Assembly (NCBI GenBank): GCA_028282785.1
Contig: JANQHE010000057.1
Coordinates: 62,001-126,000, forward strand
Direction: 5' to 3'
Length of the DNA stretch: 64,000 nt
DNA from: Bacteroidales bacterium
GTDB lineage: Bacteria > Bacteroidota > Bacteroidia > Bacteroidales > UBA12077
Position numbers and translations under genes: made by a program. Of the stretch, positions 1 to 64,000 are shown piece by piece (within the stretch, counting starts at the first letter, position 1; the number at the start of each line of letters is the position of its first letter). The notes beneath the pieces were generated by a model. That model did no database searches and had not been told where the DNA came from. It saw nothing but the letters and a program-made list of their open reading frames with translations.

Positions 1-149
1 AGGCACCAAAATATTTCGTAAAACACTCCTCCGAGTTTATTATTAATCCATTCATGACCTGTTCCTGAATATATTTTTGAATAAAATCCAATCGGAACAA
101 GAACAATCAGCACTAATGTTGCAATTAAAATATGTTTATGAATTTTCAC
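1..149 (-). CDS. Membrane protein, N-terminal part only (cut by window edge)
   Basis: An open frame on the minus strand begins with GTG at 149 and runs uninterrupted off the left edge, giving 49 residues. It starts with a basic stretch (MKIHKH) followed by one hydrophobic segment (about residues 7-23) and then YSKIYSGTGHEW and GGVFYEIFWC. This looks like the start of a small polytopic membrane protein. The second half resembles a family with YSKFYxGP...WVNN...GGVxYEIFWC, which I associate loosely with DUF2809-like proteins. No ATG lies near, and no in-frame stop is seen just upstream, so the GTG start is a best guess. Function unknown. Confidence 0.45.
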   Translation of the reverse strand, partial: MKIHKHILIATLVLIVLVPIGFYSKIYSGTGHEWINNKLGGVFYEIFWC

Positions 150-398
150 AAAACTTATTATTTAGAAAATAAATCTGTAAACATTAAAATTACAACAATT
201 AACAAGAAAAAATAAGTGCTTTAAAAGCAACAAACTATTTATTATTTCTTTATTAGATAATTAATTCATAAATGTTATGAATTAACCAGGTTAAATTTAA
301 CAGTTATTTATACAGTAAAGTCTTTACATTTGATTTTCTTTTTTGTAACTTGAATTTATCTATCTTACGGATTTATTAGCCATTAAACAATTCGTCTT

Positions 399-1424
399 AT
401 GAAAAAATTAATATTTACTTCGGTTTTGATTGGATGCATAGGCTTCACATCACAGGCTCAATTTTTAATGAAGAGCAATACGCACATTCTTCGTTCGGGA
501 GATGAACACTATTTTAACATTACGAATAATGTTGATCCGGGAGTAAAAGGACCTTCCGTTGTATGGGATTTCAGAGATTTGGAAACCAAATCAACACTAA
601 CAAGCTATATGTATAGTGCATTTACCACTGAAAAAACAGCAGAAATTCCGGAAGCAAATACCGTACTGGAGGAATTTGGAACCAGGTTCTTTTTTAAGGC
701 ATCGGACGGAATAATAGAACAATACGGTACGGTTACAAAAAATAACACTTTTACAAAATATGATAAACCATTTGTTAAGATGGTATTTCCATTTAACTAT
801 GGAGATTCTTACGCTGGCGATTTTTCCGGAACTGTATACGGCAAAAATAATTTTGAAGCTCAATTTACGGGCAACTATTTACTCGAAGCAGATGCTTATG
901 GAACAATAATTTTACCGGGAAATATTACGTACGATAATGTATTCAGAATAAAAACGGTAAAAGAACAATGTTATGATAAACAAAATTCGTGTAATTGCTC
1001 AAGTATCTCATATAAGTGGTACTCGGAAGATATTCGTTATCCTTTACTTACGATCATCCAGAATCAAAATTCAAAAGGGATAAAAACCATCAGAACAGCA
1101 TATTATTCAAAAGCCGTAAATAAAACATATAGTGATCTGTCAACAAAATTGGTAGCACAGAATATTGAAGCAAACATTTATCCAAATCCATTCATGGGTG
1201 AATTTATGCTTGATTATACAATCGCTGCTGATACGGATGTTAAAATTGAAATTTATGATAACTCCGGAAGGAAAGTAAATTCAATACAGAAACTAAATTT
1301 GAAAGCTGGATACTACACTGAAATAATTCGAAGTGATGATGTTGGAAATCAGTTAGGAATGTTCCATATAAGGATTATCGCAGGTGAAGAAGTAGTTTCG
1401 AAAACTGTAATTAGAGGAGAATAA
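399..1424 (+). CDS. Secreted protein with type IX secretion C-terminal sorting domain
   Basis: The 341-aa product has a clear signal peptide (MKKLIFTSVLIGCIGFTSQA, about residues 1-20) and a C-terminal domain from about residue 260. That domain has the usual Por/T9SS features: IYPNPF near its start, a central IEIYDNSGRKV strand and a short terminal strand ending KTVIRGE. Such domains send cargo through the type IX system to the cell surface in Bacteroidota. The middle (about 25-255) is beta-rich and I recognise no enzymatic motif; a CYDKQNSCNC stretch near 193-202 could form disulfides. It is a single gene, convergent with the restriction locus. The T9SS assignment is firm and the role of the passenger is unknown. 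Confidence 0.8.
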   Translation: MKKLIFTSVLIGCIGFTSQAQFLMKSNTHILRSGDEHYFNITNNVDPGVKGPSVVWDFRDLETKSTLTSYMYSAFTTEKTAEIPEANTVLEEFGTRFFFKASDGIIEQYGTVTKNNTFTKYDKPFVKMVFPFNYGDSYAGDFSGTVYGKNNFEAQFTGNYLLEADAYGTIILPGNITYDNVFRIKTVKEQCYDKQNSCNCSSISYKWYSEDIRYPLLTIIQNQNSKGIKTIRTAYYSKAVNKTYSDLSTKLVAQNIEANIYPNPFMGEFMLDYTIAADTDVKIEIYDNSGRKVNSIQKLNLKAGYYTEIIRSDDVGNQLGMFHIRIIAGEEVVSKTVIRGE

Positions 1425-1469
1425 TTTTTACAATATCGTTTTATTTGTGGGAATGTTTTAAATATAAAA

Positions 1470-2207
1470 TTAATCCACAATATTATTAGAATAGTCGAAT
1501 AACAAATGATATATTGAAAGTCTTTCGTTCTGATTGTAGTTTTTTAGATGTGAAGATAAATAACTTCCTTCAAAAGACTTATTTATTAATTCCCTAGAAA
1601 GATACTGTTTTGTATTAATCATACTATTGGTTTCTAACCTGGAATTTATATCCATTGATACATTTTCATGTGTAATTTTAGGATTTTCAAGAAATGCCAG
1701 CATTCCTTCGATTGGCAAACGGGTTTGTTTATAATTTCTACTACAGAATTTTTGAATATCATCAATGTACTTATTACAGTCAGATAATTGGTTAATTCTT
1801 TTACATTCAACAGCCAGGTATATGTGCTCATCATTATCCTTCCAAATATCTTGTAATCCTAACTTGTTAATATAAATATCAATTTTATCAGATCCTTCAA
1901 TCCCATCTGAATCTTCATATCTTTTTATAGTTTCATAGCTGAAATTTATTTGCTCGAGGGCTGAAAGGTTATTTTGTATAATGCTTTTGTTTTTGATAAG
2001 ATAATTATCAACAAACTCCATTTTAAGGTAATCTTCAAAATGGTATTTTGTGCTTGTACTGCACCATTTTTTGCTATATTTAATATTATCATTTTGAAGA
2101 AATGTGTAACATTCAGCAAAATACCATAAAACTTCCTTTATTCGTTTTTGGGTTAATGCGATTTTGTTTGATCTTGAAGATATAAAATGCGTTGCATCAA
2201 GAGACAT
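1470..2207 (-). CDS. Putative restriction endonuclease of the PD-(D/E)XK fold
   Basis: This 245-aa protein is encoded directly after the adenine methylase on the minus strand, and its ATG overlaps the last 11 nt of the methylase gene, which suggests translational coupling. It has a D110-x23-E134-C-K136 arrangement (DKIDIYI, then LAVECKRI), the acid-plus-ExK core of PD-(D/E)XK nucleases. The residues before it are helical and those after it are a helical tail without obvious motif. Together with the upstream methylase it forms a likely two-gene restriction-modification system in which this protein cuts DNA. I do not recognise a named family; the nuclease call rests on the motif and the neighbour. 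Confidence 0.6.
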   Translation of the reverse strand: MSLDATHFISSRSNKIALTQKRIKEVLWYFAECYTFLQNDNIKYSKKWCSTSTKYHFEDYLKMEFVDNYLIKNKSIIQNNLSALEQINFSYETIKRYEDSDGIEGSDKIDIYINKLGLQDIWKDNDEHIYLAVECKRINQLSDCNKYIDDIQKFCSRNYKQTRLPIEGMLAFLENPKITHENVSMDINSRLETNSMINTKQYLSRELINKSFEGSYLSSHLKNYNQNERLSIYHLLFDYSNNIVD

Positions 2208-5200
2208 CTTTGGTACTATTTAAAAGTTTCAACTCTGCTTTTTCAATAACCTCTTTTATTTCTGCAACATCATACCAGGCCATTGCTCTATGCCAGCACT
2301 TATATTCATTCGGTTTAATGATATAAAACGAATCTTCCTCAAATCCCTTAATATCCTTTTGAATATATATGTTGTTTTCTGGATTTTTACTATTAGTTAT
2401 ATTCCATATAGATAATTTTTCTGAAATATTAGAAAGAACATCGTTTTCAGAACTCTTGTTATAAACCATTTTTACTTGGTCGTTTGAAGCTAATTTATCT
2501 TTTGTGAATTTAAAATTGATTGCTGTAAAATAATTCAATGGGTATATTTCAACATTTAAATATTCATTGTCGTAAATATCATTAAATTCCTTTAAAAATA
2601 CTTCAGCATATTTTTTTAGATCATTTTCTTTATCTCTATAATTCAGCACCTTGTGTTGTTTACTCTCCTGAAATTGATAACGAGAAACTTCTAATACATA
2701 ATCAATTAAATCTTCTTCAATTTCCGAGACTTCATAAAGAGAATCAATTTTTTTATTTATTTTATCAAGTATATCCTGCGAAACAGGAGGCTCACCCATT
2801 GGTAATTCTTGATTATAATGACTTTCTAATGGCTGCAAAAAGCTGTTAACTAAGCTTACAAGCTCATTTTCTCCTTTTTCATCTAATTTCTTATAAGGAA
2901 AAGAAAGGTATTCTTCATCTAATCTAGTTTGAGGCCGGGTTGATACTCCCCAAGAACAGGAAATTGAAAATAAATAATAAGAATATAGTCTAGACAAAAG
3001 ATACCCATAAAGATTTTTTATCAAGTTAGGTTGTTCAGATGATATAGAGAAAATTCCTTTCCTAAACACACAGGTTTCATTAGAATATGAAATAACAGGA
3101 GTGCTTTCCTCTCTATTTTGTTCTTTTAAAAAAATCTTTTCTCCCTTAAATATTTCTAATTTCCTCCCTCTTGAAAGATATGTTTCTTCTTTTTTTAATA
3201 TTTTCTCTTGATTAATTGGGGTGTAATATTCTTTAATTTGTCTATTTTCAATAATCGGAAGTCCTTCTAAAGAAAGATATGGTTTATTATTTTTTCCTCT
3301 TTCAATTCCTGCTCCTTTAAAAAGCGTGGTATTGTCAATTAAGTTAAAAACTTGAATTTTATTTTTTTTGATTCTTTTTAAAAATGCAAAATCAAGAGTA
3401 TTCCCATACAAAGCCACTTTAAACATCCAGTCATTTTCGATAAAGTGATTCTGAAGAATTTCTTTTTGGTCATTTTTTTCAATAACAATAGATTTAAAAT
3501 GCTTTAAGAAAATATTTGATTTGAGAGAATAGTGTTTTACAATATTGTTCTTGTAATCATCATTCTTCGACATCCTATAAATTAATACAGATGCAGGATT
3601 ACTGTACTTTTCTTTCTTCTCTTTTCCATTTGCATCGACTTTAACTTTTTCACCCTCAAAAACAAGTCTTCTTACAGGAGATAAGTCAAAAAAAGTATCA
3701 AGACAAAATGTTGTAAGAAATTCTTTTTTAAATGCTTTTGTCGTTTTGGAAATGTTATAAAATATTGTGCTAGTTACTATCAAAGAACTGATAGTACGAT
3801 TAGTCATAAAATCCTTAGACCTTAATAAATATGATTGGGCAATTTCATATCTTCCTGTTACTTTTTTATGTCTTTTGAGCCAATCAATGTGTAATTTATC
3901 TTTGCTGCTTTTCCAAGGAGGATTTCCCAAAATAAATTCAAATTCGATATTCTTTTTTGAGAAAATAGTATTGAATGAGTGACCTTCATCAAAAAAATTA
4001 GCTTCAAAAAAGTTTTCATTAATTAAATTGGGGAATGTGTATTTATCAATATCCTTTGGTTCTTGGTAATCTAGTAAAGCTACATATATTGAAAAGCAAG
4101 CTACTTTCAACGCTTGTTCATTGATGTCAATTCCAAACAAATTGTTTTTAGCAATTTCCCTGATTCTTGTACTAAATTCTTTTTTATTGAGGGTTCCTTG
4201 ATTCAGTTCTAATTCTTTGTCTATCATTTTTCGTAAAGCTTGGACAAGGAAAATTCCTGAACCACAAGCGGGATCAAATATTTTGCTTTCAGAAGTGTTA
4301 TTTTCTACAAGATACTGATCAACTGTTTCTTTTAGAATATACTCAACTAAAAATGATGGTGTATAAACAGCAGAAGTTTCTTGTTTTTTCTCTTTGTCGA
4401 TTAATGATTCATAAATTCCACTAATAACTTCAACAGGAATAATACTAAAATCAAAAATCTCAAAATAAAAATCATCGAGATTATCAAATAAGGTTGGTGT
4501 ATTAATTTCTGCTTTTTCATCAAACACTAATGCTAATGAAGATGCTTGAATGGCTGACAAATTTATGCTTGTATTCTTAAAAAGAACACCATTAAACCTT
4601 TCATTTAAATAATCAAAAAATAGATTTAACTTTTCGGTATTAGTAATTAATTTGCTAAAACTTCTTCTTCTCTGTAAAACATTATTACCGGAAATATATT
4701 TCGTGTCTATTTTTACTTGTCTGTCTATCAGATATCTAATAAAAATCAAACGCAAAATAAAGATATTAGCATCTTCTTCAGGCAGACCATCTTTATGTAA
4801 TTTCTCCCTAACCTCTTTAATATTATCAAATAACTTTTGATTAACTCTTTTTTTACTAATTGAATCTTTATACTTTTTTTCTTGTATCCATTTCCATGTT
4901 TCTCCAGATTGTAGATTCCAAAAAGAGAAAAGGTTATCTATTGATTCACCTTCTTCAAATTCAACCTCTTTTAACCGTTCGGTTTTTTTATTATAAGAAA
5001 AAGCATTAAATATTTTTATCTCATCAGTCTTAATTATAAATATCAAAGGTGAATAATCAAAAGACCATACTTTTTTATGAATGTCATCTTCTCTTTGTTT
5101 GTTTTTTTCATTCTCTAAATCAAAAAACAATATATATGGTTGATTATTAAAAGAATAGTAAGCATCTGGCTTAATAATGTTGAGTTTCTTCTGTGTCTCA

Positions 5201-5298
5201 GAAGAAAATACAGGGGCATCGCTATTTTCTTCATTTAAAAAGAACACAGCCTTATTAGAAAGTAAATCAAGCCTTTCCAGCAAGCCTCGTAATACCAT
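2197..5298 (-). CDS. Eco57I-like N6-adenine DNA methyltransferase
   Basis: The 1033-aa protein carries a gamma-class adenine methylase core: the SAM-binding motif FDPACGSG at 341-348, a GID motif near 389-391 and the catalytic NPPW at 459-462. It is preceded by a helical region ending TSAVYTPSFLVEYIL (308-322), typical of Eco57I/type IIG and type I HsdM-like enzymes. The part after about 600 is long and probably holds the DNA target-recognition domain, since no separate specificity gene is present. The N-terminal 130 residues resemble the leader domain of large type IIG-like proteins but show no complete nuclease motif. It overlaps the downstream nuclease gene by 11 nt. Role: modification, and probably specificity, subunit of a restriction-modification system. 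Confidence 0.8.
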   Translation of the reverse strand: MVLRGLLERLDLLSNKAVFFLNEENSDAPVFSSETQKKLNIIKPDAYYSFNNQPYILFFDLENEKNKQREDDIHKKVWSFDYSPLIFIIKTDEIKIFNAFSYNKKTERLKEVEFEEGESIDNLFSFWNLQSGETWKWIQEKKYKDSISKKRVNQKLFDNIKEVREKLHKDGLPEEDANIFILRLIFIRYLIDRQVKIDTKYISGNNVLQRRRSFSKLITNTEKLNLFFDYLNERFNGVLFKNTSINLSAIQASSLALVFDEKAEINTPTLFDNLDDFYFEIFDFSIIPVEVISGIYESLIDKEKKQETSAVYTPSFLVEYILKETVDQYLVENNTSESKIFDPACGSGIFLVQALRKMIDKELELNQGTLNKKEFSTRIREIAKNNLFGIDINEQALKVACFSIYVALLDYQEPKDIDKYTFPNLINENFFEANFFDEGHSFNTIFSKKNIEFEFILGNPPWKSSKDKLHIDWLKRHKKVTGRYEIAQSYLLRSKDFMTNRTISSLIVTSTIFYNISKTTKAFKKEFLTTFCLDTFFDLSPVRRLVFEGEKVKVDANGKEKKEKYSNPASVLIYRMSKNDDYKNNIVKHYSLKSNIFLKHFKSIVIEKNDQKEILQNHFIENDWMFKVALYGNTLDFAFLKRIKKNKIQVFNLIDNTTLFKGAGIERGKNNKPYLSLEGLPIIENRQIKEYYTPINQEKILKKEETYLSRGRKLEIFKGEKIFLKEQNREESTPVISYSNETCVFRKGIFSISSEQPNLIKNLYGYLLSRLYSYYLFSISCSWGVSTRPQTRLDEEYLSFPYKKLDEKGENELVSLVNSFLQPLESHYNQELPMGEPPVSQDILDKINKKIDSLYEVSEIEEDLIDYVLEVSRYQFQESKQHKVLNYRDKENDLKKYAEVFLKEFNDIYDNEYLNVEIYPLNYFTAINFKFTKDKLASNDQVKMVYNKSSENDVLSNISEKLSIWNITNSKNPENNIYIQKDIKGFEEDSFYIIKPNEYKCWHRAMAWYDVAEIKEVIEKAELKLLNSTKDVS

Positions 5299-5483
5299 TA
5301 TAGAAATGTTTTTATATCAAAGATAAATTAAATTGTTGAATAGAGATAGTATTTTTAGTTTACACTAGTATATGGTATTATTTTCACTAGACTGTCAATC
5401 TTCAGGCTTTTTGAGAACATTTGCTATTTACCCTAAATAATTTCATAACTCTTAAGTTTAAGAGCCCGTAAAGATTTCTTTAT

Positions 5484-6842
5484 CTATAAATTTATTCCTT
5501 TGATATCTTTGTATAAATCAACAGCATAAAGGTCTGTCATACCAGATACAAAATCAACGACGGACATCGCTTTTTTGTAAAAACTATGCTCTTCGACACT
5601 AAATTGCGAAGGAAGAATTGAAAGTATCTTTTGAGAATAATCGCTGTCAGGATTGAAAATCGAGGTAATAAACTCATCCAGTAGTGTTCCCAAAACATTA
5701 AATCCGGTTAGCTCAATTTTAACAACCGATGTATGGTTATATATTTGGCGAATGGCTAAATTTTTGCATGTTTCAAATGCTTCTTCGCTTTTGCCTGTCA
5801 AGCCTTTAATTAAACTTTGATTATATTCTCCCTGCAATATTTTATCATGATTATTAATAAAAACCTGAGCTATCTCCCTGATCAGCTTTCCAATTACTGA
5901 AGCACGCAGATAAGCAACCTGTTCATTTAAATCGGTAACTTCTTCGAAAACACGATCTTTAGTTTCAAAAAAGATCTTATCTGCATCCGGATCAAAAAAG
6001 TTTAGTAAAAGTTCAAAAGTTTTTGGCGTATCTAAAATCTTAAGTTTATGTGCATCTTCAATATCCATTATTTCGTAACAAATGTCATCTGCAGCTTCAA
6101 CTAAAAACACCATAGGATGACGGGCAAATCTTTCAGGTTGGTTACTTAATTTTTTTAATCCTAATTCATTAGCAATTTTTAAAAATGTTTCTTTCTCCGC
6201 CTGAAAATATCCAAATTTTTTTTTGCCTTGCATCATAGCATCTGATCCGTAAGGATATTTTATTAAAGTTGCCAAAGTGCTATAGGTAAGCGCAAAGCCC
6301 CCTTTTCTCCTTCCTGTGAACTGATGAGTTAATAGTCTTAACGCATTTGCATTTCCTTCGAAATGGGTTAAATCGTTCCATTCATCTTCAGTTACTACAT
6401 TCTTTATCTTTTTACCATTTCCTTTGGAAAAGTATTTTGAGATCGCTTCTTCTCCGGCATGACCAAATGGAGGATTACCCATATCATGAGCGAGGCAAGC
6501 TGCCGAAACAATTGAGCCTAATTCATTCAAAATGTCCTTATTTTGAATATCATCTCTTTTCTGCAAAAATTGAGTAACAAGATTAGCCAAAGATCGCCCT
6601 ACACTTGCAACTTCGAGACTATGTGTTAACCTGTTATGTACAAAAATGCTTCCGGGCAAAGGAAATACCTGTGTTTTGTTTTGTAATCGGCGAAAAGGCG
6701 ATGAGAAAATAATTCGATCATAATCTCGTTGAAATTGCGAACGAATTTCATCCGTATTTTTTATTTCTCTGTCTTCTAATCCAAGTCTTTTTGCAGAAAG
6801 CAGTTTATCCCAATTCATCATTTTAATATCGATATTTTGCAT
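5484..6842 (-). CDS. dgt: Deoxyguanosine triphosphate triphosphohydrolase (dGTPase)
   Basis: The 452-aa product is an HD-domain dNTP triphosphohydrolase of usual length. It has the N-terminal RDYDRIIFSSPFRRLQNKTQ signature (39-58), the first metal-binding His in RLTHSLEV (H74), the HD pair in AHDMGNPPFGHAG (H119, D120) and a later Asp in EAADDICY. Such enzymes hydrolyse dGTP to deoxyguanosine and triphosphate and help balance dNTP pools. It lies 36 bp after the start of the PagL-like gene on the same strand, so the two may be cotranscribed. The start MQNIDIKMMNWDKLL could also be the later Met pair; the difference is small. Confidence 0.93.
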   Translation of the reverse strand: MQNIDIKMMNWDKLLSAKRLGLEDREIKNTDEIRSQFQRDYDRIIFSSPFRRLQNKTQVFPLPGSIFVHNRLTHSLEVASVGRSLANLVTQFLQKRDDIQNKDILNELGSIVSAACLAHDMGNPPFGHAGEEAISKYFSKGNGKKIKNVVTEDEWNDLTHFEGNANALRLLTHQFTGRRKGGFALTYSTLATLIKYPYGSDAMMQGKKKFGYFQAEKETFLKIANELGLKKLSNQPERFARHPMVFLVEAADDICYEIMDIEDAHKLKILDTPKTFELLLNFFDPDADKIFFETKDRVFEEVTDLNEQVAYLRASVIGKLIREIAQVFINNHDKILQGEYNQSLIKGLTGKSEEAFETCKNLAIRQIYNHTSVVKIELTGFNVLGTLLDEFITSIFNPDSDYSQKILSILPSQFSVEEHSFYKKAMSVVDFVSGMTDLYAVDLYKDIKGINL

Positions 6843-6878
6843 CGGAAAAATAATAATTAAAACACAATATAACTAATA

Positions 6879-7964
6879 CTAAAACGCCCATCCTAACACA
6901 GCATGAAAACTATCTGCAGCATCACCGTGAGCTTTTAAAGTTATTCCTCCTAATATGTGATCGGTAAACTTATAAGTAAGTGTATATCGCTGATAAAAAG
7001 CTCGTGACCTATTTGGTGCATAAATATACGTTCCCCAATATTGCGAAAAATCAAACTTTCCAAACAGCAAATGGTGTCCGACCAATCCTGAAAAACTTTG
7101 ATGATCAGCATTTTGGTTAGCCCTTCTTATTTCTTCTTTAACAGCGCCATCATTTAAGTATTCAGTTCCAATACTAAATCCATTCAATACTCCAACAGTT
7201 CTTCCAACCAAACCATATAAACCATATACATAAGTTGTTTTTTCGGGATAGTTTGTATCTTCCCGAACTTTCTTAAACATTCCGAAAATATATAAATTAT
7301 AAAACATCTCAGGTTTAAATTCATCCTTGACATGTTCAGGAAAAATAAGTTTTCCCTTAGGATAATAAACCAGTCCTAATCCAAGCATTGGAAAGTTCAT
7401 TCCGTAATTGGGTTGCTTTACACCCCCGTTAGAAATATGATTATACTTTGCATAGGCCGTTAAACTATATTGTTCATTAAATCTGAAATATGCGTTCAAA
7501 TCCATATGAATTATATAACTCAAAGTTGTAGAAAAGAAAGTATTTTCCGGATTTGTATTTTCATTATATATTTTATCTAACAAACTAATTCCAACGCCCA
7601 TTCGTGCCGAAAACAAAAACCAATTTCTTCTGATTAAATAAGGTTCTGCAAATGCAACTATATTATACGATTTTCCAACGATATCAGGATTATCATAATT
7701 TACATAAAGAAGCGAAACTCCTGTTTTAGAATAGCAGTTACACTGCCTCCAATTTTTCTTTTTTAGCATATTCCATGCATATTCCAGCTCTAATCCATAT
7801 GGATTAGTATGTGTTAAATGCTCAACCTTGCTAGAATGAGGTAAAATAAATCCATATTGAGGTTTAAACGCAAGTGCAATAGGATTTTTTTGTTCACCTT
7901 GTCCCTTTAATATATAACAGCATGCCATAAATAATATTACAAATACTACCCGACTCATATCCAA
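6879..7964 (-). CDS. Acyloxyacyl hydrolase / PagL-like lipid A 3-O-deacylase
   Basis: The 361-aa protein has an N-terminal signal peptide (to about residue 21) and alternating hydrophobic strands typical of an outer-membrane barrel. It contains the PagL-type signature HISNGG (H176, S178) followed by PNYGMN. In PagL a His and Ser at these places form the active site that removes the 3-O-acyl chain of lipid A. The barrel core plus a C-terminal repeat of strands makes it longer than Proteobacterial PagL, as is normal for the Bacteroidota family. The gene is transcribed away from the sensor kinase at 8237 across a 272-bp AT-rich gap. Function is by family; the exact substrate is not known. Confidence 0.75.
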   Translation of the reverse strand: MDMSRVVFVILFMACCYILKGQGEQKNPIALAFKPQYGFILPHSSKVEHLTHTNPYGLELEYAWNMLKKKNWRQCNCYSKTGVSLLYVNYDNPDIVGKSYNIVAFAEPYLIRRNWFLFSARMGVGISLLDKIYNENTNPENTFFSTTLSYIIHMDLNAYFRFNEQYSLTAYAKYNHISNGGVKQPNYGMNFPMLGLGLVYYPKGKLIFPEHVKDEFKPEMFYNLYIFGMFKKVREDTNYPEKTTYVYGLYGLVGRTVGVLNGFSIGTEYLNDGAVKEEIRRANQNADHQSFSGLVGHHLLFGKFDFSQYWGTYIYAPNRSRAFYQRYTLTYKFTDHILGGITLKAHGDAADSFHAVLGWAF

Positions 7965-8236
7965 ATTTTAATCGTAAATTAGTTAATCTCTGAATAATTT
8001 AAAACAATTAACATTTTATTAAACTTTAATTAATTATATATTAATACAAACAAATTGCTATACATCTAATTATGTGGGCTTTATACTAATTTCAAAAAGG
8101 TTATCAACAGTTAAGAAAAAAAAATTTGATAAAAAGATTGAAAAAAAGATTACAAACCTTTTAACCGTAATTTCATAGTTCCATTATTTTTACTTTATTT
8201 GCAACTTTATTTTTAAGAGTTGAGGGTAAGGAGTTT

Positions 8237-11200
8237 ATGGATTTTGAAAGAAGACTAAAAAATAAAACCATCATAGCTGTAATGTCAGTACTGCTGGTTC
8301 TCTGTGCAATATATTTCACCCTTGATATAAGCAACCAAAAACAATTTATTGATTGGAAAATTCAAAAAGAAAATGAACTTGTAAACGTTGAAATTAAGTC
8401 ACTTCTTCAAAACACAAACCAGCTGTATCGCAATAAAATTCAGTATTTTGTTAATAATCCTGAAATAAAAAAGGAATTCCATTCAGGCAATTATGAAAAT
8501 TTATATCGCAAAATATTCCCTTACTATACAGTATTGAAGTCAGAAGATCCTTTTCATTTTGATATAAGTTTTTATACCAAGGATAACATTCTTGTTCTTA
8601 ATATGGAAACCGGAAGTAGAGTCCCGGGACAAAAGATTGACAAAAACTCTGTGGTTTGTAAATCTAACTCGGAACAAACAAAGAAAACCAGTTTTGAAAT
8701 TTACAATTCCCAACTATACTATAAAATTGTAGAGCCCGTTAGTTATAATGGCGAATATGTAGGCTGTATTGAATTTGCTATACGTGAAAATGAAATTATT
8801 GAGTATATCGAGAAAAGTTTTGATATCCATATTTCTTCTCTGTTTAATTCCAAACTTATTGATAATGAGGTTATAGAAAGTTTAAATCCTAAATATTTAA
8901 GTGATCAGTTACTCATTAGATCTCTATGCAATCACAATATTTTTAATTCAATTGCCGATAATAAATTATCACAACCGGGAAAATTCAAATATCAGAATAA
9001 GTATTATTATTTAGACATTGTTAAAGTAAAAAATAGTCTTTTGAAGGAAGGACTTGAGGGAGTGATTTACACGCGTGATATTACAAACTTTCAAAATCAA
9101 TTTCAGGCAATTCTTTACCAATCACTTGTTATTATTTTCCTGATCTTATTATCTACATATGTCATCCTGCATTTTTCTTATAACACGTTAATTACTAAAG
9201 TATTTAACTTACAAGATTCATTATATAAACGACTTGCTCAAAAAACCAAAGAAATAGTTAAAGCAAACGCAGAACTAAACCAAATTTTTAATACTACTGC
9301 AAATAGTATGCGTTTAATTGATAACAATTATAATATTCTTCGCGTAAATAGAGCATTTACAACAATATCCGGTATCAGTAAAGAAAATGCAGAGGGGAAA
9401 AAATGTTATAATGTTTTTCCGGGCCCATATTGTCATACTGCAGAGTGTCCATTGAATCAAATAAAAAATGGCCAGGACCGTGTTGAGCAAGACATAAAAA
9501 AGAAAAGCAAGCTTGGGAAAATTATTCCGGGAATTTTAAATGCAGTAGCTTTTAAAGACGACAACGGAAGCATTCTGGGTATAATTGAAGATTATAAAGA
9601 TATCACACAGCGTGTTGAAGCTGAAGAGGCACTTCTAAAAGCCGAAAAGCAATTTGGTATGTTCATGGATAATCTTCCGTTAGGTGTTTTCATTAAGGAT
9701 GAAAAACTCAGATCGGTTTATTTGAATAAGTACATGGATAACGTTCATTCTAACGACAATTGCCAAAATAAAACACCGGAAGAAATCTTCCCTCTGGAAT
9801 ATGCTAATCGGGTAATAGATGAAGACAATCGTGTTCTAAATGGTGAAGTCTTAATAGTTGAAGATCAACTACCAAATCGACTGGGAGAACTTAAAACTTA
9901 TCAAACACATAAATTCAGGTTCCGTGGTGCCGATAACTCTTGGAAAATCGGAGGTATTTCCATTGATATTAGTGAAAAGAAAAAAACCGAATTAGAATTA
10001 AAAATACTATCAAACGCCATTCAACATTCACCTGCTTGTGTTATAATTACTGACCTTGAGGGTAAGATTGAAATAGTAAATCCAAGCTTTTCGCAAATTA
10101 CAGGATATACTCCCGAAGATGTTATTGGAAAAGATATAAGCATATTGCACTCCAATACTCCGGGTAAATTCCATGAAATAATTAATACAATTGTTTCAGG
10201 TAAAGTATGGCAAGGTGAATTCCATAATAAAAAGAAAAACGGAGAGGTTTACTGGGAACTGGCATCCATTTCGGCAGTGAAAAATGATAAAGATGAAATT
10301 ACTCGATTTGTTGTTATTTCTGAAGATATCACTTCAAGGAAGAAAAACGAAAAAGAATTGATTGATGCCAAAGAGAAAGCAGAAGAATCTAATAGATTAA
10401 AAACCGCATTTCTAGCCAATCTATCTCATGAAATACGAACTCCAATGAACGCAATTATTGGTTTTTCAAATTTACTTCTTGACGAAGAAATGCCTAAAGA
10501 AGAAAAAGTTAAGTTAAATCATCTTATCAATGATAATAGTCAAAACCTGCTTAAACTTATTGATGATGTAATTGATATTTCGAAGCTCCAATCAGGAGAT
10601 ATTCAGTTTAATAAAACCGAGTGCTTCTTAAATAAACTACTGCTTGATCTTTATGTAAGCTTTAGTATTCAAATTGAAAATGATGCTAAAAAGGATGTTC
10701 GTCTCTCAATGAATAAAGGTTCAAAAATTAAGGATTTTTCAATTGTTACCGATCCGGTTAGATTAAAACAAATTTTATATAATTTGATTGAGAATGCAAT
10801 TAAATTTACCACCAAAGGATTTGTAGAGTTTGGATATACCCTGATTGAAAAGGAGAATAAAATTCAGTTTTATGTAATTGATTCAGGAATTGGAATATCA
10901 AACGAAAAATTTGATATGATTTATGATTTATTCCGACAAGCTGATGAATCATTTACTCGTGAATATGGTGGAACAGGAATCGGGTTAACCATCGCTAAAA
11001 AAATTGTTGATCATTTAGGTGGAGAAATTTGGGTTCAGTCAACTCCGGAACAAGGAACAAATATTTATTTTACACTTCCGCATGAAATTCCGGAGTCTAA
11101 ATTTGAAATAGAAGAAAATGATTTCGAAAATCCATTTAACTGGCAAAATAAAGTTGTTTTGGTAGCTGATGATATTGACATTAATTATAAACTTATCGAA

Positions 11201-11512
11201 GAAATTCTATTGCCAACCAAAGCCAAAATCCTTTGGGCAAAAAATGGCAAGGAAGCTGTAGAACTTTGCCTTAAAAATGACAATATTGATTTGGTATTAA
11301 TGGATATTAAAATGCCAAAGATGAATGGTTTTGAAGCTACTCAAAAAATAAAGGAACACAAAAAAGACTTAACCATTATTGGCCAAACTGCATATGCTCA
11401 TGATAATGATCATCATAAATGCTTAAATGCCGGATTTGACAACTATATTGCAAAACCTATTAAGATTGATACGTTGCTTTCAACCATAAATCAGGCATTC
11501 ACAAAAAATTAA
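8237..11512 (+). CDS. Hybrid sensor histidine kinase / response regulator with three PAS domains
   Basis: This 1091-aa inner-membrane protein starts with a transmembrane helix (about 11-29), an extracytoplasmic sensor region of roughly 260 residues that looks Cache-like, and a second helix (about 294-314). Then come three PAS domains (about 350-455, 468-580, 590-705), the phosphoacceptor motif FLANLSHEIRTPMN with H731, an HATPase domain (NLIENAIKF, DSGIGIS, YGGTGIGL) and a C-terminal receiver with phospho-Asp D1023 in LVLMDIKMP. The first PAS has a Cys pair (CYNVFPGPYCHTAEC) that could bind metal or respond to redox. It is a stand-alone gene; no DNA-binding output is fused, so the phosphate is probably passed to a separate partner. 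Confidence 0.9.
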   Translation: MDFERRLKNKTIIAVMSVLLVLCAIYFTLDISNQKQFIDWKIQKENELVNVEIKSLLQNTNQLYRNKIQYFVNNPEIKKEFHSGNYENLYRKIFPYYTVLKSEDPFHFDISFYTKDNILVLNMETGSRVPGQKIDKNSVVCKSNSEQTKKTSFEIYNSQLYYKIVEPVSYNGEYVGCIEFAIRENEIIEYIEKSFDIHISSLFNSKLIDNEVIESLNPKYLSDQLLIRSLCNHNIFNSIADNKLSQPGKFKYQNKYYYLDIVKVKNSLLKEGLEGVIYTRDITNFQNQFQAILYQSLVIIFLILLSTYVILHFSYNTLITKVFNLQDSLYKRLAQKTKEIVKANAELNQIFNTTANSMRLIDNNYNILRVNRAFTTISGISKENAEGKKCYNVFPGPYCHTAECPLNQIKNGQDRVEQDIKKKSKLGKIIPGILNAVAFKDDNGSILGIIEDYKDITQRVEAEEALLKAEKQFGMFMDNLPLGVFIKDEKLRSVYLNKYMDNVHSNDNCQNKTPEEIFPLEYANRVIDEDNRVLNGEVLIVEDQLPNRLGELKTYQTHKFRFRGADNSWKIGGISIDISEKKKTELELKILSNAIQHSPACVIITDLEGKIEIVNPSFSQITGYTPEDVIGKDISILHSNTPGKFHEIINTIVSGKVWQGEFHNKKKNGEVYWELASISAVKNDKDEITRFVVISEDITSRKKNEKELIDAKEKAEESNRLKTAFLANLSHEIRTPMNAIIGFSNLLLDEEMPKEEKVKLNHLINDNSQNLLKLIDDVIDISKLQSGDIQFNKTECFLNKLLLDLYVSFSIQIENDAKKDVRLSMNKGSKIKDFSIVTDPVRLKQILYNLIENAIKFTTKGFVEFGYTLIEKENKIQFYVIDSGIGISNEKFDMIYDLFRQADESFTREYGGTGIGLTIAKKIVDHLGGEIWVQSTPEQGTNIYFTLPHEIPESKFEIEENDFENPFNWQNKVVLVADDIDINYKLIEEILLPTKAKILWAKNGKEAVELCLKNDNIDLVLMDIKMPKMNGFEATQKIKEHKKDLTIIGQTAYAHDNDHHKCLNAGFDNYIAKPIKIDTLLSTINQAFTKN

Positions 11513-11643
11513 TTCTTCATTTTTGCGTTATCTAATTAAAATCAGTACTTAGCTGTAATTTAGTGTTTTAAATTTTATTACATTTGTTATGATGTAACTA
11601 ATATTACGGCACTAAAGACTTTTTAATTCTAGTATAAAATAAT

Positions 11644-11651
11644 TACATTTA
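11644..11651 (+). promoter_or_regulatory. Possible -7 promoter box of the HU/SPOR gene
   Basis: TACATTTA resembles the Bacteroidota -7 consensus TAnnTTTG (one mismatch) and lies about 32 nt before the ATG at 11683. A T-rich TTTT stretch 19 nt upstream is a poor -33 match. Weak call. Confidence 0.25.
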
Positions 11652-11682
11652 TATCCTTAATGCTAACATAAAAACTGTCATT

Positions 11683-12867
11683 ATGATCGCAACCTACATT
11701 CAGGAATTACTTGCCACAAATAATAGAGTTATAGTTCCGAATTTTGGAGCTTTTCTGGTAAGAGCAACTTCAAAAAGCAAGGACGCGAATACTTTAGAAG
11801 AAAAATTAAAGGATGTTTATTTTAGCCCGTTTCTAAAATTTAATGATGAATTGTTAGAAAAATATATCATTAAAAAAGAAAGTGTTACAAAAGAACAAGC
11901 TGCTGAAAAAATAATACAATTTATTGAAGAAGTTAAAAAAGAGTTAGAGCAAGAAAAACCATACAACATTAAGAATTTTGGTAAATTTGAAGCAGATAAA
12001 CAGGGGAAGGTTCAATTCATTACTATAGCCAAAGAAACACCTACGGAAAAAGAAACAAAAGAAACACCAAAAACAACTACAACCCGAAAAACCTCAACCA
12101 CAAAAAAAACTACAGCTACAAAAGAGCCAGTTGCAAAAGCGGAAGAGAAAAAAACTGATAAATCTGCAAGTAAACCAGAGGAGAAACCAAAGGTTGAAGA
12201 AACTAAAAAGGAACCTGTAAAAGCTGCTGAAACAAAAAAAGAAATTGTATTAGAAGAGTTTAAAGAAGAAAAAAAAGAAATTCCTCCTGTGGCTCCCAAA
12301 AAAGAACCTGTAAAACAAGCTGCCCAAACAAAACCCATATATAGTTACAAAAAACAAAAGAAACCTGTTAATAAAGGTTTAGTCTGGGCTATCGCAATCG
12401 GAGTTCCTGTTGCTGCCATATTTATTTGGGCGTTACTGAATATCAACACTATTAAAAAAGTTTTTAATAAAGAACGTGCTAAAACAGAAAAAATAGCTCA
12501 AAAGAAAACCACACAAGAAAAAGCCGCAACAGATAAAAAAGAAGAACAAGTTAAAAAAGAAACTCCTGCTAAGGATGTAAAAAAGGAAACAACGGCTAAA
12601 ACAGAACCCAAAAAGCAAGAAACTAAGAAGCCTTCTCCTCCACAAAAGAAATATTACATTATTGCAGGTAGTTTTAAAAACGAAAAATATGCAATTGCAT
12701 ACATGAATAAATTAAAAGCAGAAGGATATAACGCAGAAAAGTTATCAGAAAGAAATGGTATGTATGCAGTAAGTTATAATTCTTTTGCGGATAAAAGAAA
12801 AGCGATTGCTGAATATAAATTCCTGTCACAGGAAAAAGGTTTAGAAGCTTGGATCTTATACTTTTAA
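11683..12867 (+). CDS. CCDC81-type HU domain and SPOR domain membrane protein
   Basis: The 394-aa protein has three parts. An N-terminal region (about 1-115) matches the bacterial HU-CCDC81-like domain of Bacteroidota (VPNFGAFLVR; NIKNFGKFEAD). A long Lys/Glu/Thr/Pro-rich linker, interrupted by one transmembrane helix (about 234-254, GLVWAIAIGVPVAAIFIWAL), leads to a C-terminal SPOR domain (about 322-394, KKYYIIAGSFKNEKYA). SPOR domains bind denuded septal peptidoglycan, so the protein probably links a cytoplasmic DNA- or protein-binding domain to the division-site cell wall. The linker is low-complexity and gives a long false open frame on the opposite strand. A hairpin terminator follows at 12891. 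Confidence 0.85.
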   Translation: MIATYIQELLATNNRVIVPNFGAFLVRATSKSKDANTLEEKLKDVYFSPFLKFNDELLEKYIIKKESVTKEQAAEKIIQFIEEVKKELEQEKPYNIKNFGKFEADKQGKVQFITIAKETPTEKETKETPKTTTTRKTSTTKKTTATKEPVAKAEEKKTDKSASKPEEKPKVEETKKEPVKAAETKKEIVLEEFKEEKKEIPPVAPKKEPVKQAAQTKPIYSYKKQKKPVNKGLVWAIAIGVPVAAIFIWALLNINTIKKVFNKERAKTEKIAQKKTTQEKAATDKKEEQVKKETPAKDVKKETTAKTEPKKQETKKPSPPQKKYYIIAGSFKNEKYAIAYMNKLKAEGYNAEKLSERNGMYAVSYNSFADKRKAIAEYKFLSQEKGLEAWILYF

Positions 12868-12890
12868 ATCTTTAAATAACATTAGCTGAA

Positions 12891-12914
12891 AGCCGCATTT
12901 AATGCGGTTTTTTC
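12891..12914 (+). terminator. Rho-independent terminator after the HU/SPOR gene
   Basis: A GC-rich inverted repeat (CCGCATT / AATGCGG, essentially no unpaired loop in the DNA) is followed directly by a run of six T on the plus strand, about 25 bp after the stop codon at 12867. Confidence 0.8.
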
Positions 12915-13017
12915 GTTAAAATATAAAAATATTATTCTGTTTCTATTTGAAATGATAATTTGGTATGTAAAATTTATTTAATTTGCATTTCTCAAAACCA
13001 ATTTATCTATTTTATGA

Positions 13018-14412
13018 ATGAAAATTAAGTACCTTGATCTGATTGAGCAAACGTTTGATTTTCCGCAAAAAGAGTTTGAACTGGATGGTGATAACTTACT
13101 ATTTCACAACATTCCATTAATGGATATTATAGAAGAATACGGAACTCCTCTTAAGTTTACGTACCTTCCTCAAATATCAAATCAAATACAACTAGCAAAA
13201 ACATGGTTTCGAAATGCCATGATAAAAGTAAATTACCGAAGCGAATATCACTATTGTTATTGCACTAAAAGCTCGCACTTTAAACATGTTTTGCATGAAG
13301 CACTTAAAAATGATATTCATATTGAAACTTCATCCGCATATGATATTAACATCGTTGAAGAGTTGTTTAAAGACAAGAAAATAACAAAATTAACATACAT
13401 CATTTGCAATGGATTTAAGCGTGATGCTTACATAGAAAATATTGCCCGTTTAATAAATAACGGTTTTAAAAATACCATCCCGATTATTGATAATTACCGG
13501 GAACTTGACAAACTTGAAGAACTGATTGAAGTACCTTTTGAAGTCGGAATTAGAATTGCTTCGGAAGAAGAGCCCAAATTTGAATTTTATACTTCTCGTT
13601 TAGGAATCGGATATAAAAACATTGTAAATTTTTATCTTAAGCAGATTAAAGACAATCCAAACATTAAGCTAAAAATGCTGCATTTTTTTATCAATACAGG
13701 GATAAAAGACAATGCATATTACTGGAGCGAATTGGCTAAATGTTTAAATGTTTACGGTGAGTTAAAAAAGGTTTGTCCTGAGCTTGATACTCTCAATATA
13801 GGCGGTGGATTCCCGGTTAAAAATACACTCTCATTTGATTACGATTATGAATACATGGCCGATGAGATTATTTCTCAGATCAAACTATTTTGCGACACAA
13901 ACAATTTAAAAGAACCTCATATTTTTACAGAATTTGGTTCGTTTACAGTTGGTGAAAGCGGAGGAATTATCTATTCGGTTTTAGGGCAGAAAAAACAAAA
14001 TGATCGAGAAGCCTGGAACATAATTGACAGCTCTTTTATGACAACTTTACCTGATAGCTGGGCAATTAATAAACGTTTCATTATGCTCCCAATTAACCGT
14101 TGGAACAGTACATATGAACGCGTATTTCTAGGTGGTTTAACTTGTGATAGCGACGATTACTATAATTCTGAACAACATAGTAATGCGATTTATTTACCCA
14201 AATTCTCTCTTTCCGACACACTGTATATTGGTTTTTTCAATACAGGAGCATACCAGGACACCCTCGGTGGATACGGTGGTTTAAAACATTGTTTGATTCC
14301 AGGCCCTAAGCATATTATTATTGATAAAGATCAGGAAGAAAACTTCATAACCCAGGTTTTTACTAAAGAACAAAAACCTCAGGATATGTTAAGAATTCTT
14401 GGTTATAAATAA
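13018..14412 (+). CDS. speA: PLP-dependent arginine decarboxylase (alanine-racemase fold)
   Basis: The 464-aa enzyme belongs to the fold III PLP decarboxylases. The PLP lysine is probably K84 in YCYCTKSSHF, the glycine-rich phosphate loop is NIGGGFP, and C376 in TCDSDD is the conserved catalytic-loop Cys. It is shorter than the roughly 630-aa SpeA of enterics and matches the short Bacteroidota form that sits next to agmatinase. With the next gene (21 bp downstream) it would turn arginine into agmatine and then putrescine. It is the first gene of the polyamine operon. A diaminopimelate or carboxynorspermidine decarboxylase is the alternative, but the agmatinase neighbour favours arginine. Confidence 0.8.
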   Translation: MKIKYLDLIEQTFDFPQKEFELDGDNLLFHNIPLMDIIEEYGTPLKFTYLPQISNQIQLAKTWFRNAMIKVNYRSEYHYCYCTKSSHFKHVLHEALKNDIHIETSSAYDINIVEELFKDKKITKLTYIICNGFKRDAYIENIARLINNGFKNTIPIIDNYRELDKLEELIEVPFEVGIRIASEEEPKFEFYTSRLGIGYKNIVNFYLKQIKDNPNIKLKMLHFFINTGIKDNAYYWSELAKCLNVYGELKKVCPELDTLNIGGGFPVKNTLSFDYDYEYMADEIISQIKLFCDTNNLKEPHIFTEFGSFTVGESGGIIYSVLGQKKQNDREAWNIIDSSFMTTLPDSWAINKRFIMLPINRWNSTYERVFLGGLTCDSDDYYNSEQHSNAIYLPKFSLSDTLYIGFFNTGAYQDTLGGYGGLKHCLIPGPKHIIIDKDQEENFITQVFTKEQKPQDMLRILGYK

Positions 14413-14432
14413 CTTCGTTTAAACTAACAGTT

Positions 14433-15278
14433 ATGAAAACTTATGCAGGAATACCTGAAGAATACGCTAAATTGGAATCATCGAAAATTGTTTTGATACC
14501 GGTACCTTATGATGGAACCAGCACATGGATAAAAGGTGCCAATAATGGGCCGGAAGCATTTTTAGAAGCTTCTGAAAATATGGAAATTTATGATATCGAA
14601 ACCGACACTGAAGTATATAAGCATGGTATATTTTTAACAGATCCCGTAACTGAAAATAACTCTCCCGAAGAAATGGTAGATTCAGTACATAAAACTGCAT
14701 CGGACTATATTAAACAAGGAAAATTTGTAACTTTATTTGGTGGCGAACATTCGGTAAGTATAGGTTCAATCAGGGCTTTTCGTGAGAATTTTGATCGTTT
14801 AACTGTTTTGCAATTTGATGCTCATGCTGATTTACGTCCCGAGTACGAAGGTTCAAAATACAATCACGCCTGTGCAGTATATGAAGCCCAGAAAACAACC
14901 AATTTGATTCAAGTTGGAGTCAGAAGTATGGATACTGTTGAGAAACCATTCCTTAAACCGGAGAATTGCTTTTTTGCTCATGATATTCATACAGATCCGA
15001 ACTGGATGAACAAAGCACTTGATAAAATCAATGGCAATGTGTTTATTACAATTGATTTGGATGTTTTTGATTCATCCATTATGCCATCAACAGGAACTCC
15101 TGAACCAGGCGGGTTATTTTGGGGACAGGTTATCGATTTTTTAAAATTCGTTGTCAATAATAAAAAAGTTGTTGGATTTGATATGATGGAACTTTGCCCA
15201 AGTAGTCATAACAAAGCCCCGGATTTTTTAGCTGCAAAACTTTATTATAAAATTTTAAGTTACGTTTTTGCCAAATAA
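14433..15278 (+). CDS. speB: Agmatinase (ureohydrolase family)
   Basis: The 281-aa protein has all the binuclear manganese ligands of the arginase/agmatinase family: GGEH with H106, DAHAD at 129-133, and the D208-x-D210-x-x-D213 set in ITIDLDVFD. It hydrolyses agmatine to putrescine and urea. Its place directly after an arginine decarboxylase supports agmatinase over arginase or formimidoylglutamase. The radical SAM gene starts one base after its stop codon, so the two are probably translated together. Confidence 0.87.
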   Translation: MKTYAGIPEEYAKLESSKIVLIPVPYDGTSTWIKGANNGPEAFLEASENMEIYDIETDTEVYKHGIFLTDPVTENNSPEEMVDSVHKTASDYIKQGKFVTLFGGEHSVSIGSIRAFRENFDRLTVLQFDAHADLRPEYEGSKYNHACAVYEAQKTTNLIQVGVRSMDTVEKPFLKPENCFFAHDIHTDPNWMNKALDKINGNVFITIDLDVFDSSIMPSTGTPEPGGLFWGQVIDFLKFVVNNKKVVGFDMMELCPSSHNKAPDFLAAKLYYKILSYVFAK

Positions 15279-15279
15279 A

Positions 15280-16353
15280 ATGAATAAGCGCCGACTAAAA
15301 AAAGCCTTAAAGCGAATAAAGTATTTACCAAAAAATAAATATTTGTTGTTGTATTTAATTAATAAGTTCCGCGCATTATGGCTCAAACTTATTAAATCTA
15401 CCAAAGTTGCTTATCCATCAACTATTATGTTGGAGCTCACAAATCATTGTAATTTAGCCTGTACTACCTGCCCTCGTGAATATGAGTATGGCAAGCGTAT
15501 GGATAAAGGGTTTATTGATTTAGATCAGGCAAAAAAAATTATAGATGAACTTTGGCCTTATCTAGATTCGGTCGGATTAACCGGTATGGGCGAAACATTT
15601 CTTTTTAAAGAAATTAAGGAGATTGTTGATTATATAAAATCAAAAAATAAGGGAATTATTATTTCTGTATCAACCAATGCAGTTATTCCAAAGTTTATTG
15701 AAAAAGTCTCAGGACTGATTAATAAAATTGATACAATTCAGGTTTCTATAGATGGATTAGGCGATGTTTATGAATCAATACGTAAAAATGCCGATTTTAA
15801 ACTTTTAGATCAAAATTTAACACAACTATCAGAATTATCTAAAGGATCAGAAACAACCTTAATGTTAAATATGGTTGTTACCAAAGAGAATTATAAGCAC
15901 ATTCCTTTATTAGTTGAATATGCTGATAAAATTAAAGTAGAGTATTTAGATTTTACGCTTTTAAACTTAGCTTCTTTAACAAACGAGGAAAGATCATATT
16001 ATAATTTTTATAAATCGAATGAATTTTTGGATACCTTATCAGAGCTTGAAAATAAAATCGTAAAACACAAGTCAGTTACCGTAACCAACCGAAATTTTAA
16101 AACAGATAATAGTTTCCAAAAATGCCCGTTTCCATGGACTCATTTCTATATTTGCTGGGATGGGTTTATGCCTCCTTGTTGTGCAAAACCATTCCCCAGG
16201 GAATTGAATTTCGGAAACGTTTTTAAAAGTTCAGTAATGAAAGTTTTAAATAGCTCTGATTACAAAAAGTTTCGCAAACTTTGGTTTAAAAATAAAGCTC
16301 CGGAATTTTGTACAAATTGTCATTTTATCGACATTGAACCCATTAAAGTATAA
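15280..16353 (+). CDS. Radical SAM protein with SPASM-type C-terminal iron-sulfur region
   Basis: This 357-aa protein has the radical SAM cluster motif C57-x3-C61-x2-C64 within LTNHCNLACTTCPREYE, and a Cys-rich tail (KCPFPWTHFYICWDG, PPCCAKPFP, CTNCHF) typical of SPASM/Twitch auxiliary clusters. I start it at ATG 15280, one base after the agmatinase stop, rather than at a TTG 12 nt earlier that would overlap that gene. The basic N-terminus (first 40 residues) is rich in Lys and Leu and may form an amphipathic helix. SPASM proteins often modify peptides or proteins, or do carbon-skeleton chemistry. Its place between agmatinase and the deoxyhypusine synthase-like gene links it to polyamine metabolism, but the substrate is unknown. 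Confidence 0.8.
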   Translation: MNKRRLKKALKRIKYLPKNKYLLLYLINKFRALWLKLIKSTKVAYPSTIMLELTNHCNLACTTCPREYEYGKRMDKGFIDLDQAKKIIDELWPYLDSVGLTGMGETFLFKEIKEIVDYIKSKNKGIIISVSTNAVIPKFIEKVSGLINKIDTIQVSIDGLGDVYESIRKNADFKLLDQNLTQLSELSKGSETTLMLNMVVTKENYKHIPLLVEYADKIKVEYLDFTLLNLASLTNEERSYYNFYKSNEFLDTLSELENKIVKHKSVTVTNRNFKTDNSFQKCPFPWTHFYICWDGFMPPCCAKPFPRELNFGNVFKSSVMKVLNSSDYKKFRKLWFKNKAPEFCTNCHFIDIEPIKV

Positions 16354-16372
16354 TTTTGAAAATTAAATCATT

Positions 16373-17347
16373 ATGATTAGAAATACCATATCAAAATTTA
16401 TCGAGGATCATTTTTTACACTTTAATGCGGCAGCTCTTAAAGATGCAGCAATAGGCTACGAAAAACATCTAAATGAAGGTGGAAAAATGATGATCACGCT
16501 TGCTGGTGCAATGAGTACCGGAGAATTAGGTAAAAGTCTTGCTGAAATGATCCGCCAGGATAAGGTACAAATCATTTCCTGTACAGGAGCAAACCTCGAA
16601 GAAGATCTGATGAACCTGGTAGCTCACTCTCATTACAAGCGCGTTCCTAACTATCGCGATCTAACCCCAAAAGAAGAATGGGATCTGCTGGAAAAAGGAT
16701 TAAACCGTGTTACTGATACTTGTATTCCGGAAGAAGAAGCATTCAGACGTTTACAGCAACATATATTTGAAATATGGAAAGAAGCAGAAGGTAATGGAGA
16801 GCGTTATTTTCCACATGAATATATGTATAAAATGATCAATTCGGGAGTATTGGAGCAATATTATGAAATCGACCCAAAAGATTCGTGGATGATTGCTGCG
16901 GCTGAAAAGAATTTACCAATAGTAGTTCCTGGATGGGAAGACAGTACTATGGGTAATATCTTTGCATCTTACTGCATAAAAAAAGAATTACAACCAACTA
17001 CCATGAAATCCGGTATTGAGTATATGACGTGGTTAGCTGACTGGTATGTTAAAAATTCGGAAGGAAAAGGAATAGGTTTCTTCCAAATTGGTGGTGGAAT
17101 TGCAGGTGATTTTCCAATTTGTGTAGTTCCAATGCTGTACCAGGATTTAGAAATGGAAAAAATACCGTTTTGGAGCTATTTCTGCCAAATCTCCGATTCA
17201 ACGACTAGTTACGGTTCATATTCAGGAGCAGTTCCAAACGAAAAGATTACCTGGGGAAAACTTGATATTGACACTCCAAAGTACATTGTTGAATCCGATG
17301 CAACTATTGTGGCCCCGCTAATTTTTGCCTGGTTGTTGAATTGGTAA
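16373..17347 (+). CDS. Deoxyhypusine synthase-like protein, probable homospermidine synthase
   Basis: The 324-aa product belongs to the deoxyhypusine synthase family. It retains an NAD-binding-type glycine stretch (GGGIAGDFP) and the Lys that forms the enzyme-imine intermediate, K296 in ITWGKLD, aligned with the WGK motif of the eukaryotic enzyme. Bacteria have no eIF5A, and characterised bacterial relatives make homospermidine from putrescine or spermidine. Here the upstream arginine decarboxylase and agmatinase would supply putrescine. It lies 19 bp after the radical SAM gene and is the last gene of the operon, closed by a strong hairpin at 17366. Confidence 0.82.
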   Translation: MIRNTISKFIEDHFLHFNAAALKDAAIGYEKHLNEGGKMMITLAGAMSTGELGKSLAEMIRQDKVQIISCTGANLEEDLMNLVAHSHYKRVPNYRDLTPKEEWDLLEKGLNRVTDTCIPEEEAFRRLQQHIFEIWKEAEGNGERYFPHEYMYKMINSGVLEQYYEIDPKDSWMIAAAEKNLPIVVPGWEDSTMGNIFASYCIKKELQPTTMKSGIEYMTWLADWYVKNSEGKGIGFFQIGGGIAGDFPICVVPMLYQDLEMEKIPFWSYFCQISDSTTSYGSYSGAVPNEKITWGKLDIDTPKYIVESDATIVAPLIFAWLLNW

Positions 17348-17365
17348 GAACCTGCATAAAATAGC

Positions 17366-17400
17366 AACCCTGCGAGAGTTTTAAACTCTCGCAGGGTTTT
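17366..17400 (+). terminator. Long perfect hairpin terminator of the polyamine operon
   Basis: A 16-bp perfect inverted repeat (AACCCTGCGAGAGTTT and its complement) with a single central base is followed by TTTT. It lies 19 bp after the stop at 17347. Because it is almost fully symmetric, with an A-rich left flank, it may act in both directions. Its length and GC-rich stem set it apart from the surrounding AT-rich DNA. Confidence 0.85.
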
Positions 17401-17451
17401 GTTTATTAGCTGGTATTTGTTATTTTCAAAAAATCACTAATAATAAAGAAA

Positions 17452-17784
17452 ATGCCTAATAGTAAATTGATTTTAAAGGAAAATCCAACTTTTAAAGATT
17501 TTCAGGAATATGTTCATGAATTAGAAATTGAACGTAGTTTCATTGATCAAAGTGTTGTTCAAAAATGCTTATTGCTGGGTGAAGAAATTGGCGAACTATT
17601 CAAAGCCGTAAGAAAAGCAGAATCAATTAGTATTGATAAACAAAATTCAAAATTAACTACAGTTGAAGAAGAATTAGCAGATATTTTAATTTACATATGT
17701 TCCATTGCCAATAGATATAAAATTGATTTGGAAACTGCATTTAGAAAAAAAGAAGAGGTTAATAAGAAACGAGTTTGGAGTTAA
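17452..17784 (+). CDS. MazG-like nucleotide pyrophosphohydrolase
   Basis: The 110-aa protein is a single-domain all-alpha NTP pyrophosphatase. It shows the metal-binding pattern E45-x-x-E48 (GEEIGELFK) and E74-x-x-D77 (VEEELADIL), typical of MazG-like/iMazG proteins that hydrolyse non-canonical or excess (d)NTPs to monophosphates. Its length is normal for the single-domain form. A 116-bp piece of a second copy of this gene lies 1020 bp downstream (18574). An in-genome repeat of this sort suggests a past duplication or replacement by a related allele. Confidence 0.85.
   Translation: MPNSKLILKENPTFKDFQEYVHELEIERSFIDQSVVQKCLLLGEEIGELFKAVRKAESISIDKQNSKLTTVEEELADILIYICSIANRYKIDLETAFRKKEEVNKKRVWS
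17554..17669 (+). repeat. Direct repeat, copy 1 (inside the MazG-like gene)
   Basis: These 116 bases recur at 18574-18689 in the same orientation with only four mismatches by eye (two silent codon changes and a CTG to CCA change that swaps Leu for Pro). This copy is the intact coding one. Confidence 0.9.
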
Positions 17785-17847
17785 AATATTAACAAAAGTC
17801 ACTTAAATTTTTATATCTTCACTCCGCCTTACTAATCCTTATTTAAG

Positions 17848-18555
17848 ATGAGAAAATTTATATTTTTATTGTTGGGAATTTCTATTCATTTTATTTCCTT
17901 TTCGCAAGAATATCAGAGTGTTATATGCTTAAAAAATGGTTCTGTAATAAAAGGAGAAATTATTACTCAGGAACCAAATATTATTATCCGAACAAGTGAT
18001 GGTCAGCTTTATTCATTCAGTTCCATTGAAATCGAACAAATCCTACAGGAACAAAATCTTAATCTTAGTGAATATGGTAGTAACTTTTCATATGGTATTT
18101 CTTTTGGTGGTGGTGGAATAATTGGTGTTCCAATTCGTTTTCATCCATCAGAAAAGTTTGCATTTGAAATGAATTTAAACTATCGACCAGCGGTGTTTAA
18201 AATAAAAAACTATTGGGGAGATACTAAAACTTACTATGAGCATTCTATTATTTACGGATTAGGAGCTAAATATTTTATTGGAAAGTATTTTAAAGAAAAA
18301 AGACAAAAAGTTAAATTAAATGGAATTAGTTTAAATGCAGGTATTGGTATGGGAGGATTTGATACGGTTTATGCAGGAGGAGGTTGGATACATGAAAGTT
18401 TTAAAAATAAACGGTATAAAAAATCTTTTACCTTTGAACTTGGTCCTGGGTTTATTTATACTCATTTTAATCCCAGTGATTTGTATGATGATTCTAGTTA
18501 TGATTATTACGAATTAATTTTTCACTGGAAAGTACAATGGAATTGGTTTAAATAG
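17848..18555 (+). CDS. Exported protein, probable small outer-membrane barrel
   Basis: The 235-aa protein begins with a signal peptide (about 1-19, ending FSQ). It is followed by CLKNGSVIKGEII (27-39), a short all-beta motif often seen at the start of Bacteroidota outer-membrane proteins, and then by amphipathic strands with Gly-rich turns (SFGGGGIIG, NAGIGMGGF, FELGPGFIYTHF). This fits a small 8-stranded-type barrel. It sits between the intact MazG-like gene and a broken copy of it, so it may have arrived with or been caught up in that rearrangement. Function unknown. Confidence 0.6.
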   Translation: MRKFIFLLLGISIHFISFSQEYQSVICLKNGSVIKGEIITQEPNIIIRTSDGQLYSFSSIEIEQILQEQNLNLSEYGSNFSYGISFGGGGIIGVPIRFHPSEKFAFEMNLNYRPAVFKIKNYWGDTKTYYEHSIIYGLGAKYFIGKYFKEKRQKVKLNGISLNAGIGMGGFDTVYAGGGWIHESFKNKRYKKSFTFELGPGFIYTHFNPSDLYDDSSYDYYELIFHWKVQWNWFK

Positions 18556-18573
18556 CTAAAGTTCTTACCATGG

Positions 18574-18693
18574 GTTGTTCAAAAATGCTTATTACCAGGT
18601 GAAGAAATTGGCGAACTATTCAAAGCTGTAAGAAAAGCAGAATCAATTAGTATTGATAAACAAAATTCAAAATTAACTACAGTTGAAGAGAAG
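18574..18693 (+). pseudogene. Fragment of a second mazG-like gene
   Basis: The sequence matches codons 35-73 of the MazG-like gene at 17452, keeping the frame and the EExxE metal motif, but it has no start codon and no N-terminal part, and it loses similarity at about 18690, just before the stop codon of the convergent hydrolase gene. Its four differences from copy 1 are mostly silent or conservative, so it probably comes from a once-functional related allele rather than from a fresh copying error. Confidence 0.85.
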
Positions 18694-19617
18694 TTAGTAG
18701 TTCAGTTGTCTCCTGATAAAATCCAAAATCTCATTCATTGCTTCTGTCGCCTCTTTAAACATAGGTGCCAGTATAGGATAACAATGTATCATTCCCTTTC
18801 CTTCTTTAAAGGTTATTTCAACTCCTGCCTTTTTTGCTTTTTCATAAAATTTTTTTCCATCATCAAATAGTTCATCTGCTTCACCGGAATTAATATAAAT
18901 CGGTGGCAAACCTTCCAAGTCGCCAAACAAAGGAGAGATTAAAGGATTTTTAGCATCCTTATTACCCACATAATGGTGGCTAAAAACCGACCAGGAATTT
19001 TTCGGAGCAACTGAAACTTTATTCTTTGTAATATACGATTTGCTGGCACAAGTTAAATCTGTCCATGGAGAAATAGCAACTGCAGCCTTTGGTAAAGGAA
19101 TATTATTTTGCTTTAACGCTAAAAGCATGGCAAGAGTCAATCCTCCTCCTGCTGATTCTCCCATTAAAAGTATATTTTCCGGTTTATAATCTTTCGATAA
19201 AACCGTAAAATAAACTGCTAATGAATCATCCAAAGCTACCGGAAATGGGAATTCCGGAGCTAACCTGTACTCATATTGCAAACAGGTAATTTTACTATCA
19301 TAAGCCAGTTTTGAAACAACATACCTATGATCACTGCAAGAACCTGAAACATATCCTCCACCATGAACATAAAAAATCAACTTTTTTGAATTTGCTCCTT
19401 CCGGAATTATCCATTCCGATTTAATACCTTCAATAGTTTCTTCAATTATTTTTATGCCTTTGGGGATTTTTGTCCGTTTTGCTGCACTTTTTTCACATAA
19501 CTCACGAAAATCCTTGATGGATGTATTAAGATCAAAGGTTTCTCTTCTCAACTTTCCCTGAAAAAGATGACGATTACGGATTAAAAAGTTAACCATTTTA
19601 CTTTTAAAACTTGTCAT
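18694..19617 (-). CDS. Alpha/beta hydrolase, HSL-family esterase
   Basis: The 307-aa protein has the oxyanion-hole motif HGGG (85-88) and the nucleophile elbow GESAGG with S155, the marks of the hormone-sensitive-lipase branch of carboxylesterases. A later Asp (GEADELFDDG) and His (GMIHCYPIL) complete the probable triad. No signal peptide is evident, so it is likely cytoplasmic and acts on short acyl esters; the natural substrate is unknown. It is downstream of the Crp-type regulator on the same strand with a 64-bp gap. The 3' end abuts the mazG fragment. Confidence 0.87.
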   Translation of the reverse strand: MTSFKSKMVNFLIRNRHLFQGKLRRETFDLNTSIKDFRELCEKSAAKRTKIPKGIKIIEETIEGIKSEWIIPEGANSKKLIFYVHGGGYVSGSCSDHRYVVSKLAYDSKITCLQYEYRLAPEFPFPVALDDSLAVYFTVLSKDYKPENILLMGESAGGGLTLAMLLALKQNNIPLPKAAVAISPWTDLTCASKSYITKNKVSVAPKNSWSVFSHHYVGNKDAKNPLISPLFGDLEGLPPIYINSGEADELFDDGKKFYEKAKKAGVEITFKEGKGMIHCYPILAPMFKEATEAMNEILDFIRRQLNY

Positions 19618-19681
19618 TTTTTATTTTTTAAAATTTAACAGCAAAAATTCGGATTATAAACTTAAAATCACTTCACATATG

Positions 19682-20260
19682 TTAACTTTTACGATTTTCG
19701 TGTAGTTTTTTTCTAATTCTGCTTAATGATTGAGGAGCAATTCCCAAAAAAGAGGATAAATGCATTAATGGGATTTTTTGAATAATGGTTGGATATTTCT
19801 GTGTTAATTTCAGATATCTTTCCTCGGCGGTTTCGGTTTTAACTTGCATTAAAAGCTCTTCGGCAAATTCATCCACTTCATAAATAAATTTACGTATAAA
19901 TTCATTCCACGAATCCACTTGAGAAAGATGCCCTAGATTATTAAATTTTACTTGCCAAATTACTGAGTTCTCCAATGTTTCAATACTTTCCTGTGCTGGT
20001 TTTTGTTTTCGTAAACTTGATTTGGAGGTAAAACATCCCGGAGCTATAGTAAACATTTTTGTTATATCATTTCCATCAATTAAAGTATAAAAGCGAACCA
20101 AACCTTCCTCTAAAAAATAAAAATATCTGCAAACTTTACCTTTTTCGACAAAAGTTTGATTCTTGTCAATTACTTTTCGCTCGAATGCCTTACTTATTAT
20201 TTGCCAATCTTCTTCGGGAAGCTTTGTATATCGTTCAATATATTTTCTGAGGGCAAGCAA
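19682..20260 (-). CDS. Crp/Fnr-family transcriptional regulator
   Basis: The 192-aa product has a cyclic-nucleotide-binding-type beta roll (about 20-110) and a C-terminal helix-turn-helix (MHLSSFLGIAPQSLSRIRKK, 166-185), the layout of the Bacteroidota Crp/Fnr branch that begins with a KYIxxYTxLxxEDW motif. No Cys cluster for an Fnr-type iron-sulfur centre is present. The start is the TTG at 20260: an in-frame stop lies one codon upstream (20264-20266) and no Met follows until well inside the domain. It is 11 bp after the phosphatase gene and probably cotranscribed with it. The ligand is unknown. Confidence 0.85.
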   Translation of the reverse strand: MLALRKYIERYTKLPEEDWQIISKAFERKVIDKNQTFVEKGKVCRYFYFLEEGLVRFYTLIDGNDITKMFTIAPGCFTSKSSLRKQKPAQESIETLENSVIWQVKFNNLGHLSQVDSWNEFIRKFIYEVDEFAEELLMQVKTETAEERYLKLTQKYPTIIQKIPLMHLSSFLGIAPQSLSRIRKKLHENRKS

Positions 20261-20271
20261 AACTTATTGTT

Positions 20272-21510
20272 TTAGCTATAAAACTCTATCCCAATAATTG
20301 AAATATCATCAAAAATTGCTGCATTATCTTCAAGAACCCTTTGCTGCTTTACAATTGTACTGATGTTCTCATCTATATCTTTGCTGTTAGCAAGATGTTT
20401 CTCAATTTGATCTGTCCCAAGGGTTACACCTTCCTCATCTACTAACTCCACCAAACCATCTGTATAGCAAAACAATTTTGATTTATTTTTTACTTGAACA
20501 GATCCTGATTTTAAAGTTGGAATTTCATCTAACATTCCCATACCAACACAACCGTCTTTTAAATAGGTAAGATCCTTTTGTTCCAAATCATAAAAAATTG
20601 GCGGATTATGCCCTGCATTTACGTACTCAAGTATGTGGGTTTGATAACTGTATTTACCAATAAATAAAGTTATAAACTTTTCGCCCTTCGCACTTGCCAT
20701 AACACGTTCATTAAGCGTTTTTATAACTTCTGATAAAGGTTTTTCAGTTGTAAATAATGCTCTAATGTTAGCCTGAAAATTAGACATTAATAAAGCTGCC
20801 GAAATCCCTTTACCGGAAACATCGGCAATGCAAAACCCGACTTCATCATCACTTAACTGAATAAAATCATAATAATCGCCACCAACCTCAAGATGCGGAT
20901 GGTAGAAAGTTGAAACCAAAATTTTATCATTATGAGGAAGTATGGAGCGGTCCGGAATTAACATGGACTGCATTTTGGATGCTAACTCTAACTCTTTCTT
21001 AAAAGCCTCCTGCTCAAGCGATTCTTTATATAATCGAATGTTTTCGATGGCAACAATAATTATATTTGAGAGAGTTTGAATAAAATGCAAGTGTTTGATG
21101 GTAGGACTTACACCTTCTTTTTCTTCATCAATATCACCTATTAGCACAAAGGCAATTGGAATATTATTATTAATTACCGGAATAATATTATCAAATACCC
21201 TTAATGTAGGGTTTGGAGATGCTGTGATAAAAGATATCTCTTCGTGTCCTAAAAGATCTTTTTCCACATCAATTCGTTTAATTATCTCTTTTGAACAACC
21301 AGAGCTTAGAATTAAATCCCACTCCTTATCGTATTTAAAGATCAGTATCTTACCAATGTTTAAATCTTCGCGCAGGATTTTTTCATAACGCTTTAACAAC
21401 TCTTCAGTAGAAAGGTTCTCGTTAATTGCTTTGGTAATTGTAAGCAAGGTGTTCAGCTTAAATGTAGAAAGCTTTAACCTGTTAATTGATGCTTTGCCGG
21501 CAAGATCCAT
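20272..21510 (-). CDS. GAF domain and SpoIIE/PP2C-type serine phosphatase
   Basis: The 412-aa protein has an N-terminal GAF-like domain (about 20-165), a linker helix (KELELASKMQSMLIP, 174-188) and a SpoIIE-type phosphatase domain (about 195-412). The phosphatase has metal-binding Asps in GDYYDF and CIADVSGKGISAALLM, plus a later YVNAGHNPP. Such RsbU/SpoIIE-like proteins dephosphorylate STAS-domain anti-sigma antagonists, or other partners, on a signal sensed by the GAF domain. No anti-sigma or STAS gene is next to it, so its partner must be elsewhere. It precedes the Crp-like regulator in the same orientation. Confidence 0.88.
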   Translation of the reverse strand: MDLAGKASINRLKLSTFKLNTLLTITKAINENLSTEELLKRYEKILREDLNIGKILIFKYDKEWDLILSSGCSKEIIKRIDVEKDLLGHEEISFITASPNPTLRVFDNIIPVINNNIPIAFVLIGDIDEEKEGVSPTIKHLHFIQTLSNIIIVAIENIRLYKESLEQEAFKKELELASKMQSMLIPDRSILPHNDKILVSTFYHPHLEVGGDYYDFIQLSDDEVGFCIADVSGKGISAALLMSNFQANIRALFTTEKPLSEVIKTLNERVMASAKGEKFITLFIGKYSYQTHILEYVNAGHNPPIFYDLEQKDLTYLKDGCVGMGMLDEIPTLKSGSVQVKNKSKLFCYTDGLVELVDEEGVTLGTDQIEKHLANSKDIDENISTIVKQQRVLEDNAAIFDDISIIGIEFYS

Positions 21511-21567
21511 TTGTTCTGATTTTCAAATCTGAATAAATGTACAAAATTTAAATACAAAAAGAAAGTC

Positions 21568-22137
21568 TTATTCTTTAACCCGTTCACCGTATGAATGATC
21601 TCTTGTGTCCACCTTAATTTTATCACCTGTATCAACGAACAGAGGAACCATAATTTCGGCACCTGTTTCAAGTGTAGCTGGTTTCAGAGCAGTACTTGAG
21701 GAAGTATCACCTTTTAATCCCGGTTCGGTATATGTAACTTCTAATACAACATAAGCCGGAAGTTCCGCATACAATGCAGTTTCTGTATCAGCGTGATAAA
21801 CAGCTTCAATTCCTTGTCCTTCTTTCAGTAAATCAGGAGCATTAATTAAATCTTCCTGAAATGCCACCTGCTCAAATGTTTCGCTGTGCATGAAATGATA
21901 TCCCATATCATCTTTGTAAAGATATTGATAAGGACGGCGCTCTATTCTTTGAACATTTACTTTAACACCGGCATTAAAAGTATTATCAATAACCTTTCCG
22001 GTTTTAAGGTTTTTTAATTTAGTGCGAACAAATGCAGCCCCTTTTCCAGGTTTAACATGCTGAAACTGTACAATTGTATACAGGTCACCATTATATTCAA
22101 TACATAATCCGTTTTTAAAATCTGCTGTACTTGCCAT
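21568..22137 (-). CDS. efp: Translation elongation factor P
   Basis: The 189-aa protein is a full-length EF-P with KOW-like N-terminal, central OB and C-terminal OB domains ([19 protein letters not shown] near the end). EF-P relieves ribosome stalling at polyproline runs. The functional loop tip reads PGKGAA with K32 at the site that is beta-lysylated in some Proteobacteria; no epmA/epmB gene is visible here. The gene seems to be alone, with a good TAnnTTTG box shortly upstream. Confidence 0.95.
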
Positions 22138-22166
22138 AATCTATCTGTTTAAACTATTTAGTTGTG

Positions 22167-22174
22167 CAAAAATA
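22167..22174 (-). promoter_or_regulatory. -7 promoter box of efp
   Basis: Read on the minus strand the sequence is TATTTTTG, a perfect match to the Bacteroidota -7 consensus TAnnTTTG, about 30 nt before the efp start at 22137. I see no TTTG at -33, which is common for this loosely conserved element. Confidence 0.5.
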
Positions 22175-22236
22175 GTGTAAATCATTTAATTTTCTATATC
22201 TATAAAGTAGAGATTGTCTTATTATTTAAGAGCCTT

Positions 22237-22458
22237 CATAATTTTGTGTAAATGGTTTTAAGAAGTTTTATTTAAGGAACGTTTTCATCGGGGCTGGCCC
22301 CGATGAAAACATTGGAATCATAACTTTTTATGAACTTTAAACTTAAGGAGTAAATCAATTACTCAAGACCCAGATGAACGAACACTTAGGTTATAAGAAA
22401 TATGAACCTAAGGGACGTAACAGTAGAAACTTCCACAATAGGCCCAATAAGACTGTAA
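22237..22458 (+). mobile_element. Remnant of an IS256-family (Mutator-type) insertion sequence
   Basis: The 327 bp between efp and the lipoprotein gene hold no intact gene. At 22237 there is CATAATTTTGTGTAAA, which resembles IS256-family terminal repeats. A hairpin follows, and from about 22350 to 22455 a frame encodes NQLLKTQMNEHLGYKKYEPK, then GRNSRN and KTVK. This pattern (MxEHLGYxKYxPKGxNxxN...KTVK) is characteristic of the N-terminal part of IS256-family transposases. An in-frame stop at 22344-22346 and the abrupt loss of similarity at about 22456 show that it is broken. Family match is from memory of the motif, not from a search. Confidence 0.6.
22281..22310. repeat. 14-bp perfect inverted repeat within the IS remnant
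   Basis: GTTTTCATCGGGGC and its exact complement are separated by two bases. There is no T-run on either side, so it is not a standard terminator. It may be the subterminal hairpin of the insertion sequence or a transcription barrier protecting its transposase gene. Confidence 0.7.
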
Positions 22459-22464
22459 AACTTC

Positions 22465-23442
22465 TTATGGCCTTGTTTCATTTGTATAGATATTATCAGG
22501 AAATGCTACTCCATCGTCTTTGGTTATTCTTACAACACCCCAGAAACCATATGCTACAGTAAAATCATTTTGCCAGTAAATATCTATCGAGGCTCCGTTT
22601 ACATCAAGTATGGCCCAGGTAGTACTATAAAAACCTTCTTCCACTGTAACCAAGCCACTAAAGAAATCATGAGTTAAAGTATTAGGAAGGAACCATGATG
22701 AGAAATTAACATCACTAACATAATAAGTTCCCGGAGGTTCTGTCAAGGAAATTTCAATGTTGCCTGTTCTTCCAACATCAATGCCAAGCATAGCCATACC
22801 TGGTCCAACTTCTAAGTACTCATACGTATATGTTCCTTCAAAAACCGGTGGTAAATAGTCTTGATATTTTACTTGTAAGCCAAAATTATTTTCCGGTATG
22901 GGGTTGTCATTGGAATCAAATACAGTTCCATCCAGGTGTGTAATTTGCCATGTTAACGTAAAAAAGTCACCATCCAATAGATGAACTTCCGAACGATCAT
23001 TTAAAAAATCAGATCTGAATAATTCATACAAATCTTCTGCAGGGATTTTTAATGAGAACTTCCCATCTTCAGGAATCTCTGTAATCGTTGCAAATAATTT
23101 TCTTGTATAATCAAATGGTTCTGAATAGTTATAACCTTCTTTTTCTTCTGCACTAACATATATTTCAACCTTTGAAATGTTTTCAATTTTTTCGGTTGAT
23201 TCAATTTTAAAGCTTAACTCCAACGTGTCAGACACAGGATAACTTTCCATAGTCAAAAGATTTGTTTCCCATATAAAGGATGTAATACTATCAATTGCCG
23301 TAATAGATATGCCGGCATTTGCCTGCCAATCAATGTTTTCAGGATCAACGGCGGCATCAAATTCGTCACTTTTACTACAGGCAATCATTAGTATGATAAG
23401 TAATGTTGTAACAATTAGGTTTATATATTTTTGTTTCTTCAT
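22465..23442 (-). CDS. Surface lipoprotein of a SusC/SusD locus (SusE/F position)
   Basis: The 325-aa protein has a lipoprotein signal (hydrophobic 9-20, lipobox ending at C22 in MIACSKSDE) with acidic residues just after the Cys, as in surface-exposed Bacteroidota lipoproteins. The rest is beta-rich with immunoglobulin-like spacing and no enzymatic motif. It is 30 bp downstream of the SusD gene and so takes the SusE/SusF position, where proteins help bind the imported substrate. The family is not recognised further. Its stop codon lies next to an IS256 remnant. Confidence 0.7.
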   Translation of the reverse strand: MKKQKYINLIVTTLLIILMIACSKSDEFDAAVDPENIDWQANAGISITAIDSITSFIWETNLLTMESYPVSDTLELSFKIESTEKIENISKVEIYVSAEEKEGYNYSEPFDYTRKLFATITEIPEDGKFSLKIPAEDLYELFRSDFLNDRSEVHLLDGDFFTLTWQITHLDGTVFDSNDNPIPENNFGLQVKYQDYLPPVFEGTYTYEYLEVGPGMAMLGIDVGRTGNIEISLTEPPGTYYVSDVNFSSWFLPNTLTHDFFSGLVTVEEGFYSTTWAILDVNGASIDIYWQNDFTVAYGFWGVVRITKDDGVAFPDNIYTNETRP

Positions 23443-23472
23443 AACTTTATAATTTTAATCGTTAAACACCAA

Positions 23473-24867
23473 TTAATTCAGGTTGGGATTAATTAGCTTA
23501 ATCTTTTCGGATATTGGAACAACATATTTGTCACTGCCGGGTTCCAATGTAAATACTTCTCCCGAAGGATTTGTACGTGTATAGGTATCAATAACTTCAC
23601 CATAGGCATGATAGCGTTTAAGGTCGATCAGGTTATTACCGGTCATTCTTAACTCTTTTCGTCTTTCCTCTTTTATGCGTTGTAAGGTTGTTTGATCATC
23701 AACGTATATAAGCGGAGTGAAGTTTGCAATTCTTTTTTCCATCAGTGTATTAAGGATTGCAATTGCCCCGGAACCGTCACTTGTTCTTACTTTCGCTTCT
23801 GCATTAATCAAGTATATATTGGGTGTGCTTATGCCTGATTGAGTATAATAGTTAAATGCGGCAAAACAATAGTTTGGACTTAAGTCAACTCCATCGATAT
23901 TCGTTTGTGAACTAAAGAGTGTCCATCTTAAATCATTCGTTTTGTCATATAAATCTGCCAGTGCAGGACTATATAGTGAAGCCGGGTCAAAGTGTGCTTG
24001 TTTTAAGTTTCTGTTCCAAATACATTCCATATTGTCATAATTGCCTTCAAAATCCTGAATTGTAAGGCCTGACCATGGATCTCCCGGTGTTACTAATGAG
24101 AACGTATTATAGTCATACAAATAATCATAATATTCCAAGGATTTATCGGAAAAAGTGACTGCACTCCCGAACTCGCCTTTGTGTAGGGCAACAAGAGCTT
24201 TTAACCCATATAATGAAGCTATTCCGGGCCTGAAGTTTGCCGTTTCGTTATGGTTTTCAGCGTTTTCTAATAATAACGGCTCGGCCACATCCAGATCTTT
24301 TTCTATTTGATCATACACTTCTCCAATGGTGGCTCTTGATAATTTCGCATCCAGATCAATTTCCAGGCTTAAAGGAACACCTGCTAAATCAAGATTTGAG
24401 CTGCTGTATTGATGAGCATATTCGTTCACTAATATGAAATATTCAAATGCCCGCTGAGCATATGCTTCACCTTTAACTCTGCTTCTATCAGATTCTGTCC
24501 GGTTGCCCAGACCGGCATTGTCGATCTCACTGATTATTAAATTAAAAATGTAAATGTATTTATATCTGTCTATCCAATCTCTATCATCTTCTGTCAGTCC
24601 ATAAGGTGACTCATCCCATTCGTATTGCAATTGACGCTCCATGTCTGTTAAACCGCTATAGGTTAAATCAGACATATATAAATCAGGGTCCATATAATTC
24701 AAGTTGGTCCAAACTCCATATGTCACAAATGGATCTTCAAGTAGCATATCAAAATCTTCTACGGTTTGGGGTATAAGTGTTCCATTGGGGATTACATCCA
24801 AAAAGTTATCATTGTTACATGATACCAGTATGATTGAAATTATTATAATTTTTAATATGTTTTTCAT
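23473..24867 (-). CDS. RagB/SusD-family surface lipoprotein
   Basis: The 464-aa protein has a lipoprotein signal (C17 in ILVSCNNDNF) and the SusD layout: an N-terminal conserved segment (DVIPNGTLIPQTVEDF, 24-39), TPR-like helices (AYAQRAFEYFILVNEYAH) and the C-terminal signature EERRKELRMTGNNLIDLKR. SusD proteins sit on the extracellular face of SusC and act as a lid that captures ligand. It is 11 bp downstream of the SusC gene. Length is at the short end for the family. The M16 peptidase and thioredoxin neighbours suggest peptide rather than glycan as substrate. Confidence 0.92.
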   Translation of the reverse strand: MKNILKIIIISIILVSCNNDNFLDVIPNGTLIPQTVEDFDMLLEDPFVTYGVWTNLNYMDPDLYMSDLTYSGLTDMERQLQYEWDESPYGLTEDDRDWIDRYKYIYIFNLIISEIDNAGLGNRTESDRSRVKGEAYAQRAFEYFILVNEYAHQYSSSNLDLAGVPLSLEIDLDAKLSRATIGEVYDQIEKDLDVAEPLLLENAENHNETANFRPGIASLYGLKALVALHKGEFGSAVTFSDKSLEYYDYLYDYNTFSLVTPGDPWSGLTIQDFEGNYDNMECIWNRNLKQAHFDPASLYSPALADLYDKTNDLRWTLFSSQTNIDGVDLSPNYCFAAFNYYTQSGISTPNIYLINAEAKVRTSDGSGAIAILNTLMEKRIANFTPLIYVDDQTTLQRIKEERRKELRMTGNNLIDLKRYHAYGEVIDTYTRTNPSGEVFTLEPGSDKYVVPISEKIKLINPNLN

Positions 24868-24878
24868 AATATCCTCCT

Positions 24879-27800
24879 TTATAAAGTTGCATTAATTCCA
24901 AAAGTGAATGTTTTTAAATTGCTCCACGCACTTTTTATGCCTCCCAGTTCCGGATCCAGGTTTTTTTTGTTGGCTGTCCACAGAAACGGATTAGTAACCT
25001 GGGCTGTTACCCTTAGGCCTTTAATATGGATTTTTTCACTAACTGACCTGGGAATGTTATAGCCAAGCGTAATCTCTTTTACTCTCACAAAGGCTGCATC
25101 GTGAATAAAATCCTGCCCCATTCTCCAGTATTCTCCGGTTGTGAACACATCCCATTTACTTTCGTATTCACCGGAATAAGGATTAATCATTTGATTGTAT
25201 GGAATAGCTGGGATATCGGTTTGCGTTTCATCTCCAGGCTGTTGCCATCTGTCGTTTAAATAAGTAGGCAACTGTCTTCCCAGTGAAGCATAATAAGACC
25301 CATAGGCATACTCTCTAAACTTATGTCCGAATTTGGAAAGCAGGTTTATTGTCAAGTCAAAGTTTTTGTAATAAATCTTTGTATTTATTCCACCATAATA
25401 AGGTGCTATTTGCTCGCCCTGATATAGTAATTCATCAACTTCAACTTCAGATTTATAAGGCTTGGCATTTCCTTCGGTATCGTAGGTTAGTGGCCTGCCA
25501 AATTCATCCAGCCCTGCATAATTGTAAGACATTATATTTTCCAGGGGTTTTCCTTCGGCCAGCTCGCCGCTGGCTACCAAGTTAGTAATCCCCGAGATGG
25601 CATCATCAAAGCTTGTTACGCGATTTTGATTATAACTAAAATTAAGTGTAACATCCCATCCTAAATCCTCTTTTTTTAGTATGGAAGTATTTAAAGATAG
25701 TTCAAAACCCTTGTTGCTCATGGATGCGTAATTTACCAATGCTGAACTAAATCCATTGGTAGGATCTATTATCCTTGAACTTAGTAAATCATTGCTTTTT
25801 CTTGAGTATATTTCCAAACTGCCAAATAGTTTGTTTTTGAATATAGCAAAGTCAATACCATAATTTAAAACTCTGGTTTCTTCCCACCTTAATTGTGGAT
25901 TTGCTGGATTTGTGAGAGCTAAATATTCGTATAAATTTGTTCCTCCTGCAAAGTTCCTGTTGCTAGCCTGAGCATAGGGAGAAAACATATTACTGGCATT
26001 TCCTGTTAAACCATAAGAAATTCTTAGCCTTAAACGATTTATCCATTCGTAAGGTTTAAAAAATTCTTCATTGTGCATATTCCAGCCACCTCCTACAGAC
26101 CAAAGGGGCTTGTAACGATAATCAGGGTCGCTGCCAAAAAGATTCTTTTGATCAACACGATAACTGGCATTAAATGAGTACTTGTTGTCAAAATCATATC
26201 CTAATGTAACAAATGTCGATACTTCTCTGATATCGTCATCTTCAAATTCATAAAAATTTTCCCAGAGCCTGTATCCTCTAAAATTGGTTATAACTCCACT
26301 GGTAAAATCAGCTTCGTTGATGTAAACAGAAGTTGATTGCTTCTTATTATATCCATATTTTCTATCCCGTGAAATGTCATAAGTGATCTTCCTCATTTCC
26401 ATACCACCAAACAAATTGATGTTGTGTTTGTTAATGTTTTTATTCCAGTTTAGTGTGTTTCTTAAATTCCAGGGTTGACTATTTCTTTTGGTCATATAAT
26501 ATTCAGTCCCTACCGGAATATGAAACGTTTCTTCAGATATATCATAAAAATGTGCTGCTTTTAATCTCATCCTGGAAGTTTCCATGGAATAGTATTCATC
26601 TCTGTTGTAAACTCCTTTTTCATATTGAAAACTGGACTTAAACTTCAGTCCATTAATGATTTTCACTTCCAGTGCAAAATTGGCTCTTACGTCCAGGTTT
26701 TCGCTGGTAATATCACTATTGCGAGCATCTTCCAGTATATTATTGTGCATTGATATACCTGTTAGCTCTTCTCTTTCAGCAGCAGCCCACTTATTAAGAA
26801 GGGTTGTGCCACTGTTGTAATAAGGGATGGTTTGTCCATAGTCATCAACCAATATTTCCCAGGGTGCTGATTGTTGGGCAATAGCAGGACTTACTCCATT
26901 ATCAAACGCCCTGCGAAGTGATGCATTAAGACCTGCTGTAAAACTAATATTATCGTTGTATTTGTAAGTGTTCTTTAAATTAATGATAAAGCGGTTATTT
27001 GAGTTTCCAATTGAGCTGCTTAAATTGTCATTGAATACAAAAGAACCATAAAAAGCATTTTTCTCACCTCCACCACTGACCGATAAATTATAGGTTTGTT
27101 GAAATGCATTTCTAAGTAGATATTTTTCATAATCTTTCGTAGCATCCCTGCTTCTCAATTCATCCCAGTAAGCCTCTAACTGAGCCTTTGACCATTGATT
27201 TCCATCAGGAGCATCTCCATTGTATAAAATAAAAGCTTCATCAGTTAATGAAATAGGGTTCCCGCTTTGAACAAGATAAGAATGATCGTACCAGTTTTTC
27301 TCTTCAAATTCCAAAATCATATCTAAATTGTCTGAAGGACTCATCCAGTCCATTTCTGAGTAGTTGATTTTTTCTGTTATAGAAAATATCGAAGAAAAAT
27401 TGACTTTCAGTTTCTCATTTTTTCCTGCTCTCTTGGTTATGATAACAATAACTCCATTACTTGCTTTTGCTCCCCAAATTGATGCAGCCGATGCATCTTT
27501 TAGCACCGTTACAGACTCAACGTCATATGGATTAATGGTTAACAAATCACCTTCAATCGGGAATCCGTCAACAACATACAATGGTTGAGTTGCATTCTCG
27601 TCAGTATAGGGACTAATCATAGAACTTATACCTCGTACACGTACATCTACTCTTCCGGTTGCATGATCTTGCACAAAATCAATCCCGGAAGAAAGGCCTT
27701 CAATTCTATCCAATATATTGTTTGAAGTTCTTTGTTCCAACAAATCACTTTCAATTTTGGCAAATGAACCTGTTGCTCTTTCTAATGGTAGGGTTTGATA

Positions 27801-28457
27801 ACCTGTAACAACTATTTCATCTAAAATTTCTTCTTTTTCTTCTAGTGTGATGTTAAAGTGGATACGATCAGCCACAATAATTCTCCGGGTTTTAAATCCA
27901 ACATAGCTAATCTTAAGTATTGATGCCTTGCTGTTAACTTTTAGCTTGAAGTTTCCATCCACATCTGTAGTTGTACCCCTTGTTGTTCCTTCTTCCTGTA
28001 TACTTGCACCAGGCAATGAAATTCCTCCCGAATCTATGATTTTCCCCGTAATCTCAATTAAATCCTTTTGCTTTGGTTTAGATTCGTTCTTTGGTGTCTT
28101 TTTCTTTATGGCAATGTAATCGTTTACAATGGTATATGTAAGGCCTAAGCCTTTCAGGATCGATTGCATTGCGGTATTGATATTCGCATTCTTTAGTTTT
28201 ATACTTATTTTTTTCGAAGGGTTCAAATCCGAACTATTATAAACGATCATATAGTCGGTTTGCTCTTCAATAGCCTTAAAAATAGCTGATATTGTTTGAT
28301 CCTCAACTTCCAAATTGATTTTAGACTGAGCGTTGAGGTTGGTAAAGGATTGGAGTACGATACACAATAAAAATGATAATACAATTTTCAGGTGTACGTC
28401 TTTAGGCTTTTTTTCTTTTTGATGCCCAAAAGTGGACATAGTTAGTTTTAATTTCAT
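24879..28457 (-). CDS. SusC/RagA-type TonB-dependent transporter with STN signalling domain
   Basis: The 1192-aa protein contains, in order, a signal segment (about 22-44), an STN domain (about 46-121) of the type that contacts FecR, a carboxypeptidase-regulatory-like domain (about 136-215), a plug (about 220-340, with EEILDEIVVTGYQTLP just before it and GAKASNGVIVIITKRAG at its end) and a large beta barrel. It imports a substrate captured by SusD across the outer membrane, and through STN it should report occupancy to the FecR anti-sigma factor encoded just upstream. The SusD gene follows after 11 bp. A 142-bp leader with two hairpins precedes it. Confidence 0.94.
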   Translation of the reverse strand: MKLKLTMSTFGHQKEKKPKDVHLKIVLSFLLCIVLQSFTNLNAQSKINLEVEDQTISAIFKAIEEQTDYMIVYNSSDLNPSKKISIKLKNANINTAMQSILKGLGLTYTIVNDYIAIKKKTPKNESKPKQKDLIEITGKIIDSGGISLPGASIQEEGTTRGTTTDVDGNFKLKVNSKASILKISYVGFKTRRIIVADRIHFNITLEEKEEILDEIVVTGYQTLPLERATGSFAKIESDLLEQRTSNNILDRIEGLSSGIDFVQDHATGRVDVRVRGISSMISPYTDENATQPLYVVDGFPIEGDLLTINPYDVESVTVLKDASAASIWGAKASNGVIVIITKRAGKNEKLKVNFSSIFSITEKINYSEMDWMSPSDNLDMILEFEEKNWYDHSYLVQSGNPISLTDEAFILYNGDAPDGNQWSKAQLEAYWDELRSRDATKDYEKYLLRNAFQQTYNLSVSGGGEKNAFYGSFVFNDNLSSSIGNSNNRFIINLKNTYKYNDNISFTAGLNASLRRAFDNGVSPAIAQQSAPWEILVDDYGQTIPYYNSGTTLLNKWAAAEREELTGISMHNNILEDARNSDITSENLDVRANFALEVKIINGLKFKSSFQYEKGVYNRDEYYSMETSRMRLKAAHFYDISEETFHIPVGTEYYMTKRNSQPWNLRNTLNWNKNINKHNINLFGGMEMRKITYDISRDRKYGYNKKQSTSVYINEADFTSGVITNFRGYRLWENFYEFEDDDIREVSTFVTLGYDFDNKYSFNASYRVDQKNLFGSDPDYRYKPLWSVGGGWNMHNEEFFKPYEWINRLRLRISYGLTGNASNMFSPYAQASNRNFAGGTNLYEYLALTNPANPQLRWEETRVLNYGIDFAIFKNKLFGSLEIYSRKSNDLLSSRIIDPTNGFSSALVNYASMSNKGFELSLNTSILKKEDLGWDVTLNFSYNQNRVTSFDDAISGITNLVASGELAEGKPLENIMSYNYAGLDEFGRPLTYDTEGNAKPYKSEVEVDELLYQGEQIAPYYGGINTKIYYKNFDLTINLLSKFGHKFREYAYGSYYASLGRQLPTYLNDRWQQPGDETQTDIPAIPYNQMINPYSGEYESKWDVFTTGEYWRMGQDFIHDAAFVRVKEITLGYNIPRSVSEKIHIKGLRVTAQVTNPFLWTANKKNLDPELGGIKSAWSNLKTFTFGINATL

Positions 28458-28484
28458 AAATTTGTATTTATCGTTAAATTAATT

Positions 28485-28520
28485 ATAATGCCATTGATCC
28501 GCGAAATCGTTTGGCATTAT
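28485..28520. repeat. Inverted repeat in the leader of the SusC gene
   Basis: ATAATGCCA (28485-28493) pairs with TGGCATTAT (28512-28520) around an 18-base loop, starting 28 bp upstream of the SusC start. It could be an operator, for example next to the ECF-sigma promoter, or a leader hairpin. No T-run follows on the minus strand. Confidence 0.5.
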
Positions 28521-28533
28521 GTTAATTGACCTG

Positions 28534-28564
28534 AACCGAAAATGTTTTTAAAGCGTTTTCGGTT
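28534..28564. terminator. Hairpin between the FecR and SusC genes
   Basis: AACCGAAAA (28534-28542) pairs with TTTTCGGTT (28556-28564). A T-run follows on the plus strand and A-rich sequence precedes the stem on the minus strand. For minus-strand transcription it could attenuate readthrough from FecR into SusC, which would let the transporter be driven by its own promoter. Role uncertain. Confidence 0.4.
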
Positions 28565-28599
28565 TTTATTAGCTAATAATTTTTTTTCGTTGTAATATC

Positions 28600-29766
28600 C
28601 TATATTTTTTCCTTAATTAGGATTCTATCATTATTGACTTCAAAGCTTAAATGATTTGTTTCTTGTAAAATATTTAAAATGGCACTTAAAGGTTTGTCCT
28701 TTTTAACCATACCGTTGAACCTCATTTCTTTTAATTGTTCATTGTCGAAAATGAAACTTACACTATACCACCTACCCAGTTTTTTCATTAAATCCCGGAG
28801 TGTAGTATCTTCAAATATGAACACTCCTTCTTTCCATAGTGTAAACTGGTCGGTATCGACTTTTTTAAGAACCAATTTGTTTTGAATGTACCGGGACTGA
28901 TAACCCGGACGCAATACCATTTCCTCATTAGGACTGACTACGTTCACCAGGCCTTCAACCAGGGTTGTCGTAATATCATCATCCCTGTATGCTGAAACAT
29001 TGAATGAAGTTCCCAGTACTTTTATGGCAATACCATCTGTTTTTACAATAAAGGGTTTGGATTCATCTTCTGTTACTTCAAAATACGCCTCACCCTGCAA
29101 ACTTACCTCTCTGTTTTCGCCAATGAACCTGACAGGAAACTCAAATTCCGTATCAGAATTCAGCCAAACTTTTGTCCCGTCTGATAAGATTACTTTATAT
29201 TCACCTCCGATTGGTACGGATACTTTATTGTTTTCCAATATTTGACCTGAAGAAATGTTTCTATAAACGATTGCATTGCTTGAATCTCTGATTTCAACTT
29301 TATCGCTCTTTAATAGTACCTTGTTCTGTAATGCATTGTCTAGTGTTATGGTGTTTCCATCACTTAATGTAAGGATTGCCTTTTTACTACCGGGCCTGAT
29401 TTCTTCCAATTGAGCAAAAGTATCGGTTGAGTGATCCGGTTTATTTAGAAATATAAAATATAAAAGAATGCTTCCAAGTAATAAAGGAATTCCTAAAATT
29501 GCAGCATACCGGAAAACGGATCTGAACATTTTAACTATTGGTTTTTTAGGATTGGTCCGTTCATCAACGATCATCCATGCCTTATTTTTATCGATGTGCC
29601 CAATTAATTCAATGTCGTTAACTAAGGTGAATGTCTTAAGGTATTTATAGTATAACTCTTTATTTGATGAAGAACCTGATACCCATTCATCCAATAATAC
29701 TTTATCTTTTTCAGTTAGTGTATTATTAAGTTTATTAATTATCAGATTTAGTATTTTATCATTCAT
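28600..29766 (-). CDS. FecR-family anti-sigma factor
   Basis: The 388-aa protein has a cytoplasmic helical N-terminus (about 1-85), a transmembrane helix (about 87-107, RYAAILGIPLLLGSILLYF) and a periplasmic FecR domain with the signatures SVPIGGEYKVILSDGTKVWL (183-202), GEAYFEV and VLGTSFNV. The C-terminal part (about 315-385) folds like an STN-type domain. It should hold the ECF sigma factor encoded upstream until the SusC-like transporter signals through its STN domain. Gap to the sigma gene is 135 bp. Confidence 0.93.
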   Translation of the reverse strand: MNDKILNLIINKLNNTLTEKDKVLLDEWVSGSSSNKELYYKYLKTFTLVNDIELIGHIDKNKAWMIVDERTNPKKPIVKMFRSVFRYAAILGIPLLLGSILLYFIFLNKPDHSTDTFAQLEEIRPGSKKAILTLSDGNTITLDNALQNKVLLKSDKVEIRDSSNAIVYRNISSGQILENNKVSVPIGGEYKVILSDGTKVWLNSDTEFEFPVRFIGENREVSLQGEAYFEVTEDESKPFIVKTDGIAIKVLGTSFNVSAYRDDDITTTLVEGLVNVVSPNEEMVLRPGYQSRYIQNKLVLKKVDTDQFTLWKEGVFIFEDTTLRDLMKKLGRWYSVSFIFDNEQLKEMRFNGMVKKDKPLSAILNILQETNHLSFEVNNDRILIKEKI

Positions 29767-29901
29767 ACCAGTTAATTATAAGAATTTGATTATAAAAGAT
29801 AAAATGTTTCATGAACAAATTCAAATTTTCTATTCATATTCAATATAGTCTTTTAAGGTTTAAATAAAAGACACAGTTTTTTAAAAATCGGGTGTAAAAG
29901 T

Positions 29902-30480
29902 TTATTTTGAAAAGAAATTAAATAGTAGCTCCATTGCAAGAACAAAGCTTAATCCGTCTAATTTCTCAGAAAGCATTCTGGTTGCTCTTTTTAGTTGAGA
30001 TTTGATTGTGTTAATTGAAATCTTGTGGTGTTCGGCTGCGGCTTTATAGCTTAATCCATCCATTACGATAGATTTAAAAACTTTTCGGCTTCCGGGAGGA
30101 AGTTCATTGACCGCCGCTTCAATTTTGTTTAATAATTCTTCTTTTAAATCGTTTTTATCGGTAATGTCCGAATAAATATTTTCGTATTCATCAATCCATT
30201 CGGTCGTTTTTATTTTGTTATCACGGACATAATTCAAGCTTCGGTTGCGAACAGTTTTATAAAGGTAAGAGCTTAAATTGGATTTAACCTTTAAATAGTT
30301 CCGGTTCTCCCAAAAAGATATGAATACATCTTGAACAATATCTTCAGCAATATCTATACCTCCCACAATTTTTTGTGAAAAAAGGCAAAGAGGGGTGTAT
30401 AAAAGATCAAAAATTTCTTTTAAGCCTTGTTTATCTCCCTTTTTTAAAAGTTCAAGTGCATATTCCCCTTTATTGAGCAT
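29902..30480 (-). CDS. ECF RNA polymerase sigma factor
   Basis: The 192-aa protein has sigma region 2 (AEDIVQDVFISFWENR; LSSYLYKTVRNRSLNYVRD) and region 4 with helix-turn-helix (LSYKAAAEHHKISINTIKSQ) joined by an acidic linker, as in the FecI-like sigma factors of Bacteroidota. It probably activates the SusC/SusD operon when released by FecR. It is divergent from the M16 peptidase gene. A TAnnTTTG promoter lies just upstream. Confidence 0.93.
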   Translation of the reverse strand: MLNKGEYALELLKKGDKQGLKEIFDLLYTPLCLFSQKIVGGIDIAEDIVQDVFISFWENRNYLKVKSNLSSYLYKTVRNRSLNYVRDNKIKTTEWIDEYENIYSDITDKNDLKEELLNKIEAAVNELPPGSRKVFKSIVMDGLSYKAAAEHHKISINTIKSQLKRATRMLSEKLDGLSFVLAMELLFNFFSK

Positions 30481-30503
30481 TCCCCATAAAATTATGTTTT
30501 ATG

Positions 30504-30533
30504 CAAATCTAAAAAAAAATTAAAAACATCAAA
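30504..30533 (-). promoter_or_regulatory. Housekeeping-type promoter of the ECF sigma gene
   Basis: Read on the minus strand, TTTG (30530-30533) is followed after 18 nt by TAGATTTG (30504-30511), a perfect TAnnTTTG -7 box. It is 24 nt before the start at 30480. The spacing is one base short of the usual 19-21. Confidence 0.5.
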
Positions 30534-30663
30534 ATTAACAAATTTCCAACCTTGTGACTCCCTGATATACAAACTTATGTAAATCAGCTGTGTTTCCTTG
30601 GATAAATACTTTTAATCATATTGGATCGTATGTAAGACACCCTTTTGAACATCACCTGTGTCC

Positions 30664-30681
30664 TTAATTTAGCTAAATTAA
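30664..30681. promoter_or_regulatory. 18-bp perfect palindrome before the M16 peptidase gene
   Basis: TTAATTTAGCTAAATTAA is fully self-complementary and lies 26 bp before the ATG at 30708. The position fits an operator for a dimeric regulator, but it is AT-rich and could be chance. Confidence 0.35.
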
Positions 30682-30707
30682 ATATGAATTAAAAAAAGCA
30701 ACACATA

Positions 30708-33518
30708 ATGAGAAAAAAACAGATTTATTTATTAATTACACTTATAGTGTTCAATTTACAAGCGATAGCTGATAAAGAAATTCCAATGGATCCGGCCATT
30801 CGATATGGAAAACTTGAAAATGGCCTGACTTATTATATACGACATAATGAAGAACCAAAAAACAGGGCAAGCTTTTATTTTGCTCAAAATGTTGGTGCTA
30901 TACTCGAAAATGATGATCAAAATGGATTGGCACACTTTCTTGAGCACATGGCTTTTAATGGTACTGAGCATTTTAAGGGCAAAGGTATCATTGAGTTTTT
31001 AGAAAAACACGGGATTGAATTTGGATCAAATATAAATGCTTATACATCTCATGATGAGACAGTGTATAATATTTTTCGGGTCCCGACAAACAAAGAAGGG
31101 TTGTTAGACTCCTGCCTTTTGGTTCTATACGATTGGTCGAACGGACTTTTATTAACCGAAGAAGAAATTGATGCCGAAAGAGGTGTGATCATTGAAGAAT
31201 GGCGAACCAGACGCAATGCTCAGTTCAGGATGAATGCCAAAAGAGACAAGGCCTTGTTTTATGGTAGTAAATACGTCGAACGAGATGTAATAGGTGATGT
31301 GGATATTATCCGAAATTTTGACTATCAAACCCTGCGTGATTTCTACAATAAATGGTATCGGACCGATTTGCAGGCTGTGATTGTAGTTGGAGATTTTGAT
31401 GCAGCAGAAATGGAAAAAAAGGTCATAGATCTATTTTCAAAAATACCAGCTGTTCCAAATGCAGAAGAACGAAAAACGTATACGATCCCGGATAATGAAG
31501 AAGCCCTGTATGCATTGGCAGATGATAAAGAAGCATCGAACAATGTCACTTCATTAATGTATAAGATTCCGGCTACAAAACCTGAAAATAAAGATGTTGA
31601 ATACTTCAAACAAAAGTACATCCGTGATTTGTTTAACATGATGATAAATGCTCGTGTAAAAGAAGTTTTGGAGCAACCGGAACCACCATTTATGTATGCA
31701 GACGCAAAGATAAACAGCTTTGTCCGGGATTCTGACCTGGCCGTACTTTTTTCTGCTCACAATGAAACCGGTTGGGAAAAGGCCACCAGGGCAATAATAA
31801 CCATCATGGAAAAAGTAAGGGATTTTGGTTTTACACAGGGTGAATTGGATAGAGCAGTTAGCGAACTTGTCAATAATCTTGAAAACGACTATGCACAACG
31901 TGATAAAAAACAGAACTTGATGTATGCCATTGAATACAAAATGCATTATTTCACTAAACACCCTATTCCAAGTATCGAGTATAAACTAGAGTTTGTAAAA
32001 GAATATCTGCCTAAGGTTTCTGTCGAGATGGTTAATGATCTGGCCAAAAATTTCTTAAGTGATGAAAACCTGGTAATCATTGCATCAGGCCCGGAAAAAG
32101 AAGGCTTGATTTATCCTTCTAAAGAAGATGTTCTAAAGGTAATAGCTGAGGTCAAGAATGCGGAATTAGAGCCTTATGTAGATTCATTTGTTGATAAGCC
32201 TCTCTTAAAACAAGAACCAGTTGCAGGTAAAATTGTAAACAGAAAGCAAATTAAAACCGATCAGTTTGAAGCTACGGAGTTAACATTGAGTAATGGTATA
32301 AAAGTATTGTACAGATATTCCGATCTTCAAAAAGAAAGTATTATTTGTAACGCACATTCTTGGGGTGGACAATCAAAGGTTCCAATGGATCAGATTGCCA
32401 ATGCGTACGTTTTGCAAAATTTTATAGATTCTTATGGCTTAGGAGACTTCTCCAGCTCTGAATTGAAGAAAAAACTTATGGGTAAGGTTGTTTACAGAGG
32501 GTTTATTATGGACGAATTTACTGAATCCGTATATGGTGGTGGAAATGTTAAAGACCTTGAAACTTTATTTCAACTGATACATCTCCAATTTACTAATCCC
32601 AGGTTCGATAAAGAAGCTTATCAAAGTACACATCAGAAAATAAGAGAAAATCTGGAGAATATGAAAAACAATGTCGGAAGAGCTTTTAACGATTCAACAA
32701 TCCGTACAATGGCCAATTATCATCCCAGAAAAGTAATATGGGGAGATAAATTATTCAAACAAATAAGCTATGAGGGAATAAAGAATGTTTACCTTGATCG
32801 TTTTTCAAATGCCGGCGATTTTGTATTCGCCATTAGCGGTGACTTTGACGTTGAACAATTGGAACAAATGATCGAGAAATATATTGCTTCGTTACCTGTC
32901 AAAAATGTTAAAAAGGAAAATTTTATTGATCATGGAGTACGTTCGCCGGAAAGCGATTTAAACAACTACTTTGAAAGAGAACTGGAAACGACAAAGTCTA
33001 CGATATATGTTAATCTTCATAATAAAAAATACACTTTTAATCCCCAAAACAATTTATATGCCCGGATTATTTCAAAGCTTTTAAGCAAAAGATATTTAGA
33101 AGAAATAAGAGAAAAGGAAGGTGGAACTTATGGTGTGAATGTTTTTGCAAAAACAATAAAGTACCCTGAAGATGAAGTACAGCTGGTTTTAACCTTTGAT
33201 TGTGATCCGGCAAATGCTGAGAAACTGAAGGGAATTGCACTAAACGAGATTCAAAAAATATTAGACGGTAACATAATTGAGGAAGATCTTGAAAAAGTAA
33301 AAAAGTCATTCATAAAATCCCGCAAGGAAAGTGTTGGTAGACTTAACTACTGGCATAGCATGCTTTACTTTTATGTTTATGATGGGAGAACTTATTTGGC
33401 CGATGATGACTATTATGATTTTGTTGGCTCCATAACGCCTGAATCGGTAGTAAAAATGGCTAATAAATTTTTCAAAAAGGCTGTAAAAGTTGAAGTGATT
33501 ATGACGGATAAAAAATAA
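30708..33518 (+). CDS. M16-family zinc metallopeptidase (insulinase/PqqL-like)
   Basis: The 936-aa protein has a signal peptide (about 1-21) and the inverted zinc motif H76-F-L-E79-H80 in NGLAHFLEHMAFNGT. The third ligand is E157 in DAERG, 77 residues after H80, as in pitrilysin. Four M16 modules are expected from the length; the second half carries no HxxEH (it is the inactive half). Such periplasmic enzymes degrade imported peptides. It is divergent from the ECF sigma gene and 10 bp upstream of the thioredoxin-like gene, so it is probably part of the same uptake locus as the SusC/SusD genes. Confidence 0.92.
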   Translation: MRKKQIYLLITLIVFNLQAIADKEIPMDPAIRYGKLENGLTYYIRHNEEPKNRASFYFAQNVGAILENDDQNGLAHFLEHMAFNGTEHFKGKGIIEFLEKHGIEFGSNINAYTSHDETVYNIFRVPTNKEGLLDSCLLVLYDWSNGLLLTEEEIDAERGVIIEEWRTRRNAQFRMNAKRDKALFYGSKYVERDVIGDVDIIRNFDYQTLRDFYNKWYRTDLQAVIVVGDFDAAEMEKKVIDLFSKIPAVPNAEERKTYTIPDNEEALYALADDKEASNNVTSLMYKIPATKPENKDVEYFKQKYIRDLFNMMINARVKEVLEQPEPPFMYADAKINSFVRDSDLAVLFSAHNETGWEKATRAIITIMEKVRDFGFTQGELDRAVSELVNNLENDYAQRDKKQNLMYAIEYKMHYFTKHPIPSIEYKLEFVKEYLPKVSVEMVNDLAKNFLSDENLVIIASGPEKEGLIYPSKEDVLKVIAEVKNAELEPYVDSFVDKPLLKQEPVAGKIVNRKQIKTDQFEATELTLSNGIKVLYRYSDLQKESIICNAHSWGGQSKVPMDQIANAYVLQNFIDSYGLGDFSSSELKKKLMGKVVYRGFIMDEFTESVYGGGNVKDLETLFQLIHLQFTNPRFDKEAYQSTHQKIRENLENMKNNVGRAFNDSTIRTMANYHPRKVIWGDKLFKQISYEGIKNVYLDRFSNAGDFVFAISGDFDVEQLEQMIEKYIASLPVKNVKKENFIDHGVRSPESDLNNYFERELETTKSTIYVNLHNKKYTFNPQNNLYARIISKLLSKRYLEEIREKEGGTYGVNVFAKTIKYPEDEVQLVLTFDCDPANAEKLKGIALNEIQKILDGNIIEEDLEKVKKSFIKSRKESVGRLNYWHSMLYFYVYDGRTYLADDDYYDFVGSITPESVVKMANKFFKKAVKVEVIMTDKK

Positions 33519-33528
33519 AAATTGAATA

Positions 33529-34713
33529 ATGATGAAAAAAATAGTATTGACCGTATTGTTGATTGGTGTTGTTTTCTTTGTAAATGCCCAGGGAATAGTT
33601 TTTGAGAAAGGTACTTTTGAAGAATGCCTTAAAAAAGCTAAAGCTGAAAATAAACTGGTGTTTATTGATTTTTATACAGAATGGTGTGGGCCATGTAAAA
33701 GGGTTTCAAAAGAAGTTTTCCCTAAAAAAGACATCGGAGAATTTTACAACAAACATTTTGTCAATCTAAAAATAGATGCTGAAAAGGGAGAGGGACCTGA
33801 CATAGCTAAAAAGTATAAAGTTGACAACTATCCAACATTTTTATTTGTAAACCATAAAGGTGAAATCATTCACAAAAAAACCGGAGTAAGCAAAAATGAC
33901 AGTCATCATGATATCGCTGAACTGGGAAAAATTGCAATTGACCCAAATAGAAATCAATATGGAATGAATAAAAGATATGAGTCAGGAGACCGGTCATCAG
34001 AATTCTTAAAAACTTATTTGAGTAATTTGAAACAGCAAAAAGATCCCAAGTGGAAAGAAGTGCTTGATTTATATTTCAAAGGTTCTCCCAAGGAACAATT
34101 CTTAAATCAAACAGAGCTTATCTTTTTAATGAGACATGCTACCTTTAATTCAGCAGCGATGGATTTTGTTTTTGATTATAAATCCGAATATGAAAAAGTT
34201 CTTGGTGAAATGTATGCTAAGATCGTATATAATTTTATTGCAGGAGAACTGGGTCTTTTATACGTTCAGGAGAATAAGAATGAATATGAAAATGCATTTA
34301 AATACCTGGAAAATAAAATGGGGGGTGATTTTGAAAAATTTTCAGATTACTTGGACTATACTTTCAAGATCACAAAAGATAAAAAAACAAATGAAGGATT
34401 TGCACTGGCTATTCAATATGCATACAAGTACGGGCCAAAGGAGGTTTCAATTTACAAAAGCATAACTTCATGGATTTCTTATACGGAAAATATCAATAAT
34501 GATGTTCTTAATGGAGCAGTAGAATTGATTGATGAAGCTATTAAGTTTAATCCTGAAAACAAGATTTCCTATCTGGATATTAAAGCGGCATTGCTGCATC
34601 GTTTGAATAAAAAAGAAGAATCTCAGGAGATCCTGAAGATCGTGTTAAAAAACACTCCTGAAGATCGAAGGAATAGCTTAACATCTACCTATGTTATGGG
34701 ACAATTTAAATAG
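33529..34713 (+). CDS. Secreted thioredoxin-fold protein
   Basis: The 394-aa protein has a signal peptide (about 1-21) and a thioredoxin domain (about 25-145) with active site WCGPC (C53, C56) followed by KVDNYPTFLFVN with the cis-Pro. The C-terminal 240 residues are helical, with a TPR-like ending (KISYLDIKAALLHRLNKKEE). It probably reduces disulfides in the periplasm, perhaps those of peptides entering through the neighbouring transporter so that the M16 peptidase can cut them. It is cotranscribed with that gene and is followed by a hairpin terminator. Confidence 0.85.
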   Translation: MMKKIVLTVLLIGVVFFVNAQGIVFEKGTFEECLKKAKAENKLVFIDFYTEWCGPCKRVSKEVFPKKDIGEFYNKHFVNLKIDAEKGEGPDIAKKYKVDNYPTFLFVNHKGEIIHKKTGVSKNDSHHDIAELGKIAIDPNRNQYGMNKRYESGDRSSEFLKTYLSNLKQQKDPKWKEVLDLYFKGSPKEQFLNQTELIFLMRHATFNSAAMDFVFDYKSEYEKVLGEMYAKIVYNFIAGELGLLYVQENKNEYENAFKYLENKMGGDFEKFSDYLDYTFKITKDKKTNEGFALAIQYAYKYGPKEVSIYKSITSWISYTENINNDVLNGAVELIDEAIKFNPENKISYLDIKAALLHRLNKKEESQEILKIVLKNTPEDRRNSLTSTYVMGQFK

Positions 34714-34723
34714 AAATAAGAGT

Positions 34724-34805
34724 GTCATCCGTTTTCCTGAAACTATCCATAGTTTTGTGTAAACGAATTACCCGGGGTCAGCTCAATCAGAGCCTGGCCC
34801 TTTTT
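34724..34805 (+). mobile_element. Possible solo end of an IS256-family element
   Basis: CATAGTTTTGTGTAAA at 34748-34763 matches the IS-end-like sequence at 22237-22252 at 15 of 16 positions and in the same orientation, and it too is followed by a GC-rich hairpin. No transposase sequence remains. The sequence before it (AGTGTCATCC) resembles a further part of such terminal repeats. Tentative, since only the end would be left. Confidence 0.3.
34775..34805 (+). terminator. Rho-independent terminator after the thioredoxin-like gene
   Basis: GGGTCAGCTC pairs with GAGCCTGGCCC (one wobble, one bulge) around a short AATCA loop, followed by TTTTT. It lies 62 bp after the stop at 34713. Confidence 0.75.
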
Positions 34806-34968
34806 CAAAAATAGTAATAAATTGATTCATAATAAGTCATCAATTCAAGGTTGGTTGTGCCCATTTTTTAGTTATTTGATGTAAAGCTAAGTATGTTAAT
34901 TTAATAACCGTATCATCTGTAGGAAATAAAAGCTTGTTTTTAGTATACTATCAATAAAAATAAGCGTG

Positions 34969-35751
34969 TCACCTATCTTTATATTCCAATTTGTGTTGAA
35001 GTCCGGAATATTCTACTAAATCACATTTAATAGATCCTATAATTAAATCTATACGAATTTGAACGGGAATATAATTTTTATCTTTTGAAATCCAAATGGT
35101 AACATCGTCTTCCGAATCAAAGATCCTTCCCGGTTCAACAACAGGAGTAAACTTCATGGTATCAAACTTTCCCAGTTTTGTCTTTATTTTTTCATCGCCG
35201 ACATATCTCATTTTTAACGGAAAAATCTCATCTGCAAAATAAGTATCCATAATCAGTTCATCGCCAACTTCTTTTATTCTGCTTACCATTGATTCACGGA
35301 AATAATAGAATGCTCCTAGCATATCCAGAATATTATCCGGTACTTCATGTTCACCGGATTTTTGACTTACAACTTTATTCTCATCATAATAATATCGAAC
35401 TTCGTTGTAATATCTGTATTTTCCTTCACTAATATTCCGGATTGCCATATAAGTCTGATTATTTTCCGATCTGAAATAGCTTTCATAAATATCGCGTACC
35501 TTAAATAATTTATCTGCCAAACCAATTGTATTTGCTTCTGCAACTGCATGATACAAATTAAGGTCTTCAAATTCTGTTTCATTTATTGTAAATGTTGCCT
35601 CGCCTGCATTTAACCAACCAAAATATGCTATATATACCAATTTTTCCCCTGAAATATATGGCTTAACATTGCCTGGTGCATTAGCTTTAAACTCATTACT
35701 AATAAGCAATGTTAGAACAATAATGATAATTTTCAGGTATCCTGTTTTCAT
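34969..35751 (-). CDS. DUF3108 protein
   Basis: The start is ATG 35751 (MKTGYLKI), which gives 260 residues with a signal peptide; a longer reading from TTG 35790 would abut the upstream tsaB stop and put a polar tail before the signal. The mature part is the beta-rich DUF3108 domain, with GEKLVYIAYFGWLNAGEATF at its start and the late TIWISKDKNYIPVQIRI motif. These proteins are exported and thought to be lipocalin- or barrel-like; function is unknown. It is the last gene of a minus-strand set with tsaB and the RND adaptor. Confidence 0.85.
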   Translation of the reverse strand: MKTGYLKIIIIVLTLLISNEFKANAPGNVKPYISGEKLVYIAYFGWLNAGEATFTINETEFEDLNLYHAVAEANTIGLADKLFKVRDIYESYFRSENNQTYMAIRNISEGKYRYYNEVRYYYDENKVVSQKSGEHEVPDNILDMLGAFYYFRESMVSRIKEVGDELIMDTYFADEIFPLKMRYVGDEKIKTKLGKFDTMKFTPVVEPGRIFDSEDDVTIWISKDKNYIPVQIRIDLIIGSIKCDLVEYSGLQHKLEYKDR

Positions 35752-35790
35752 ATGTTTCAGTTTTTGGGTATCAAAACAAATTCCATGCAA

Positions 35791-36507
35791 TTATTTAAAA
35801 ATATTTTTCTTGGGTACCGTAGCAATAAAGTCTTTTAAATAAAATGGTTCAAAATATGCCACATCTTCAAACTTTTTTATTTTAAACATCTGCTCAGATA
35901 ATTCAATCATATCCTTTGCAGATGGGTTTATTTTTTTTATAAACTCTGCATTATGATGTTTTATTACACCGTGAATCTTTTCAGAACCATCACCAAAAAA
36001 AATCACTTTTTGTTTTTTTAATATCTCAAGGTACGATCCTTCATCTATTATTTCTGCTTTTACATCACGAACCATCTCTCCTTTTGAATTAAAAAATGCT
36101 GAATACACCTCCATCCTTTTCGCATCAATCATTGGAACTAAAACAGAATCCTCAAAATGTTCAATAATAATCTCTTTTGATTCAACCTTCCTAATAATTC
36201 CAATAGCCATAGCTTGTAATGTATTTATAGCTATTAAAGGAATATTCTTGGCGTAACACAATCCCTTTGCAGTAGATACTCCAATACGTAAACCTGTATA
36301 AGAACCCGGCCCTTTACTAATTGCAACAGCATCCAAATCACTATAGCTAAAACCATTCTCTTTCATTAGTTCATCTACAAAAATGGTAAGTTTTTTAGCA
36401 TGTGATTTTTCCTCAATACTTTCTTTTATTCCGATGAGCTCACCATTTCTTGAGATACAAACCGAGCACACCATTGTTGATGTTTCAATATTTAATATCA
36501 AACCCAT
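35791..36507 (-). CDS. tsaB: tRNA threonylcarbamoyladenosine biosynthesis protein TsaB
   Basis: The 238-aa protein has the ASKHA-fold N-terminus LILNIETSTMVCSVC, the signature SKGPGSYTGLRIGVSTAKGL (109-128 region) and the usual TsaB length. TsaB pairs with TsaD and TsaE to make t6A37 in tRNAs that read ANN codons. It follows the RND adaptor gene by 26 bp. Confidence 0.93.
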   Translation of the reverse strand: MGLILNIETSTMVCSVCISRNGELIGIKESIEEKSHAKKLTIFVDELMKENGFSYSDLDAVAISKGPGSYTGLRIGVSTAKGLCYAKNIPLIAINTLQAMAIGIIRKVESKEIIIEHFEDSVLVPMIDAKRMEVYSAFFNSKGEMVRDVKAEIIDEGSYLEILKKQKVIFFGDGSEKIHGVIKHHNAEFIKKINPSAKDMIELSEQMFKIKKFEDVAYFEPFYLKDFIATVPKKNIFK

Positions 36508-36533
36508 ATATCATTCCATTTAAATGGCCGAAA

Positions 36534-37847
36534 TTAATCTTTTTCTTTGAACAATTCTTTTTTATCCACAACCTTAACAATCGAGCCATCTTTTAACCTT
36601 CTGGAAATAGCACTATATGGAGATGAAATTATAGCATTTTCTTTATCCAGCCCCCGGGTAATTTCAATATATTTATTATCCTGAATTCCTGTTTTTACTA
36701 AGGTTAATTTTGCAGAATCATTTGAAACTACGAATACAACTTCCTTTAGTTCCTCTTCCATTTCAGCAAAATCCTCGCTTAATTTTTCGGTAGAATCAGC
36801 TCTGGTTGTAACACACTGAATTGGAATTGTAAGAATATTTCTTTTAGTATTAGTTTGAACATCTACTGATGCTGACATACCTGGTCGAAATGGATTCGGA
36901 TTATTTCTTGAAATTAAATGGTGATATGATTTTTTTAATAACAATACTTTTACATCAAAACTTGTAACTTGATCAGTACTCATACCGGAAATATTTGCCG
37001 AATTAGCTATTTCTGTTACAACTCCTTTAAAAGTTTCTCCCAAATATGCATCAATTTCAATTAGTGCAGTGTCACTTAACTTTACTTTCACTATATCATT
37101 TTCATTTACATCTACCTTTACTTCCATACGATTAAGATCGGCAATCCGTAACATTTCTGTACCTGCCATTTGCATAGTTCCTACAACGCGCTCTCCTATT
37201 TCTACATTTAACATGGATATGGTCCCACTCATAGGCGCATATATCGTAGTTTTTCGAAGGTTTTCTTCCGCTTCGGAAAGTGACGCTTCTGCACTTTGAA
37301 CTGAATATTTAGCACTTTCAATAGATTTTTTTGCAGCTTCTAATTCGGCTTTTGCCATTTCGAAAGTTGAAAGCGCATTTTCGTATTCCGCATCAGAAAT
37401 CGTTTCTTGTTCCCATAACACTTTATTTCTATCAAAAGCATTTTTAGCCTGAGTATATTTTGCTTTTATCTGTTCCAAGTAAGCTTCATTATTTGCTTGA
37501 TTGGCTTTTGCAGAATTTACCGCTGCTCTTGCTCTGTCGACAGAAGAAAGATAAATATCCGGCTTTATCTTTAATAAAAGTTCACCTTTATTAATAAAAT
37601 CTCCTTCATTTACATGAAGTTCAACTATTTCTCCGGAAACATCAGGTGAGATTTTTACCTCCGTTTCCGGCTGAATCTTTCCGCTTGCTGTAACAACTTC
37701 AGTAACAGTTCTAAATTCAGGATTTTCTACACTAACCTTTATACCAGGCGTTCCTCCAAACCAACCTGCTTTTTTACCTATTACTGCAACTACTATAAGA
37801 GCAACCGCAGCTATTAATAATATTTTAAGTAATTTATTACCTTTCAT
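36534..37847 (-). CDS. Efflux RND/ABC periplasmic adaptor subunit (HlyD family)
   Basis: The 437-aa protein has an N-terminal membrane anchor (about 7-26), a first biotinyl-lipoyl half (VTASGKIQPETEVKISPDVS), a long coiled coil with NKVLWEQETISDAEYENAL (about 105-200), the second lipoyl half (TIYAPMSGTISMLNVEIGERV) and beta-barrel/proximal domains. Such adaptors connect an inner-membrane pump to a TolC-like channel. No pump or channel gene is adjacent in the window; the next gene upstream is divergent. A 165-bp gap separates the two. Confidence 0.92.
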   Translation of the reverse strand: MKGNKLLKILLIAAVALIVVAVIGKKAGWFGGTPGIKVSVENPEFRTVTEVVTASGKIQPETEVKISPDVSGEIVELHVNEGDFINKGELLLKIKPDIYLSSVDRARAAVNSAKANQANNEAYLEQIKAKYTQAKNAFDRNKVLWEQETISDAEYENALSTFEMAKAELEAAKKSIESAKYSVQSAEASLSEAEENLRKTTIYAPMSGTISMLNVEIGERVVGTMQMAGTEMLRIADLNRMEVKVDVNENDIVKVKLSDTALIEIDAYLGETFKGVVTEIANSANISGMSTDQVTSFDVKVLLLKKSYHHLISRNNPNPFRPGMSASVDVQTNTKRNILTIPIQCVTTRADSTEKLSEDFAEMEEELKEVVFVVSNDSAKLTLVKTGIQDNKYIEITRGLDKENAIISSPYSAISRRLKDGSIVKVVDKKELFKEKD

Positions 37848-38012
37848 TTAAATCGTAGTTTAAGTAGTAAATAAAAACAATTAATAAGCAATCATGTTAA
37901 ATAAAATATCAAATTTATGAAAACATATCATTATTAAAAGATTATATGAGGTCTTTTTTATGCCACAATAATTTTATAACTTAGATGTTCAGAAACCTTT
38001 CGAAGCCAAAAA

Positions 38013-40847
38013 ATGATTAGTTTTAAGAATTTTATAAATTTTTTCAAAAAATCATCTAATAAAGAAATTCAACTTGTCAGTCTGTTTCTTACTCAGGTAA
38101 TCATTTTAGTTTTTATAATGTTTGTTGTTGTTCTATACTTTTGGATTAAAAGAGAATACAGCAATTTAAGATCGGAAATTTCTGACATACAAAGGAATTA
38201 TATTGAATCACAAAAAGAAAATATCAAAAGAGAAACGGAAAGAGCAGTTAGTTATATAAACTTTAATATACAACAAACTGAATCTAATATAAGATCTTCA
38301 TTAAAAAACCGGGTTGATGTTGCAGCTGATATTGCGCTTAATATTTATAATGAAAATAGCGATACTAAAACCGTAACAGAAATTAAAAGTTTAATAATTG
38401 ATGCTCTTAGTCCAATTCGGTTTGAAACTACCGGTAGTCGCTATTTTATAGGAAATTTAAGTGGTAAAATAGATCTTTTGCCTGAATATGAAGGAAAAAA
38501 CTCATATCACGGACAAGACGAAATAAGCAACATGGCCATTCAAGACATATTAAATATTATTCGTGTAGAAAAAGAAGGGTTTGTTTCCAATTACCCGACA
38601 AAACCAGGTGGAGATACTATAACCGGATCAAAAAAATTGACATATGTAAAACTTATTGAACCTCTCAACTGGTATATTGGGGCCAGTGAATTTTACAATA
38701 ATTTCAATGCTAGTATTCAACAAGAAGTTTTACTCTGGTTATCTAATTATAGGTTTGATAATGAAGGATATATTTTTGTAAATACTTACGATGGTGATGC
38801 TCTTTTAATAAATGGAGAAATCTTTTTAAAGGGAAAAAATTTATGGAACCTGGAAGATGATCCAAATGGAATAAAAGTAATTCAGGAAGAGCGAAAAGCC
38901 ATTAAAAATCCGGATGGTGATTTCATATATTATTCCTGGAGACAATCTACTAACGATAAAATTGGACAAAAAATGTCCTTTGTAAAAGGAATTCCCCAAT
39001 GGAAATGGATTGTTGGTGCAGGAGTTTATCTTGAAGAAATAAACCAGGTACTAGATGCGAAAGAAGCGGAATTAAAAAAAGTTATATTAAAAGATATTAT
39101 ATTCATTATTATTTGGTTAAGTATACTTTTCACTTTAATATATATTTTTGCTTTATACCTTTCGAGAAAAGCACAAAACAATATTCAATCATTTATTCGA
39201 TTTTTTAATGTGGCTTCATCTGAAAATATTCTAATAGATGAATCGAGTATAAACTTAACAGAATTTAAAGCCATTGCCAGTTCTGCTAACAAAATGATAT
39301 CTGAGATTAAACTATCTAAGGAAAGAAAACAGGAAAAAGAAGCTCACTATGAACAATTATTTGAAAAATCGCCTGAGGCAATTGTATATCTTAATGCAAG
39401 GGGTAATATCCAAAAAATAAATACTTCATTTACTAAACTATTTGGTTTCAATAATTCGGAAATTGCTGATAAAACCTTAGATGATCTTATTGTACCTCCG
39501 GAGTTAAAAAAAGAAGCTTTACTAATTAATAAAAACTTTCTTGAAGGCTCTACAAATCAAATTGAAGCAATTCGTACTACAAAAAACAAAGAAAAGGTTT
39601 ATGTGTCAATCGTTGGATTGCCAGTTAAATTATATGACAAACCAATAGGATATTATGTAATTTATAGAAACATAACCGATCAGAAGGAATTTGAGCAACA
39701 ATTATATACCTCCATGATTAAAGCGGAAGAATCAGATCGTTTAAAAACTTCTTTTTTAACAAATCTTTCTCACGAAATTAGAACTCCGTTAAATGCAATT
39801 ATCGGTTTCTCAACTTTACTAAATTCAAAAGAATTTCCTATAGAAGATCAAAAAGAGTATCTAAGGTTGATGGCCAATAGTGGCAGGTTGCTTCTTGAGA
39901 TTATAGATAATATTATTGATATCTCTAAAATCGAATCATCTACCCTTATTATAAATAAAACCAAAAGCAATTTTAACACAATGCTCGATGAGTTGTTGAT
40001 TGAGTTCACTGAATTAAAAAATAATATGGATTTAACCAATATAGAGCTTAAGTTAAACAAAGAAATAAAAGAAAAGGAACTCTTTATTCTTACTGATTTA
40101 AAAAGATTAAAACAAATATTTTCAAATCTCTTAGATAATGCATTTAAATTCACAGAAAGTGGATTAATTGAATTTGGATATCATGTGCAAAATAAAAACC
40201 TGGTATGTTATGTAAAAGATACCGGGATAGGAATTGAAGAAAAAGATCAGGAGTTTATTTTCGATCAGTTTAGACAAGCTGATGAGTCTTCAACTCGTAA
40301 ATATGGAGGAACAGGAGTAGGCTTAGCTCTTTGTAAAAGATTGGTTGAACTATTAGGGGGAAAATTATGGGTAGAATCTAAAAAAAATGAAGGTTCCAAA
40401 TTTAGTTTTACAATATCCTTTGATTTAATCAAACCAGAGAAAAAAATCAAGCCTAAAGTTGCTTTTAAGGATAATGTCGACTGGAGCTCAAAAAAAATAT
40501 TGATTGCCGAAGATGTTGAAGCAAACTACAAACTTCTGTATACTTTTCTTGAAAAAACTAAAGTCAATATTTTCTGGGCTAAAGATGGTAAAGAAGTTTT
40601 GCGAATGGTTGAAAAAGAACCTAATTATGACCTGATTTTAATGGATATTAACATGCCAATCATGACCGGTCATGATGCATTAGAAAAGCTAAAAGAAAGT
40701 GGTTATAAGATTCCGGTTGTAGCACAAACTGCATATGCATCTGATGATCAAAGATATGAAATGCAGGATTTGGGATATAGTGATTATATATTAAAACCAA
40801 TAACTTTCCAGGTTTTATTGCAAAAAATCTCAAAGTTTTTGAATTAA
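38013..40847 (+). CDS. Cache-domain hybrid sensor histidine kinase / response regulator
   Basis: The 944-aa protein has TM1 (about 28-48), a periplasmic region of about 290 residues with Cache features (ETTGSRYFIGNLSGKIDLLP; GIPQWKWIVGAGVYLEEI), TM2 (about 360-382), a PAS domain (about 447-560), the phosphoacceptor FLTNLSHEIRTPLN with H587, an HATPase domain (DTGIGIEE, YGGTGVGLAL) and a receiver domain with D878 in LILMDINMP. It is 24 bp upstream of the YgjP-like gene and lies before the four Cache receptors, so it is a candidate kinase partner for them, though it seems to be in a separate transcription unit. Confidence 0.92.
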   Translation: MISFKNFINFFKKSSNKEIQLVSLFLTQVIILVFIMFVVVLYFWIKREYSNLRSEISDIQRNYIESQKENIKRETERAVSYINFNIQQTESNIRSSLKNRVDVAADIALNIYNENSDTKTVTEIKSLIIDALSPIRFETTGSRYFIGNLSGKIDLLPEYEGKNSYHGQDEISNMAIQDILNIIRVEKEGFVSNYPTKPGGDTITGSKKLTYVKLIEPLNWYIGASEFYNNFNASIQQEVLLWLSNYRFDNEGYIFVNTYDGDALLINGEIFLKGKNLWNLEDDPNGIKVIQEERKAIKNPDGDFIYYSWRQSTNDKIGQKMSFVKGIPQWKWIVGAGVYLEEINQVLDAKEAELKKVILKDIIFIIIWLSILFTLIYIFALYLSRKAQNNIQSFIRFFNVASSENILIDESSINLTEFKAIASSANKMISEIKLSKERKQEKEAHYEQLFEKSPEAIVYLNARGNIQKINTSFTKLFGFNNSEIADKTLDDLIVPPELKKEALLINKNFLEGSTNQIEAIRTTKNKEKVYVSIVGLPVKLYDKPIGYYVIYRNITDQKEFEQQLYTSMIKAEESDRLKTSFLTNLSHEIRTPLNAIIGFSTLLNSKEFPIEDQKEYLRLMANSGRLLLEIIDNIIDISKIESSTLIINKTKSNFNTMLDELLIEFTELKNNMDLTNIELKLNKEIKEKELFILTDLKRLKQIFSNLLDNAFKFTESGLIEFGYHVQNKNLVCYVKDTGIGIEEKDQEFIFDQFRQADESSTRKYGGTGVGLALCKRLVELLGGKLWVESKKNEGSKFSFTISFDLIKPEKKIKPKVAFKDNVDWSSKKILIAEDVEANYKLLYTFLEKTKVNIFWAKDGKEVLRMVEKEPNYDLILMDINMPIMTGHDALEKLKESGYKIPVVAQTAYASDDQRYEMQDLGYSDYILKPITFQVLLQKISKFLN

Positions 40848-40871
40848 TTTGTAGTTCATTATAATTACAAA

Positions 40872-41591
40872 ATGCCCGATAAGATAATCCTCGTTGATCG
40901 TATTGGAGATGTTACGTTCCGTAAAAATAAACGATCTAAAAACGTAAGTATTACTATCCGTCCTTTGAAAGGAGTGATAGTAAATCTACCACAATATGTT
41001 AGTTATGGATTTGCAAAAAATATTGTTGAAAAAAAGCGAGATTGGATATTGAAACATCTTCCGAAAATTGAAAAGATCGAAAACAAACTAACCGTTTTTA
41101 CTCCATCAACAGACTTTTTTACAAAATACCGGCAATTAATCATTATACCTGAAAAAACAGACCATGTAAAAACATTAATTACACCGGAAAAAATCCTTAT
41201 TAAATATCCCGAACATATTCATGTAAAAGATCATAGAATTCAAGAAATAATTCGTAATACAATAACCAAAACCCTTAGAACTGAAGCTAAATCATACTTA
41301 CCTCAAAGAACTGAAGTTCTTGCCCAACAATTAAACTTCAAATTCAACAAGGTTTTCATAAAAAATACCAAAACTCTTTGGGGAAGTTGCAGTGCACAAA
41401 ACAACATAAACCTAAATTTACACTTAATGCGATTACCTGATCACTTAATTGATTATGTTATAATACATGAACTATGTCATACAATAGAAAAAAATCATGG
41501 TAGACAATTCTGGGAATTAATGGATTCTGTTCTTGGAAATGCTAAAAGTTTATCCAAAGAATTACAAAAGCACTCCATACAAATTTATTAA
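40872..41591 (+). CDS. YgjP-like (DUF45) metallopeptidase-fold protein
   Basis: The 239-aa protein carries the conserved WGSCS motif (170-174) and a zinc-type H199-E200-x-x-H203 (IIHELCHTIEKNHG) with a further H209, the marks of the YgjP/DUF45 branch of M48/SprT-like proteins. It is cytoplasmic as far as the sequence shows. The substrate is not known. It follows the hybrid kinase by 24 bp and is likely cotranscribed with it. Confidence 0.88.
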   Translation: MPDKIILVDRIGDVTFRKNKRSKNVSITIRPLKGVIVNLPQYVSYGFAKNIVEKKRDWILKHLPKIEKIENKLTVFTPSTDFFTKYRQLIIIPEKTDHVKTLITPEKILIKYPEHIHVKDHRIQEIIRNTITKTLRTEAKSYLPQRTEVLAQQLNFKFNKVFIKNTKTLWGSCSAQNNINLNLHLMRLPDHLIDYVIIHELCHTIEKNHGRQFWELMDSVLGNAKSLSKELQKHSIQIY

Positions 41592-41623
41592 AGGCTAAAT
41601 CCCTAATAATTACTTAGCATTAA

Positions 41624-41654
41624 TTTGATTTTTTCTTAAAATAATGTAAGTTTA
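41624..41654 (+). promoter_or_regulatory. Promoter of the Cache-receptor operon
   Basis: TTTG (41624-41627), a 19-nt spacer and TAAGTTTA (41647-41654, one mismatch to TAnnTTTG) form a good Bacteroidota sigma-A-type promoter. Transcription would start near 41661, about 20 nt before the first receptor ATG at 41682. It is the only such element I find ahead of the five-gene block. Confidence 0.45.
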
Positions 41655-41681
41655 AACGTTATTTTCTAATAGACCTCTTAC

Positions 41682-43976
41682 ATGAAGATCAATATAAAAA
41701 TGATGGTATATATCCTATCAACTTCGATGTTGATTTTTATTGCATCTGTTGGTTATATTACCTCAAAATCAAGGCAATTAGCATTAGAAGAAGCTAAAGA
41801 AATTGCTAACAAAAATGCACATGAGTATGCAAATTTGATAAAATCAAAATTAGTTGCCGATCTTAAAATTGTGAAGACTCTTGCACAATCAGGACAAGCA
41901 TATCAAAAAACTGATTGGAAAAACTGGAATAATATCTTTCTTGAACAACAATTACATGTTATAACCGAAAACCCGCATTATTTAGCAGTAGCAACAAGTT
42001 GGGAACTTAATCATATAGACCCTGAATGGGACAGACCCTTTGGTCGTTATTTAAATGGATGGGTAAAAGATCAAAATGGAATTATATCGCAGATTGAAAC
42101 AAGACTGAATACCGAAGGAGACGATATAACAAGTAATTATTATAAAATGAAGGCCTCCGGAAATTCCATGATTGTTGATCCTAAACTATGGTCACCAACT
42201 GGAAAAGCAGAAGATGCATATATAAATGCAAATATCTCAGTTCCTGTAAAACTCGGAAATACATTTATCGGACTGGCAGGCATAGATGTTGATTTACAAC
42301 TATTTCAGGATATTATTGTGAAAATTAGCCCTTTTCAAATGAGTTATGCATTTCTTCTTTCAAATGATGGAACTTATGTCGCTCATCCAAATATGAGCCT
42401 AATGGGAAAATTAATCGGGACAGAATTCCCGGAATTTAATGAACAATACCATATAGTTGATAATGTAAAAGAAGGACTTAACTTTTCTTTTACTCATAAA
42501 AATGAATATGGTCAAAAGGATTTTTATGTATTTGCTCCTTTAATAATTGATGAAATAGATACGCCATGGTCGTTAGCTATTGTTGTACCATACAAAGTCA
42601 TTACTGCAAAAGCAAAATCTATCCTCATTAATGCTCTTTTTGTTAGTTTTCTTGGATTAATTCTTTTAATAATTGTTATTTGGATTATTGCCCGAAATAT
42701 TACTCAACCCATAGTAAAAGTTACAAATACCCTTAAGGATATTGCAAAAGGCAAAATTGATGAATCGCTAAAAGTAAATATTAAATCAAAAGATGAAGCT
42801 GGTGAAATGGCTTTAGCTTTAAACACCTCAATAGATGGTTTAAATAAAAAAGCTGATTTTGCCAACCAAATAGGCTCCGGGAATATTACAGAAAAGTTAG
42901 AATTATTAAGTGAAAAAGATAAACTTGGTCAATCGCTTGTTAGCATGCAAAATAGTTTATTGAAAGCTAAATCCGATGAAGAAAGAAGAGCGCTTGAGGA
43001 TAATAAACACAGGTGGACTAATGAAGGATTAGCAAAATTTGCAGATATACTTCGTAGGAACAATGACGACATTGATCTACTTGCAAATGATATCATTAAA
43101 AACCTGGTATATTACCTTGACGGGAACCAGGGAGGTTTATTCATTTTAAACGACGAAGATAAAAATGATGTATTTTATGAGCTTATTTCTGCATTTGCAT
43201 ACGATAGGGAGAAACACTTAACAAAAAAGGTAGGCCTTGGAGAAGGTTTAATTGGGACTTGTGCTGCTGAAAAAAATACAATTTATTTGACTGAAATTCC
43301 ACAAGATTATATGGAAATTACATCAGGTTTGGGAGAGGCTAATCCGAACAGTATATTAATTGTTCCTCTCAGAACCGAAAATGAGGTATTAGGTGTTGTT
43401 GAAATTGCATCATTTAATAGCTTTAAGCAACATGAGATAGAATTTACTGAACAAGTTGCAGAAAGCATCGCTTCGACATTAAAATCTGTTCAAATTAACT
43501 CCAAAACCTCTCAGTTACTTGAACAATCTCAGCAACAAGCCGAAGAAATGGCGGCTCAAGAAGAAGAAATGCGTCAGAATATGGAAGAACTTCAGGCAAC
43601 TCAAGAAGAGTCTACAAGAAAAGGTGAAGAAATTACAGGAATCTTAAATGGAATAGATCAATTTCTACTTAAAGCAGAATTCGATTTAAACGCTTCACTT
43701 ATATTAGCTAACGATTTGTTTATAAGGAAATTTGGTTATTCGCTAAATGAAATTGTAGGAAAGGAAATTGAAGAATTTGTTTCAGAAAAGGATGTTACAA
43801 AATTTCAAAAGATATTAAATACAGTAATGAGTGGAAACTCTCATCAAGAAATTACGTTCTTAAAAGATAAAGAAGGAAACGAATTAAAGCTAGTTACATC
43901 GTTCACTCCTGTAATAGTCAATGAAAGTTTTGAAAAAATATTATTTTTAGCAATAGATATTAGTGATTATCAATGA
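41682..43976 (+). CDS. Receptor 1: Cache-HAMP-GAF-coiled coil-PAS
   Basis: The 764-aa membrane protein has TM1 (about 8-26), a periplasmic double Cache region (about 36-295, with SWELNHIDPEWDRPFGR), TM2 (about 311-337), a HAMP domain (to about 395), a GAF domain (about 460-606, GEGLIGTCAAEKNTIY; IVPLRTENEVLGVVEIASFN), a coiled coil (EEMAAQEEEMRQNMEELQAT) and a PAS domain (about 655-764). There is no His-kinase, GGDEF, EAL, MCP or phosphatase domain. Of the four tandem paralogues it is the most diverged at the N-terminus (MKINIKMMVYIL). Receptor 2 begins 16 bp later. Presumed role: ligand sensing, signalling through the coiled coil to an unknown partner. Confidence 0.85.
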   Translation: MKINIKMMVYILSTSMLIFIASVGYITSKSRQLALEEAKEIANKNAHEYANLIKSKLVADLKIVKTLAQSGQAYQKTDWKNWNNIFLEQQLHVITENPHYLAVATSWELNHIDPEWDRPFGRYLNGWVKDQNGIISQIETRLNTEGDDITSNYYKMKASGNSMIVDPKLWSPTGKAEDAYINANISVPVKLGNTFIGLAGIDVDLQLFQDIIVKISPFQMSYAFLLSNDGTYVAHPNMSLMGKLIGTEFPEFNEQYHIVDNVKEGLNFSFTHKNEYGQKDFYVFAPLIIDEIDTPWSLAIVVPYKVITAKAKSILINALFVSFLGLILLIIVIWIIARNITQPIVKVTNTLKDIAKGKIDESLKVNIKSKDEAGEMALALNTSIDGLNKKADFANQIGSGNITEKLELLSEKDKLGQSLVSMQNSLLKAKSDEERRALEDNKHRWTNEGLAKFADILRRNNDDIDLLANDIIKNLVYYLDGNQGGLFILNDEDKNDVFYELISAFAYDREKHLTKKVGLGEGLIGTCAAEKNTIYLTEIPQDYMEITSGLGEANPNSILIVPLRTENEVLGVVEIASFNSFKQHEIEFTEQVAESIASTLKSVQINSKTSQLLEQSQQQAEEMAAQEEEMRQNMEELQATQEESTRKGEEITGILNGIDQFLLKAEFDLNASLILANDLFIRKFGYSLNEIVGKEIEEFVSEKDVTKFQKILNTVMSGNSHQEITFLKDKEGNELKLVTSFTPVIVNESFEKILFLAIDISDYQ

Positions 43977-43992
43977 TTAAAATAAGTTTGGT

Positions 43993-46302
43993 ATGAAATT
44001 AAAGCTTGGTTTAAAAAACAAAATGCAACTTTATCTTATTTCTTTATCAGTTGTAATTTATGCAATTGCCTTAGGATATATAAGTATTAATGCTAAGAAA
44101 ACAACTTATAAAGATTCTGTTGAATTGGTAAATACAAATGCCGAAAAGTTTGCATTCAAAATGCAATCGGATTTAAACGAATACATGGCAGTAGTTAGAA
44201 CTTTAGCCAATGCTTTTAAGGTATATAAAGACATGCCTCGAGAAGAATGGGATCCGCTATTTATTGAAATGTATGATAAAATTTATCGAGATAATCCGAT
44301 TTTTTACAAATTATGGGATAGTTGGGAGTTAAGTAAAATAGATGAAAATTGGGATAGGCCAACCGGACGAATTGCTAATGTATTCTCTCGTATTAATGGT
44401 CGTGTTGTACAAAAACAAGACATTAGAAGTTTGGATGGAGATAATCCAACCTATGCTAATATTAAAATCCAGGCTAAGGAAATGATGTTACCAATATATT
44501 TTGATGTATTTACTGATGAAGGTGAAACCTCAAAATTAATGACCAGTTTAGTTACTCCAATAATGGTTAATAATGAATACCATGGAATGGTTGGGATAGA
44601 CATTATTTTGGCACGATTCCAAAAAATGGTTGAAGAAATTAGTCTTTCAAAATTTGAAGGAAATTATGCCTTCTTAATTACAGAAGAAGGCAAATATGCA
44701 GGCCATCCGGAAACTCATTTATTAAACCAAATCGCTGAATATAAAATTAAATCCGGTAAAGACTTTAATATTATAAATGCTATTAAAGACGGAGAAAGTT
44801 TTAATTTAGAAGTACTTGACGATTTAGGTAAAACCCACTATATAGCTTTTTCACCTATTAATATTGGAAGAACAAGTACTCCTTGGTTTTTAGGTATTTC
44901 TGTTCCAATTAATTCGATTATGGCACAGGCAGACAGGAATTTTATGATATCGTTGATAGTTGGTATAATTGGAATTTTAATCATCAGTTTAGCAATATAT
45001 ATTGTTACTAAAAACATTTCTGACCCTATTCAAAATATTACTGATTTTCTGAAAGAACTTGCTAAAGGAAAAACTGATCAGCAATTAGATTTAAATATAA
45101 AATCTGGTGATGAAATAGAAGAAATGACCTACGCATTAAAAACCTCTGTTGAAGGATTAAATAAGAAAACTGATTTCGCCAATCGTATTGAATCCGGAGA
45201 TTTAGATCACGAATTTGAATTACTAAGTGATGATGATATGCTTGGTAAAGCTTTGGTAGAGATGCGCGATAGTTTAAAGAAAGCCCGAGTTGATGAAGAA
45301 AATAGAAAAATTGAAGACGAAAAAAGAAGGTGGAGCAATGAAGGATTAGCCAAATTTGCGGATATTTTACGTCAAAATAATGATAATTTAGACGAACTTT
45401 CATATCAAATTATAAAGAATCTAATTCATTACCTTGAAGCTAACCAAGGTGGGTTATTTCTAATTAACGATGAAGATAAAAATAATATTTTTCTTGACTT
45501 AGTTGCTGCTTTTGCTTTTGATAGAAAAAAACATTTAGAGAAGCGAATCGAAATGGGTGATGGAGTCGTTGGAGCAGTAGCATTAGAAAAACTAACTTCT
45601 TACATTGAAGATTTACCGGAAGATTATATAACAATTACATCAGGATTAGGAGACTCAAACCCTCGTTCATTAGTTGTTGTTCCTCTTAAAATGGAAGAAA
45701 AAGTGTATGGAGTAATTGAGATTGCATCGTTCAATAAATTCGAAGAATACCAAATTGAATTTATTGAAAAGGTTGCGGAAAATATAGCCGCTACATTATC
45801 ATCGGTAAAAATAAATATACAAACCAATGAACTTTTAGAAAAGTTTCAACAGCAATCTGAAGAGATGGCCGCTCAAGAAGAAGAAATGCGCCAAAACATG
45901 GAAGAACTGCAGGCTACGCAAGAAGAAGCAGGTAGAAAAAATGCCGAAATGGAAAGTTTTTTTCATGCCTTGGAAGAGTCAAGTTGCATTATTGAATATA
46001 GTCCTGAGGGATTTATTACCAAAGTAAATGACAACTATCTTAATCTTCTTAATTTAAGAAGAGATGAAGTTCTTGGAGCACATCATTCTGATAAGATGGA
46101 GTTTACCTCAAAACAAAAAGCTGAATATGATAAATTTTGGAATGATTTATCATCTGGTAAAACCAGAAAAGAAAAAGCAACCTATTCAATCGATGGTAAA
46201 AAAACTGAATTCATTGAAGTATACACTCCGGTTCTGGATGAAAACAAATCTATAATAAGAATACTAAAAATCTCGAATTCATTAAAAGAGTTCAATGAAT
46301 AA
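43993..46302 (+). CDS. Receptor 2: Cache-HAMP-GAF-coiled coil-PAS
   Basis: The 769-aa protein has the same layout as receptor 1: TM1 (about 13-31), Cache (DSWELSKIDENWDRPTGR), TM2 (about 316-340), HAMP, GAF (GDGVVGAVALEKLTSYIED), the shared coiled coil and a final PAS. The PAS has the chemoreceptor-like features GAHHS, a FWNDLSSGK spacing and YTPVLDENKSIIRILKIS, similar in form to PAS domains of Aer/BdlA-type chemoreceptors, but no methyl-accepting domain follows. Its GAF lacks the Cys seen in the GTCA/GNCA loop of the other three receptors (GAVA here). Receptor 3 begins 9 bp later. Confidence 0.85.
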   Translation: MKLKLGLKNKMQLYLISLSVVIYAIALGYISINAKKTTYKDSVELVNTNAEKFAFKMQSDLNEYMAVVRTLANAFKVYKDMPREEWDPLFIEMYDKIYRDNPIFYKLWDSWELSKIDENWDRPTGRIANVFSRINGRVVQKQDIRSLDGDNPTYANIKIQAKEMMLPIYFDVFTDEGETSKLMTSLVTPIMVNNEYHGMVGIDIILARFQKMVEEISLSKFEGNYAFLITEEGKYAGHPETHLLNQIAEYKIKSGKDFNIINAIKDGESFNLEVLDDLGKTHYIAFSPINIGRTSTPWFLGISVPINSIMAQADRNFMISLIVGIIGILIISLAIYIVTKNISDPIQNITDFLKELAKGKTDQQLDLNIKSGDEIEEMTYALKTSVEGLNKKTDFANRIESGDLDHEFELLSDDDMLGKALVEMRDSLKKARVDEENRKIEDEKRRWSNEGLAKFADILRQNNDNLDELSYQIIKNLIHYLEANQGGLFLINDEDKNNIFLDLVAAFAFDRKKHLEKRIEMGDGVVGAVALEKLTSYIEDLPEDYITITSGLGDSNPRSLVVVPLKMEEKVYGVIEIASFNKFEEYQIEFIEKVAENIAATLSSVKINIQTNELLEKFQQQSEEMAAQEEEMRQNMEELQATQEEAGRKNAEMESFFHALEESSCIIEYSPEGFITKVNDNYLNLLNLRRDEVLGAHHSDKMEFTSKQKAEYDKFWNDLSSGKTRKEKATYSIDGKKTEFIEVYTPVLDENKSIIRILKISNSLKEFNE

Positions 46303-46311
46303 TTATAAACT

Positions 46312-48624
46312 ATGAAAATAAAACTTAAGATACAGCAAAAAATTCAGATTTTTATAATCACTGCCTCCATTCTTATCTATTTAATAGCTCTTGGATATAT
46401 CAGTATTAATGCCCGTAAAATGGCATACAATGATGCTATTATAGTAACCGACAAATATGTTGGCGAAGTTGCAAAGGACATAAAAGCTCAACTTGATGCT
46501 GATATGAGTGTTGTTAAAACATTATCAAATGCATATTTAGTTTATGAGTCTATGCCTAATCCCGAATGGAAACATTTATTTGAGCAAATGTATATAAAGG
46601 TATTTTCTAAAAATCCACATTTCTATGCTCTTTGGGATAGCTGGGAATTAAAAGTAATTGACCCTAATTGGACCAAGTCAATTGGCCGCTATTCAATGGT
46701 AGTAGCAAGAGAAATGGATGGCTCTCTTATAGTTGATTCTAGCTACAGAAGCATGGAAACCGAATCAAGAATATATGATAAGATAATAAAACATAGAAGA
46801 ATACCTTCTATTTGGGAACCATATCTCGATGAATATACAGTGGGAGAAAATGAACAACAATTAATGACAACTTTAAACTCTCCTATTATGAACAATGGCC
46901 AATATGTCGGTATTGTTGCGATAGATATTACTCTTGACAATTTCCAAAAACTTGTGGCTGATATTAAACCTTACGAGGGTAGTTATTCTTATTTAGTTTC
47001 TTATGAAGGGACCATTGCAGGCCATCCAAATCTAGAATTCTTAAATAATAAATTAGAAGATGTCTTTCCTGAAGATTATGTAAATAATGATATACTTGAA
47101 AAAATCAAAGCAGGAGAAGCTTTTAACTATATAAGCAAGGATGAAAATGGAGTAGAAACATATTATTCTTATTCTCCTATACATGTAGTTGACACTAACA
47201 CCCCATGGTCAATTGCAATTTCTGTTCCTGTTAAAACCATAATGGCTAAAGCAATTCTAAATTTTAGAATCTCATTAATTGTAGGTATTCTGGGAATATT
47301 ATTAATGGTTATTATTATTGCTATTATTGGTCGAAATATTACAAACCCTATTACTAAAATTACGGTTTTACTAAAGAAAATTGCTAAAGGTTATATTGAT
47401 GAGACTATGAGAATTAATATAAAAACGAGAGATGAAATTGAAGAAATGGCTAATGCATTAAACCAATCGGTTAATGGTTTAAATAATAAGGTAGAATTTG
47501 CTAATTCAATAGGCCAAGGCAAATTAAATGAAGAATTCGAGCTACTCAGTGAAGAGGATATTTTAGGAAAGTCTTTGCTAGAAATGAGAGCAAGTTTGGT
47601 AAAAGCAGAAGAAGAAGATCAAAAACGTAAAATTGAAGACGAAAAAAGAAGATGGATCAACGAAGGATTAGCACAATTTGGAGATATATTAAGGCAAAAC
47701 AATGATAATTTGGAAAAACTTGCTACTGAGATCATAATGAATCTTGTAGGCTATTTAAAGGCTAATCAGGGAGGAATATTTATTCTAAATGACGACGATA
47801 AAGAAAATATATATTTTGACCTTCTTTCATCTTATGCCTATGACAGAAGAAAGTTTATGCAAAAACAAATTGAACTTGGCGAAGGTTTAGTTGGAAATTG
47901 TGCCATAGAAAAGAAAACTATTTATATGACAGATATTCCTCAGGATTATATGGAAATTACATCTGGCTTGGGAGGTTCAAATCCAAATAGTTTATTAATA
48001 GTTCCTTTAAAACTTGAAGAAGAAGTATTAGGTGTATTGGAAATTGCTTCGTTTAATATATTTGAAAAATATGAAATAGAATTTATCGAAAAACTAGCAG
48101 AAAGTATTGGCTCAACTTTATCATCAGTTAGAGTAAATATCCGTACAAATGAGTTATTAAACAGATCACAGCAACAGGCAGAGGAAATGGCGGCCCAAGA
48201 AGAAGAAATGCGTCAAAATATGGAAGAGTTAAAAGCTACTCAAGAAGAATCATTACGAAAAAGTACTGAAATGGAAGGTCTGGTTGAAGCTCTTAATACT
48301 TCAAGTTTTGTAATTGAATATGATTTAGATGGATACATACAAAGTGTTAATGATTATTATCTGAATTTAGTAGGTTTATCAAGAGAAGAAATTGTTGGTA
48401 CTCACCACTCACTAAATATGGAATTTACAGCTCAACAAAAAGATGCTTATGACAATTTCTGGAGAGAGTTAAGAGCTGGAAAGATCCAAAAAGAAACTAC
48501 AAAAGTGAAAGTCAATAATAAGGAATTGGTATTTGCAGAAACTTACACTCCTCTGAGAAATGAAGAGGGTAATGTTTATAAAATACTTAAAATTTCGACA
48601 AATATTACTGATTATCACACCTAA
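46312..48624 (+). CDS. Receptor 3: Cache-HAMP-GAF-coiled coil-PAS
   Basis: The 770-aa paralogue has TM1 (about 13-31, IQIFIITASILIYLIALGYI), Cache (DSWELKVIDPNWTKSIGR, so the WDRP seen in the others is altered to WTKS), TM2 (about 318-342), HAMP, GAF (GEGLVGNCAIEKKTIYMTDI), the coiled coil and a PAS with GTHHS and YTPLRNEEGNVYKILKIS. The altered Cache motif may mean a different ligand. It is closest to receptor 4 (shared MAYNDA after TM1, LLEMRASLVKAEEED). Receptor 4 begins 26 bp later. Confidence 0.85.
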   Translation: MKIKLKIQQKIQIFIITASILIYLIALGYISINARKMAYNDAIIVTDKYVGEVAKDIKAQLDADMSVVKTLSNAYLVYESMPNPEWKHLFEQMYIKVFSKNPHFYALWDSWELKVIDPNWTKSIGRYSMVVAREMDGSLIVDSSYRSMETESRIYDKIIKHRRIPSIWEPYLDEYTVGENEQQLMTTLNSPIMNNGQYVGIVAIDITLDNFQKLVADIKPYEGSYSYLVSYEGTIAGHPNLEFLNNKLEDVFPEDYVNNDILEKIKAGEAFNYISKDENGVETYYSYSPIHVVDTNTPWSIAISVPVKTIMAKAILNFRISLIVGILGILLMVIIIAIIGRNITNPITKITVLLKKIAKGYIDETMRINIKTRDEIEEMANALNQSVNGLNNKVEFANSIGQGKLNEEFELLSEEDILGKSLLEMRASLVKAEEEDQKRKIEDEKRRWINEGLAQFGDILRQNNDNLEKLATEIIMNLVGYLKANQGGIFILNDDDKENIYFDLLSSYAYDRRKFMQKQIELGEGLVGNCAIEKKTIYMTDIPQDYMEITSGLGGSNPNSLLIVPLKLEEEVLGVLEIASFNIFEKYEIEFIEKLAESIGSTLSSVRVNIRTNELLNRSQQQAEEMAAQEEEMRQNMEELKATQEESLRKSTEMEGLVEALNTSSFVIEYDLDGYIQSVNDYYLNLVGLSREEIVGTHHSLNMEFTAQQKDAYDNFWRELRAGKIQKETTKVKVNNKELVFAETYTPLRNEEGNVYKILKISTNITDYHT

Positions 48625-48650
48625 ATAATATTTCCCAAATTTTATGAACT

Positions 48651-50684
48651 ATGGAACTTAAGCTTAAAATTCAACAAAAAATACAATTATTCATCATTTC
48701 TGCTTCAATTATTATTTATGTGGCAGCAATTGGATATATTAGCTTTAACGCTCGTAAAATGGCATATAATGATGCCATTGAAGTTACCAATTATCAAGTA
48801 AGTGAAGCGGCAAAAGATATTAAGGCGAATTTAAGTGCAGAATTAGCAGGGTTAGCCTCATTAGCCGATGCATTTAAAATCTATAAGGATTTCAATAAAG
48901 ATGAATGGCAAGAACAGGTTCATAAAATGTATTATAATATTTTTTCCGAAAATGAAAACGTGTATGCACTATGGTCAAGTTGGGAACTTAATATGATTGA
49001 TCCTGATTGGGATAGACCTACCGGTCGTATATCACACACTTATTGGAGAGAAAATGGAATAGTAAAGGATCAAACTGAGTTAAGAAGCCTTGATGGCGAT
49101 TCCCCTCTATATGCAGAAACAAAGGCTACGTTAGTGCCTTCAATCGATGAACCCTATTTTGATGTTGTAACCGATGGTACCAGAGAATCTTTGCTTATGA
49201 CTAGTTTAAAGGCTCCTGTTATTGATAATGGAAAATTCGTCGCCGTTGTTGCGTTCGACATTACTTTATCACAGCTTCAGGAATTAGTAGAACAAATTAA
49301 ACCTTTTGAGGGTAGTTATGCTTTTATTATTTCCAATTTGGGTTTGATTGCAGGACATCCGCATAAAGAACTTTTAAACAAAAACATAATAGATATCTTC
49401 CCGGAAGATAATAAAGAGCATAATATAGCTCATAATATTAAAATCGGTGAAGCATTTAGTTATACCAATAAGGATGAAAATGGAATTAAAAATTATGTTA
49501 CTTATGCTCCAATATTTATTGGAGAAAATAATGCTCCATGGTCAATTGCCATATCAGTACCGGAAAGAACTATAATGGCTGATGCAATCCGAAACTTCAG
49601 AATATCATTATTTGTTGGAATAATTGGTATATTATTAATGGCACTTGTAATTGCTATAATCGGTAAAAACATTACCAATCCAATTACAAAAATCACCGAC
49701 TTATTAAACAAAATTGCGAAAGGCCATATTGGTGAAGAGATGAAAATAAAAATTGAATCGGGTGACGAAATTGAAGAAATGGCGAAAGCACTGAATCAAT
49801 CGGTGGAAGGATTAAATAAAAAAGCTGAATTTGCAAATTCAATTGGTCAAGGTAAATTAGATGAAAAGTTTGATTTATTAAGCGATGAAGACGTACTTGG
49901 AAAATCGTTGCTTGAAATGAGAGCAAGTTTGGTAAAAGCCGAAGAAGAAGATAAAAAACGCAAGACAGAAGATGAAAAACGTAGATGGGCAAATGAAGGA
50001 TTAGCAAAATTTGCAGATATTTTAAGACAAAATAACGACAATCTTGAAATGTTAGCTACTGAAATAATAATGAACCTTGTCGATTATTTAAAAGCTAATC
50101 AGGGAGGTGTATTTATCTTAAATGATGAAGACAAAGAAAATCTTCATTTCAACTTATTATCGGCATTTGCATACGACAGAAGAAAATATATGCAAAAACA
50201 TATTAAGATCGGTGAAGGTTTAATTGGCACATGTGCAATTGAAAAGAAAACGGTTTATATGACCGATCTTCCGCAGGATTATATGGAAATCACATCTGGT
50301 TTGGGAGGTGCTAGTCCGGGTAGTCTTTTAATTGTACCTTTAAAACTTGAAGAAGAAGTGTTAGGGGTATTAGAAATAGCTTCATTTAATGTATTTGAAA
50401 AACACGAAGTTGAATTTGTTGAAAAATTGGCTGAAAGTATTGGTGCAACACTTTCTTCAGTGAGAATTAATATTCGTACAAATGAGTTATTGGAAAGATC
50501 ACAACAGCAAGCCGAAGAAATGGCAGCTCAGGAAGAAGAAATGCGACAGAATATGGAAGAGTTACAGGCTACTCAGGAAGAAATGAAGCGAAAGGAAGAT
50601 CATATGAAAAAAGTGATCAATGAAATGCAGGTTCAGGAAGAAAAATTAAAACAGACAATTGAGAAATATAAAACCAAATCTTAA
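48651..50684 (+). CDS. Receptor 4: Cache-HAMP-GAF ending in a coiled coil
   Basis: The 677-aa paralogue shares TM1, Cache (SSWELNMIDPDWDRPTGR), TM2 (about 317-341), HAMP, GAF (GEGLIGTCAIEKKTVYMTDL) and the EEMAAQEEEMRQNMEELQAT coiled coil with the others, but it has no PAS. After the shared coiled coil it extends the helix (MKRKEDHMKKVINEMQVQEE) and ends KYKTKS. The natural-looking end rather than a frame break suggests that the loss is fixed. It is 11 bp upstream of the hydrogenase-like gene, so it may be the one that contacts that protein. Confidence 0.85.
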   Translation: MELKLKIQQKIQLFIISASIIIYVAAIGYISFNARKMAYNDAIEVTNYQVSEAAKDIKANLSAELAGLASLADAFKIYKDFNKDEWQEQVHKMYYNIFSENENVYALWSSWELNMIDPDWDRPTGRISHTYWRENGIVKDQTELRSLDGDSPLYAETKATLVPSIDEPYFDVVTDGTRESLLMTSLKAPVIDNGKFVAVVAFDITLSQLQELVEQIKPFEGSYAFIISNLGLIAGHPHKELLNKNIIDIFPEDNKEHNIAHNIKIGEAFSYTNKDENGIKNYVTYAPIFIGENNAPWSIAISVPERTIMADAIRNFRISLFVGIIGILLMALVIAIIGKNITNPITKITDLLNKIAKGHIGEEMKIKIESGDEIEEMAKALNQSVEGLNKKAEFANSIGQGKLDEKFDLLSDEDVLGKSLLEMRASLVKAEEEDKKRKTEDEKRRWANEGLAKFADILRQNNDNLEMLATEIIMNLVDYLKANQGGVFILNDEDKENLHFNLLSAFAYDRRKYMQKHIKIGEGLIGTCAIEKKTVYMTDLPQDYMEITSGLGGASPGSLLIVPLKLEEEVLGVLEIASFNVFEKHEVEFVEKLAESIGATLSSVRINIRTNELLERSQQQAEEMAAQEEEMRQNMEELQATQEEMKRKEDHMKKVINEMQVQEEKLKQTIEKYKTKS

Positions 50685-50695
50685 GAAATCCATTA

Positions 50696-52087
50696 ATGAC
50701 TGAAACTACCTTTTTTACAGTTGACGAAGAAAAATGTGTTAACTGTCATCAGTGTATCGCTGTTTGTTCAGCGAAGTATTCTAATAATGGTATTAACGAT
50801 ATGATTGAGGTAGACAGTAATTTATGCATTGGATGCGGAGAATGTATAAAAGCATGCTCTCACAATGCCAGAATTCCTGTCGATGATTTTAAAATTGCAA
50901 TGAATGCCCTTGAGAACAAAGAAAAAGTTATTGCCATTGTCGCTCCTGCTGTTGCATCAAACTTTCCAAACCGGTATTTAAACCTTAACGGGTGGTTAAA
51001 ATCTTTAGGAATTGATGCAATTTTTGATGTTAGTTTTGGCGCGGAACTAACAGTCAAATCTTATGTTGAACATATTCAAACGAATAAACCTAAATTGGTT
51101 ATTGCTCAACCTTGCCCTGCCATTGTGAGGTATATACAAATTTATAGGCCAGAACTTATACCATACCTTGCTCCGGCAGATAGCCCTATGGTTCATAGCA
51201 TGAAAATGGTTAAAGATTTCTATCCGGAATTTAAAAACCATAAAATGTTGGTAGTATCTCCATGCTTAGCTAAAAAAGCAGAGTTTGAAGAAACAGGAAT
51301 TGGAAATTATAATGTAACGATCACCAAAATTCAAAACTATCTTTCAGATGAAAAAATTGATTTAAGCGCTTTTCCTGAAGTGGAGTTTGATAATGATCCT
51401 GCTGAAAGAGCTGTTTTATTCTCGACTCCGGGAGGTTTATTGGAAACTGCTGAAAGAAAAATTCCAAGTATTCGATATTTAAGTAGAAAAATCGAAGGAC
51501 CTCAAACAACTTATAAATATCTTGATCATTTACCTGAACAACTAAAAAAAGGAATGTCTCCTTTGCTTATAGATTGTTTGAATTGCGAATTAGGTTGTAA
51601 TGGGGGAACGGGAACAGCTAACCATGAAAAATCCCCTGATGAATTGGAATATTATATACATCAAAGAAGAACAGAAGCACAAGAAATTCATAAAACCGAA
51701 GAAAATAATATCTCTTATCTATCTAAGTTTGAAAACACTGTAAATAAATATTGGAAGAAAGATTTATATAACAGAAGTTATAAAGATTTATCCTCCAATA
51801 CTAACGAAATTAAGATTCCAAATGAAAAGCAATTACAAGAAATCTATTTTATAATGGACAAGCATGAGGATTCGGATATAAAGAATTGCTCAAGCTGTGG
51901 TTATGATTCGTGTGAGTTAATGGCAACTGCAATTTTTAACAATCTAAACAAAATAGAAAATTGTCATCATTACTTACATGAAGAGTTAAGTTCAAGAACA
52001 GAAGAAATAAACAATCAAAAACAAGAAATTATTAAGGATACAGAGGCTGTTTTACATCTGATTCAAAAAATAAGAGAGATGGTATAA
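50696..52087 (+). CDS. [FeFe]-hydrogenase-like sensory iron-sulfur protein
   Basis: The 463-aa protein has two ferredoxin-type clusters (C14, C17, C20, C24; C44, C47, C50, C54), then an H-cluster domain with the four cluster Cys conserved: C140 (AQPCPA), C190 (SPCLAKK), C297 and C301 (CELGC). The proton-relay Cys next to C140 is Pro139, and the Met of the usual MPC motif is Ser188, so it is not a standard catalytic HydA. A further four-Cys motif follows (C398, C401, C406, C423: CSSCGYDSC, then C), resembling the PF04060 FeS domain, and the protein ends in a coiled coil. No small subunit or maturation gene is nearby. It resembles sensory or redox-signalling hydrogenase groups; H2 binding is not proven. 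Confidence 0.82.
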   Translation: MTETTFFTVDEEKCVNCHQCIAVCSAKYSNNGINDMIEVDSNLCIGCGECIKACSHNARIPVDDFKIAMNALENKEKVIAIVAPAVASNFPNRYLNLNGWLKSLGIDAIFDVSFGAELTVKSYVEHIQTNKPKLVIAQPCPAIVRYIQIYRPELIPYLAPADSPMVHSMKMVKDFYPEFKNHKMLVVSPCLAKKAEFEETGIGNYNVTITKIQNYLSDEKIDLSAFPEVEFDNDPAERAVLFSTPGGLLETAERKIPSIRYLSRKIEGPQTTYKYLDHLPEQLKKGMSPLLIDCLNCELGCNGGTGTANHEKSPDELEYYIHQRRTEAQEIHKTEENNISYLSKFENTVNKYWKKDLYNRSYKDLSSNTNEIKIPNEKQLQEIYFIMDKHEDSDIKNCSSCGYDSCELMATAIFNNLNKIENCHHYLHEELSSRTEEINNQKQEIIKDTEAVLHLIQKIREMV

Positions 52088-52091
52088 ACAT

Positions 52092-52135
52092 AAAAAAGCG
52101 ATCTCCCAAAACTATATAGGATGATCGCCTTTTTC
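52092..52135. terminator. Terminator at the end of the receptor/hydrogenase-like operon
   Basis: AAAAAGCGATC pairs with GATCGCCTTTTT (one-base bulge) around a loop of about 18 bases, with an A-run on the left and a T-run on the right. It lies 4 bp after the hydrogenase-like stop and 17 bp before the end of the convergent TPR gene, so it may serve both strands. Confidence 0.75.
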
Positions 52136-52151
52136 CTTATATGATCATATT

Positions 52152-53129
52152 TTAGTTACACTTAACAACATGCTCCATTTGGTACTTAGCTGCTTCTGCA
52201 TAATCTCCCTTATTTGCTTTTCCATAAGCTTCACACGCAGCAGTATTATCTCCTTTACCATAGTAAGAATTGCCCATTTCGAAATGAACTTTTGCATCTT
52301 TAGTATCAACTTCACCCATTATTTCTAATGCTTTGTTTGAAGCTTCAATAGAAGCATCCCACTTTGATTGTTTGTTATAAATAACAGCTAATTGATAGTA
52401 TACATCTTCGTCTGCTTCTTTATATTCCATTAAAGTATTAAAATATTTTTCAGCATCTGTCCATTTTTGTGTTTTAATTGCATTTGCTCCGGCAACCAAA
52501 TAGTAGTTACTTGCCAATTTTTTGGCTGTACCTTCGGATTTTGTATCATTCTTAGCTGCAGCTGCATTTAAGGCTCCATCAATTGCTTGCTTAAAGTTTG
52601 CTTCATCATCTTGTTCTTTATATACCTGTGCTTTTCTAACATAAGACATTGGATATTTAGGATCTAACTCAATAGATTTATCCAAAGCAACAACCGCCCC
52701 GGCATAATCTTTTGATTTTAACAAGCCTGCACCTTTTGCATAGTAAATCTTTGGGATAGTTCTTTCTGCTTTTTTCTTCATCTTAGCATCTTCATAAGTA
52801 TCAGAATACTCAACTACCTTATTGAAAGCTGCAATACACTCATCGTATTTCTTTTCTTTATAAAGACTCATTGCATGCTTATATTGCATATTAGGTATTT
52901 GAGATGCAGCAGTAGCTCTATTTTCACTATTTGATAAATCAAGTTCATCATACATGTTTACACAATTTTTAAATGATTCAATCGCTCCTAAATAATCTTT
53001 TGCTTGCGATTTAGCTACTCCATCCTTTAATGCCTCAACAGCTTCTGCCTCTGATTGAGCATTTAATGTTACTGCAAAACCCAATAATACAATCATTGCA
53101 GTTAATCTACTCATAATTTTGAATTTCAT
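52152..53129 (-). CDS. Exported tetratricopeptide-repeat protein
   Basis: The 325-aa protein has a signal peptide (about 1-25, ending NAQ) and then repeated 34-residue helical pairs, for example AKDYLGAIESFKNCVNMY, KKYDECIAAFNKVVEYSD, KDYAGAVVALDKSIELDPKY, QKWTDAEKYFNTLMEYKE and SKWDASIEASNKALEIMG. TPR arrays scaffold protein contacts, so this is probably a periplasmic adaptor. No catalytic motif. It is a single gene, convergent with the hydrogenase-like gene. Confidence 0.88.
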   Translation of the reverse strand: MKFKIMSRLTAMIVLLGFAVTLNAQSEAEAVEALKDGVAKSQAKDYLGAIESFKNCVNMYDELDLSNSENRATAASQIPNMQYKHAMSLYKEKKYDECIAAFNKVVEYSDTYEDAKMKKKAERTIPKIYYAKGAGLLKSKDYAGAVVALDKSIELDPKYPMSYVRKAQVYKEQDDEANFKQAIDGALNAAAAKNDTKSEGTAKKLASNYYLVAGANAIKTQKWTDAEKYFNTLMEYKEADEDVYYQLAVIYNKQSKWDASIEASNKALEIMGEVDTKDAKVHFEMGNSYYGKGDNTAACEAYGKANKGDYAEAAKYQMEHVVKCN

Positions 53130-53284
53130 GGTATTAAGTTTTAGTTATAGGATTAAATTAATTATTTTTCTTCTTTTTCGGCTCTAAAATATAAAAACGC
53201 AGTAAATAATAAAATTATTTTAAAATTTTATTTACATATATAAATTAATAACAATGTGTTACAAGCAAGGTTCGGGATATATAA

Positions 53285-53926
53285 TTATTGTTCTTTTTTT
53301 AAAAGTTTATACTTTATCTGATTATCATTAAAATCTATTTGAATCAAATCTAATACTAATAAATTGACCAGAATTTTCTCTGCTTTATAGCGGTTAAGCT
53401 CTGTTAGTTTTTTAAACCTTGAGAATGAAATATTTTCATTCTCCCTCAAATACTCAAATAATATTTTTTCGGGTTCATCATATCTAATTAAAACTCCCTT
53501 TCCAAATTTTTTTTGATTCCAGGCTTTCAGATATATATTATTTACGATTATATTTTCATCGTTTACCCTAATAAAAACTTTTTCTTTCCCGTTTTTATCC
53601 GGTGCTGTTATAAGTTTTTCCGCCGAGATTTTTGGGATAGCTACTTCAAGAATCGTTTTCCCTTCAATCTCCCAAACTTTTGTCTCAAATTGTAATGCAG
53701 GTTTACAGTATAAATCTGCAGCAGCTTGTACCATATAGAACTCTTCATCGCTTCGTATACCAGCAATACTTCCATTATCGCGAACTCCTACTAAAAGTTT
53801 TCCTCCATCTGTATTTGCAAAAGCCGCAAGCGATCTGGCAATTTTTTTTGAATCATTAATAGAGTGCTTAAAATCAAGCTCCTGATTTTCTCCCTCTCGT
53901 ATTAAATTATATATATAAGCACTCAT
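53285..53926 (-). CDS. AlbA_2 (Schlafen-type) domain protein with winged-helix end
   Basis: The 213-aa protein starts with an AlbA_2 domain (about 8-130): EGENQELDFKHSINDSKK, then AAFANTDGGKLLVGVRDNG. The C-terminal 65 residues (ENISFSRFKKLTELNRYKAE and following) look like a winged helix. Members are annotated as ATP-binding or transcription-related; few are characterised. It is single and divergent from the sigma factor at 54125 across about 200 bp. Confidence 0.8.
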   Translation of the reverse strand: MSAYIYNLIREGENQELDFKHSINDSKKIARSLAAFANTDGGKLLVGVRDNGSIAGIRSDEEFYMVQAAADLYCKPALQFETKVWEIEGKTILEVAIPKISAEKLITAPDKNGKEKVFIRVNDENIIVNNIYLKAWNQKKFGKGVLIRYDEPEKILFEYLRENENISFSRFKKLTELNRYKAEKILVNLLVLDLIQIDFNDNQIKYKLLKKEQ

Positions 53927-54124
53927 CGAATTATCAATTTTTAGCGAAGATATAAAAGCAAAGTATAAGAAAAATTTTTTGAGAAAGTAATATTTGGTTT
54001 TATTTTATCTTTCTTTTAAGTAACTTGAGTTTAAAATTTGATCATATTCTATCTTTTCTTTACAAATTATTAAACTCGTGTATGGCATAAATATTAAGCA
54101 AAATAACCAAATTTGTAATTTCTT

Positions 54125-54664
54125 GTGTTTACCAATAGACCTATATCGACCTATACAGTGAGCAATAAAGCAATTTTTGAAAAATTGTTTTTTGATTATT
54201 ATCATGATTTGTGTAATTATGCGTATACATATCTCAATGATGAGATGTTAGCAGAAGATATTGTTCAATCATTTTTCAAAGAGTTATGGGAAAAAGAAAC
54301 TTTTCTTACGATAAAAAAGAACAAAAAATCTTATTTATTTAAATCAATAAAAAATGACTGTTTAGATTTTTTAAAATCTAGATTTGCACAAACTTCATTC
54401 GAATCATTTGAAAATATTGAAATTGAAACTGATGAGTCCGGTTATAATTACAACAATAATGAGAAGTTATTAATGTTGATAGATGAAGCCATAAAACAAC
54501 TTCCTTCCAAATGCCAGGTAATATTTAGATTAAGCCGGTTCTCAGAAATGAAACACAAAGAAATTGCAGAAGAATTAAACCTTTCTTTAAAAACAGTGGA
54601 AAACCAGATTGGTATTGCAATTAAAAGGATTAAAGAGCATATCTTTGTCAATCTAAACAGCTAA
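54125..54664 (+). CDS. ECF RNA polymerase sigma factor (second signalling locus)
   Basis: The 179-aa reading has region 2 (FEKLFFDYYHDLCNYAYTYL, AEDIVQSFFKELWEKE) and region 4 (MKHKEIAEELNLSLKTVENQ). No ATG is available: an in-frame stop lies two codons before GTG 54125, and the only other candidate is GTG 54158 (VSNKAIFEKLF), which would match the usual family start better. Either way the start is a GTG. It is followed after 115 bp by FecR and then by a TonB receptor, so it forms a second FecI/FecR/FecA-like unit. Confidence 0.88.
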   Translation: MFTNRPISTYTVSNKAIFEKLFFDYYHDLCNYAYTYLNDEMLAEDIVQSFFKELWEKETFLTIKKNKKSYLFKSIKNDCLDFLKSRFAQTSFESFENIEIETDESGYNYNNNEKLLMLIDEAIKQLPSKCQVIFRLSRFSEMKHKEIAEELNLSLKTVENQIGIAIKRIKEHIFVNLNS

Positions 54665-54779
54665 TATACTTGCCTTTAGCGATTTTTCAATTAAATAAAA
54701 CGATTTTTTTCAATTTTCTTTTGGGGGTTTTTCATTTTTTTTCGCCTTAAGAGTAGTTATAAACTAATCGGAATTGTTT

Positions 54780-55757
54780 ATGGACTATTCTAAAATAATA
54801 AAGTATTTAAAAAATGAAGCTTCTGAACAAGAAATCAATGAAATAATTGATTGGAAATCAGATCTAAAAAATCAATTAAAATTTGATGAAATAAAGCAAA
54901 TTTGGGAAACTTCAAAAAAAACCAAACAGGTCTTTCAACCTGACACCCGGAAAGCATGGGAAAACATCAATCCCTCAATAAAAGTGGAGGATAAGGAAAA
55001 ATCCGTTATCAAAAGATTTTATCCATACGCAGCAATAGCAGCAGGATTTTTATTAATATTTACTATTGCATGGTTTTTAAAGATTAATCCATATTCAGGT
55101 CAAAATACAGAGCAAAACTGGATTACCGTAAATACACTCGAGGAAAATAAAAAGGTTATTTTGCCGGATGGAACCCAAATATGGTTAAATAAAAATACTT
55201 CAATTAAGTATCCTGAATCATTTAATAAAACAAATCGTAAAGTTAAACTTAACGGAGAGGCTTTTTTTGAAGTAGCACATAATAGAAAAAAGCCATTTAA
55301 AGTGTATACCGAACTTTCCGTAACCCAAGTCTTAGGAACATCATTCAACATTGATACTAAAGATCAATCTAATAAAACTGAAATAAATGTAATTAGCGGA
55401 AAGGTCGCTTTTAGCGATAGTAAAAACACCAGTCGTAAAGTGGTTCTTACTAAAAATGAAAAGGCAGTTATAACAAACAGCAATCTTATTAAAGATAAGA
55501 TTGACCCAAACATGAATTTCCTTGCATGGAAAACTAAAACTTTAAGATTTAATCAAACTCCCTTAAATGAGGTTTGTGATCATTTATCGGAATATTATAA
55601 TCAGGAAATATTGCTGGAAAATGAAAATATGGAAGGTTTGGAACTTACTGCTTCATTTCATGAACAATCTTTAGAAGACGTTCTGGATGTAATAAATCTT
55701 ACTCTTGATACCAAATATGAAATTAAAAACTCATCAATTATTTTAAAACAATTATAA
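54780..55757 (+). CDS. FecR-family anti-sigma factor (second signalling locus)
   Basis: Starting at ATG 54780 (MDYSKIIKYLKNEASEQEIN) the protein is 325 aa; a TTG 6 nt upstream is less likely. It has a cytoplasmic helical part, a TM helix (about 80-99, YPYAAIAAGFLLIFTIAWFL) and a periplasmic FecR domain (VILPDGTQIWLNKNTSIKYP, GEAFFEV, VLGTSFNI) with a short STN-like end. It should control the sigma factor 115 bp upstream in response to the TonB receptor 27 bp downstream. Confidence 0.92.
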   Translation: MDYSKIIKYLKNEASEQEINEIIDWKSDLKNQLKFDEIKQIWETSKKTKQVFQPDTRKAWENINPSIKVEDKEKSVIKRFYPYAAIAAGFLLIFTIAWFLKINPYSGQNTEQNWITVNTLEENKKVILPDGTQIWLNKNTSIKYPESFNKTNRKVKLNGEAFFEVAHNRKKPFKVYTELSVTQVLGTSFNIDTKDQSNKTEINVISGKVAFSDSKNTSRKVVLTKNEKAVITNSNLIKDKIDPNMNFLAWKTKTLRFNQTPLNEVCDHLSEYYNQEILLENENMEGLELTASFHEQSLEDVLDVINLTLDTKYEIKNSSIILKQL

Positions 55758-55784
55758 CCAACAACCAGTTTAAAAATCAATCAA

Positions 55785-58430
55785 ATGTTAGTGAAAATTA
55801 GTAAAAAGAGACATTCAGGCTCTTTCAGGGTAGGCCTTTTGGTTTTTTTAATTCTCAACCTTCTGCATTTTGCAGGAAATTCACAGAATTACAAATCAAT
55901 AGAAAATAATAAATTAAACTTAAATAAAACAGATTATACTCTGAAAGAAATATTTTCCGAACTAGAAAAAAACAATGATATTTTTCTGAGTATCAACGAA
56001 AATGAATTAGATTTAAATCGGAATGTTAAATTTCCCAAAAGGAACCTTTCTATAAAGGAAATACTTTCCGAATTGGAAAAACAAGCGGGATTAGATTATA
56101 AATTCGCCAGTAAACAAATCATAATTCGAAAAAAACAAACACTTAAAAAAAATAATTCAACTTACTCGTTAAGTGGTTATGTTAAAGATAACGAAAGCGG
56201 CGAATCACTTATTGGAGTAAATGTTTATTTGCAAGGATCATACCAGGGATCAACCACAAATGTTTACGGATTTTATTCTTTAACACTTCCGGAAGGAAAA
56301 CATAAAATTGTTTACTCATACCTTGGCTTTGAAGAACAAATAGTTGAAGTTGACCTAACTAAAAATACAACGTTGAGTATTGAACTTAAAACAGCTACAA
56401 CCAAACTTGAAGAAGTTGTAATTAAAGGTGAGAAAAAGAATGATAACATTATTTCTCATAAAATGGGTTACGAGAAATTGCAACCTAACATAATTAAAAG
56501 AATGCCTGTACTACTTGGTGAATCAGATGTAATAAAAACTTTAAAACTTATGCCAGGGGTTCAATCTACGGGCGAAACAAGCTCAGGTTTAAGCGTAAGA
56601 GGTGGAAATTACGACCAGAACCTAATTATTCTTGATGAGGCTACCGTATACAATGCATCGCATTTTTTAGGCTTTTTCTCAGTTTTTAATACGGATGCAA
56701 TAAATAATGTCGAGTTTTATAAAGGAAATATTCCAGCAGAATATAGTGGCAGATTATCATCGGTAATTGATATCAGAATGAAAGAAGGTGATATGAAAAA
56801 GCTTTCCGTTGATGGTGGAATAGGTTTGATTGCAAGTAAACTTACTATAAGTGCTCCAATAGTAAAGGATAAAGGTTCATTCCTTATCTCGGGCCGAAGA
56901 ACATATCTTGATCTGTTTACGGCATTCAGTAAGAATAAGGATACACAAAATACCAAGGTTTATTTTTACGACTTAAACTTAAAAGCTAACTATAAAATAA
57001 ATGATAATAATCGTATTTATCTTTCAGGATACTTTGGTAAGGATCATTTTGGGGTTAAAGACCAGGAACCCAGCTATTCATTAAGATGGGGTAACTATAC
57101 AGGGACATTACGCTGGAATCATTTATATGGTAGTAAGTTATTCTCAAATGTTTCATTTATTGTAAGTAATTACAATTTTAGTAACGAAATGAAATATAAA
57201 GAAGATGGATTTAAATGGGATGCTCAATTAGAAGATTACACTACCAAAATTGATTTTTCTTATTTTCCTAATCCTAAGAATACTATCAAATTTGGAGTTC
57301 ATTCAACATTTCATTATTTCAGTCCGGGAAAAGTAGAATCCAAATTCGATACCCTATCAGGTAATTTCAAGCTACCATCAATTAGGTCTTTAGAGTACGG
57401 AGCGTATTTAGGCAACAATCAAAAAATCACACCAAAATTCTCGATTCAATATGGTTTACATTACTCTTTATTTCAAAATGTAGGGAAAAATACTATTTAT
57501 ACCTACAATGATCAATATGAACATATCGATACTACCATTTATAATATGGGTGAAATTTTTAATACTCAAGGTGGTTTTGAACCGCGAGTTAGTATGAATT
57601 ATGTTTTTAATGATTATAACTCGGTAAAAGCAAGTTACTCGCGAACACGGCAATATATACAACGGGTTTCAAATACAGCCTCCGGAACACCATTAGATAT
57701 TTGGGTTCCATCAAATCCGAACGTTAAGCCTCAAATTGGGGATCTCTATTCGGCCGGTTATTTTCGTAATCTTAAATTTAAAGATATTAAAACTTCCGTT
57801 GAATTCTATTATAGTGATATGCAAAACCAAATTGATTTTAAGGATCATGCTGAGGTATATCTGACTGAAGAAATCGAGAAAGAAATGCGATTTGGTAAAG
57901 CCCGTGCTTATGGAATGGAAGTTAGCATTAAAAAGGAAACAGGAAAGTTCAATGGTTGGATCAGTTATACTTTATCTCGGGCCGAAAGAAAAATAGAATC
58001 ATTAAATAATGACGAATGGTATCTTTCTCCGTATGACAGGACCCATAATTTATCGATTGTTATGAATTATGATATCACAAAAAGAATGTCTCTTTCAGCC
58101 AATTGGGTGTACACATCAGGACAAGCATTTACTTCTCCAACCGGAAAATATCGTTATGGAAATAAGCAATTACTATTGTATTCCGGTAAAAATGAAGACA
58201 GGCTACCTGCATATCATCGATTGGATTTAGGAATACAGATAAAATCAAAACCAAAACCCGACAGAAAGTTTAGTAGTAGTGTTAATCTATCGGTATACAA
58301 TGCTTATTCTGCAAAAAACCCAATGATGTCCATTGTTTTTGTTGAGGACGAAAACGACCCTACAAAAATGCTGGCTAAAAAGTATTATTTACCTATCATT
58401 CCAACAATAAGTTATAACTTCAACTTTTAA
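55785..58430 (+). CDS. TonB-dependent receptor with STN and carboxypeptidase-regulatory-like domains
   Basis: The 881-aa protein has a signal peptide (about 1-33), an STN domain (about 50-118), a carboxypeptidase-regulatory-like domain (about 127-205, SGYVKDNESGESLIGVNVYL), a plug (about 225-330, GLSVRGGNYDQNLIILDEAT) and a barrel ending in the aromatic SYNFNF. It is shorter than SusC and has no SusD partner. It is followed after 11 bp by a DUF4249 lipoprotein, a common Bacteroidota pairing. The STN domain should signal to the FecR encoded just upstream. The substrate is unknown. Confidence 0.93.
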   Translation: MLVKISKKRHSGSFRVGLLVFLILNLLHFAGNSQNYKSIENNKLNLNKTDYTLKEIFSELEKNNDIFLSINENELDLNRNVKFPKRNLSIKEILSELEKQAGLDYKFASKQIIIRKKQTLKKNNSTYSLSGYVKDNESGESLIGVNVYLQGSYQGSTTNVYGFYSLTLPEGKHKIVYSYLGFEEQIVEVDLTKNTTLSIELKTATTKLEEVVIKGEKKNDNIISHKMGYEKLQPNIIKRMPVLLGESDVIKTLKLMPGVQSTGETSSGLSVRGGNYDQNLIILDEATVYNASHFLGFFSVFNTDAINNVEFYKGNIPAEYSGRLSSVIDIRMKEGDMKKLSVDGGIGLIASKLTISAPIVKDKGSFLISGRRTYLDLFTAFSKNKDTQNTKVYFYDLNLKANYKINDNNRIYLSGYFGKDHFGVKDQEPSYSLRWGNYTGTLRWNHLYGSKLFSNVSFIVSNYNFSNEMKYKEDGFKWDAQLEDYTTKIDFSYFPNPKNTIKFGVHSTFHYFSPGKVESKFDTLSGNFKLPSIRSLEYGAYLGNNQKITPKFSIQYGLHYSLFQNVGKNTIYTYNDQYEHIDTTIYNMGEIFNTQGGFEPRVSMNYVFNDYNSVKASYSRTRQYIQRVSNTASGTPLDIWVPSNPNVKPQIGDLYSAGYFRNLKFKDIKTSVEFYYSDMQNQIDFKDHAEVYLTEEIEKEMRFGKARAYGMEVSIKKETGKFNGWISYTLSRAERKIESLNNDEWYLSPYDRTHNLSIVMNYDITKRMSLSANWVYTSGQAFTSPTGKYRYGNKQLLLYSGKNEDRLPAYHRLDLGIQIKSKPKPDRKFSSSVNLSVYNAYSAKNPMMSIVFVEDENDPTKMLAKKYYLPIIPTISYNFNF

Positions 58431-58441
58431 AAAACAAAATC

Positions 58442-59320
58442 ATGAAATATATATCAATATTTATATCAATTTGTCTCAGTTTATCGCTTCTTTTAACATC
58501 GTGTGAAGAAGAGGTAGAATGGGAAGTTAAAAACGAACAAACATTGCTTGTTGTAGAAGGAAAAATAAGCAACGAAAATAAAAATCATGTTGTTTATTTA
58601 GCAAGAACCACCGGTTTATATGAAGAAGTAGATAAAATCCCCGTAAATGGTGCAAACTTAAACATTACCGATGGAACAAATTCTTATGATCTGATTGAAG
58701 CTCCTGGTAACAAAGGAAAGTATGAAACTATAGATGTTTTTAGTGGTGTGCCAGGGACAACCTATACGCTTATTATTAATTTAGATGAACCTATAAATGG
58801 AAAATCATACTACGAAGCCAGCGATGTAATGAAAGATCCGTTTATTTTTGAAAGTGCGATCTCTTATATCGATCAAATAGACTTTATCACCGAGGATGAT
58901 TCCACATATCAAATGATCACCTATTTATACGGGCAACAACCGGATTCAGATAAAAACTTCTATTTGGGAGAAATTTATAAAAATGATAGTATAATAACAG
59001 ATACAATTACAAAATCAATCATTGTGAATCCTTTGGAATGGGGTACTGAAGATGAAGGTCTTGTTCCATTGTTTTATTATGAAGATTCAAAGAAATTTGT
59101 TCATCAGACCCTTAATTTCAGGCTGATGTCAATATCCGAAGAATACTATAATTTCTTACAGGAAGTTAATTCTGCCAGTGAAGAACCGGACCCGTTAGGG
59201 TTATCAGGTCCATTAGCAAATGTAAAAAGTAATGTTCCTGATGCCTTAGGTTTTTTCTCTGCCGTGGCAGTTGAAACAGGTGAGTTTTATGTACAAACGG
59301 CGGATGAAGTCGATAAATAA
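58442..59320 (+). CDS. DUF4249 lipoprotein
   Basis: The 292-aa protein has a lipoprotein signal (hydrophobic 7-19, Cys in LLTSCEEEVEWEV) with acidic residues after the Cys, as for surface lipoproteins. The DUF4249 features are VVEGKISNENKNHVVYLART near the start and GVPGTTYTLIINLDEP. The members accompany TonB receptors like the gene 11 bp upstream and probably act as their extracellular partner. Its stop is only 2 bp from the convergent atpG stop, with no terminator between. Confidence 0.87.
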   Translation: MKYISIFISICLSLSLLLTSCEEEVEWEVKNEQTLLVVEGKISNENKNHVVYLARTTGLYEEVDKIPVNGANLNITDGTNSYDLIEAPGNKGKYETIDVFSGVPGTTYTLIINLDEPINGKSYYEASDVMKDPFIFESAISYIDQIDFITEDDSTYQMITYLYGQQPDSDKNFYLGEIYKNDSIITDTITKSIIVNPLEWGTEDEGLVPLFYYEDSKKFVHQTLNFRLMSISEEYYNFLQEVNSASEEPDPLGLSGPLANVKSNVPDALGFFSAVAVETGEFYVQTADEVDK

Positions 59321-59322
59321 AA

Positions 59323-60201
59323 TTACTTACTAAGAGCTTCGGCACCACTGACAATTTCAAGTATCTCGTTAGTAATTGCAGCTTGTCTTGCCTTGTTATA
59401 GTGTAACTGAAGCTCCTTAATTAGTCCTGTAGCATTATCAGTAGCTTTGTGCATGGCTGTCATCCGGGCACCATGCTCAGCTGCCAAGGATTCAAGCATT
59501 GCTTCATAAAACTGTATTTTCAGAGATTTTGGTATTAATTCTTTTACTATATATTCTTTTGTAGGTTCAAAAATATAATCAAAGCTGTCGACAGTTTCTA
59601 TATCTTGAGGCAGTTCAATTGGTAAATATTGGTCTGTTGTTAAAATTTGAACTGCTGCATTCTTAAAACGATTATATACCAATAATACCTGATCGTAACT
59701 TCCTTCAACATAACTCTGCATTATATCCTCAATTAAAGGAACAGCATTACTAAACGTAAGATTGTCCAGAATATCATTATTTACAAAAACCGTTTCAAAT
59801 CCTTTGGATTTATAAAATTCCGATCCGCTTTTACCGATTGAAAAAATAGCAACATTTCCTTCTTTATATTCACCGAAATAATCTTCTTCTACAAGTTTAG
59901 TAACCTGCTTAATTACGTTAGCATTAAAAGCCCCGCACAGGCCCTTATTCGAAGTAACAGAAACTATTAAAATCTTTTTGGGTATACCCTTTCTTGAATA
60001 AATATTTTCTTCTTCAATCTCAATGGTTTTATTTATATTAAATAAAATCTGATGTAATTTACCGGCATAAGGTCTAAGATTAATAACTGCATCCTGAGTT
60101 CTTTTCAGTTTAGCTGCAGAAACCATCTTCATCGCACTTGTAATTTGCTTGGTTGATTTAACCGAAGCAATTCGAGTACGTATTTCCTTTAAGTTTGCCA
60201 T
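59323..60201 (-). CDS. atpG: ATP synthase F1 gamma subunit
   Basis: The 292-aa protein has the long N-terminal helix (LKEIRTRIASVKSTKQITSA) and the C-terminal helix (ITNEILEIVSGAEAL) that together form the rotating central shaft, and the usual SVTSNKGLCGAFN motif. It follows atpA by 3 bp and is the last gene of the operon; the beta and epsilon genes are not downstream. Confidence 0.96.
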   Translation of the reverse strand: MANLKEIRTRIASVKSTKQITSAMKMVSAAKLKRTQDAVINLRPYAGKLHQILFNINKTIEIEEENIYSRKGIPKKILIVSVTSNKGLCGAFNANVIKQVTKLVEEDYFGEYKEGNVAIFSIGKSGSEFYKSKGFETVFVNNDILDNLTFSNAVPLIEDIMQSYVEGSYDQVLLVYNRFKNAAVQILTTDQYLPIELPQDIETVDSFDYIFEPTKEYIVKELIPKSLKIQFYEAMLESLAAEHGARMTAMHKATDNATGLIKELQLHYNKARQAAITNEILEIVSGAEALSK

Positions 60202-60204
60202 CTA

Positions 60205-61788
60205 CTATTCAACTTTATATTTTAGTGCTACTTCTTTTGCTACTGTTTCCAGAGTATTTGTTACTTCATCAGTTATTTTTCCTGATTTTAAAACATCAAG
60301 ATCATTTTGATACCGGGTTTCCATCATTGTGAGAAAATCTTCTTCAAATTCTTTCACCTTTTCTACCGGAACATCACCTAATAAACCATTTGTTCCACAA
60401 TATATGATTGCAATTTGTTTCTCAACAGACATTGGTTTATACTGGCCTTGCTTAAGAATTTCAACATTCTTTGCTCCTTTATCCAGAACAGCCATTGTAG
60501 CTGCATCCAAATCAGAACCAAACTTAGCAAATGCTTCTAATTCGCGATATTGCGCCTGGTCCAGTTTTAATGTACCAGCCACTTTTTTCATTGATTTAAT
60601 CTGAGCATTACCTCCTACACGAGATACCGAAATACCCACATTAATTGCAGGTTTTACACCTGAGTTAAATAAATCTGATTCCAGGAATATCTGACCATCT
60701 GTAATCGATATTACATTAGTTGGAATATATGCAGAAACATCACCAGCTTGAGTTTCAATTATTGGTAAAGCAGTTAATGATCCGCCTCCTTTTACTTTTC
60801 CTTTCAAAGATTCCGGAAGATCATTCATTTGAGCGGCAATTTCGTCCGATTGAATAATTTTTGCAGCTCTTTCTAATAATCTTGAATGTAAATAAAATAC
60901 GTCACCGGGATATGCTTCACGTCCGGGAGGGCGACGTAATAACAATGAAACTTCCCTATATGCTACAGCTTGTTTTGATAGATCATCATAAATAATTAAT
61001 GCAGGACGCCCTGTATCTCTAAAATATTCACCTATACAAGCACCAGCGAACGGTGCAAAAAATTGTAATGCCGCAGGATCCGATGCTGTGGCAGAAACAA
61101 TAGTTGTATAGGCCATTGCACCATGTTTTTCTAAGGTATCAGCTATGTTCGCTACGGTAGAACCCTTTTGTCCAACTGCTACATAAATACAATATACAGG
61201 CTCTCCTCTATCGAAAAATTCTTTTTGATTAATGATTGTATCAATTGCTATGGCTGTTTTCCCTGTTTGGCGGTCACCAATGATTAACTCACGTTGCCCG
61301 CGCCCTATAGGAATCATAGCGTCAATTGGTTTCAATCCAGTCTGAATTGGTTCATTTACAGGTTGACGATATATAACTCCCGGAGCTTTACGCTCCAATG
61401 GCATTTCAAAAAGCTCACCATTAATTGGCCCTTTACCATCAATAGTTTCTCCAATCGTATTAATAACTCTTCCTAACAAACCTTCTCCAACTCTAATGGA
61501 AGCAATTCTTTTTGTTCTTTTTACCTGGTCACCTTCTTTAACTTCTTCTGAAGAACCTAAAAGTACAGCACCTACATTATCCTCTTCAAGGTTTAGAACA
61601 ATCCCTTTCATTCCACTTTCAAACTCAATCAACTCGTTTGATTGAACATTGGATAAACCATAAATTCTGGCTATACCGTCACCTACCTGTAAAACACTAC
61701 CTACTTCTTCGAGTTCGGAATTCGTAGTAAAGCCTTCTAATTCCTTTTTTAAAATTGATGAGACTTCTCCGGGTTTAATTCCTGCCAT
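60205..61788 (-). CDS. atpA: ATP synthase F1 alpha subunit
   Basis: The 527-aa protein has the P-loop GDRQTGKT (171-178), the Walker B-type [20 protein letters not shown] stretch, and the [14 protein letters not shown] segment with the Arg that contacts the beta catalytic site. It is full length. It is a regulatory nucleotide-binding subunit of F1. Confidence 0.97.
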
Positions 61789-61806
61789 AGCTAATATTTT
61801 AATATA

Positions 61807-62370
61807 TTATTTTTTCTTTTTAGTATTAAAATCAATACTTACAAATTGATTTCGTAATTCTTGTATTTGTCTTGAAACGCTTAAATCTAATTGTTTATCA
61901 TCAACCTGAATTATCATTCCTCCAATAATTGATTCATCAACTTTTGTATTTAATTCCACAGGAGATTTAAATGTTTGTTCTATAGATTTTTTGATTTTTT
62001 CCTTATGAGTTCTGGTTAAATCGAACGATGTTGTTAAAACAGCAGTTTTTATTCCTTTATTTTTCTTATATATTGAAATAAAATTATTACATATACTTTT
62101 TATGTGATTTTCGCGCTTATTTTTAACAATTAGGCTCAAAAACGATAAAGTATATTCCGTCACTTTATTTTTGAACAATTTGGTTAAAATCTCAGCCTTT
62201 TTTGATGCTTTTATTAGAGGATGCTCTAGTAGAACATTAACATCTTCATTTTCCTCGAACCACTGAAGTATTGTATGTATATCCTGTTTTACCGAATTGA
62301 GTTGATTTTTTTCTTCAGCCAGGAGAAAAAGCGATTTGGCATACCTGATATTAATATGGCTCTGATGCAT
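61807..62370 (-). CDS. atpH: ATP synthase F1 delta subunit
   Basis: The 187-aa protein matches the OSCP/delta family: N-terminal helical domain (NIRYAKSLFLLAEEKNQLNS) and the C-terminal VDESIIGGMIIQVDDKQLDL motif. It links F1 to the peripheral stalk. Position between atpF (7 bp) and atpA (18 bp) is typical. Confidence 0.94.
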   Translation of the reverse strand: MHQSHINIRYAKSLFLLAEEKNQLNSVKQDIHTILQWFEENEDVNVLLEHPLIKASKKAEILTKLFKNKVTEYTLSFLSLIVKNKRENHIKSICNNFISIYKKNKGIKTAVLTTSFDLTRTHKEKIKKSIEQTFKSPVELNTKVDESIIGGMIIQVDDKQLDLSVSRQIQELRNQFVSIDFNTKKKK

Positions 62371-62377
62371 AACTTAC

Positions 62378-62872
62378 CTAATTCAAATCTATATCTTTTA
62401 CAAGATCATCAATTAATTTTTTTTGTGTTGATTCATTTCCTAAATTCTGTTTCAAGATTTTTTCCGCAATATCAACTGATAATGTAGCAATCTGATTTTT
62501 AATCTCATTTATTACCAGATTCTTTTCGTATTCAACACTTAGCCTTGCTTCTTCAATAATTTTCTTTGCTTCTTTTTTAGCTGTTTCTTTTGCCTCTTCA
62601 ATAATATTATTCTTTAACTCTTTCGCTTCTTTTAAAAGGTTCTCTCTTTCAATCTTAGCTAATTGAGTAATTTTTTCATTTCCGAATTCGATTTTAGCCA
62701 TTTCTTCTTTAGCCTGCTGCGCAGCTTCCAAACTTTTCTGTATTGATCTTTCGCGATATTTTAATGCAGCTAATATTGGCCTCCAGGCATATTTGATCAA
62801 AACATAAAGAACAACACCAAAGGATATCAACATCCATATTAAAAGCCCAAGGTCTGGTTTTATAATTTCCAT
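62378..62872 (-). CDS. atpF: ATP synthase F0 b subunit
   Basis: The true start is ATG 62872 (MEIIKPDLGLLIWMLISFG), giving 164 aa; a TTG 9 nt upstream would add three residues. One N-terminal TM helix (about 7-27) is followed by a long charged coiled coil, as in the b stalk. It is 7 bp before atpH and 62 bp after atpE. Confidence 0.95.
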   Translation of the reverse strand: MEIIKPDLGLLIWMLISFGVVLYVLIKYAWRPILAALKYRERSIQKSLEAAQQAKEEMAKIEFGNEKITQLAKIERENLLKEAKELKNNIIEEAKETAKKEAKKIIEEARLSVEYEKNLVINEIKNQIATLSVDIAEKILKQNLGNESTQKKLIDDLVKDIDLN

Positions 62873-62934
62873 AATACACAATTTTAAATTAAAACTTTAC
62901 AGGCAGCCAACCGCTGCTCTGTAAAGTAAAATCC

Positions 62935-63192
62935 TTAAACAAATAAGATAAGGAAACATACCACAATAGCAAAGAAAGCAACACCCTCAATCAGTGCGGC
63001 AGCAACGATCATATTTGACCTGATGTCACCTGCAGCTTCAGGCTGGCGAGCAATAGATTCCATAGCTGATATGCCGATTTTACCGATACCGAATGCTGCA
63101 GCGAATGCAGCAAGTGCAGCACCAAACCCGGCGGTAGCATGCGAAATTGCTATGCTTTCAATTACCAATAAAATTGTACCTAGTGTAAACAT
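62935..63192 (-). CDS. atpE: ATP synthase F0 c subunit
   Basis: The 85-aa protein is two TM helices around the polar loop ARQPEA. The ion-binding Glu is in ALIEGVAFFA of helix 2. The Gln of the first helix and the Ser after the Glu that mark Na+-type rings are absent (Ile and Gly here), so a proton-type ring is more likely; this is an inference from a by-eye alignment. Confidence 0.95.
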   Translation of the reverse strand: MFTLGTILLVIESIAISHATAGFGAALAAFAAAFGIGKIGISAMESIARQPEAAGDIRSNMIVAAALIEGVAFFAIVVCFLILFV

Positions 63193-63223
63193 AGTGTTAA
63201 TTTTAAAGTGAATATATGGTTAT

Positions 63224-64000
63224 TTAATGATCAGATTCTGATGCCATTCCAAAATAAATGGCAGATAATATAGTAAACACATAAGCCTGGATAAATGCAA
63301 CCAACAATTCAAGCATTGTCATAAAAATAGTAAATGCAATTGAAACTGGTGATACCGCATATCCCAACTTTGCATCCATGCTTCCAAAAATAAAGATCAA
63401 ACTAAAAAAGCCCAATATAATAATATGCCCTGCCGAAATGTTTGCAAACAAACGAATCATTAATACAAAAGGTTTAATAATTATGCCCATTAATTCAATA
63501 AATGGAATTAATGGCACGGGCAGCTTCAACCACCAGGGAACACCTGGTGAGTTAAATATATGTTTCCAATAGTTTTTATTTCCAGTTAAGTTTGTAGTAA
63601 AAAAAGTAGCTAAAGCAAGAGCCATGGTCACAGTAATATTGCCTGTTACATTAGCTCCCCCAGGTAAAATAGGTACCAATCCTAATAAATTATTTAATAA
63701 TATAAAAAAGAAAATTGTTAATAAGAAAGGTGTATACTTTTCGTAGCTATGTTCTCCAATACTATTTTTCGCAATATCGTCGCGAATAAATAAAATAAGG
63801 GGTTCTAATAAAGATTGCAGCCCTTTTGGAGGTAAACCTTCTCTTCTTGCATATGTCTTTGCTACAGAAATAAAAATAAAAATTAATAATGCACCACTAA
63901 ACCAAATAGCAACTACATTTTTTGTAATTGAAATATCGAATGGGCGTTCAAGAAACTCTCCATGATCATCAACTTCAATTATCTTGTTTTTATGTGGCCC
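63224..64000 (-). CDS. atpB: ATP synthase F0 a subunit, cut by the right edge
   Basis: The minus-strand frame stays open to the window end, so the start lies beyond 64000. The visible 258 residues include FLERPFDISITKNV, the LLTIFFFILFNNLLGLVP helix and the essential Arg in MIRLFANISAGHIII, followed by the last helices. The a subunit forms the proton half-channels against the c ring. A shorter start near 63679 would remove conserved helices and is wrong. It is 31 bp upstream of atpE. Confidence 0.95.
   Translation of the reverse strand, partial: GPHKNKIIEVDDHGEFLERPFDISITKNVVAIWFSGALLIFIFISVAKTYARREGLPPKGLQSLLEPLILFIRDDIAKNSIGEHSYEKYTPFLLTIFFFILLNNLLGLVPILPGGANVTGNITVTMALALATFFTTNLTGNKNYWKHIFNSPGVPWWLKLPVPLIPFIELMGIIIKPFVLMIRLFANISAGHIIILGFFSLIFIFGSMDAKLGYAVSPVSIAFTIFMTMLELLVAFIQAYVFTILSAIYFGMASESDH

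Follow-up and report, generated by a model that had tools for sequence, protein, structure and literature searches.

The window analyzed here is a stretch of 64,000 nucleotides; its host bacterium is a relative of Marinilabiliales. On the + strand of this window lie four paralogous receptor genes, R1 (41682..43976), R2 (43993..46302), R3 (46312..48624), and R4 (48651..50684), followed by a gene coding for a 463-aa [FeFe]-hydrogenase-like protein, HYD (50696..52087). The gaps between these open reading frames (ORFs) are 16, 9, 26, and 11 bp, in agreement with the tandem organization proposed in the original prediction. Upstream on the same strand are genes for a hybrid histidine kinase with a dCache_2-PAS-HisKA-HATPase-REC architecture in Pfam (38013..40847) and for a YgjP-like metallopeptidase (40872..41591; Pfam), the latter being the upstream anchor of the array in genus-wide synteny. 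Downstream, on the - strand, a gene for a TPR-repeat protein (52152..53129; Pfam) forms the other syntenic anchor and adjoins the last receptor in species of the genus that lack HYD. PADLOC returned no match for HYD or for a Schlafen-like neighbor.

Of the two transcription signals that had been proposed, the terminator at 52092 is a real structure. It is a hairpin spanning approximately 52092 to 52134, with a core stem at 52098 to 52128, an A run before it, and a T run after it; its folding energy of -12.5 kcal/mol (z of -4.4) was equaled by none of 200 shuffled sequences, and it is absent from the list of a simple terminator scan. It plausibly serves both HYD and the convergent TPR-repeat gene. 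The promoter near 41624 did not survive scrutiny: the sigma-70 match TTAGCA-17-TAAAAT at 41614 to 41642 agrees at 9 of 12 positions, which is no better than chance (60 sites in the window versus 66.3 expected), and a Bacteroidota-type consensus pattern gave no site at 41624 and three in the window versus 6.1 expected. Accordingly, both types of promoter were rejected at this position. Given that the kinase and YgjP genes share the strand of the array, with gaps of 24 bp between them and 90 bp between YgjP and R1, the transcript may start further upstream and possibly includes the hybrid kinase.

Domain searches support the predicted Cache-HAMP-GAF architecture of all four receptors, with some of the domains falling below the Pfam cutoffs. 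The GAF domain is above its cutoff in every receptor, and the HAMP domain is above it in R1, R3, and R4 and slightly under in R2 (24.4 versus 25). The dCache_1 domain (PF02743; cutoff of 45) is above threshold in R3 (51.4) and R4 (55.1) and below it in R1 (35.3) and R2 (35.9). A C-terminal PAS domain follows the GAF-coil region in R1 and R3 (Pfam) and, weakly, in R2 (NCBIfam; 20.7 versus 22.9). R4 (677 aa) has no C-terminal PAS domain in the Pfam or NCBIfam domain scans; AlphaFold2 models its residues 584 to 676 as a helix, and it ends in a coil tail that tail comparisons delimit to residues 643 to 677 (50577..50681). The receptors are 29 to 49% identical to each other in the Cache domain and 60 to 83% in the GAF domain. 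R1 to R3 are paralogs whose Cache domains have diverged but whose GAF-coil is conserved, and they would be able to act without HYD. The best PDB matches of the R4 periplasmic fold are the ligand domains of the double-Cache chemoreceptors MkcA, PacA, and TlpQ; however, where those receptors carry an MCP signaling hairpin, R4 has its GAF-coil, and Pfam finds no MCPsignal domain (PF00015) in R1 to R4. McpU, a putrescine receptor, is also among the nearest structural matches of R4, as is the histamine receptor TlpQ. The best conserved cysteine column of the receptors, at position 528, was considered as a redox switch and holds a cysteine in 14 of 19 sequences.

The assignment of HYD to the sensory [FeFe]-hydrogenase-like proteins also stands, as its residue pattern, its fused signaling relatives, and its fold agree. 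Pfam recovers two 4Fe-4S ferredoxin repeats, an Fe_hyd_lg_C domain (112 bits; cutoff of 22.1), and a C-terminal FeS domain (PF04060; 24.7 versus a cutoff of 23), and domain scans find no PAS or output domain in the chain. The AlphaFold2 model (pLDDT of 93.4) matches [FeFe]-hydrogenases in Foldseek searches and closes with a helix comprising residues 424 to 462 (51965..52081), which the tail comparison shows to be present on stand-alone HYDs. Among the 80 members of the HYD clade, the H-cluster cysteines (140, 190, 297, and 301) and the hydrogen-bonding residues K193 and E196 are invariant, as are cysteines 398, 401, and 406 of the C-terminal cluster, while C423 is kept in 79. With the register taken from the HYD/CpI alignment and residues numbered as in CpI, K193 and E196 are equivalent to K358 and E361, the proton-transfer cysteine C299 is replaced by proline in 79 of the 80 sequences, and M353 and M497 are replaced in all 80 by serine and leucine, respectively. 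Replacement of C299, M353, and M497 is a pattern of sensory [FeFe]-hydrogenases (PMC10055695), which the HYD clade fits. HYD therefore shares with the group C sensory enzymes the H-cluster residues, these three replacements, and the C-terminal [4Fe-4S] cluster; the further group C trait, a PAS or output domain linked in the same chain, is absent from HYD and present in its fused relatives. Two other HydS-like genes of the genome, both on contig C43, one fused to a kinase and the other a HYD-PAS gene adjoining SpoIIE, encode proteins with 26 to 27% identity to HYD.

Comparison with described systems places HYD close to several of them without a full match. The putatively chemotactic, MCP-linked HydDB group C2 has the same succession of two N-terminal [4Fe-4S] clusters, H-cluster site, and C-terminal [4Fe-4S] cluster, but HYD has no output domain, and its gene follows those of GAF-coil receptors. 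Compared by description, TmHydS of Thermotoga maritima (group C) and phosphatase-linked sensors such as that of Ruminococcus albus show replacements at the C299, M353, and M497 positions and a proposed role in H2 sensing, as does HYD, although TmHydS carries a PAS domain that HYD does not. TamHydS of group D is, like HYD, a stand-alone sensor with a C-terminal [4Fe-4S] cluster and no PAS domain. In group D, an aspartate directly precedes the first and last cysteines of that cluster in >75% of 70 sequences (PMC13104023), whereas most of the HYD clade has asparagine at these positions (Asn in 64 and Asp in 16 of 80 at position 397; Asn in 76, Ser in 3, a gap in 1, and Asp in none at position 422).

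Whether the active site of HYD carries a [2Fe] subsite bears directly on what it senses. An alternative that we rate as distinctly possible though unlikely is that HYD holds [4Fe-4S] clusters only, in which case it would signal redox state, oxygen, or iron instead of H2. The replacement of C299 and the invariant leucine at the M497 position favor this alternative; in CpI, M497L leaves the [2Fe] site improperly integrated (PMC10055695), which weakens the case for an H-cluster. Conversely, TmHydS has serine at the M497 position and still takes up [2Fe] (PMC10055695), and the H-cluster cysteines and the K358 and E361 equivalents are invariant. HydG, part of the H2 machinery available in these genomes, can be read on both sides. 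It is above the cutoff in 26 of 33 HYD-bearing genomes and in two pieces in a 27th; the remaining six, which lack it in either form, have another Fe_hyd_lg_C gene of at least 190 bits, so that each of the 33 has one or the other. In a second comparison, 4 of 7 HYD-bearing genomes have HydG, a fifth has it in pieces, and G030 and G034 have none. Used as an H-cluster test, HydG separates HYD-bearing from HYD-less relatives poorly, being also above the cutoff in 13 of 30 HYD-less genomes from the order and in 14 of 17 from the genus. The hydrogenase fold itself might suggest a catalytic enzyme, which we consider extremely improbable given the loss of the proton-transfer cysteine, the altered M353 and M497 positions, the relatives fused to signaling domains, and the presence of three better catalytic candidates in the genome, all on contig C43 (293 to 326 bits).

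The relatives of HYD suggest how it might be connected to signaling. Of 79 HYD ORFs from a scan of 80 loci, 55 are fused to an MCP domain and others to PAS-SpoIIE or kinase domains. Stand-alone versions without an output domain number 11, including that of the window. (Two of the 80 loci, L093 and L138, had no HYD ORF at E < 1e-60 and are outside the scan counts, and L090 was counted twice, its second ORF being outside the HYD clade; L182 of G207, in which the HYD ORF is cut by the contig end and a 217-aa non-GAF ORF lies 226 bp upstream, was left out of the stand-alone count.) A GAF-coil gene lies directly upstream on the same strand of 9 of the 11 stand-alone HYDs (7 of 9 in the 80-locus scan, to which L179 and the window add one pair each) versus 0 of 67 fused HYDs and 0 of 3 others; since the GAF-coil profile was built from R1 to R4, a fused HYD could have a very divergent GAF neighbor that escapes this profile. 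The two exceptions are L146, which overlaps an MCP ORF as a split fusion, and L097, whose start lies 179 bp from the end of its contig. The pair, in which the GAF-coil protein likewise has no output domain, recurs in seven lineages, with a gap of -1 to 33 bp in seven of the nine cases; in L147, the genes are 297 bp apart and the GAF protein has no Cache or HAMP domain in Pfam. In a weak survey of open-license PMC papers, none of the titles and abstracts listed describes a HydS paired with Cache-HAMP-GAF receptors. Hydrogen sensors of termite treponemes are the subject of a 2012 paper by Ballor.

Within the genus, the array and HYD part company. An HYD ortholog occurs in 3 of 20 genomes; in other species, the receptors occupy the same syntenic place, and none of the 11 array ends that are visible there carries HYD. 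Each of the 19 genus genomes drawn has an R2-like match, and R1 orthologs occur with or without HYD. The expectation that receptors and HYD would be neighbors in most close relatives was thus contradicted, and a single five-protein array was rejected. What stands of the five-protein system is the genetic coupling of HYD to a GAF-coil receptor, whereas HYD is dispensable to the full array. Since the array persists without HYD, the unit is better defined as the pair of HYD and the PAS-less last receptor. In G011, a PAS-less receptor with the HYD-type tail is kept and HYD is absent, which speaks against the pairing. The hybrid kinase upstream of YgjP, present in G004 and several other species, is missing there in G018 (L213) and G007 (L291) and was hence rejected as an obligate output.

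The repeated retention of the sensor beside such a receptor in related bacteria makes the receptor a candidate partner, and on sequence grounds it may be the one that relays the HYD signal. We regard it as an evenly balanced proposition that HYD is a sensory-type module that has lost its output domain and signals in trans through the receptor. The cluster of HYD would bind H2 or register the redox state of the cytoplasm, helix 424-462 of HYD would pack against the coil tail at the C terminus of R4, the receptor without PAS, and R4 would merge this internal signal with that of a ligand bound outside by its Cache domain. The fuller version, in which a soluble sensor docks on the coil of a Cache-GAF receptor that computes outside ligand AND inside H2, is offered more tentatively, as a possibility short of an even chance. 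If true, it would constitute a split H2 receptor in which a ligand sensed outside the cell is combined with a gas or redox signal from within. Comparative genomics here supplies a candidate partner and interface for one branch of the sensory [FeFe]-hydrogenases. For TamHydS, a 2026 study finds that H2 does not reduce the C-terminal cluster and describes identification of the interaction partner as critical (PMC13104023).

A competing explanation, which we think somewhat unlikely, is that HYD and the receptors are operon mates that make no contact, the array being an independent ligand-sensing module and HYD a separate cotranscribed regulator. This would fit the findings that an array lacking HYD is the usual arrangement in the genus, that the absence of the upstream kinase from the array in two species shows the locus to be modular, and that the receptors of the pairs stem from different GAF lineages; the restriction of the GAF-coil neighbor to stand-alone HYDs and the short gaps argue for contact, as does a C-terminal receptor tail recognized in five of seven lineages by leave-one-lineage-out comparison. 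The latter test fails for L076 and L179, and L074_6671, entered as unpaired, is in one operon with a HYD; the receptor comparison rests on tail lengths and domain assignments. Phylogenetically, the paired HYDs form one branch of 10 rows (SH-aLRT of 95) containing one MCP-fused intruder, and a single clade was not rejected (AU P = 0.43). For the HYD-linked receptors, in a GAF-coil tree that omits 3 of 75 domains because they fall short of 150 aa, a single clade was rejected (AU P = 0.00018); P was 0.027 for the five tail-bearing lineages and 0.16, not rejected, for L074, L075, L095, and L147 alone. Hence, either partners were swapped or the adjacency arose repeatedly. Under the split-receptor reading, the sensor family apparently made the switch from an MCP-fused ancestor once and apparently later paired with GAF-coil proteins of varied sensor parts (dCache_1, Cache_3-Cache_2, or short unmatched N termini), with the coil tail as a portable docking part.

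The likeliest receivers of a signal from the pair are the chemosensory or SpoIIE-phosphatase pathways of the organism. A more specific proposal, that HYD derives from an MCP-fused sensor and that the receptor and HYD jointly take the place of an MCP or modulate CheA in chemotaxis, appears improbable to us. It draws on the prevalence of MCP fusions among HYD relatives, on the HYD of L150, which is fused to a HATPase domain matched by a one-sequence CheA profile (Pfam reports HATPase only), and on a che run in the genome that brings together genes for a CheY-like protein, CheA, CheW, two MCPs, CheR, CheD, and CheB. This run features an MCP that shares 51% identity with R4 across the Cache-HAMP part, as well as a GAF-coil-PAS protein. 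Against it, HYD lacks an MCPsignal domain, as do the four receptors, and no che domain occurs among the nine neighboring proteins scanned. Judging from substitution rates, all five genes look to be under purifying selection, with dN values of 0.11 to 0.21 and saturated dS values of ~2.0 to 2.5 relative to the nearest relative.

Gene calling placed five genes on the forward strand of the window, namely, those for the four Cache-HAMP-GAF-coil receptors R1 (41682-43976), R2 (43993-46302), R3 (46312-48624) and R4 (48651-50684), followed by that for the hydrogenase-like protein HYD (50696-52087), with intergenic gaps of 16, 9, 26 and 11 bp and a hairpin terminator 3' of HYD. Gene calls, Pfam matches and the hairpin bear out the original prediction of four receptors and a hydrogenase-like gene in tandem with a terminator after HYD; the promoter that it also claimed is at chance level only.

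By Pfam, HYD consists of two ferredoxin repeats, PF04060 and the Fe_hyd_lg_C domain. It can be aligned with CpI across the H-domain, and its model (pLDDT 93.4) has a fold like that of [FeFe]-hydrogenases. Across 80 clade members, the four cysteines of the cluster are invariant, as are the Lys and Glu holding the [2Fe] site, and the proton-transfer Cys is replaced by Pro (79/80), M353 by Ser (80/80) and M497 by Leu (80/80). Passages of PMC10055695 describe sensory enzymes as altered at these three positions, with Pro in ~10% at that of the proton-transfer Cys and Ser in ~32% at M353. The clade is further marked by the signatures QPC (HYD 138-140, window 51107-51115) and DCLxCxxGC (293-301, window 51572-51598), and an extra Cys, C294, lies beside an H-cluster ligand in 79 of the 80 members. 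HYD shares 26-27% identity with two other HydS-like genes of its genome, both on contig C43. A distinct 450-aa hydrogenase-like protein with PF04060 (L061:3927-5279), 21% identical to HYD, is encoded among small genes, including an ORF matching a HATPase profile.

Pfam recovered a Cache sensor, HAMP and GAF in the receptors, some matches falling below cut-off, and no output domain in R1-R4. Identity among the four is 60-83% in GAF versus 29-49% in Cache, indicating an outside part that has diverged and a conserved inside part. The coil after GAF is highly constant and is followed by PAS in R1-R3 (weak in R2), whereas R4 terminates in the coil. In the AlphaFold2 model of R4 (pLDDT 83, pTM 0.50), residues 584-676 form a single helix, and the best structural matches of the periplasmic part are double-Cache chemoreceptor ligand domains. 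The GAF-coil family is large, with 12 matches in the genome, including one fused to PAS-SpoIIE and one adjoining CheB in a chemotaxis run. That run (L065, contig C54) encodes a CheY-like protein, CheA, CheW, two MCPs, one with a Cache-HAMP part 51% identical to that of R4, CheR, a HATPase protein, CheD and CheB, and continues with a GAF-coil-PAS3 protein and a TPR-kinase. A small GAF protein ahead of a GAF-coil-(PAS)-SpoIIE protein is seen in six genomes (L068, L234, L243, L244, L245 and L247); the SpoIIE protein may be a shared receiver for GAF-coil signals.

Within the genus, HYD occurs in 3 of 20 genomes and an R2-like receptor in all 19 drawn. We examined 14 array loci from 13 HYD-less genomes and found the order YgjP, receptors, TPR, Schlafen-like conserved wherever visible. 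At all 11 array ends uncut by a contig edge, HYD is absent and the last receptor adjoins TPR. These arrays hold three or four receptors, compared with four in the window and in its nearest relative, G004, and probably five in G018, the other HYD-bearing relative; R1 of G018 sits at another contig end (L213). All three HYD-bearing species have the HYD-type tail after the coil on their last receptor. Of the 11 HYD-less ends, only that of G011 shows it; G007 has a PAS-less last receptor with a different tail, and the other nine finish in a PAS domain. Because HYD-less arrays exist and the tail tracks HYD, the receptor array is independent of HYD, and HYD accompanies a special last receptor; its distribution may reflect either several species having lost it or a few having gained it. 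A run of five tandem dCache-HAMP-GAF-coil-PAS receptors with HYD absent from the 15 kb examined (L230, G063:C178) indicates that receptor arrays of this family exist alone. The first receptor of L292, L294 and L295 is closest to R4, not R1, and in L287 (2696-5001, G005) the R1 orthologue is split into three ORFs, by either sequencing error or decay, the array's other receptors being whole.

A profile scan of genome contigs retrieved 225 relatives of HYD, and 78 of the best 80 yielded a HYD ORF, giving 79 ORFs. Home-made profiles, with samples confirmed by Pfam, assigned these as 55 MCP, 8 SpoIIE, 3 kinase and 1 CheA-like fusions, 3 others and 9 alone. The CheA-like case, a HYD module fused to a HATPase domain in a Treponema MAG (L150:2757-5495), was so called by a one-sequence profile; Pfam supports HATPase, not CheA. 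HydDB distinguishes kinase-linked C1, chemotactic C2 and phosphatase-linked C3 groups, all termed putative in the relevant part of PMC5037454, and a section of PMC9431212 reports that the study's own C2 matches were discarded. A GAF-coil ORF lies directly upstream of seven of the nine stand-alone HYDs; the exceptions are L097, which lies where its contig ends and shares 92% identity with an MCP-fused relative, and L146, which overlaps an MCP ORF. A separate search of genomes added a further pair, L179. Counting the window, L072 and L073 as one genus, there are seven paired lineages, five in different families (f1, f43, f19, f115 and f55; L074 and L076 are the other two). Of 393 genomes sampled from the order, 28 carry HYD at E 1e-90 or better; a sample of 395 from the class gave two, which were among those 28. 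With the window and L179 included, the upstream GAF-coil gene accompanies 9/11 stand-alone but 0/67 fused HYDs. The original interpretation is partly supported: HYD and a GAF-coil gene co-occur across lineages, but the genus arrays are mostly without HYD, pointing to a conserved receptor-sensor pair instead of a five-protein array. The literature searched (open-licence PMC, titles and abstracts) yielded no paper describing such a pair.

The paired HYDs fall in one ten-row branch (SH-aLRT 95) that contains one MCP-fused row (L088), and monophyly of the paired HYDs is not rejected (p 0.43). A single clade of HYD-linked receptors is rejected (p 0.00018); the corresponding values are p 0.027 for the five lineages that share the tail and p 0.16 for the four outside the genus. 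Their sensor parts vary: L179 has Cache_3-Cache_2, and Pfam matched nothing in the N termini of L076, L147 and L095, the last of which does have HAMP. The element common to many of them is the tail that follows the coil. When profiles were built leaving out one lineage each time, the left-out tail outranked all 16 unpaired tails except that of G011 in five of seven lineages; for L076 and L179 this did not hold. Stand-alone HYDs have a C-terminal tail of their own (helix 424-462 in the HYD model), and the two tails are proposed to serve as a docking pair. In the group D sensor TamHydS, a C-terminal cluster is described as not reduced by H2, and interaction partners are called for, in portions of PMC13104023.

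Of the 33 HYD-bearing genomes examined, 26 have HydG above cut-off and G004 has it in two pieces; in each of the other six, a further Fe_hyd_lg_C gene scores at least 190 bits (G034 and G084 giving identical matches), so that H2 machinery is present in 33/33. HydG is not confined to genomes with HYD: it is above cut-off in four of seven of these in the comparison set (in pieces in G004, none in G030 and G034) and, among HYD-less genomes, in 13/30 of the order and 14/17 of the genus, the genomes counted being largely MAGs and not independent. The pattern is compatible with, and no proof of, an H2 role for HYD. In the window's genome, the 88.5-kb contig C43 (L059-L063) is an H2 island with six Fe_hyd_lg_C genes and HydG. 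A fusion of HYD with a histidine kinase lies there, a response regulator gene coming after it (L062:10780-13173), and elsewhere on the contig a HYD-PAS gene adjoins one for a SpoIIE phosphatase (L062:3040-6086).
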